DNA from: Hysterium pulicare CBS 123377
Lineage: Eukaryota; Ascomycota; Dothideomycetes; Hysteriales; Hysteriaceae
Direction of reading: 5' to 3'
Assembly: GCA_000467715.1 (NCBI GenBank)
Contig: AJFK01000189.1
Location: forward strand, 1-40,248
Length of the DNA stretch: 40,248 bases
Part shown: piece by piece, positions 1 to 40,248 of the stretch
Layout of the letters: every line of letters starts with the position of its first letter
How positions within the stretch are numbered: position 1 is the first letter of the stretch
Position numbers and translations under genes: made by a program
Notes under the pieces: generated by a model
Told to the model about the DNA's origin: nothing
The model's input: the letters and a program-made list of their open reading frames with translations, nothing else
Databases searched by the model: none

Positions 1-48
1 ATTCCTCTAATTAATAATTCCCCTAATTAACAATTCCTATAATAAGCC
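1..48. repeat. 16-bp AT-rich tandem repeat, left-edge array
   Basis: Three consecutive 16-bp units can be read: 1-16 ATTCCTCTAATTAATA, 17-32 ATTCCCCTAATTAACA and 33-48 ATTCCTATAATAAGCC, the last one degenerate. The array may continue left of the window. The core AATTAAYAAT followed by a variable 6-bp part is the same design as the arrays at 8941-9004 and 34322-34513. The coding homology of the decayed gene to its right ends at about position 50, so the array sits at a breakpoint. Confidence 0.8.
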
Positions 49-49
49 A

Positions 50-1544
50 GCTCATGTTGACGAGTGCAAAAGGCCAGCCAACCAAGGAATTCGTGAACTC
101 CGCGAAAGCGCTATGTGCTGGCTCCAGTATCGCCGTCGCGTCATTGATCATGTCGACAAACTGTCCCAGGAATCCATCTAATTGAAGCGCTTCGACCAAA
201 AGCGCAAGTTGGCGTGCCTCTGGAGACATTTCGAAGATGTCACCGTGCTGGGGTTTTCGGGTGGCAGGAAGGGAAGCCATTCCACCAAGGCACACCTCTC
301 TGAAAAAGGTACCGTCGGAAAGGAAGACCTGGATGCCGTAGTTGGCGTAGTTGATGACGACCTAGCCCCAGATCGGAGTATCCCACTCAAGCGCAGGATG
401 CCGTAAGGGTTTGTCTTCGTCCACGATTCTGCTGTGGCTTATGTTAGGCATGACAAAGCAAGCATTCAGTCGAGCCGGCTGGTTAATTTGCATAGGTACT
501 TGCGAGTATTTCTGGGTAAGGTCTCGTGACCTAGCACGTCCTGTGGCGTATACCACTCGCTAATGCATGGGAACATTTCCGGAGTCGTCTCTATTGGTGT
601 CGGATCAATGGCTTCTGATCAATGGCGTGGATAGCTTGACCAAATTTCTCGATAATGTTCAGCTGGTCTTAGACTGTCCATGAGCTACCGGCTTAAAGGT
701 TGAATTTGGTTTGGATACGTTCCGACTAGTGCCGTAGGGCGTCAAATCAGATCCAACTTCAATCCTGCCGATGTTAGTGACTACAAATTCAGCTTCTGTA
801 CCATCTTTGTACGCTTCGGAGATCGGCTGCATTACTCCGCTGCCCGGAAGACTAATAAAAAGTTTAGCTTGCTCTTTGAGTTCCACCGCATCTTCGGGGC
901 CAGTGCTGACAAAGGGCGAGACGTCTACCTGGAGGCCGATGTACTCGTCTATTTCTTTGATTGCCCATTAAAGATCGCTTTCCACGACCCATGCTGTAAT
1001 TTCCTTCAGGCCAGACTTCTCAACGGCTTCTCTCGGTTGAACTTGGTCCATGTTTTCAATTGTACGGATTACTAGTCATCGGGTTGGGACATTGGGCTAC
1101 TTGGGCATGGAGTAATCGACATGCTCGTTCCGCGACTCACCTCTCAGACTCCTCTCGCGCCCATACGAATCTTTGCCTTCTCTGTCCTTTTCGTTGCGGG
1201 GCCCCAATGCGATACGCTCGAGGCATGGTCCAGTGGATGTAAACGCCCTGGCGGTCGCCGGTTGCGGCATGGAAGCCGTGTTCCAAGATCTGTGAATCGC
1301 GAGTTCGCATCCGCCGGCCCCGAGCTGTGCAGATCGACATTGTTCATGATGTCGCCCTGTAAATACTTGGGTTCCAGGCGTAGGAAGGTATAGTTGGGTT
1401 GGTGATGGGTGCGAGGTTGGGATTCTCTTTGGCGCTGCCGCACACTGGCTTGTTAAGTACGAAAGCGTCGACTTTGATGGGAATGAGGACATTCTGCTTA
1501 AGTCCCGGATACATTGCTGCTTCCGTTGATCGTTGTATTTTCAA
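50..1544 (-). pseudogene. Decayed large prokaryote-like hypothetical protein 'A' (VYLHW / NYANYGIQVFL family)
   Basis: Read on the minus strand, the remnants fall in protein order but in several frames. The N-terminal part (about 1500-1140) shows IPIKVDAFVLN, LAPIT, NYTFLRLEPKYLQGDI, VDLHSSGPADANSRFTDLGT and GVYIHWTMPRAYRIG. The next part (about 1025-840) shows ITAWVVESDL, an in-frame stop, then LQVDVSPFVSTGPED. After this come QINQPARLN (about 480), PALEWDTPIWG, a stop, VVINYANYGIQVFLSDGTFF (about 390-310) and NSLVGWPFALVNMSW (about 95-50). I recognise these blocks from long hypothetical proteins shared by bacteria and some fungi, whose function I do not know. At least two frame changes, two internal stops and missing internal blocks (intact homologues are about twice as long, from memory) make it a pseudogene. 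Homology stops at the 16-bp repeat. It lies head to head with decayed gene B, which belongs to a companion family. Confidence 0.75.
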
Positions 1545-1992
1545 GCGTAATTCGCAGCATGATCAGATAACTCCCATACAGGACTGAGGGATCGAGTCCC
1601 GTGACGGACGGCCGCGGGGACACACTGCCCGAAACAACATTGGAAGCTGGTCTAACAGTGCTGGAGTTCCGTTACGCTTGGTGGTGACGCGCATCTACGG
1701 GTTCAATCCACCACTAAAGGACGTATGCAGCTCTTGGGCTGAACAAGATGACCTGGACCCTCGGGCTGAGCAGCGATTCAGCAAGCCAGCTACAGTAATA
1801 TTCGTGTGAGCCGGAATGTCTGATTCACTCTCATGCCTGGGCATCCAAGATTCCGGCTTTCAACAAATCGATATTCCTATGCCAGCTGGAAGGACGTAGC
1901 ATTTAAATAAGGGCAGAGCGGTCCACAACTTCACCGTATGATTCTCACCCACCTAGTATACGACAAATCGTAACTATTTCCGCTCCTCTGCC
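1545..1992. promoter_or_regulatory. Intergenic region between divergent decayed genes A and B, likely former shared promoter
   Basis: About 450 bp separates the first recognisable codons of A (minus) and B (plus). A TATA-like TTTAAATAA lies at 1902-1910, about 85 bp before the B start, and a pyrimidine-rich run leads into the start context CCATGG at 1991-1996. No other gene is visible. Its promoter role is inferred from position. Confidence 0.4.
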
Positions 1993-4242
1993 ATGGCAAG
2001 ACCCAAATCAAGGACGCGGTACCGGTACCTGACTCTTCGTCATGAGGGACGCATCCTCGAGAACCGGCCACGAGAGCTAGATCCCGGCGAAGCAGAGTTC
2101 CGCGCTTTCTACCAGCCCTCCATAGAAGGCGGCCTGCATACCATCACTATCACTCAACGTGTCGATGCCGACCCAGGAAACCCAGAGAGTGATCCAATTA
2201 AAAGGACAGCAGATTCCAAGCCTTCAACCCAGGACGTCGACGTCGTAGCCCCGCGCTTCAGTTTGCCGGGCGCAATGCTCGACGCCTCGTTTCCACTTCC
2301 TGGACATACAGCGTGGGGGTAAGACGCTGTCGCATTTGACGCTCAAGGATCAGCGTTTCATATGGAAGAGAAAGGAAGAGAAAGGCATGTGATAGAGAAG
2401 AGGATGTCAAGGAGGAGAATAATCGCGTCCTGTGGATTGTGCTGATTGCATTCACGGAGGATGATTTGAAGTTGAGCGACCAAGAGCATAGTGCGATGTT
2501 TCGCAGTGTACCAAACGTGACCGCAAATAAGACTCTTGGGTTCAACTTGCCAGTGGTGCAATTGAAAAAGAACCGGGGTGGGCTAACGAGTAGACTGAAA
2601 GATATTAGGCCCGTTGAAAAGACCGGGAGTACGTCCGTCATTTGCGTTCGGAGAGAGTCCGCCGGGATCATTTGACGTGTACAGCTAACTGCGGCTCTTG
2701 GGTCAGAATAAGAATGTACTCCGCAATGAGCGCAATGTGGCAGCAAATCCAGCTACAGCTGAATGTATTCGAGGCTTAATTTCCCAGAGACAGGATGACG
2801 GATGCACCGTCATCCGGTATAGGACAGTGACTGGGGAAGAAACAGCTGGCATCTATCGCGGACCGCTCGTACCGAAGAGAGTCAAGCACCCGCTCCGGAG
2901 CGACTTGACGATCCAGCCTAACTTTGGCACCGACCTTCAGATACTGGATTCAAACCTGGGTTTGATGGACCTTACATACGCGATAGCCTGGCAGCTGGGA
3001 AAGAGGCTGGCTCTTGGCGATGCAGCATTCACGACAGCGCTCGCGCGAGTCAGAGGAGTTATACATGCTGAAGCGATCAAGACGGCCAAGAAAGACATAT
3101 ACGTAAACTTGGGCGTCTACACATCTCGAGATGCCACAGTCAGTATGATAGCGGATTTGGTGTAAGGACTAGGAGATCTGAACTCCAACTTGCGCAGTGC
3201 CGGCATGACAGCGGTCTCGACAAATAGATGGAAACGGTCCCGGGTCGATAAGGTTGACGTATCACTACATTCTACGAACGTCTTCTCCCATGATCACCAG
3301 GAGGCCGTGACCACAGCCATTAGAATTTGAGGGTAGGCTCTTCGACCGACGGCAAGCCCTACAACTACCACAACATCCCAAACAACACTGACGATGCGTT
3401 GGTCCAAGACTGAGTGCTCGACAAAGTGCATGTGGCTGGTACCCCCGCGCATAATCCCACCCCTCATCCTTCTTTCCTTCCATAGGAAGCGCTTCGCTTC
3501 TTCTACATTGACGAAAACTGGGTTGATGCCCTGATCGATGGCGCATTGAGCCTTGCAAGCCACAGGGCGGCCAAGCTAGAAGAGGATTACTGCCGCAGCG
3601 CCGTGAAAGCCGCTCTCAACAAGTTTCTCACTACGCGACAGGATGGACTCGGATACCGGCCCAGACACCGAAGTACGAATTTTTGCTCTAGTCGCAGGTG
3701 CTCGCACAGTATCCCGATGTGACATTTAGGGCAAGCTCGAGCCAATGGTGTTGGTCACCGAAGACCCATATATGAAGCCAAAAGCGCCGATTTTGATCCA
3801 GAGAAAGCTGGAGTCAGACGTCATGCTGTGCCTGTTCGACTGTTTACCACCGGAGCTAAAAAGCCTCAAGTTTGCGCTGCCGCCGCACCAGCAGGGCTTT
3901 ACAATCTGCGAGGAACTGACACTCGATAAGCTCGTTGTATCATTCCAAAAGACGTATTCGGTCCCTCCGAAGGATAAGCAGAATAAGAAGCGCGTGAGCC
4001 GTCACTTTTCAAAGGGGATGTCGGAGATCTTTAACTGAAATACGCGTTGCATGAAGGTAGAAGCGTACGCGGGCAAGGTGTGTGACTTCTGTAGAGGCAA
4101 CATGAGCAATGACGACTTCCACGAGACACAGGCTACCTCTGCCTTGCTGGCGCTCCAACGAAATGAGCCCATTTATACTCTGGATATCCAAGTCCCTGAG
4201 CCCAAGGCTGTGGACGAAAATGCTCTGCAGCTGAGATCTTGA
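1993..4242 (+). pseudogene. Decayed large prokaryote-like hypothetical protein 'B' (YRGP / RFFYID.NW.DAL family)
   Basis: The start at 1993 has a good context and opens a 109-residue stretch with GLHTITITQ and APRFSLP. The homology then changes frame several times. 2318-2392 carries LSHLTLKDQRFIWKR. About 2425-2675 carries LWIVLIAFTEDDL. 2698-3165 carries YRTVTGEETAGIYRGPLVP and LGLMDLTYAIAWQLGKRLAL, then an in-frame TAA, after which DLNSNLRSA and NRWKRSRV continue. 3336-3690 carries YNYHNIPNNTDDALVQD, a TGA where homologues have Trp, then SFLP, a TAG, and RFFYIDENWVDALIDGALSL. About 3662-3740 carries KYEFLL, a TAG, then SQVLAQYPDVTF. 3745-4038 carries KAPILIQRKL and LFDCLPPELKSLKFALPPHQ. After a further TGA, TSALLALQRNEPIYTLDI ends at 4242. 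Order and spacing match a family of long proteins in bacteria and some ascomycetes (from memory; function unknown). At least four frame changes and five stops rule out introns as the explanation. Confidence 0.8.
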
Positions 4243-4498
4243 ACAACGCAATTGCAAAGTTGGTGTATCATCATAGAGAGCGTCTAGTTCATGTGCGTAT
4301 GGTAAGTTTGAAAGCTGGCGAACGATCGGAAAGTGTTGACAGATGTGGTGCATACATACACGTGACCAGGTGTGTTAGCGTGTCGTAGCTTAGTCGACCC
4401 GGACACGAAACCTCAACCCCACCATCTGTGCATCGTCACCGCTTCAACCTCAACCCCCAACCTCACCTCTTTCTTCCTCCCAAGCCTCATGCCCATCC

Positions 4499-5863
4499 AT
4501 GCCAGCTAAAAGACCCCATTCCGTCGTCGAACAGGCTGCTTCCGAGCACCCGTCGCAACCTGTTCCAAAGCAGCGACGTACGGTCTCGCCCACCACTTCA
4601 TATCATCACTTTACCTCTTCCGACGCCCCCGAAGCCTCCGAATCTCCTGCACCTCGCTTCCATCTTCCTCTCACCCGCGAAAACCTCAAAAAGCTGGATA
4701 GAGAATCGATGGCTACTACGACACCGCTCACCTCAAAAGCGAGCAAGAAATCCAAGGACGCATTGTCGACCTCGACTTCGCTCGATATAACCGAGAGAAT
4801 CAATCGCTTGGCTCAATTCGACATTCATGTCTTAAGACCGAAGCGCATCCCCCACCCCGCCGGTCTCGACGCTCTCATCGAAACGATTTTGAAGACTCCC
4901 CGCGATCCAAACGTCCCTGAATCTCCGAACTACAAGAACATTGCTGAGCGATGGATTTATACATTCTGGGAGAACGAAAACACGGCTAAGGCAAATCTCT
5001 TTGCGGACATTGTCGGGACATCTGAGTATTCTGGCGGATTCAAGTCAGTGGATGTGCTACAGGATAAGGACTTTCTCAAAGAGGCTGTACCTATTCCGGC
5101 GAGGGAGACATCGGACAAGATTCTTCAGGAAGTCATGGATGCTGTCGGTGCTCCCGAGAGACCACGCCCAGATCTGTGCTACGGCTTCCAAGCAACTGAG
5201 ACCGCCATGACTCCAGTCTTCACCGAAGCCGAAGCAAGCGTAATCGATCTCCTCTCGAAATACTCTCGTCCTTGCCCCGGCCTTGTGTTTCCCTTTTTCA
5301 CTGTACAATGGAAGAGCACCGTGACCGGCGGCTCTCACCAACATGCCATCCTACAAGGTGCCCGAGATGGTGCAGCACTCGTATCATCTCTTCACAATTT
5401 CTTCTTGAGCTGCAATCTCATCAACATCGCCACCGAGGATACCGCCCATTTCTCCCTAACAGTGGATTCCGCTTCCGTCATGCTATACTGCCATTGGAGA
5501 TGGCTTGGTGAAGACAATCGACCCCATTGGGAGATGGAGCTTCTCGACAACTGGTTCCTGAATAAGGAAAGCCAGCTGCGAGAGATGCGACCAGTGATTC
5601 GGAACATTTTCAAGCATGCCTCCGGGGAACGCATGCGGAAATTGAAGGCGGCCATTGCTCACCGTATTAGTGCTCCCAGCAGCACTCTTTCCATGTCCAC
5701 CCCCAACTCAGCCCCATCCGCCTATACTCAAGCGACCTTCGTCTCAGCACCCAACATACTTTCGACGCCTCACGGCCAGATTAGGCCAGTATCAGAACTC
5801 AACTCCCCGAATCTCTCACCCCCTTCTGAATGGGGTGCAAAGAAGCGTAAGAATGGTCTCTAG
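4499..5863 (+). CDS. DUF7924-like fungal protein with probable PD-(D/E)XK nuclease-like core
   Basis: An uninterrupted 454-residue reading frame without introns. Residues 1-95 are Ser/Thr/Pro-rich and basic in places. Residues about 100-385 form one globular domain. It contains NYKNIAERWIYTFW (144-157), RPDLCYGF with Asp225, FPFFTVQWKS with Gln270-Trp271-Lys272, and an Ala/Arg-rich helix GARDGAALVSSLHNF (287-301). The Asp, E/Q-x-K, helix order is that of PD-(D/E)XK nuclease-fold domains, and overall it resembles the fungus-specific DUF7924 family. Residues 390-454 are Ser/Pro-rich and end in the NLS-like KKRKNGL, which suggests a nuclear protein. The usual Glu of the E-x-K motif is Gln here, so cleavage activity is doubtful. 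The start 4499 is the first ATG of the frame; Met71 is the only plausible later one. Cellular role unknown. It begins about 250 bp after decayed gene B, on the same strand, but is fully open and so still maintained. Confidence 0.85.
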   Translation: MPAKRPHSVVEQAASEHPSQPVPKQRRTVSPTTSYHHFTSSDAPEASESPAPRFHLPLTRENLKKLDRESMATTTPLTSKASKKSKDALSTSTSLDITERINRLAQFDIHVLRPKRIPHPAGLDALIETILKTPRDPNVPESPNYKNIAERWIYTFWENENTAKANLFADIVGTSEYSGGFKSVDVLQDKDFLKEAVPIPARETSDKILQEVMDAVGAPERPRPDLCYGFQATETAMTPVFTEAEASVIDLLSKYSRPCPGLVFPFFTVQWKSTVTGGSHQHAILQGARDGAALVSSLHNFFLSCNLINIATEDTAHFSLTVDSASVMLYCHWRWLGEDNRPHWEMELLDNWFLNKESQLREMRPVIRNIFKHASGERMRKLKAAIAHRISAPSSTLSMSTPNSAPSAYTQATFVSAPNILSTPHGQIRPVSELNSPNLSPPSEWGAKKRKNGL

Positions 5864-7452
5864 GGATATTTAGTGGTTGCTGGGACTAGGTTTGAGGGGT
5901 GTTATCTTATTGTATTGTAGGCCTATGGCATATCACGATGTCTTTTCTATGAGCGGATTAACATGTGCGAGAGGGGCTACGGTAAGGTCCCAACCGTCTA
6001 CGGAACCCATTTAGGCTCCCCTTCACGGGTTGATTGGATGTTCCTGCCGTGGGCCTAAGGGGATGCTTCTATTTTGACTTAGCGTGATGCGGCATCACGA
6101 ACTCATGCTAGATTAATACCACTCCAGTCTAAATCTTTCTTCTTGCATATGTGTGCAATAGGTGGTATAATCTATTAGATACTGGGCTACGCACCAGCAA
6201 TGAAACAACTCTTCTTGCTGAGGACACGTATCGATTGACTTTGGTATCATGGTTATAAGGGAGTATCTATGCCTACGCGGATGTTAAAGCTGTTCTTTGT
6301 AGAACCTTCTATTGAAGGCTGTGTAGGAAAAAGGAATAAAAAGTAAGAAGTTCAAGAAAGAGAGGTGGAAAAAACCTTCTTAGAAGAATATTTAGAGTGA
6401 ACTCTACTATTTCCGCATCCCAGATTTAGTAGTTTTGAAGCTATGCTGAGGCCGTTACAAGTGAAGACTATTATTTTCGCTTTCCGAAATTAACGGTTCC
6501 CGAGATAGTCTGAGCGTAGTAAACGTGGAAACTATTAATTCCGGAAGATGGCATCAACAGTCTAAGAAAAAAGTTTAGATGTGGTAAGTAAGAAATGCTT
6601 TTTATGCGTTCTGAAATCAGTGATGTAGCCTCCTATATCTTCGAAACATTATAAGCGTATTTTCACTTTCTTGGTTTAACGTAACATATTCAACTTCTAA
6701 TCATTTTTAGCTGCTCTTTGCAATTCTTGTTCTTCTATCTCCAACATGCACGAGATTTGAGTTTACTTAGAACCATTGTTAAGATACGCATTCCAGATTT
6801 TGAGTGAGCCGCAGGAGCTCCTCCTTATAGCACGCTTGTTCGGGAGTGTGAGCGAGGTGGACTCATCGTATGGTGCATCATTTTTTGGACCTTGTATTCC
6901 ACGAATGCCTTGCCCACGCTTCTCTTCAACGGACGAAGTACCCTGGACGAGCCGCAATCGCTGATGCAGAGGATTTCGGATGCTCTCCTGTAACGTCGAT
7001 TGAATGCGGCGGCTGAAATGAATAGGGCCTATCAAATCCGGCTTTTTATCCAACGAATTTGAGGATATCTAACCCAAACCACACCTCCATTAATGGATTC
7101 GGCCTTTCGGTACCTTTGCCGATAGATTTAAAGACGAATTTGGAGATCGTTAAGACGGTTTAGTTTTCATATTGCTGGTGATGTCGTTTTGAAGATGACA
7201 TTTTATACAATTTACAATTTGAGGCATTATACCGGTGAAGATGCATATTCGAGTGAGGTCGATATTCTAGAGTAGCGAAAACAGCTAACGATCAAGTGAG
7301 GTGACTATTCTGGAGTGTAATTCCGATATAGAGACTGCAGGATAGACTTTTTAGATAGACTTTTGGGATAGATCCTCGTTGCGGTTTCCTTTCCAGTTTC
7401 TTTGGTATTCTGAACATCGACCACTAACATGCCTTCATCTGAAGTGGTTGCG

Positions 7453-7496
7453 ATATAGCTGGAATATAGCTGAAGTATAGTTACAATATAGCTGGA
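7453..7496. repeat. 11-bp degenerate tandem repeat, four units
   Basis: The units are ATATAGCTGGA, ATATAGCTGAA, GTATAGTTACA and ATATAGCTGGA, directly adjacent. No coding interpretation is supported. Confidence 0.75.
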
Positions 7497-8094
7497 ATAG
7501 AACGAGATCATTGAATATGTTATCAACCGTCCAAAGTGTGACACCATTCCATGAAATCAACAATCACCGCGTATGCGTGCTTGAGCTTTACTAAATTCTT
7601 CTTCAGCTTCCGCAGCGCGGCCTTTCACTTTTCTCCTGAGTCTCGCGGAACTTTGCATTCATGTTCCCAATGCTCCGGCTTTGGATGAGAGCGAGGCAAC
7701 CGATGATGTTACTCCTTTCGAGAATGACTATAGCCGTGGGCATGGCTAAAACGACCTTCCTTGAACGCTCCACCTATCCCCACGCTGTGCCATCCGCGAA
7801 ATGACCTCCTGCTTCTGGAATAGAGATGAGTAGGACTTTCAACGCACTATCGCGCATACGATGTTGGCTGACACAGTTTAGGTTATTCGGCCTATATGTT
7901 CCACGAGCGTATTTATCATCTGACACCGTGTCGCGATACTAACATGAGACTCTTTGTCAGTACAGAAACTGGTAGGTAGCGCGCTAAGCGACTGATTCAT
8001 GTGCGTACGTGTGAACTACGAAAACAATCTCCAGAGCTTGGCACTGAGCAGATTGAGGGATGGTTAAGAGAGGTTGAAGAAGGGTCGAGGGAGT

Positions 8095-8190
8095 CAAGTA
8101 ACAGTCACCTCTTGGTCAAGCGAGAGTCAACTCGTAGTTAAGTAAATGTCAAGTCTTTGTTGAGTAAGAGCCAACTCTTAGTTGCGCAAG
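8095..8190. repeat. Degenerate ~23-bp tandem repeat with palindromic AGAGTCAACTC core
   Basis: Four units of 22-23 bp follow the pattern CAAGTAAnAGTCAACTCTTnGTT. They begin at about 8095, 8117, 8140 and 8163. A further inverted piece, GCGCAAGAGTTGAGCAATAA, follows. The core AGAGTCAACTC is nearly self-complementary. Confidence 0.6.
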
Positions 8191-8940
8191 AGTTGAGCAA
8201 TAACCAAGAGGACCTTTCTAAATCTGCGACTTTTTCCTTCTTCCACTAGTTCCAAATAAAAGCGCAAAGCGCTGCGTAGGAATGCCACATTGCGGAGGAG
8301 GAATAAAGAAAAACTGTGTCCGTATAGAACCTCAACTGCTGTGGGATAGTATGTCGAAATCCTGATTGCATCGGAAGGTCACGTAAATCTGCGGAAATAC
8401 TATTCCAATCAAAACAACGCTGCTCAATATAAAGTTTGAACTTGCCCGCAGTCGTACAAGAGCCCTCAAAATACTTTCTTTCCGTCATCATACCGTTTTG
8501 CCGCAGAGCGCTAACCAACACCCTTTGCAGTTCGCCTGTCAGCCGAGGTTATTCATTCTCGTAACGTGGCACCCAGGCCAGCGATTATGCCCGAATATCC
8601 GAACTTGTTACTGCTCACACTCGTAAGGTTTATATATTCCGTACAGCGTCTTACGCTTTGAGTGGGGTGTCTGGAATGTGAGAGAAGTGTATGAAATAGA
8701 TTGAGGCGAAGGAGAAGATTCCGAAATCTAAGCGGCGGCTTCTAGGGTATAACGGGCGGAGATGGTAATGCGTGGGGCCGCTGTTTAGATGTATAGGTTT
8801 ATAGCTTTTAAATTGTTGCTAGGATTCACCAGTGTTATTTAAATCACCTATTGTAAGGTACGCTTATTATAAAGCAATTCTATTGTTGTTCTGGCAGGAG
8901 AACATCTCATTATAGCAGCGTATATACTAGCATTTTAGAA

Positions 8941-9004
8941 ATTCTAGCAATTAATAATTCTAGCAATTAATAATTCTAGCAATTAATAATTCTAGGAATT
9001 AATA
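8941..9004. repeat. 16-bp AT-rich tandem repeat, four exact-length units
   Basis: Units at 8941, 8957 and 8973 are identical (ATTCTAGCAATTAATA). The fourth, at 8989, differs by one base (ATTCTAGGAATTAATA). The core AATTAATAAT recurs in the arrays at 1-48 and 34322-34513, with a different 6-bp filler. Confidence 0.95.
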
Positions 9005-11640
9005 ACACGCGTGATTGATGCCCGTGTGCTCCAACTTCTTCCTTATTTAGTATGGGGCAGTAAAGAGAGCGAACTCGCCAAAGTCCGGGAAGTTGACAGA
9101 GTAATCGAAAGATCCCAAAAGTGAGACTCCCCTCCTAGAGAAAGATAAGGGAACGAGTTCTTATACGAATTGCTCTCACCCGAGCGATTGCAGTAGGGGA
9201 AGAACGCGAGGATGAGATTGCTTTGGTCTTTGGGACGACGAGTTGAAGCTTTCACGGCGTCGACAACACCGAACCCGATTGAGGCTGCTGTCGAGCTGGG
9301 GCAAGATATTGTCACTTACCCAAGGCCGGCCAAAAGCTTTGGGCCAGCTGCTCGGCATTTGCCCGTATGCCTGCTGAGGGTACAAATACTAGTGTGAGCA
9401 AAGTATGCGGGGGATGCTAAGCATAAGAAGTCAAGACTGCTTAACCAAACGATAGACCCATTTCTGACATCTCAGTTTCCCTCGTGCATCGCCTTGGTAA
9501 TCTACCGTAATTAAAACGTAAACCCGATCTTCGAATACCTTATGCTGACTAGTCTCATTCGCCTCCAATCGGTAGCCTTGCAAATCTTTGGTGGAACGGA
9601 TGGATGAATTTAGATTAATCGCCATTGACAAGTTCTATGTCATAATCTTCTCATATGTATGAGCCGTTTGAGTAACAGGTTGACTGTTCTCGGGTAAAGA
9701 GAAAGACTCCACTACGTTGTTTGCTAAGTTATCTCTTCGAGAAAGACGTAATAGTGCTAAGAGTGAAAATGTATATGTTGCTATAGAAGAATATTCTGAT
9801 TAGACATATAAGTGAAGATACTCAGAGGCATATCGTGTTTTCCGGAAATCGTCACAGAAGAAAATCGTATCGGAAGCGTTACTCCTAAAGGGTTTCCTCT
9901 TATCCGCTTATCCTATTCTTCAATTTTCATGCTGGAGGCTGTGCCTCTAGCACTGATTTCCTCTCCAACAAAGACTATTTTTCTCCTAATTGGGTTTGAG
10001 AAGCGTAACTATTGGACGGGTTTTTAGATTACTTTTTTCAAGACTTTTTGATTTTCGTCTCAGAAGCGTTGCTTCCGAGGGCGTTCCTTCTCCACCGCGC
10101 ATCAAGAACCTTAAAAACAAGCCCAGAAGCTGCGCTTCTCAGAAGAAAGTAACGTCTTGCGAAGGTTATCCTACTTCATTCCAGCCTTGGAGGCATGAAG
10201 CCGGAGAGCGAATCTTTATTCTACTTCAGTTTGCTGTTCACAGTCAGCATCGTAGCGCAAGTCCTCTTTAAAGAGTTTCGAATTAATGTTGAACTAAGAC
10301 GCAGACCTCCGATCAGTTCTGCACTCTTGGTCATCCTTTTCACCTAGAGGGTGCCAAGGCCACGAAGACGTACTGGACCATATGCACCATCTCGCATGCG
10401 ATACTGCCACTTTGCCAAATCATGCATCTCCAGGAGCACGGCCGCCATATGGCTATGCCGTCCCACAAGAGCCATACAAACGCAACTCACTTACTGAATT
10501 TAGATGTGCTTCTCGTTGTAGTGCTGAGCCTGCATGTTGGAGCACGTCGACGCTTTCAGTCATGAGCATATCGGTGTCCAGAAAGGGTCATATTGGATGC
10601 CTGTCGCCATGATCAAGGGCTACAATTGACACTCGTCGCGGAAGACAAACTTGTCCTCGTCAATGATCTCCGCGATGGATATTCCAGGCACTTCTTCTCT
10701 CTCCTGGCCGTGACATCTGCTATGCTATTGCACCCGAAAACGCGTTCCGTTACGTCGGTTTTGTCGTCAACGGTGTCGATAGAGCACCAGAACCAAAGGA
10801 ACGAAACTGATGAGAACTTAACGCAAAATTAAGCTCGCGTACTTGCACAAGCCGACGCTGTAGACGATAAGGAGGTCCAATACACCTGAGGATGGAAAGG
10901 AACTTGGAAGTTGGCATTAACCTTGCCTGTCGGCTCCCTCACACTTCCGATGCCCAGACCGTTATGGGAAAAACGAGCATGACGATTGGCATGGATAATC
11001 AGACATGACCGGCGACTATCATTTCTCATTTCTCATGCCCAGCATCTGAATATAATTGAGCTTTCCTTTCAGAACGCAGTCTTGCATATATTCTAAATAA
11101 GTATTTTGCTAGAATGTGGAGTCATTCCCTGCCATCCAAGCCCGTCCCAACCTTCCACCTCTTCTTCAAGAAGGCATCATGTTGTCAGCCGCCGACCAAT
11201 ACCCATTCCCGCATCGCATCGCCAGCCACGTCTTCAATCCAGTGCCTTCGACCTGATCAAGTGTTCTCATTTCATGGCCGGGTGAACTATCGAAGTGCCG
11301 CGAAAGTCTCGTTTCGCGCGTTGCTCGATCGTGGGAGGCAGCACAAACGATGCGATGAGGAGAATACAGCGCTGTGCAATTATCCAAGACAGCTGAAGTG
11401 TGCTTTCGCAACCAAAAAAGAAGAGTTTTCGTACGTTGATTGCGTGGAGGTCGCGGTGTGGTGGTTGATTCGCCTTGGGTACATGGGAGCCCAACATATC
11501 ATTCGATTCGTGGTGCGCTCTTGACCGCTTTTTAGGCCGTATCGTGCATCGCACCACCACATTCCCGCTTTCTCTCCCCCTAATCCGAAACGTCTGCTTG
11601 GAGCTTATTATTCGCTTCCTTGCCCAACATCTCCTCTGCA
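9005..11640. other. About 2.6 kb without a supportable gene
   Basis: Open stretches exist, for example 10680-10800 on plus reading ICYAIAPENAFRYVGFVVNG in one frame. None has a start, splice signals or a domain I recognise. A cluster of imperfect palindromes of the type GAAGCG..GCTTC lies at 9871-10140. The region may hold gene relics too old to name. Confidence 0.5.
9871..10140. repeat. Cluster of imperfect palindromic AGAAGCG..GCTTC motifs
   Basis: Four related copies can be read: CGGAAGCGTTACTCC (9871), GAGAAGCGTAAC (9998), CAGAAGCGTTGCTTCCGAGG (10061) and CAGAAGCTGCGCTTCTC (10124). The last two are near-perfect inverted repeats. A similar pair occurs at 31281-31349. Confidence 0.45.
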
Positions 11641-11680
11641 TCAATGGCACCAAGCATCAATCATAATATCTACCCACACC

Positions 11681-12330
11681 GTGTACCTCTACAAGAACTG
11701 GCGATCGTCCCGACAACGCAAACACTTTGGGCTTTTCATACAGTACATCGAGTCACGTTACGGTACTCTCGTCCATGTTGTTGGAACCCCCTTCAGTGGA
11801 TACGAGGTACAGTTCAAGCGGCGTTTCGACCCTCATCTAACTGCCGGGCTGCACGAAGAAATCGAAATCGGCCAAATCGACTCACAGCTTGTTCATGATT
11901 GGCCCGGCGACTACCAGATTGACGCGACTCCCAGATGCAATCTCGAAGTTGTGGCTATGCAAATTCCATCCATCAGAACGAGTCAAAACCCCCTGGCTCC
12001 CGTTACAGACGTAAGTTGCCAAAGATCACTGCGACTTAATCTTGCTGATAATACTTGTAGACAATAAACCCTGACTGCCAAGTGTGGCTTACGAATTTTG
12101 TCCGTCGCCTCGTGGATATCAGCTACCTCCACGATTCAGCTCTGGCTACGATTATATCTGAGCGTGACCCACCAACTCTTGGGATGGTGAGCTTCAACAG
12201 TCAAGGCGGTCGAGACAATGGAGGGCACAGTCAAGGAGGTTACGGCCGAGGAAGTCATAGTCAAGGGAGCCATGATCAAGGGAGTGAAGATCAGGGAGGC
12301 GAGCATCAGGACCAGGTTCAGGATCATTGA
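11681..12330 (+). CDS. Small fungal protein of unknown function, two exons, 5' end unresolved
   Basis: Exon 1 runs to 12010. The intron 12011-12060 (50 bp) has donor GTAAGT, branch-like CTGATAA and acceptor TTGTAG, and exon 2 is 12061-12330. The junction is phase 0 (APVTD/TINPDCQVW). The conserved part begins near VYLYKNWRSS and contains KHFGLFIQYIES, GTLVHVVGTPFSGYEVQFKR, IGQIDSQLVHDWPGDY and WLTNFVRRLVDISYLHDSAL, about 150 residues. It resembles fungal small-protein families such as DUF6914, but I am unsure which one. The C-terminal tail (about 40 residues) is a Gly/Ser/His/Gln/Asp low-complexity repeat (GGHSQGGYGRGSHSQG). The frame is open upstream to a stop at 11522 but has no ATG. The only nearby ATG (11644) is one base out of frame, so either an upstream exon or a frameshift exists. 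The stated start is therefore the first conserved codon, not a proven initiator. Confidence 0.65.
12011..12060 (+). other. Spliceosomal intron, 50 bp
   Basis: GTAAGT donor, TGCTGATAA branch region and TTGTAG acceptor. Removal joins two frames that both encode conserved-looking sequence. Confidence 0.8.
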
Positions 12331-12521
12331 GGGCTCTCTGACTTGGTTGAAGCAGCGACATATTCCAGTCTTTTTTCTTTTAGTCCACAGGTGAGACACT
12401 TACCAATTGGTACGACACGGATTAGGGCTACGGATCCACCTTACTCAATGAAACTTTCAGAAAATCTAGAAGAAATCATTTCAACGTGAATACTCTCGAC
12501 GTATGTTTCCCGCGTTACAGT

Positions 12522-13541
12522 TCAGCATGCTCCAATTGCCCTTGTGATGAAGTCAAATGCCTCTAGAGGTAATGGATGAGACAAAAGAAAGGAATCTATC
12601 CACCCATCACTAACCCAATCTTCCCAATCACCCACTGTGTACAATGCTTTGCAGTATTCCCAATATTCCGGATACCAGCCTGATTGACCCCAGTCAATGA
12701 TTGCAAGAACTCTTGGAGGTCTCGTGGGACTCCTAGTACTCTCGATAATGATGTTGCTCCGATGAAGATCAGCGTGGGTGAAAGTAATGGCACCTTTATC
12801 TAATTCTGCTAGAAGCGGCCTGCAGAGGTTTAGAAGTACTTGTGATTCAGGATAGTCCGCACGACCGCGCCAGAGCCAGTCGAACCAGTCGTGGAATTTG
12901 GCGACAGTGGGGAATGTCCCTGGTGAGGGCTGACCTTCCAAAACCCAATCCTTCGGTGCATTTTTATCAATTGAACCTAAATCATGCTGGTTAAATTCAT
13001 AATTTTGATAGGAACGAGAGATACAATTACCTATAAACTGATCAGATGGTTCCTGCTTGAGGGTACGAAGCTGTGATATGATGCTCTGGAGCTGGCTGCA
13101 GACTGCACCCCTCTCGGAAGAGTCTAGTGATTCCCAACGATCTTGGAGGGTCGAACCCCGAATGAGTTGCATATAGATGAAGACCTCTTTCCCATCTACT
13201 TTCCATCCATAAAGTTCGGGTACCGGTACTTTATCAGAGAACAGCTTCTTGATTGCCCAAAGACATAACGCCTCCGAGGTCGACACGTTACGGCCATACT
13301 TGACAATAAGCTCGAGGTCTTCGAATCTAATAACAGGTCTTATGCCAGTGCTTGTGCAGCGGGATCTGACTTCTTCGGGAGAAGGTAATGGAAAACTCGA
13401 GCCGTAGGTCTTGAAATAGGAAGAGTCGAGGAACGTCATTTCCATCTTTGAAGCATCTGGCAAGTCTCGAAGCACGACTTGTGGGCATGTGTTGTTGTTG
13501 TTGGGCGGGACCAAATCCGGCTGGACATCCTGGGCCTCCAT
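12522..13541 (-). CDS. Aminoglycoside phosphotransferase-like (APH family) fungal protein
   Basis: A 339-residue protein without introns. It has the protein-kinase-like fold of the APH/choline-kinase group. The nucleotide-binding part includes LELIVKYG (Lys81) and a following acidic helix position, SEALCLW (Glu90). The hinge-like IYMQLIRGSTL follows at 122-132. The catalytic loop is FTHADLHRSNIII (Asp258, Asn263), and the metal-binding motif is IIDWGQSGWYPEYWEY (Asp283). Fungal members are abundant and their substrates mostly unknown; antibiotic resistance should not be assumed. The start chosen is Met at 13541. The frame stays open to an ATG at 13745, giving 407 residues, but the extra 68 residues are low-complexity and do not resemble the family. 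The 3' end lies about 190 bp from the end of the convergent gene at 12330. Confidence 0.85.
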   Translation of the reverse strand: MEAQDVQPDLVPPNNNNTCPQVVLRDLPDASKMEMTFLDSSYFKTYGSSFPLPSPEEVRSRCTSTGIRPVIRFEDLELIVKYGRNVSTSEALCLWAIKKLFSDKVPVPELYGWKVDGKEVFIYMQLIRGSTLQDRWESLDSSERGAVCSQLQSIISQLRTLKQEPSDQFIGNCISRSYQNYEFNQHDLGSIDKNAPKDWVLEGQPSPGTFPTVAKFHDWFDWLWRGRADYPESQVLLNLCRPLLAELDKGAITFTHADLHRSNIIIESTRSPTRPPRVLAIIDWGQSGWYPEYWEYCKALYTVGDWEDWVSDGWIDSFLLSHPLPLEAFDFITRAIGAC

Positions 13542-16500
13542 ATCTCGAATACGGAAGTAGCGAAAAGAACCGAGGTGAAATCCTGATTTACAAAGGAAGC
13601 CGTTGCAGCAGGAAGTATTTGCATCAAGATTTCGGAGAGTTTGGGGTTGGCGGTTCGAAGCTTGAAGTTGTAGACGAAAGGTTGGAAGATGACAGATAGG
13701 TGAGGTTGGAAGTGAAGTTGTAAAAGACCCGGTCGGAGCGGGCAAAACTTGTTCCGAGAATCACGAGAATAGGCTAACTTGTGCGGAGATGAATATTATG
13801 ATCATTGAATGATTATTTTGACCGCTCTCCTTCTCTTTTATCCTTCAAATCCTACCTGCATTCTAGTAGTGAGACATTAAGGAGTTCGGCAGTGGTGATA
13901 CATCTGTGCAGCATTTCTTGTCAAGACTGAGAGTGCTTGGGAACCGCCTCTCGGGGACCTTCTCATAATGATGAGTCTATAAATATAGTCGCCAGAAGCC
14001 AGAGAGAAGTCTACAATGAGGCTGAAGCCTTAGAAACTAAGATGATACATCCTCCCCCGGTGCCAGAAGCCTTAATATTTCACCCTCACCCGGAAGAAGA
14101 GTTTGCATTGCGTGACCGATATGTTCCTCTTGCCAAGTTTGGAATTGATACTGGTGTTGCTCTCGAGGAATCAGAGTCGGAGATTGAAAGAGGTACGATT
14201 AGCCCATCGCATATCCCAATTCGTTACCACTTTGAGAGTCAGAAACGTCCATCATGTAATAAGAGGTCTGAGAGATGAGATCTATATTGGAACAAGCTTG
14301 AGCATAGTCCTTAATGATGCAGGGGCTGTCATTTTATATACGACCGGATTCGAAATGCTGCACAATGACTATGGCTAGTTGAATGGCTCTTGAGGATTGT
14401 CTCAGATGATTTCCCTTTCAACGTTGGAGTCTAATTGAAGATTCAGGCTGTATCAATCTGCTTGCACCATCCCGGGCAGTGTCTTGTGGCAAAGTATCGA
14501 GACTTCTTGGCCAGGATGTCTTTCGTATCAATGAGCCGTGGAGCCCTTGAGTTGAGAGGGCTGGCAATTTCTAGTCTCGAAGAAGGAGTGGAACTAGAAA
14601 CTTCACCTCGAACAGCTTGGAACCATTCTCATGGGCTCATTCGGTAATCTCGAAGTCGCTAACAAGCCTTCATTGAGGCCTCGTTGTTAGCCCAGAGCAT
14701 GTGGACGTAACACGCCTTATATGATCGTGAATGACTTGGCTCATACCGTGCGCAGCCATTCGTCCACTGCTTAGTTCCGCTTGATGCGATCGCTCCTCCA
14801 TACTGCTTCTTCTCCTACAGCCAATGCCACTGCTATGTTTTTATTAGAGCGTCATTGTAACTTGGAACTCGGGGTTGAATGTGCGTTCCACGATAGACTC
14901 GATAATGGGGAACTTTGCGCGATGAGATGGAGGAGAGGTCGGGTACTGTGGGACGTCTGTTGTTGATGAGCGCAGAGTATGTCGTGTCTAGCTACGTACA
15001 GGAGCTTCGTTGAAAGGGGGGAGGGTTGCAAGGAAAATGATCTTAATGATTGGACGTCGGGTAGACGAAAGGGCGCTGATGTCGCCTATTTGTTAAGTTT
15101 CATCGTATGCTGAGATATAAGATGGCTGTAAGATCGCGCGTATCTTAGGTTGGACGAGAACGAATAGAGAAGCTGGTTGAAGAGAAGATGGGTAAAGTGG
15201 TCGCTCTAAAAGACGGTAAGTTGGGTGGTTGGCTACGAGAGGGTTGCCGGACAAGCTGGGGACGATCGTGGCCTCGTATTATTCGCAGAAGCATCATAAA
15301 ACTCTTTATTGTCAACAACCTAAGATATCGCATTCTCATGAGAACGACTGGGAACTCATTACGAATCCCAATACACCAACCTATTACCATCTCCTTCCCC
15401 TTCGCTCCACATCAAATCCAGTAACATGTGGCGGAGTTGGTGTCCCAGGATACTAAAAACGAAAATCTCGAAAGCCCCTTGGCAACATTCGCCCAAATTG
15501 CGCGCAAAGATTCTTAGTAGTGCCAGTGATTATTCGCGATAAGCGCCGTGTCGCGACAAGTGGGTCCTTCGTGCGGTACAAGACGCGGAAGGGTCATCGA
15601 CCTTCATAGACAACGTCTACTTTCATCGCTTCTATATGCCTTCAACCGCCGGAGCCAGAGAACCTTGTTCCTACCGTCGAAAAGTTCACTCGCCTATGAC
15701 AAACCCTGTATGAGTATTGATATCCTTGAGCGAATACACTATACCAGCAAATATCATGATCCGTGGCCCGAGAGGCTGGGGTGGTAATGGAATCTCGACG
15801 GGCATTGTGAGTGTTGGGGAACAGGACGGAGGGGAGAGACTGAACTCTTATTGAAGTGCTCAAAAGCTCGTCTTCGAGTGCATCATTATGAAATAGGGCT
15901 TGGTAGCAGGAGTTTAAAATCTGTAACGAGAAATGAGTATCATGCCACATCCGAGTGAAATACGCACCTAGGAACAATCTTGCCAATTATCTCCTGTAGA
16001 ACGCTGTGGAAGGGCATCGTGGACCTGGAAGCTTCGAGGAGAAGACGAGTTGGCTAGGGTAGGTAGCTGAGAAACGCATAGAAGTGGTGCCAAAGATTGA
16101 CAACGAAAGTGAGCGATGATCTGAACTTGATCGTCGCGAGATTGCAGTCATGCCGACCAGCGACGGAAGTAGGCAATGTGCATTGCAATAGGCGAGATGG
16201 GAAGGTAAGGAACTGAAATTGTGATTCGGGAAAGTGAACATTATGCGACTCGGAGCAGCGGTGCTGGCCTCAGCGGTGGGAAACTTGGCGGTAACGGAGA
16301 GCTCGGTGATGATGGAGCGCTTGATGATGATGGGGCCTTGGTGGTGAAGAAGAGCTTGGTGGTGTTGGTGCTTTGCAGTAAGTGGGGATGTTCGGGGACG
16401 AGAGAGGGAGCGGAAACGAAGGACGATGCAGGTGGAGATTCAAGAGGCACCAGTTATCCTACGAAGCAAACTGGAGACCATTCGAGCAAGTTCGTGAGTG

Positions 16501-16890
16501 AAGTGAACTTTGGGATGAAGGAGCAGAAAGCACACACGCGCCTCATAGGGAGAACGCGACAAATCAACATCTTAGACCCTATGAACCCAGGCAATCACGA
16601 CAGAGGAGCAGGAAGTGATAGACATATCACGAAGTTAATCAAGTCAAGGTCATGCAGTCAGAGAGGAAGAATTGAAAATGTACTATGAAACTACCTAAGG
16701 GAAGTCGCCACAACAAAAAGATCGAGCTGCTTGGTTTCACCCGCGTTGCCGCGAAGTTACTTATCCTCGACGCCACGTAAAGGCGCAACTCAAGTCGAGG
16801 TTCCTCCATCTTGCCAGGCCTGCCGGCAGCCGCCGCGTACCTGCATCACGCTGAGCCTTCTTTCAGCGATCCCCATGGTGTGAGCCTCTA
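13542..16890. other. About 3.3 kb without a supportable gene
   Basis: Several frames of 60-155 residues exist but none has a recognisable domain, and most are biased in composition. The G-rich segment 16300-16380 (GATGATGG and GGTGGTG runs) is an example. The first 250 bp act as the upstream region of the minus-strand kinase gene. Confidence 0.5.
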
Positions 16891-16896
16891 GCAACG

Positions 16897-17195
16897 AATG
16901 ACAGTAGTATGTTCCCGCCTTTACGTCAGGTATTGCCAGTCTGACGGCGATGTCCGGTTGCAGGACAACCCGAAGGAGCCCATGCACAACCGCGAGAAGA
17001 GGTCATCATGGCAGCTAATGACAGTATTGTGTTCCCGTCTTTATGTCAGGCATTGCCAGTCTGACAGCGATGTCCGGTTGCAGAACGACCCGAAGGAAGT
17101 CCATACGAGGCAACCGCGAGAAGAGGTCATCATGGCAGCTAATGACAGTATTGTGTTCCCGTCTTAACGTCAGGTATTGCCAGTCTGACGGTTAA
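16897..17195. repeat. 120-124-bp tandem repeat, about 2.5 units
   Basis: Units start at AATGACAGTA at 16897, 17017 and 17141, giving periods of 120 and 124 bp; the third copy is partial. Each unit contains the hairpin CGTCAG-GTATTGCCAGT-CTGACG or a variant, followed by GCGATGTCCGGTTGCAG and, 3', CCGCGAGAAGAGGTCATCATGG. The open frame running through the repeat is a by-product of the repeat length being a multiple of three in the first two units. Confidence 0.9.
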
Positions 17196-17313
17196 TGACC
17201 CACCCCAATCGGCCTGCCGACACAGAGTGAAGGGAGAGACGATCAAAGGCGTAGGTCACGGCAACTGTGCAGGGACTCGCCCGCGGTATAGGTCAGGTAG
17301 TGCCAGTCTGACC
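16924..17313. other. Four hairpins with conserved loop and covarying stems
   Basis: Positions 16924-16946, 17044-17066, 17168-17190 and 17291-17313 each hold a 6-bp stem around the 11-nt loop GTATTGCCAGT (variants GCATTGCCAGT and GTAGTGCCAGT). The outermost pair is C-G in copies 1 and 3, T-A in copy 2 and G-C in copy 4, so both sides changed together. The fourth copy lies about 100 bp beyond the tandem repeat. This pattern suggests selection on the paired structure or on a palindromic binding site. Confidence 0.7.
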
Positions 17314-20300
17314 GCTGAATGAAATCCTTGGTGAGTGGTGAAGGTGAAGTCCAGTATGAGTGGACCACTGAGTGAGGTGTTCGGAAGTGGGTATCGGTCG
17401 CGAGGGGGTGTGGTTCGTGAGAAGAGGGGTCGTGGATGTGAGTTGTAGGCGAAGGTGACGTGGAGGAGGAAGTGGGGTGGAGAAGGAAATAAGGTAAAGG
17501 AAGAAGTGACGTGCCGGAGAGAGTGAGGTGTTAGAGGGAGGAAGTGGTTGGATGAAGGTAGAGATGAATGAAAGTGAGTTGTTCAACGAAAGAAGGATTG
17601 AGGGGAAGTGGTGGACTGAATTGAAAGAGGTTGTTGAAGAAAAGAAGAAGGGAGGGAGGAAGTGAGTTTATATATTTCGATTAGGCACTAGCGTGTCACG
17701 TGTGTGCCATAAGCTCGGACCACCACTAATCTGATTGGGTAAAGCGTAAGAAGGATGAATGTTTTCGAGGGCAGGGAGATTAGTACCTGCTAGAATGTTG
17801 GAACTTTTGGATTACCGCTGGCTTTTTCTCTTTGAGCCTTGGAGTTCGACTCTTTTTTCTTCTCGTCGTCATTGATAAATGTAGAGTCCCAGCACATCTT
17901 GATTGCCCTGGGATTTTAACGTATTCGGTGAACAGGAAACACTTTACTCTACTTGTTATCGCCCTAATCCATACCATGATGTGTTTTCAGCAATGAAAAA
18001 GCTAACACCAGTTATCTAGAATAACCTCAACTAAAATCACCTTTTCGACTGAAGTCTCCCCTTTGAGCATCCCTCAATCCCAGATCTTACTCTGATAACC
18101 TTCTCTATATCCCGTCGATGAACCAAGCTCGCGGGAAAATCTCCCGAGTTTCGCCATCCAACGTATAACCAACCTTCCTGCGATCCACTCACCCCGCATA
18201 CCTCAGCCACATCCTCCTCCCACAATGAATGCATCCTTCTTCTCCTTATCTTCCGTTCCATTAACCACGCCCTTCTTCAGGACGCCGCGAGATGTCTCTC
18301 CGTCATAGAAGCCTTCTTCAAATCAGAACTGTCGCCTCTTTCCGTTCCCTCCAAACTTCGCACCACACATATCCCTTACTATCTCCAATACCCTGTACAT
18401 TGAGCGCTCTATGCTAGGGATATGGTTTTTCCAGGCGAAATGCTGCTTCCGCTTTCGAATTGAGCAGTCAGTAAGCTTTTTCTTTGGCTAGAACTAAGGC
18501 TGTGACGCTTGAATGTCTGGTTCTTGTGCTTTGATGTGGGAGCGTGACGAGGGCGCGGAAAAGAGAGGTGACCCACGTGGTAGGTGATATATTGAGGCTG
18601 AGGCTGATGAGACAGGGACTGGTGGATAAAGGAAATACGTAGAGAGAAAGGCTCAGGAAAGGTGTGAGGAGGGGAATTGAGCGAGAGGAGTTGCATGAGG
18701 CTTGATACTAGTCGCAAATTTGAAAGCACCAGAAATGAACGGGTTATCGGCCCAATCAGTTAGCCACTAATAGGAGTGTCCATAATTCCGGCTAACTTGG
18801 GTTCCACAAGAAGTTAATGGTGCGAAAGTGTTGAATTTACGATGTGGTCCCAGAGCTCTAAGTTGAGACAAGTCGGGGGAAGGTTCTGGGATGCTGATAG
18901 TGATGGGGGGTCTGCACAATATTCCAACCCATGTCGGGGCTGTATCTAAGGGTATGGAGAGGCTCTCCGACTTTCCCGAAAGCATACACCGCTCTGCAAT
19001 GCGAGTGACAAAGCAGCCACGGGATCTTATCGAATTCCTTCTCAGTGCAGAGTTATTAGAGGTCAGTGTCGGCAGATGCACGGTGTACGCTGGATTTGCA
19101 TTGTCCTCACATGCGACAATGTACATGGCTGCATATTTGCATATACAGATAAAACTATACAACTATAATTTAGTGAACCATCGTGCGGGTCTCTCGCAGC
19201 CAGTCGCCTAGCATTTTTGTGCTATGGCTGATTTCAGTAGAAGAGGCACCAACGCCCGCCAAAGCTCTATGCAGTAAAAGAAGAGGGCCTCAGTCTCCTG
19301 GAGAGAATATGAGCATCCGCCAGATACTCTCCGATGTAGAAGCTATTGCTGCAGAAGCAAAACAAGTACCAGATACTATCAAAACATTCTTCTGAAGCGC
19401 CCTTTTCAACCGCAAAATGATCTTCAACTGGTACATTTGGAACGATGACTTGGGATCCTCAACATCAGGCCATCTTTAGTTCACCGCACTGCAAGCTTAC
19501 CATATCTACATGCGACATATACTGATTGACTTAGATTGGAAAATGCTTGTTACTTATTGCAACCGAGCCCATGGTTAAACTCTAAGCCCTTGGCCGCGCC
19601 AGTGATAACTGGTTGAAGATGAAACTGTGCACCGCCTACCTCCTGATACATGGACTTCTTACGACACAACTCATCGAGAATCTTTTGCCAATCAAAGACG
19701 ATTCATTGCAAGAGTCATGGGCCGATTTGCTCTACATCGCCAGCATTGCCCGTGGTTCGTCCGCCGAATGAGCCAATCCACAACCATTCCTTTAGAGTAC
19801 TTGTGTTCCTAGAGATTCCTGTAGAGATCCGCTTCAAGCTTCAGCATAATAAAGATAAAGAGATGAGAAGTGAGAGATGAGAGATGAATCCGATAAGTAC
19901 CATGGGATGGACCAGGGTGGATGAAGAATGGAGTTTACTACAAGCCGATGGGCGTGAAGGCTGAAGGTCGAAGGGTCCGTACCACGCCAACCCGAAGAAG
20001 CATAGGAAAGCACGCAGGTCAGATCTCGGCTCGGTCCGGCCCACGCCGCTAGCAAGATCGTTCCCACTCGTCGTACACTAGCATGGCCACCGCGGCTCAC
20101 CTGCACACCCATCCTAAGCTCTCGCATGGCCTCCCAAACTTCCACTGGGCACCTTCCAACTGCAAATAACCAGTTTTTAATCAATCCGACCTGGATTGCT
20201 TCTCTCTAGTAGATGATCAATAGGCTACCTTACAAGTTAATCAGACCTATGTTTAAAATCTAAGGTTTCATGCACCACGTTTGAAAGCATTATACGTTCT

Positions 20301-21110
20301 ACTTCTTTTCTTTTGAAAGATGAAGATCCATAAAGCTGATTTGAAGGGCAAGAACGTCTATTCTTTAAACCATTCAGTATGTTATCGCACGACTCACCGA
20401 AATGAGTCAATGGGTTAGATTTCTTGCGGAGGACATAGGGCCCGTCGAGCGTACATAAAAACGGACGTCTGAGGTTTCTCACCTTGGAAACCTCGCTCCC
20501 ATGTCCCTGAAACCACTAGTCGTGAATTTTGTGTAGTGTATAGGTGTCGACACTTTCGTACGAGGCCTGGGAACCCCGAAGACTGGCGTGTGGGAGAAAT
20601 ACGGCAAGCTCGCGGCCGAATACTAAGGAGGAGCAATACTAGAGAAGCAACAGCGACGTTGATATCACTGCGGGCTCACAAGAAGGTACAACCTCTGCCT
20701 CCTGCATCGGTGGTCTGTTCTCGAAAGATTCGCGTCCCTCATTGGTTTACGACTTCTTTGGATCTTCATTTGAAGCAACGCCTCCGAGGATGAACGAAGG
20801 CTACTAGAAAGGTTAGCGAATAGTAATATGTCCATACTATACAGTTCTCTAGTGACATAGCGATGAGATCCCGCTGGCTTTGTAGTTGCCAGGGAGGGTC
20901 TTTCTATGTGGGCTGCTGGAGAATTCTTCATGGCACGCCGCGCCTCAATATCTCCGCCATGGACAAACGCAAGAATGTTTCTCGGACAAAGGATGCGGAG
21001 TCAGCGTCGTCAGCTTACTCGGACCTGGGTCAACTTCGATGGATGGCGGCACCTGCTCGGCGACACGTTGATTGGATACGTCCTGCACATTTCTCCCTGG
21101 CTAATTGCAT
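17314..21110. other. About 3.8 kb without a supportable gene
   Basis: 17320-17660 is strongly purine-rich on plus (GAAGG/GGAAG runs). The remainder holds short unrelated frames, for example 18220-18390 with INHALLQDAARCLSVIEAFF and 19590-19760 with WADLLYIASIARGS. These look like fragments of former genes but match nothing I can name. Confidence 0.5.
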
Positions 21111-21119
21111 AGTTCTGCA

Positions 21120-21430
21120 AGCGGACTGGAGGCGTTTCTCCCCCCGATCGGCGAGAACCCGGGTAGCGCTCTAGACATTGGGATCGAAGCCAGTATATGG
21201 GCCAACGACTTTGCGGATGACTTCCCAGGGCCGGAGGTACTGCTACCGACATCATCCCCATAGAGCCGACGTGGGTCCCGGGGAACCCGAAATCGAGATT
21301 GTTGGTATGAAAGTTCTTGAGGAGTGGTGAGAGCTGTTTATTGAAGCCAATGAAAAGATAAGCCGCGGATACAAGATGAAAGAAAGCAGGGGAAGCCGGC
21401 GAGACATCGTGAACACAGAGTCTTTCCCAG
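21120..21430 (+). pseudogene. Relic of a LaeA-like S-adenosylmethionine-dependent methyltransferase
   Basis: One frame from about 21144 reads PPIGENPGSALDIGIEASIWANDFADDFPGPEV. This follows the LaeA-type pattern PIG.NP...LD.GTGTGIWA.DFAD..P.AEV, with the glycine-rich SAM loop altered (GTGTG to GIEAS). The frame ends in TAG near 21225. After a frame change at about 21248 the next family block follows as DIIPIEPTWVPGNPK, where intact members have SPIQPTWVPPN. A further piece with LFIEANEKISRGYK lies at 21306-21380 behind another stop. The enzyme would have been a nuclear methyltransferase-like regulator or a small-molecule methyltransferase. The broken SAM site, frameshift and stops make it non-functional. 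The N-terminal third is not recognisable. Confidence 0.6.
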
Positions 21431-22040
21431 GCTATGAAAGTAATCCAGTCCTCTAGAGTGCCAAATGGACCACCCAGGAAGCAATGCGTCTAATCTGTTC
21501 GCCAGACCCAAGTATTGGATTTCGCCGAAAGTAGCGGCGCGGCTCCGACTCTGTGAGATTGGTGAGAGTATACTGGCATGAATAGCGGATGGTGGTTTTA
21601 GTTCTCGTGGGGAAGACCTATTGCTATTCTATGACCAGAATTAAGGGAGGCTATGAATATTGCGGACTGGAAATGAGTGATGGAGGGAACTGTAGCTCCG
21701 TGGTGTGGCCTGAGTCTGGATGTGCTGCTTGTTACTTGGGTTATAGAGCTTAGTTGACCTTTCCTGGCATGAGTCTATGTCTATTCTTCGGCTTTTTATT
21801 CTTCTTGGATGTCATACCTACTTGATCGGTGATTATAGCCTTGGTGGAAGGGTTTCCGCAACCTACGGAGCTAGATAAAATACCGAGGGGTGTATATCTT
21901 ACTTTGAATGCCATCGACACGAACAATAAGAACGAGGGTGGAAATAATGGCGAGGTGCATCCCGTCCAATGACTTGTAAACCCACTGTGCTAGCAATACC
22001 ATCTCATCATATCGCGAACAAGCTCCAACTCCAACCCCAA
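21431..22040. other. Intergenic region 3' of the beta-lactamase-fold gene
   Basis: No coding sequence or strong repeat is visible. It presumably includes the 3' untranslated end of the minus-strand gene. Confidence 0.5.
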
Positions 22041-23705
22041 CTACAATTCCGAGACATCCCGCCCCTCGTCCACAACCATCCCTCCCTCTCGCCTTGTTAA
22101 CTTCCCCCTCAACCCCATAAAGTCAACTACCTCCACCACCCCCTCCGCACCTTTCCAAAATATAATCTCATTCATAGGCGGGCCATCAATATTCGCCATA
22201 CAGAAATCATTCCAAATACCCTGATCACCCTGTATCCGTTCATTCACAACAAGGACGCGCCATTGCTCGCCTTCTTGCGTGGACTCGTTCCGGTAGAGGA
22301 GTGTTGGGATCGCTTGAGAGTACCATGGTTGGTTTTCTCGAGCGCCGGCGGTGAAGAGGGTGTTGAGAAGGTTGGTGGAGTTGGATATCCATTCTTTGAG
22401 CACCAGGCCTCGGTCGTCGGCTAGAAGAGTCAGCGAGGCGTTGAGATCGGGCGTAGATGCGGTATAGATCCCCGAGTATCGCTCTTGGAGTTGTCGTATA
22501 GCCACTTCCTCGGCTGCACGCACTACTTCCACCGTCACGATCTCTCGTATCTTCTCGAGGAAGTCGGGTTTGTTGCCAGCTACTAGGATAGTAATGCCGA
22601 GATCGTACTCCGGGACTGTTATGATGATGGAAGTATACCCCGGAAGCCCACCAGATTTTGTTATAAAGTTGACTGTTCTTTTCGAACTGGTGAGAATCCT
22701 GTCTGTGCGGAAGATTTCCCAGGGCGTGCCGTAGAAGGAATGTAAGCCGAGGGAAGGCGATGTCGGGTGGACCCAGTTCAAGGCGGATGTGATGCTGTTG
22801 TAGTGGGTTAAGATGTAGCGGAGGTATTCTGAGAGGTCGGTTGTGGAGCTGTAGATTCCACCTGCGGGAGCCTGGACGCCCAATTCGTAATCCCAAAGTT
22901 GCGGTTCGAGCGGTATCACTCCAGCGCTGTCGGGGGGCTGCGATAATGAGCTCTTGGTCATGTGTAGGGGCTTGAAGATGGCGTCGGTGATGTAGGACTC
23001 GTAGGTTTGGTTGGTGACATTCTCGATGGCGAGGCCGAGGAGTTCGAATGCTACGTTGGAGTAGGTGGATGTTTGCTTGGGCGCGAAGAGGGGTGGTTTC
23101 GACTTGACGGCTTTCATGAGATCTGACAGGTCTAGTTAGCGTTGACCTGAAGCTTCTATCCCACACAGTCGTATCTTTATCGTACCTTGATGAGTGTAGC
23201 ATTTCTGCTTACAGTCCATGGGAATGCCGCTCAGCTGGCTGGCCAATGTCCGCAGCGTGATGTCTCTCCACCGTATGCCGCCCTCCTCCTGCTCGCCCTT
23301 CAATTCCTCAATATACGTATCAATGGAGTCGTCCAAGCTCAGATTGCCCGCCGCATGCTGGCACAATATGGCGAGGACGGTGAACGACTTCGTGATGCTC
23401 GCAATGCGATACAGGGCATCGCCATTGACCTCGGGGATGTCGGGGCGCGACGCGTTGCGTTTTCGCGCGGTGTGGTGGCGGGACCATAGCGATTCTTTTG
23501 ACGACGTGAGCGCGATGGAGAAGGAAGTGGATGCGTACTCTGGGGCGGCGACAGCGGTGGCTAAGGCGGCGTTGATGCGTGCGAAGGCGCTCTGCAGCAG
23601 CGCGTCATTGAGGTCGTAGTCGGGCGGGAGATGGGCGGTGTTGGGCTCGTAGCATTTTGCGCTGGCGAGAGTTGCCCATAGAAGGCCGAGGATAAGCAGC
23701 ATCAA
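22041..23705 (-). CDS. Secreted serine beta-lactamase-fold protein (beta-lactamase/esterase family)
   Basis: Two exons, complement(23186..23705) and complement(22041..23122), give 533 residues. The 63-bp intron has donor GTACGA, branch GCTAAC and acceptor TGTCAG, and the join reads CYTHQ-DLMKAV in frame. Residues 1-16 (MMLLILGLLWATLASA) are a signal peptide. The serine beta-lactamase-like domain shows S103-I-T-K106 (SxxK nucleophile motif), Y194-S-N196 (YxN) and K329-S-G-G (third-motif position). All catalytic elements are thus present. A C-terminal domain follows from about residue 390, as is usual in fungal members. Fungal relatives include tailoring hydrolases of secondary-metabolite clusters and LACTB-like peptidases; the substrate cannot be told from sequence. 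A decayed LaeA-like methyltransferase lies about 600 bp beyond its 3' end. Confidence 0.88.
23123..23185 (-). other. Spliceosomal intron, 63 bp
   Basis: On the minus strand AAG/GTACGA is the donor, GCTAAC the branch site and CCTGTCAG/AT the acceptor. Removal restores the frame between the SxxK and YxN motifs of the beta-lactamase-fold protein. Confidence 0.85.
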
Positions 23706-25389
23706 CGTGGTGGAAGCTCAGGTCGAGCTGCACCATGCAGCTAGTGGAAGGCCGAGGTGAAAGTCGGCGTCGTGGGGGCGGGGCGGGGCTGTGCGGTCGC
23801 AAAACTGGGGGTCACGGTCGTGCATGTACAAGCCTTCGTCACCCCAATGCACCTTCGAATTCCTTGCTACATTGGCATGTTAGGGCGCGCTCTCTATGCC
23901 TTCGATCCTGAAGAAATAACGGCGGCTTTCCTTGAGGCCGATGTAGTCCAGGGCCGGTATGCCAGCCCGACAGGCCCGGCGCATACGCATACGGCATACA
24001 CGCACAGCGCTTGCTCGCAGCGTTTCAAAGCTCGCGGAAGCTTATGACGCACGATCGCGACATGTCCCGCCATGGCAATTTTGGCAGAGACACGGAATCA
24101 GACCGAAAGCAGTTGGGCCGTCACAACCTTGAATCCAGTTGCACCTGGGCCATGCGGATAGATTGCCCTGCGTCCCCGAGTAGGTTAACGCTCTAAGAGA
24201 TCAGTCTGGCATCATCTTATTGCAACGGATAAGCGCCGTCACTAAAAGTGTGCCTTCCAGCAGCTAAGAAATGATACTGTTATTAGCTGCCAGTCACATC
24301 GCCCGTTTGCCCCATAGTTGATACTGAAGCCACATACCAGCCTGGAGCCAGGAGAGAAGGTGTTCAAAAGGAAGCGTGTCACGTTAGCATCTCCGATGTG
24401 AATCCACAGCAACGGTATGGTGATGATTTCTCGTCTCGCAATGTGCTTTCATGCCTCCCTCCATTATATTCGGAACCAGTTCGTAACGGATCCCGTACGC
24501 TACCAGGCAAAGCACGATTTATATCTTTACGTCGGCGCAAGCCTCATTGGAGGTAGAAATAATCCGATCCACCTCCATAACACTCCCCCAAGCTCAATAC
24601 TATTGTAATAGCTCCGATTATTCGCTCTCACTCAAACCCGGACCGCCGGACGAGGCACCCTCTATTCGTCCAGAGTCTATCAGCTCTACATCTATAGCGT
24701 AGCTTCCGTGTCCGCCATCACCCTCATCCCCCAGATCAAGAACCCCGATTTAGGCAAGTCTTAGCAGCGGGACGTCATCGCCATCACTCTCGCTGCCATC
24801 ATGTAAGCCCGACGTTTCTGCCGCTGCCGGTTTGAGGAGGCGAGGTTAGCTATCGCAGTGGTTAGCCGGCACCGTTGACTTTGGCGACCACGCGAGACTA
24901 GATCTGGGGCTATGTGGTTGCCGCTGGGCCAGCTTTCGCCGCTTAGGTAGCTGAAGAACACTTTAGCGGAGTCAAGATCGAGATCTTTTCTGGCGCTGTT
25001 GCCAGGGTGGGATTTACATCATCGGCACTACTGGATAAAGGTTGCTTTGCCTCAATCTCGCAGGCGTTGCTAGCTCGTTTGTCATGCCATGGTTATCATC
25101 GAGAGACATGCTTGAGTCTAGTAGATCTACAAAAGTAAAATACATCGCCGTCTCTATAAACCCAGGACTGTGTACTTCATCTACGGTAGCGTCGTCCGGA
25201 GTCCGCATAATTGCCGTACTCCACCAGAGGGCAGTGCAAAGGGCCTTGTCTGAAGTGAGGGCTGTGAGAAGGCTCTCAGCGTCTCCAAGAGCATCCTCGC
25301 TCAGGTACCGGACTATCGCATAATCTACATGTATACCGCGCCGCTACTTACCAGCCAATTTCTTCACCACCGGGAAAGCTTCCTCCGTT

Positions 25390-25437
25390 GTACGCAAGTC
25401 GTGTGGTAGCAAGTCGTGGTTGTAGCAAGTCGTAGTT
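25390..25437. repeat. 16-bp tandem repeat (GTAGCAAGTCGTGGTT), three units
   Basis: Units are 25390 GTACGCAAGTCGTGTG, 25406 GTAGCAAGTCGTGGTT and 25422 GTAGCAAGTCGTAGTT. The period equals that of the AATTAATAAT arrays but the sequence is unrelated. Confidence 0.8.
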
Positions 25438-26398
25438 GTACGGAGAAACGCCCAAACCCTCATCAGGAAAGCTCAACTCCAGTCAAACGGGTGGCTAGGA
25501 AGGCTCCGTTCAGTCCCACGGCCCGTTGCAAGGCTCAAACCGAAGAGGGCAGCTGCAAGCATTAGGTGCAAGCTCCGTCCCACGCCCTCGTTCCTCCATG
25601 GCCTCTCGCTATCTCTTCATACCCAAAACCTTTTGTCTATTATTCATTTCCCTGAATTCTCAGAGCATAACTTCTCGTTCTTTATGCTTCTCATCCCCGA
25701 AGACCCCCGTCCTTGACTCTTCCTCTGGTCTGAAGCCTTCCTGCCTCAGTTCGCCCTTCACGCTCCCTGTCTCAGAACTCTAGCCACACCTCATACCTGG
25801 ATCTCACCATCTGCAAAAGCCCCCTCAACCTTTCGTCCTTATTGGCCCCAATTATCCCTAACAGCAACCGCCTCCGCCCTCTCATTCTTGGATTATTCTC
25901 TGCTCAAAAACGTGCTCTATTTGTTCTCTCCTTCCTTCCAGTATTGATGAATTTCGTTGAGGAGTTCCTTTGCATAGGAAGATTTTGCATAAAGCATTTG
26001 TCGTATTCTCGTTACCATTGGTGAGCCTGTTGGAGGAGACCGCGTATATCATGGACCCTGGGATGACAGTCAGAGTGGGAAATAAGGATCGTCGTATACC
26101 ACTTGAAGCCAACTCATTTTCTGGCAGCAAGCTCAAGACTCTCGAAAGGTGGCGACGGTGTGCGAAGGTTAACAGTTTTGTAAATGGTGCAAGTCAATTT
26201 ATGGTAAGAACTGGAGCTCGAGCGGAATTAGGAAGGCTTGGAAGCGATCCTAATAGTGGCTCGTCTTGAAGAGATAGTGGGCTGCCAACCGAGTGAGACA
26301 AGAACGTACTCTGCTGTATGGTGTTTCATTGTTGGCGGTAGAAAAACGAATAGCAGTGAGAGGTGGCCAAGGATAAGACTGGTGATGGGGACGAGTGA

Positions 26399-26431
26399 GG
26401 GTGAGTGGGGGTGAGTGGGGGTGAGCGAGGG
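26399..26431 (+). other. Potential G-quadruplex motif
   Basis: The order is GGG, TGAGT, GGGGG, TGAGT, GGGGG, TGAGCGA, GGG: four G-runs with loops of 5, 5 and 7 nt, within the canonical G3+N1-7 definition. It is made of a roughly 10-bp repeat GGGTGAGTGG. Confidence 0.6.
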
Positions 26432-28827
26432 TAAGCTGGAATGGGCATATGTTAAGCCCAACTAGGCTTAGACGGCGCGCTTATACGGAGCTTGTTTTAA
26501 CCTTAAATATAAGCTTATCGAAATATTGAGCAAGAGCATCTGCTGCAATCCAGCTCTAAATCAATTCAACCTTTTTCTCTACACTTCCGATATCGACAGA
26601 CTCCAAGGCCATACATCCTACACCGCCGTCACGTCCCCCAGAAAATGAAACATCGGCCAACTCCTTTCAAAATTGCACTCCTAAAGCGAAACGGCACGAA
26701 ATCGCATACAGGAAAGTAGAGCAACGACTAGTATCTTTCCCCTCGATATCAAGTCCACCGAGAACCTCACCGCGGTATCTTTTATCTACGCCAGTGTGCC
26801 AGATAAACCGCGCTTCAGAAATGCTTGAGGGGGGTCGATAGGGCCAGCTCTAAGGGCTTTTCTCCATCTCTTGCTCCACTTACTAGCGAAAAAACGCACA
26901 CCTCAGCCGCTGGACTAGATAAATCTTTTTGAACCATACTCTGATGATCACAAGAGAGGACATGAAAGTATGATACCTGGGACCACCAACGTTACAAGTG
27001 TCATGATGGAGAAAGTTCCATCGGAAGCATTTTGCTCTGAAGAGGAACTTGGTTCGGACTAAGGACTCAGAAATTAAGGATTCGAAAGGTGCGAAAGCAG
27101 GCGCGAGGGAGGAAACGCAAGGCAGCGTGGAAAAGGGCTTCGAGATGGAGGACAAACAACACATAAGCAAGGTTGGCGATATCCGCGACATGATTCCCAG
27201 ATCCCTTCGGACCAGAGGTGTTGTAGTGTCTGCTGAGTTCTGGTTAGTCTCTCTCCTGCCACAGAGCGCAACGCTACTTCCTACGACACCCACCGTGGGC
27301 TAAAGTAAACTCCGAGCAGACAACCTGCCTTCCTAAAAGCCTTCTGGGCATACCATTTCTCCAATCGTTTCGGACCTTTTGGTGCGTCATCGCTAGGTAG
27401 CATGGTTTCGACTCCAGTTCAGACCCATTATAGCCTCCAAGCCATCCCATGGGCACCTCAGGCCCCCCAGCTCCATTCCCATCTTTACCAACCCTAGTCT
27501 CAGCAATCTACAAAGCAGCAGCGAGAGTAGAGTAGAGAGCCCCCTCGCGGAACACCAACCCACCTACGCATTCCCATGCACTCGAAGGGCGAGAAAAAGG
27601 GATTCCGCGATTTTGAACCGCCGACGATATCAATGATGGGTTAGAGTCAGTCGTTGCAGTCCTAACTCATTTTTTTTCGACCCACCTAATACCATTATCT
27701 ACTCCAGACCCCTAAGCGGCCACCGAAAGCCATCAACGTGACATCCCCCCCCAGCTCTGGCAATCGCTCGATCCGCGCCTTACAACCCCACACTTTCTCT
27801 TTCCTTCCTATGTCCTCCTCCATAGCCACAAATCTGGATCCCAGGGAACCTAGATAACACGCCGCCAAGCCGGGGAGGGGAGCACATTAAGTGGCGACTC
27901 TGAGACAGCCTAAGGTGACATGAACGGCACCTATATACCCCCAAGTCCTTCACTGGATATCATGATGAGCGCCGGAAATATGAGGAAGCCCAAAGACGGT
28001 AATCGTGGAGGGTGCTCGCTTCACCTAGCCGAAGTCAACGACGCTGTGAAGCACCAGCCCACCTTGCACACCTCTCTTTCTGTATTCATATGTGCCGGCC
28101 ATGACATCAGTGCTTAATGTTTATAAGAAGCGGTCAACCCGTATAATCAGTGATAATCTCGTACTTCTCTTTCTCAAGTTGTGGAAACCCCTCAGTGCGA
28201 TAGCACTCGCCTGCTCACGACATCCAGCTTGTTGGGTTGCAGTTTGATCCGCAGAGCACAGAGCTTGTTGGTAAACGGTCCCTTTGAAAGATCAAATGCT
28301 ATGGGATTCGTTTAGTGAAAAACGGAATGTGAATTGGCGAGGAGATTTCTGAAATGCAAGCGTGACGAGGATTTGAGCTCCAGAGAGCTCTTTGGGTAAA
28401 GCCTTGTTGACTGTGATCTAACCACAATGTCGAGGGATAGAAGAAGAGCTATCCAATAACATGTCATAGAATAGGAAAGAGTCCATTCACCGACACTGTC
28501 AACAGCAAAAGGGAATCAAGCATAATCGGCGTGGCTTTGCACCTCAACCATATTATGCGGCAATTTGTTGATTAGGATCCAAGACTGAGGATTATATACT
28601 CCCAACGCTTGCTAGGTTGTGTCCAGGTTAGAGCCGTCCTTCCGCCGCTGACACTTCCCAGTCCATGTCTTGAGTTCTGCATGCGTTTTCGATTTGAGGC
28701 AAGCTTTAGCTACGGCAAGCATAGCATGAAGAATCTAGTTGGTTGACTTATGTTACATAGATATAGCGAACTTCCACTCTCGGCCAAGCAAAGATCCATC
28801 CAAAACATGTCTTCTGAAATAAGCTAG

Positions 28828-28870
28828 TCGAAAAAGCTATCGAAAAAGCTATCGAAAAAGCTATCGAAAG
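28828..28870. repeat. 12-bp tandem repeat TCGAAAAAGCTA, 3.6 units
   Basis: Three exact units at 28828, 28840 and 28852, followed by TCGAAAG. Looser relatives continue (AAAAGTCTATCA, AAAAAGCCATCA) to about 28915. Confidence 0.9.
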
Positions 28871-31280
28871 AATCCATCATAAAAGTCTATCACCTCAAAA
28901 AGCCATCAGAAAATGCTTCAACATTTTTCTCCAAGGTTCAAAGAGCAATTAGAAGCAGCCTGGAACTGCTGAAGTCAAACACCAGACCTGCAGCTACATT
29001 CGCTCATCATTTCAAATGTGAATTTGTAAAAGTTTTTCAACCTCTTGGACTACTGAGACGATCACCTTGAGCGCGTGAATACTATTCGCTCTAATTGAAA
29101 CAAGCTACGGATGGGCTGAGGAGAGTCGAGAGAGAGAGGGAGCCGCCCTGGAGAGTTTAGCTTAAACACAACAACATAACCCAAGTAGGCTTAATCTGGG
29201 CGCAATGTATCCTGAGACATCAATATTGGGAGGCGCGATTGATACCACAGGACGCTTGATCCTATACGCTTCCGCCGGAACACTCTCAACTTACGCCTGT
29301 ATCGTCATTTCAGTTTAGACTCCCCATCTGCTCTGCTCAGTCTGATCATGCGTAATTTTCGCGATCTCCAGCTGTGTTGCAGATCGGCGGCAATTGTGGG
29401 TGTTGCGTCGAAGTTTCTGCCGAACGTCGCCATGCTAATAGAAGGAGATCCGCTTGGAAGAGGTCTCGCAGTAGGTAGGCGGAAAGCGACCAGCATCGTG
29501 AAGCTTATGCTTAAAGCACAGACAGCTCCGGAAATCGATGAACTTTACAATATCTGAGAACCCTTCTCATGCACTGCTTATGACCATTCAAATAAAAGAC
29601 GTCGGTATGGACATGGGGCGGCTGTCTAGTCCGACAGAGATAGCTCATCTCTGGTCCTGCCGCTGAATGACACGGGTCTCAATGGATGGCACTCCTTCCA
29701 TTTGTCTTTCAAGACTTTTGTTCTTATAACTCCTGGAGTATAGACGGAAATGCAGTAGTCCTTCCTGAATTTGGAGGATTGTATCGTGATACTCCAACTT
29801 AACAAACTATGAATGTTTAAGAATACCCTTACTCTATTCTTTGGGGGGGACGAAGTTGAAGAAAAGTTTGATTAAGCTCAACCACGCGCAAGCGGCGATT
29901 ATATTTAAAGCTCTCATTTATGGTTGTTGATTTCATTCAATGATGTAACGATGTTGCTTTGATTTTGCGTTGAGTTCTCAAGGACGAAGTTGAAAATAGC
30001 TCGGGGCTAGAATGGTAACTGATACACTGACAAACAAATCCACTGCAGAAACACCCACCAACTCGCTTTCGCAACGAATGCCCCGTTATGCAGGACTTGC
30101 GTTCTTCTTTCGTCTCACCCAGCACGGTATCCACAACTGTTTTCCAACCGGGATGTAGCTAGTTCAAGGTTGTCAAGCTCTGCGAGGTGCTTGAGAAATG
30201 GGGAAGCCCTTGGTATTCCGATAGTAATTTGAAAACGAGCGGAATGCGGCACCCGCCTCGGGGCTGGTGTTTGCCATGGAGATGCTGCGGGATTGGATGA
30301 TACCGGATGGGCGACCAAACACCCGTCGAACTGCGCTGAGAAAGGGCGAATCGAGAGACGGCTTGAGTTATGGGGGTAGGATGAAGAAGAGTGAATAGGC
30401 CGAAGGGTTGGGAGTTGGAATTTGGGAGAAGCGACGAGAAAAAAGAACCGCTTCGGAAAGAGTGATACGTCTTGGCCGAGCGACGGCATCCTAATTGGAG
30501 AAGTAGTTAGAAAACACAGTTCCAGATGAAGAAAAGTACCTGGGTCGAATCACAATGCTCTAGTTTTATGCATTCTACGCCCAGCGGGACACCTAGAAGC
30601 TCTCTGCTGCCGTCAATTTCTCTCCCTTAAACTCCACAAGTGCCTACTGGTATGTACAGCTTTTGTCCGCCTACGAGTCCCACAACAGCCAACCCTCGTC
30701 TTGTAGGCAAGAAACCAATCGACCCAATTTTGTTCGTGGCTGTATCAGGCTCCGTGTCACGGATGCGATGGAATAGACATGGTGATAGAAACGGGTCCGG
30801 AGTAGTGTGAGAGGGTAGTCGCGTGGAAGAATATAGGAGTAGTAGGTTTGATCAGGATTCGGATGTTCTCGATCTCGGTTGCGGAGTTGAAGGGGATGTC
30901 TAGATATCTGTCAAAATTCAACTTGAGAGCGACGGGGATCTGTTCGCCGCTTACTGGATACGGCAAGAATGAATACTTATCTATGAGGAAATAGAGCCAT
31001 GAGAGCTGCGAAAGAGTTGAAGTGCTCTACACAGTTAGGACGAAGCCACCTTCGTGGAGCATTCCCAGACTCCTCAGACCGCTAGAGTTAACCCTTCCTG
31101 CGACGAAATGCTTCTGAGATGAGATACAACGATTTTGAACAATGGAAGGTGTCGTCCCAAGAGGACTGCTCCTGTAATGATCGAGAACCCTGGAGAACGA
31201 ATTCGAGAGAAGTGGTCTTAAAAAGTAAACTTCTCACACAGTAACTATAGAGTTGCGTAATTGTAGTGAAAGAATTTGCT

Positions 31281-31349
31281 CTAAGAAGCGTTGGTTCCGA
31301 GACGAGAATCAAGAAGTCGAACTAACGTTAGAGAAGCGAATCTTCCGAG
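31281..31349. repeat. Palindromic AGAAGCG motifs, second cluster
   Basis: CTAAGAAGCGTTGGTTCCGAG (31281) and GAGAAGCGAATCTTCCGAG (31331) resemble the motifs at 9871-10140. No gene is associated. Confidence 0.35.
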
Positions 31350-32274
31350 AAGGAACTATTCTGAGCAGAAGGTGAGAACGTTTGCAAAATGGAGAAGAAG
31401 AAATTCCTTCGCGAATCTAAACTTCCTCTGTGACAGATACTGGTTTCGTGCAGTGTTTGGTGAAGTGCCAGGTGAAGTCCCTGGCGGTGAAGAGGCCAAA
31501 CCTTGCCGACACCAGCACAGCAGCATAGAACACCTCCATATACGTTCTATTCAGATGTATTCATTAGTCTGGAGCGCTTAAAAGTGTCGTTGTCGAGACA
31601 CATCGCGCTGAAGGTAAGCCTTATTGACCCTAATACTTCAAATCTCACATCCCTACGTTGCATTCAACAACGCCAAAGATTTACCGAGTAATTGACCGCG
31701 AGCCAGACAGCACTCAACTGACGCTTAAAACACCAACTGCGCACACATCACTTCTTCGGGCTGCATATCAACGATAGAAGTAGCATTGGTCAACAGTGGC
31801 TCTCTTCAGATCAGCTTTCACATCGCTACATCCACTGTCACATGGTGGCTATCTTAGTTACCCTCTCCGACCTCGCCATCGAAGAATCACCCTCACTTGC
31901 TCAATAGCGGTACTGAAGACCACGCCGCCATCCTTACCTAACGCCGCCAAGAACATTGGGAAAGGAGAAATACTAGCGGAGGAAACACACGCCTTGAAGT
32001 AATTCGAATTCCGACACAATCTAGACTGCTCACCAATCCATCCTCTAGCCGCTATAGCTCCATTGATGTTTCCGAGTCCGGTCGGATCATCACAAAGTAG
32101 AGGATAGGGAAATATCAGCCCACCCAAACTCAACCACCGAGCAACGCGCATCCGGATAATGTCCATTGGGAAGGTGAATTATCCGAATCTTCATCATTAC
32201 GACCGGACTAACATGCCATGTTAGTGACCTATCCAGCGAGACAAGTCCCTTATCATACCTCGGACGTCACCAGC

Positions 32275-32505
32275 ATGGCCTCAGAACCTATTCCAGTAGG
32301 ACAGGGAAAAAATAGCCTGTGGGGCTTTTATTGCTGCTGTCGTAGCAAAACACCGACGAAATTTAGCACGGGGGACATCGAATGGTCGCGATGTGATCAC
32401 TGCGGCCATTTCTACTGTGGTCCTAACTATTTCCATCAAACCAACCATACGGCATTGACGTATCTCCCGGGATATTGTCGCCCGACGGCCGAGCCACAAC
32501 GATGA
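32275..32505 (+). CDS. Small Cys-rich, putative zinc-binding protein
   Basis: A 76-residue frame with start context CAGCATGG. Cysteines and histidines cluster as WGFYCCCRSKT and, after about 20 residues, WSRCDHCGHFYCGPNYFH. This gives C-C-C...CxxCxHxxC, which would suit one zinc-ribbon-like site. No signal peptide or membrane segment is visible. Short single-exon proteins of this type, with Cys pairs and CxHxxC, are common in ascomycete genomes and have no known function. The frame is open for a further 19 codons upstream (ATG at 32218), but 32275 has the better context. It stands alone in an otherwise empty region, so a chance frame is possible; the clustered cysteines argue against that. 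Confidence 0.55.
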   Translation: MASEPIPVGQGKNSLWGFYCCCRSKTPTKFSTGDIEWSRCDHCGHFYCGPNYFHQTNHTALTYLPGYCRPTAEPQR

Positions 32506-34321
32506 ACATTACCGCCAAGCAGAAAAGGCAACACATTCCACCGGCGTCTCCAGCCCGTTACGAACCCCCGGAAAAGATCATCTTACAACCTGCCCAATCT
32601 GTTATTCGCCTTTGAAATACTCATGCACACGACACATTCCGTCCAGAACCAAGCCTCCCATGCGTCTCCACATTTGACAGTGCTCAAACCCGGCTTCCCA
32701 ACTTAGATTAGTTCCAAAGAGGTCCTCGCCGTTCCGTCTTTGGGGCATGGCGTTCTATCATTGGCGGTACAAAGAGCAATCTAGTTGTGGTCGCGATGAT
32801 CATGGAACGGGCGTAATCTTTCAACAGTGCATGGAATGTAGGATCTCATTTGGTAGGCAACGGACCCTACGCTATCTATGATTGCTTATCGCTGACGTTC
32901 AAGGTGGTTCACAAGTTTCTTTTTCTGGCTTTTTCTTTCTTAATTCCTTCATGACGTATAGTGGTATTTTATTTCCCTTACTCGGGTGCTTGAAGCTTTT
33001 GGTGAACAGGCTGGGAAATGGCATCTCAGTCCGCAACCATATCAAGGTAGAGCCCGAATTCAAGCATATGGTGACGGTATCCCCTTCGACCTTCGGAATC
33101 CGAAATGGGCGCTGCGTTATGCTTTTGTGAGGAGGCCTCCTAGGCTGGAGTTCTCCAAATTTCCTTCTAGATAGGATTCAAGCCTTCTTTCTGCTGGTTC
33201 GGTTTCAGAAATAAAGCTTTGATCTGAGTGCCATATCTCCCACTTGCTGTAGGCTCAACATGCGCAACATGGAATTGATGAGAACGACTTGCTGGAATGG
33301 AGATTTCACCAGGTTTGAAGGATGTAGGTACTCTTCCAAAAGCGAATAGCAATGCCATTGACTGGAATACAGTCGCAGGAAGACTCCTAGACATATCTCT
33401 GCCAGGACTCCGACCACCAACTCTTGCACAAACCGGGCTATGTCAAGCTACCAGTCCGACCATGGTTATCGTATTGGTCGCGCAGATCAACAGAATGAAC
33501 CCAACTCTCTTGAGGTTGCCAATTATATCGGAGCTAGAATCATTCCTTAATGCCTTTCAACTCTTTTCGTGTCTGAGAACGGACATGCTACTCCGAAGCA
33601 CCGCGGACAGCAATTAATGAATCTGTATGGGCCCACTGGCTGCTCGGCCGGAAGAGCTTCGACAACGGGAGAATAGATCTGGAGGTAGGTTACTAGCGAC
33701 GGTCGAATTGCGTTCTTCGTCTTTTGAAAACATGTCGAAGGAGATAATCTTTCCTATCCAATAACAAAATGTTGAAGGATAGATTTTTTTCTTACTGTCG
33801 ACATCAATAGTTCAATTCAGACACTCGGTATGTCGAAACCAGGTCTAAATTGTAGTTCCGCTTTGGTTGTACAGTGATTTGTAAGGTGTGGAGTCTCATT
33901 TTCTCTTCTTCTCTGCAGAGATATGCTCTAATTATGGACCGTGCGTCACGTAGAGTCCATTTCTAAGTCTTTGCTGAATGGGTAGAGAATAAGGAACTTG
34001 GTTGAGTGCAAAGTGATACAAAACCCCGGGCACGATCTAGACTCTCGACTCTTTAATACATTCTTTATTGTCAACTACTCAAGATTTCTTATGTCTTGAA
34101 TTTCGATCGGATTCGAATTACAATTTGAGGTCGCTATATTAGAATAAATGAAATGGAGAGTATATACGAACTTGCCTAGCCATAACTCTCTTCAATATAG
34201 TGGTCAAGCATTTTTATCTCAACAATCAATCCAAGCTCACACAGGCGGTAAGCTTTGCTTGCTGGTTGCGGCGCCCAGTGCAAATATTAGAATATAGTGA
34301 TCGCGGTGATAAACAATGGAG
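32506..34321. other. About 1.8 kb without a supportable gene
   Basis: Frames at 32882-33174 and 33297-33617 on plus are open (for example WKLHLSPQPY-like and EISPGLKDVGTL pieces) but have no recognisable family and no consistent splice plan. From 33700 on the sequence is AT-rich. Confidence 0.45.
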
Positions 34322-34513
34322 GGAATTAATAATAGGGGGAATTAATAATGGAGGGAATTAATAACGGAGGGAATTAATAATAGAGGGAATTAATAACGGA
34401 GGGAATTAATAATAGAGAGAATTAATAACGTAGGGAATTAATAATAGAGGGAATTAATAACAGAGAGAATTAATAATGCAGGGAATTAATAATGCAGGGA
34501 ATTAATAAGAAGA
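34322..34513. repeat. 16-bp AT-rich tandem repeat, twelve units
   Basis: Twelve consecutive 16-bp units of consensus GGAATTAATAAYRGAG run without indels. Only the 6-bp filler (GAG, GGG, CGG, GCA and CGT variants) and an occasional first base change. TATAG and CGGAG types alternate in the middle (units 3-6), hinting at a 32-bp higher-order unit. The same AATTAATAAT core builds the arrays at 1-48 and 8941-9004. Confidence 0.95.
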
Positions 34514-37500
34514 GAATCAATAATTAAACCAGTGTCCTCTAAGACTCGTCTTCCAAGTCCCTTTGACGAGATTTGAACTCCATCCCGACCGGGCCAATGC
34601 CTCTCCATACTTTGGAAGACGAAAAGTAAGTACACCCCGAACCAGGAACTGTTCATTGAAGGAGGTCTTCAGAGTAACGCAAGCCCATTCAGCAGTACCG
34701 ACCTCCTTCAACCTCTCGAAAAGGAGTGCTGTGATTCGGAGGCATGATTTGTGCTTCAAAGATGGTGTTGAGGAGAGCATGGTGTTGAGGTTCTTTGAGG
34801 ACTTTGGCGGATGCTCCTATCCACTATGCGTAGGATAACCAAGCTTCTGAGAACTTGATATGGACACACGGCTGTACGTTACTGTTGGTAGGTTACTGTT
34901 TGCCCGCAGCCTTAATCATTCCGAGCTTAGACGTTGGGTGAACGTGGCAAGATGGGATGCTGTCACCCCTTCTTCTAAAATTTGCGTAGAAACAGGTGAT
35001 TGAGAGTCACGGAAAGATAGGAGAGCCGGGTGACCAAGGTGGCCCCTACCTGACAGTACGAGACCAGCCTTGACCGATATTTGTTCCTTCACCCTCTCAC
35101 TGTACGGATGCATGTGCTCCGACCTCTTACCTCCCTCAAAGTCAAATAGATCTAGGCACCACGCTGTCTCTCCCTCCTTCCCACAACGCGATATTGAACA
35201 GTCCTCCTAGAAACGCTCGCCAATCCCGGCATAGGAATTCTCATTGACAAACTCTTTCGCAGCTTTTCCTCAACTTACTTGACATGGAACTTCGAAGCCT
35301 TCTGCGACGTAGCAGGGCACCTACGACGAGCTTTGGTTGTCGAAGGGGATTGTCGAAGGGGAAGTGGAGTTTGGGGCCGATGGTGAAAAAGATATGAAGA
35401 GAGGGGGGTTGAAGGAGGGCAAGATGGTGAAAGGTGAGTTGATTGAGGGTATTTCGAAGGATTCCTGCTTGAAGGATGGGTATCCGTCCGTTCCCTAGCG
35501 TCTCCATCGTAGAAACTGCACACGCTGCCGCATTCCACGCTCTCGTCAACACCATGATCTCCTCAAAACTGAGCAAGTGTAGATGTAAGGCAACTCAATC
35601 TTCGCTGCGGGGTGCTGATGTGCCTTCTTACGTTTGAGGAACCAATAGCGTGAGCTCTTTTTTCTGTGGTTCAGACTTGTCGTCGTTAGTACGGTCGAAA
35701 ATCTTTCTACTTTATCTCTGAAAAGCGAAGCAGGTATTTTTAACTTTCATGGAGAATTAGTTGCTCTACGATGAGTTCGGCATCTCTTTGGAGCACCACA
35801 ATATCCTTGATCATCAGCTATGTTGCTTGGATAAACATTAGGGATGGCAGCATCCCCGTGGTGGAAGTTTGAAATGCTGCAACGTGGATGAACGATGGTT
35901 CGAGCCATTCGCAAGAGTTGTCGGCTTCTATGAAAGTTCATTTCAGTTCAGGAAGCCAGACTGTGATAGTAATCGGGTTCCACGCGGTCCTGATTGAGGG
36001 TCATAAATGAAAATGTGAATATGGGAAGAGACCAATCATTCTATGTTTGAACACGCATACGAAAGGGCATAGTAATAACCATTCAACAGCTTTTGGAGTT
36101 TGTAGCAGCAGGATCGGTGTATTATTCCCAGATGTAGCATATACTTAGGAAGATGTTAGCGCGGGGGTGGTAGATACGCTCTCTTTTCGCCGCTCAAAAG
36201 TTCTCCGCTGCACGATCATACTTTCAGGAGCTCAAAGTCGACTTATTTATCATGCTTACTAAAAGTAAGTCCATACCCTGTCTCTGCCCTCACCCTTCCC
36301 GGCGGATACCTCATTCGATACTCTCAATCTTCATCGATACCGCTATCATGCCTTTTTGATCCTTCTTTATGCACTGCAACTGCGTTGGCCTTGGCTGTAT
36401 ATATAAGCATGTTCATAGTATGGACTTTCTCTCTAGATCGTCGCGCAGTATCATAAAATGGGAGTGTTCTTTGCCAACTGGCTCGGGTCAGGGTATCGTT
36501 TTGGATCGAACCTCGTCTTTTGGCAGGGCACATTCTCAAAGAAGACCAATATGGCTGGAACTCCTTACTTGCCGGCACGGTCGATGGAGATAAAATCGCT
36601 CTTCTGGTTCGATAAATCTTGAAGTTTTCGCCAACGTTTAACACTTGGGGGTTTCATCGAAGCCATCATCGCTGAATGCGTACTCCATTTGGAGCATACC
36701 TGTTCGCCCTCTCCCGAAGTCCATTCACCTTTGTGATGGTTCAGCGTAGCAATGTTTAGCAGCATGAAAATTTGCGTAGTGGTTATATTCACCATGGGGA
36801 GCGGCATGCTTATGTTTGACAATCGAACAACCCCAATTGGACAGAGTACGGCATACTCTTCGCTTCTGGAATTGAAAGCACCGAACCCTACCCTTTTAGC
36901 CTGCCGGGGTGGGCAACTTGAGTGAAGGCAAAAGCCTCCGATTCAAACCATGCCATCATTCCACTCTTTAATGCGGCTGTGTCATGAAAAGAGGCGTAGA
37001 CGAAGAGGCACGGGCCTAGGTGCAGGGGCATATGACATATCTCAACGTTAATAGTGTCATACAAAGTTCCCTCCCCTTCTCAAGACTCTGCAGAGGATGA
37101 AAGTGGTGGTCGTATTAGAGAACGAGGACGTTTGGAACCGCTTCGTGTCCGGCAGGATCATCTAATCCTAGCTTGGCTCCTCGGACCTTTCAAATTTGAC
37201 GCGGCAAAGTCTAACCCAACATCATTCACGTCTACAATATGCACCGTCATCTGCCATCATTAGTTATAGACCCATACGTAGTGGCGATATCCTGTTTCGG
37301 ATAACTCCGCCATGCCACTTTCAACGACGTTCTCTTCCAAATAATAGTGTTGCAAGAGGTTTGGGGTTGGATAGCATCTAGCGCAAATGCATAATCGATG
37401 GCATACACGATACCGAAGACGGAAATCTCTCCTTTCCATATGTAATAAAAGCTTCGATACAATACTGAACGTGGGATCTTTCAGAATCATAGCAGGAATT

Positions 37501-37889
37501 CTAGTCAGAAGGCAAGTACTAGGGGAGTAATGTTAGTGAATTGGGAAGACTGCGAGTCCGAGTGCTTATCGAGAGGGAAGAGGAGCACAGAATGACCAAC
37601 AACCAATTGGGACGGTGAAGTTCAACTTAGGGGGCTTTCGCAAGTTCTACCTGTTCCCCGGATCCTATTTTATTCTTGTGCACTAAGCTGTCGAAGAAAG
37701 CCTGTGCAGATCTCAACCATATACGAAAGATTTCTTCAGCAAATCCCAATCTGAGAGGAAAGAACTCCTCAGCAGCTACCTCAGCAGCAACAACACGCGC
37801 AAGTTACATTCCCTATATGGTCGCCTCCATCCACATGGTTTTCTACTATGCTGTGTCTTTTCATCCACTGTTCTCGTCCCTAGAGACAG
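34514..37889. other. About 3.4 kb without a supportable gene
   Basis: Short frames on both strands show no domain. A minus-strand stretch 36324-36822 (ending KRHDSGIDED) has a plausible protein-like end but no start or splice plan I can defend. A minus-strand frame at 35241-35576 is equally unassigned. Confidence 0.45.
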
Positions 37890-38689
37890 CTACATATTGA
37901 TCGGAAAAATGGGATCTGCGTAAGGGTTCTCCACCTCCTCCTCTTCCCCGTACTGCATGTATGGCATATCCTCGAGTGCCATCAATGCCGCGTCCTGCTC
38001 ACCGTCATTCCTACCACGCGTCACTGTGATGTCCGCTGCCTGAGTAGCCGGTGTTCGAGGTGCCTGGTTTTCCTTGTCCATGTCAGGGTCATCGGCGCTT
38101 GGCCCTGCTTCTGTGGCTTCTGGTTGAGCGATGAGTGGATGACTATCGTGGCGGATGTGCACGAATGGTCGATGCCGGAGTGGACGATGGTGAGGGCGAG
38201 TTGGCAATTGTGCGGTTGGACCGCGCTCCCCAATGGTGGGTCTACCGCCCAATGTGTTAGTCAAGCCCTTCTTTTCTTTAACAGTAATTTGGACCCGGGA
38301 AATGAAAGACAGAGCACTCACCGCAAAGCAGCTCTTAGCTCGAGAATGAGAGTCGCCTGTCCAACTCTGTTAGCTTTTGGCACGAGCTCAAGTCACGACA
38401 TTCACTATTACCGCCGTTGACCTCAGAAAGGGACTTCGGTCGGTGACTGGTCGAGTTGCGGTAATCGATTCATGTGCTCTCAGCGGTCTAGGTCGGGAAA
38501 TCAGCATATAGTATTCTGGTGTGCAAGGATACATGGGACTCCAATTCGCGGTGAGACATTCACCATCATCCCGAGGAGCAAAGTATATGAGCGTGAAGAA
38601 TGACTGGGTACTTACTCGACGAGTTCCTTCAGGTCACTAGCCGCTACCATTGCAGTAGACGAAGCGGCCTCTGTTCCATCGGTGGCCAT
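37890..38689 (-). CDS. Hypothetical protein, four exons including a 35-nt exon
   Basis: Proposed exons are complement(38616..38689), (38412..38487), (38322..38356) and (37890..38241), giving 178 residues. Intron 1 (128 bp) has GTAAGT, TGCTGAT and CCTAG. Intron 2 (55 bp) has GTAATA, GCTAAC and GGACAG. Intron 3 (80 bp) has GTGAGT, GACTAAC and GGTAG. All three therefore have a donor, a branch site about 10 nt from the acceptor, and joining phases that keep the frame. The protein starts MATDGTEAASSTAMVAASDL, passes ATLILELRAALR (exon 3), and has a His/Arg/Pro-rich middle (RPHHRPLRHRPFVHI). It ends in an acidic tail (QYGEEEEVENPYADPIFPIN). A short motif MDKENQAPRTP lies in the disordered C-terminal half. 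I do not recognise the family; a mostly disordered, possibly nuclear protein is likely. Exon 2 is the least certain: skipping it would need a different acceptor. Confidence 0.6.
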
Positions 38690-39333
38690 TGTGCTGAGAA
38701 GTTTGGAGTGATGAAAAGGAGTGAAAGTCCAGCAATTATAGACCGAGATACGTTCTGCTCTTGGGATCAACCAAGTCCGGTGGATCAGGATTGGGTGAAT
38801 CAGGCACGAGTGAAGGATAGCGGTGAACACCCAGCTCGGGAGCATACTCAGATAATAGGGCCGAGAATGAGCCGATTGGAGCAAACCACGTACCTTTCCG
38901 CATTTCATATTTTGGTAAAAACGGTCGGGAATGTCAGCATCTTTATAGTGCTCTCGGGATCTTTCGTCCCAGCAGACTCTAGATGATTCGAATCTTCTGT
39001 CGTCGCATGTAATCCAGCATTCTTTCATCCTTCTCCACATCCCTCCCTCTACACAACTCACGAATTCGTTGACATCCTGACAGCATACCGGAAGGTCAAC
39101 CCTCCGACTTAAACCAATCAGCCAACCGATGCGTCAAAATACCAACGATTGAGATATAAGTTTCATGATTCACGGCTCAAGCCGCCTTGGGTTCTCTTGG
39201 CGTTGACGGATTGCTGCATCTACCTCAAGTACACGTGTTCCCCAATCGTACTAACATCAAACCTTCATTCTCTTCCAACCCTCTTCACTGCAGCCAAGCA
39301 GAAGGCCAGTATTTTGCTGAACCACTTGACAAC
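38690..39333. other. Divergent intergenic region
   Basis: This lies between the minus-strand four-exon gene and the plus-strand ankyrin gene, so it should contain both promoters. The plus-strand frame is open from 39169 but has no ATG before 39334. No clear TATA box is seen. Confidence 0.5.
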
Positions 39334-40248
39334 ATGGTTACCCGCTCTCACGGCAGCAGCAGAAATCCAACTCAGTATTTCGCTCGATCTCGACCTACCA
39401 CTATCGTCAGAAGGCATCGACCAGCCAAATCTTTTTCTCTTGCTCTCGCCCCCAGGTATGACGAATATATCAAGTATGTCCGAAATGCCCGTGCCAAGCG
39501 CAAAGTCAAACGAAACCCCTCCACAAAACCCATCGATCCATCAACGAGGAGCTGGGACATGCACAGGAATGCAGATCCTCGTGAGCAAATGCTGTCGCCT
39601 TTTTTCTGCCTCCCGGGCGAACTTCGCAACAGGATATATCAATATGTGGTCTCTGGTCTGGACGGTACCCTTAAGATTTCAGACAACAAAAAGGGCGTCA
39701 CCATGGGAGATGTTGACTACCGTATCCTGTTAGCTTGCCGTCAAACCTACCTCGAGGCGCGCAGCATCCTCTACGACAACGTGCTGCGCTTCAATGACCG
39801 CGGAACACTATTTTCCTGCTGGTCTCGATTCTCGCCATCTGTCCGGCTCCTTATTTCGAAAATTCGATTCTTGAGACACTACCCGTCCAATGCGGCTCTC
39901 GAGTCAAGGCGAATCCGCGGGCCCTTCTGCGATATCAACAAAAAGCAAACAGTGGATACATTCATGATCTCCTTGCATAAGCCCGGTGATATCAGGCTCA
40001 TTGAGCTTCTCTTGGACATTCCAGACCTGGATATCGTGAATGACCCAGGGATGGATATCGACAATGAGTGTACGCACGCCTTGATCTCAATCTGCAAGGG
40101 TGGGTGGCAGACGGTCGAGAGGCGGATGAAAATCGCAACATTACTCTTGAACAAGGGCGCGATGGTAAACCTCTCCAGGAACGGAACTGATGGCGGCTCG
40201 CCATTGGTGGCAGCCTGCCGCGAGGGGGGCGTGGAACTCGCTGCCCTC
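39334..40248 (+). CDS. DUF7730/F-box-like protein with ankyrin repeats, 3' part outside the window
   Basis: 305 codons are open to the window edge without a stop, so the gene is partial. The start ATG 39334 (context CAACATGG) is the first in frame after a stop at 39166. Residues 1-85 are basic and low-complexity (NARAKRKVKRNPSTK). Residues 92-105 (CLPGELRNRIYQYV) and 131-154 (LLACRQTYLEARSILYDNVLRFND) are the two conserved blocks of the fungal DUF7730/F-box-like domain. This domain is usually taken to recruit partners, but its role is unproven. Residues about 215-305 form ankyrin-type helices: IRLIELLLDIPDLDIV, then MKIATLLLNKGAMVNLSRNG and TDGGSPLVAACREGGVELAAL. More repeats are expected beyond the edge. 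The combination suggests a protein-interaction scaffold. Confidence 0.85.
   Translation, partial: MVTRSHGSSRNPTQYFARSRPTTIVRRHRPAKSFSLALAPRYDEYIKYVRNARAKRKVKRNPSTKPIDPSTRSWDMHRNADPREQMLSPFFCLPGELRNRIYQYVVSGLDGTLKISDNKKGVTMGDVDYRILLACRQTYLEARSILYDNVLRFNDRGTLFSCWSRFSPSVRLLISKIRFLRHYPSNAALESRRIRGPFCDINKKQTVDTFMISLHKPGDIRLIELLLDIPDLDIVNDPGMDIDNECTHALISICKGGWQTVERRMKIATLLLNKGAMVNLSRNGTDGGSPLVAACREGGVELAAL

Follow-up and report, generated by a model that had tools for sequence, protein, structure and literature searches.

In the Hysterium pulicare CBS 123377 genome, the 40,248-nucleotide stretch analysed here (the window) very probably holds, near its start, a broken and partly deleted paralogue of a gene pair, A and B, that remains open on another contig of the same genome, C162. 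A and B belong to a three-gene set whose third gene, C, encodes a DUF6603 (PF20248) protein. As a whole, the material is best explained by a dead paralogue, transfer of the set from bacteria and a complex formed by its products, to which we give a probability of roughly 0.6. Taken alone, the window genes are nothing more than an ordinary dead duplicate; the interest lies in the set they point to, three large families whose genes stay together both in this fungal genome and in several bacterial phyla. Two of these families have no profile in the libraries searched, and their confident models have no solved-structure match at E ≤ 0.001. Newness in kind belongs to the gene set and not to the remnant, as judged against the libraries and literature searched, and the set would be less new if its function resembled a known system.

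A decayed gene pair in the window

The remains of A and B lie head to head in collinear pieces, A at 47-1395 on the minus strand and B at 2086-4011 on the plus strand (Table 1; pieces are tblastn matches to A and B of C162). Neither is an open reading frame, as both are interrupted by in-frame stops, frame changes and deletions. The original prediction, made from the letters alone, had described two divergent decayed genes here, and all five blocks it quoted are indeed present as given: gene A, on the minus strand, shows NYANYGIQVFL and GVYIHWTMPRAYRIG, and gene B, on the plus strand, shows AGIYRGPLVP, AIAWQLGKRLAL and RFFYIDENWVDALIDGA. Relatives had been expected to align across these blocks in order, and the tblastn comparison with the C162 proteins gave such collinear pieces. 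The homologue of A is represented by residues 4-203 and then 958-1110, with about 204-888 absent or past recognition; the contig starts within A, and the remaining C terminus would fall past its end. The homologue of B adjoins it at a distance nearer 600-690 bp than the 450 bp or so first estimated. Most of B residues 124-446 is likewise missing or unrecognisable, residues 651-743 and 746-765 are separate matches (3384-3668 and 3662-3721), and nothing downstream of 4011 matches B in tblastn, everything after residue 857 being lost or past recognition.

Table 1. Remnants of genes A and B in the window (residue numbers are those of the C162 proteins)
Feature	Position	Strand	Observation
A residues 958-1110	47..499	-	36% identity over 161 columns, E 2e-19; one in-frame stop
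A residues 889-907, possible remnant at the expected place	609..665	-	19 residues, 53% identity, E 0.16 alone; kept solely for its position
A residues 36-203	854..1336	-	28% identity, E 6e-8; three in-frame stops
A residues 34-71, GVYIHWTMPRAYRIG block, different frame	1298-1185	-	39% identity over 38 residues
A residues 4-42, N-terminal part	1279..1395	-	59% identity over 39 residues; E 2e-14 jointly with the 34-71 piece
Interval separating the head-to-head starts	1396..1992	.	Runs from the first A match (1395) up to the B frame's first ATG (1993)
B residues 42-123, N-terminal part	2086..2307	+	26% identity, E 4e-5; within open frame 1957-2322
B residues 447-642	2785..3390	+	Three in-frame stops; contains AGIYRGPLVP and AIAWQLGKRLAL
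B residues 651-765	3384..3721	+	Two frames, stops; contains RFFYIDENWVDALIDGA; 43% identity over 95 columns, then 50% over 20
B residues 765-857	3751..4011	+	38% identity over 93 columns

Chance similarity was rejected on two controls. The best window pieces score 86.3 and 85.5 bits, against 26.9 and 26.2 for the best from 200 first-order random sequences derived from positions 1-4400, and reversed queries gave a single match with an E value of 0.24. Since introns can mimic stops and frame changes, and the longest single open frame here reaches 158 aa, the genes might instead be alive and intron-rich; we regard this as very improbable, as A and B are open over 1437 and 1289 codons on C162, and in the window A is short of some 685 residues and B of its last 432. 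As to the cause of decay, RIP was rejected because, in their dinucleotide indices, the window genes resemble both C162 and the window's remaining sequence. A telomere within the window was rejected too, a three-fold TTAGGG run being absent. Pieces of C used as queries match nothing in the window; as the contig starts inside A, the flank on the other side of A is out of sight.

The set on contig C162

On C162, A and B stand head to head as open frames and C adjoins them. Here C is a giant DUF6603 gene split into exon-like pieces, one of which matches PF20248 at 1.2e-134, and a genome-wide search found this DUF6603 match as the only one. The loss of the genes from this lineage, as originally proposed, therefore applies to the window copy, which has decayed, but not to the genome, which retains open A and B together with C. 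There is no ATG near the start of the C162 A frame; an upstream exon may supply the first codons, or this copy of A may be damaged there too. A third contig, C212, carries a scrap of B. We do not claim a C remnant there, since the 47-residue match (two stops, E 0.007) did not recur at E 0.5 in a larger target. All three sites are close to contig ends.

A three-gene unit in bacteria

Of 190 relatives, the 80 most like an A protein from Embleya were kept as the source of bacterial genome loci; six of the eight plasmid records with B were added, and flanks of about 10-15 kb around the loci were covered. The order C-B-A on one strand was found in 78 of 79 genome loci, the contig of the remaining one being cut, and C lies beside the A/B pair in five of six plasmid loci; what had been proposed as a two-component system thus has three components. 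Median intergenic gaps within C-B-A are 3 and -3 bases. Every full bacterial A copy examined has B adjoining, which bears out the original view of two paired companion families that also occur in bacteria, with no known function, and are neighbours in other genomes. When six genomes were searched whole, all ten full B copies were flanked by A and C, four of them outside the loci that had brought the genomes in. Single bacterial genomes can hold several copies of the set, which also occurs on plasmids, and its genes stay adjacent in several bacterial phyla; actinomycetes account for 72 of the 79 loci, as ranked by likeness to the Embleya protein. PF20248 exceeds the Pfam cut-off for both C162 and bacterial C (2e-107 and 7e-114 in two of the latter).

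Trees place the two fungal copies, window and C162, together with support of 1.0 for A and likewise for B, where the window is represented by the open frame 2689-3162 (L037 and L086 were omitted from the B tree, L037 and L059 from the A tree). The two copies share 39-41% identity over the compared stretches, and the closest bacterium reaches at most 28% over the full length. These values, the exon-like pieces of C and the presence of decayed copies on two contigs make bacterial contamination of the assembly a highly improbable source, even though bacterial relatives exist and all three sites lie near contig ends. A viral origin was rejected as well: A has no match in BFVD at E ≤ 0.001, B none in phage records, and seven A, B and C proteins none in PHROGs. 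We consider transfer of the set from bacteria to the fungus probable, its direction resting on the distribution; the trees, with supports of 0.66-0.93, name no donor. The fungal lineage would have acquired the set once, long ago, after which it may have been duplicated, with one copy kept and the window copy left to decay.

Genes on either side of the set

A fourth gene, D, follows the set in at least 57 of 85 loci. Single-linkage clustering of mechanical frames put D in at least 58 of the 85 and did not find it in 27, some of them on cut contigs; it missed the D genes of locus L011, where D is hidden by a shadow frame. Among the 23 of 73 D frames that were aligned, one matches the S74 endosialidase chaperone (3e-5), and each tail-fibre or baseplate PHROGs family has a single matching member (best 1.7e-20). 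Of 18 same-locus D pairs, two (L048 and L063) show a conserved front; in them, and in L011, roughly the first three fifths are 79-94% identical and the rest diverges; the pattern is unclear in the other 16, and L012 shows the reverse. What D may share with tail fibres bearing an S74 chaperone lies in these single-member matches and in the kept front and diverging end of these three loci. The majority of members, however, have no match to a family of this kind, and one annotated locus is free of phage genes. With a single D protein as query, which shows little, no match was obtained in the fungal genome, where the core alone may have been kept.

A gene in front of C is often present and changes between loci. 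However, a same-strand frame of at least 150 aa ending within 120 bp of C exists in only 32 of 83 loci, some of these being shadow frames. In 40 of the 51 listed upstream frames (17 Pfam families), we found the metallo-beta-lactamase fold five times, hemopexin four times, and single cases of subtilase, trypsin and a pertussis-S1-like ADP-ribosyltransferase; universal stress protein, transposase and acyl-CoA dehydrogenase also occur. The upstream proteins of L043, L053 and L078, which look EEP-nuclease-like by a motif, have no Pfam match at 0.01. A phmmer search of PDB with two upstream proteins and one D gave nothing significant. One upstream protein had two weak, non-significant PDB matches (0.035), both to chains of one clostridial-type protease.

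The suggestion that bacterial copies might sit near contractile-injection loci was not borne out. No sheath, tube or baseplate genes occur in the 17 families of the 40 upstream proteins, and no contractile genes among the first 25 of 50 families from 65 hand-picked downstream frames. In one of the 85 loci, the plasmid locus L013, a gene carrying the annotation baseplate protein V ends about 9 kb before C; its product has no relative in the other 84. We therefore reject a contractile-injection neighbourhood, there being no regular neighbour of this kind within about 10-15 kb. Hemopexin is predicted as an effector domain of eCIS in PMC8213781, and the bacterial loci are like the eCIS described there in combining a fibre-like gene with adjoining enzyme or hemopexin genes. 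They are unlike eCIS in that the set is without regular contractile neighbours, PHROGs holds no family matching the A, B and C proteins used as queries, and no PDB structure matches the models of A and B at E ≤ 0.001.

Families, folds and possible function

A and B match no family in the libraries searched. Their predicted models are rich in strands, and the confident ones find no PDB structure at E ≤ 0.001 (structure alignments used 55 of 57 length-filtered B frames and 52 of 61 length-filtered A frames). In hmmsearch of profiles against PDB sequences the best values were 0.039 for A, 0.66 for C (profile built from 23 of 68 frames) and 0.12 for D, with none for B. The DUF6603 (PF20248) entry, which includes C and excludes A, B and D, records only unknown function, and the literature searched contains no mention of either name.

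We tentatively propose, as a possibility somewhat ahead of those that follow, that the set encodes a target-binding, cargo-carrying complex. A, B and C might be soluble structural subunits assembling into one complex, the bacterial D, some members of which are tail-fibre-like, would supply the target, and the changing gene before C would be the cargo. In its boldest form, which we hold to be rather unlikely, C-B-A(-D) would be a new soluble target-binding cargo particle with new folds and no kinship to contractile tails; it would have spread through soil bacteria and passed to fungi, in which the core survives without the fibre gene. The set could be removed or expressed as a block, which makes it easy to test, with the fungus as a second, independent setting for the unit.

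The variable, enzyme-like upstream genes would also suit a cytoplasmic conflict system, in which C, B and A would detect or hold an invader inside the cell, D-like proteins would recognise it, and the enzymatic arm (metallo-beta-lactamase fold, protease or ADP-ribosyltransferase) would come from the upstream gene. The actinomycete bias, though the ranking used an Embleya protein, the near absence of strongly hydrophobic stretches from A and B, and CATRA and CHAT genes 5-10 kb from the set in one locus are consistent with this. However, PADLOC matched none of seven A, B and C proteins at E values up to 0.1, that one annotated locus is the only one with conflict genes, and no conflict family is prominent in the first 25 downstream families; this role is thus doubtful.

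Streptomyces, Frankia, Paenibacillus and Hyalangium have spore-forming or multicellular life styles, and many carriers of the set are of this kind. Together with the many strands in the A and B models, this could point to a structural or developmental role, in a surface or spore-coat structure of filamentous bacteria that was re-used by the fungus. We think such a role unlikely, given the presence of the set on plasmids, its multiple copies per genome and the lack of any strongly hydrophobic stretch in B. Strongly hydrophobic 19-residue stretches occur in two of 86 A frames and in none of 86 B or 73 D frames, whereas among 87 C frames 15 contain a hydrophobic stretch exceeding 1.9.

Decayed and open copies of A and B in the fungal genome

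All five peptide blocks on which the original prediction of a decayed, head-to-head gene pair was based are present in the window, which is the whole of contig C153 in a genome of 37.2 Mb in 596 contigs. We regard this genome as fungal on the grounds of its size, the exon-like pieces on contig C162 and genes such as that of DUF7924 in the window. Queries with the window pieces located A and B again in this genome, on contig C162, with open frames and once more head to head. The window pieces are collinear with the C162 proteins (see table), and none of 200 first-order random sequences approached the real window scores. Compared with C162, the window lacks A residues from about 204 to 888, most of B 124-446 and all of B 858-1289. 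In-frame stops interrupt three of the five window B pieces (three, two and one stops) and two A pieces (three and one), and none of the ten open window pieces tested reached the Pfam cut-off. Repeat-induced point mutation (RIP) was considered as the cause of decay and rejected, as RIP-type indices of the window genes are not raised. Put most simply, the window copy is dead and one set with open frames persists in the fungus.

No ATG lies near the start of the C162 A frame, the first codons of which may therefore sit in an upstream exon. Beyond B lies a 280-aa frame on the opposite strand and then a third large gene, C, split into exon-like pieces, one of which matches DUF6603 (PF20248, 1.2e-134); a whole-genome search found no other DUF6603 match. 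A further scrap of B, on contig C212 (locus L105), lies close to an AT-rich contig end where GC drops from 0.35 to 0.04.

Copies and remnants of A and B, and a neighbouring window gene. Residue numbers are those of the C162 proteins.
Contig	Positions	Strand	Feature	Basis
Window	499-47	minus	A remnant, residues 958-1110	match to C162 A
Window	665-609	minus	A scrap, 19 residues	E 0.16
Window	1395-854	minus	A remnant, residues 4-203	match to C162 A
Window	between 2086 and 4011	plus	B remnants, residues 42-123, 447-642, 651-765, 765-857	match to C162 B
Window	4394-5863		DUF7924 gene	family match
C162	12525-16391	minus	B open frame, 1289 codons	
C162	17359-21669	plus	A open frame, 1437 codons	
C212	13244-13468		B remnant, 75 residues	E 5e-8

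For each of A and B, a FastTree tree was built over the stretch spanned by a single open window piece (128 columns for B, 105 for A, 85 rows each). The window and C162 copies group together with support of 1.0 in both trees; over these stretches they are 41% (B) and 39% (A) identical to each other, the best bacterial identities being 34% and 23%, and at full length the C162 proteins share at most 28% identity with any bacterium. The bacterial neighbour of the fungal copies is uncertain, being two Paenibacillus in the B tree (support 0.73) and the same two plus an acidobacterium in the A tree (0.93). A single old acquisition followed by duplication is the best-fitting of several possible histories on trees comprising bacteria and one fungal genome.

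A conserved C-B-A unit in bacteria

Using C162 B as a tblastn query, we matched eight plasmid records, from Streptomyces, Embleya and Paenibacillus, whereas phage records gave nothing; the two annotated plasmid records with DUF6603 carry it followed by B and then A. An A alignment run against genome_contigs (84,980 species) returned 190 relatives, the best 80 of which (79 loci) were used: 72 loci from Actinomycetes, two from Bacteroidota and one each from Bacillota, Myxococcota, Chlorobiota, Acidobacteriota and SAR324. B and C were located with profiles built in this analysis. The expectation that A and B are neighbours elsewhere was borne out, B lying just before A on the same strand in all 79 loci. 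C lies just before B on the same strand in 78, the exception (L037) being a 4.5 kb contig that begins inside B. The genes are closely spaced: the B profile begins to match at a median of 3 bases after the C stop (n=83), and the median distance between B and A is -3 bases (n=85). B is in two frames at L086, as is C at L018, L059 and L090.

Five of six plasmid loci also have C-B-A. In the sixth, from Paenibacillus sonchi (L015:14338-19689), C is absent and A is spread over two frames, and the set may therefore decay in bacteria too. Upstream of this locus is a helicase gene on the opposite strand.

Six genomes, chosen for their A-found loci, were searched whole with the B and A profiles and PF20248. 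They hold ten full B copies, some in pieces and four outside the A-found loci, all adjoined by A and C; the order is C-B-A in nine and A-C-B in one (G003:C34). Scraps comprised 68 residues of B (G003:C33) and 66 of A (G002:C8). Among plasmid records, C occurs in three that match neither A nor B, A and B occur together in one that lacks C, and one has solely an 85-residue A piece. Thus, across these genomes and plasmids, full A or B was never found without the other, and C was sometimes alone. A Chitinophaga genome with two full sets also carries a DUF6603 match with neither A nor B nearby (G002:C4:148583-150277). A, B and C each occur at three places on the Embleya plasmid NZ_CP108777.1, L010 being one of them, showing that several versions of the set can coexist in one replicon.

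Accessory genes and possible function

At the limits used, searches of NCBIfam, Pfam, PHROGs and PADLOC assigned C162 A and B to no family; bacterial A and B likewise matched no PHROGs or PADLOC family and gave only sub-threshold noise in Pfam. Structures of one bacterial B (727 aa, pLDDT 86.7, pTM 0.75) and one bacterial A (1141 aa, pLDDT 88.4, pTM 0.83) were modelled with AlphaFold2 and compared with the PDB by Foldseek, which gave no match at E<=0.001 (best 0.012 and 1.0, respectively) and may have missed a distant known fold; query-normalised TM-scores were below 0.1 among the 50 PDB matches listed for each. Proteins A and B are hardly hydrophobic anywhere along their sequence.

A fourth family, D, was found at 58 or more of the 85 loci; in 57 loci it lies downstream of A. 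Read from the alignment, D has a beta-type stretch at its start and repeats at its end. It matched 33 PHROGs families; many of the 25 listed are tail fibres, and each of these 25 is matched by one of 23 members. One of the 23, by our reading that of L084, matches the S74 endosialidase chaperone (3e-5), and three have weak bactofilin-like matches. Same-locus D pairs at L048 and L063 are 82-94% identical over the first three fifths and 35-36% over the last fifth, and the match at L011 reaches no further than residue 269 of about 370 (79% identity). No clear pattern of conserved front and diverging end was seen in 16 of 18 same-locus pairs, most being too diverged, and the L012 pair has the reverse pattern.

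In 32 of 83 loci, a same-strand frame of at least 150 aa ends no more than 120 bases upstream of C; some of these are shadow frames. A family scan of 40 upstream proteins gave five that are metallo-beta-lactamase-like and four that are hemopexin-like, with one match each to subtilase, trypsin and a pertussis-S1-like ADP-ribosyltransferase; universal stress protein, transposase, acyl-CoA dehydrogenase and others also occur. At L085:3546-4595 the upstream gene has pertussis-toxin S1-like (3e-8) and Scabin-like (4e-4) ADP-ribosyltransferase matches.

Our data suggest one multi-protein assembly made of the three large proteins, which are inherited together and tightly coupled, A and B having no recognised fold; a fibre-like and an enzyme-like accessory gene come and go beside them. 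A target-binding carrier would be expected to have this gene composition, but a role in cytoplasmic conflict or as a surface structure is almost as probable. Families matched by 65 downstream proteins are mixed, with no contractile gene among the 25 of 50 listed. PMC8213781, on extracellular contractile injection systems (eCIS), predicts hemopexin as an eCIS effector domain; DUF6603 was not found in the text searched, and the literature searched has no mention of DUF6603 or PF20248.

Other genes in the window

The gene at 4394-5863 belongs to DUF7924, a fungal family. A 412-aa open frame at 12522-13760 (minus strand) matches the phosphotransferase family APH (PF01636, 4e-11). Two adjoining frames of 364 and 193 aa at 22041-23717 (minus strand) look, by eye, like parts of a single serine-hydrolase (beta-lactamase-like) gene that an intron or a change of frame divides.
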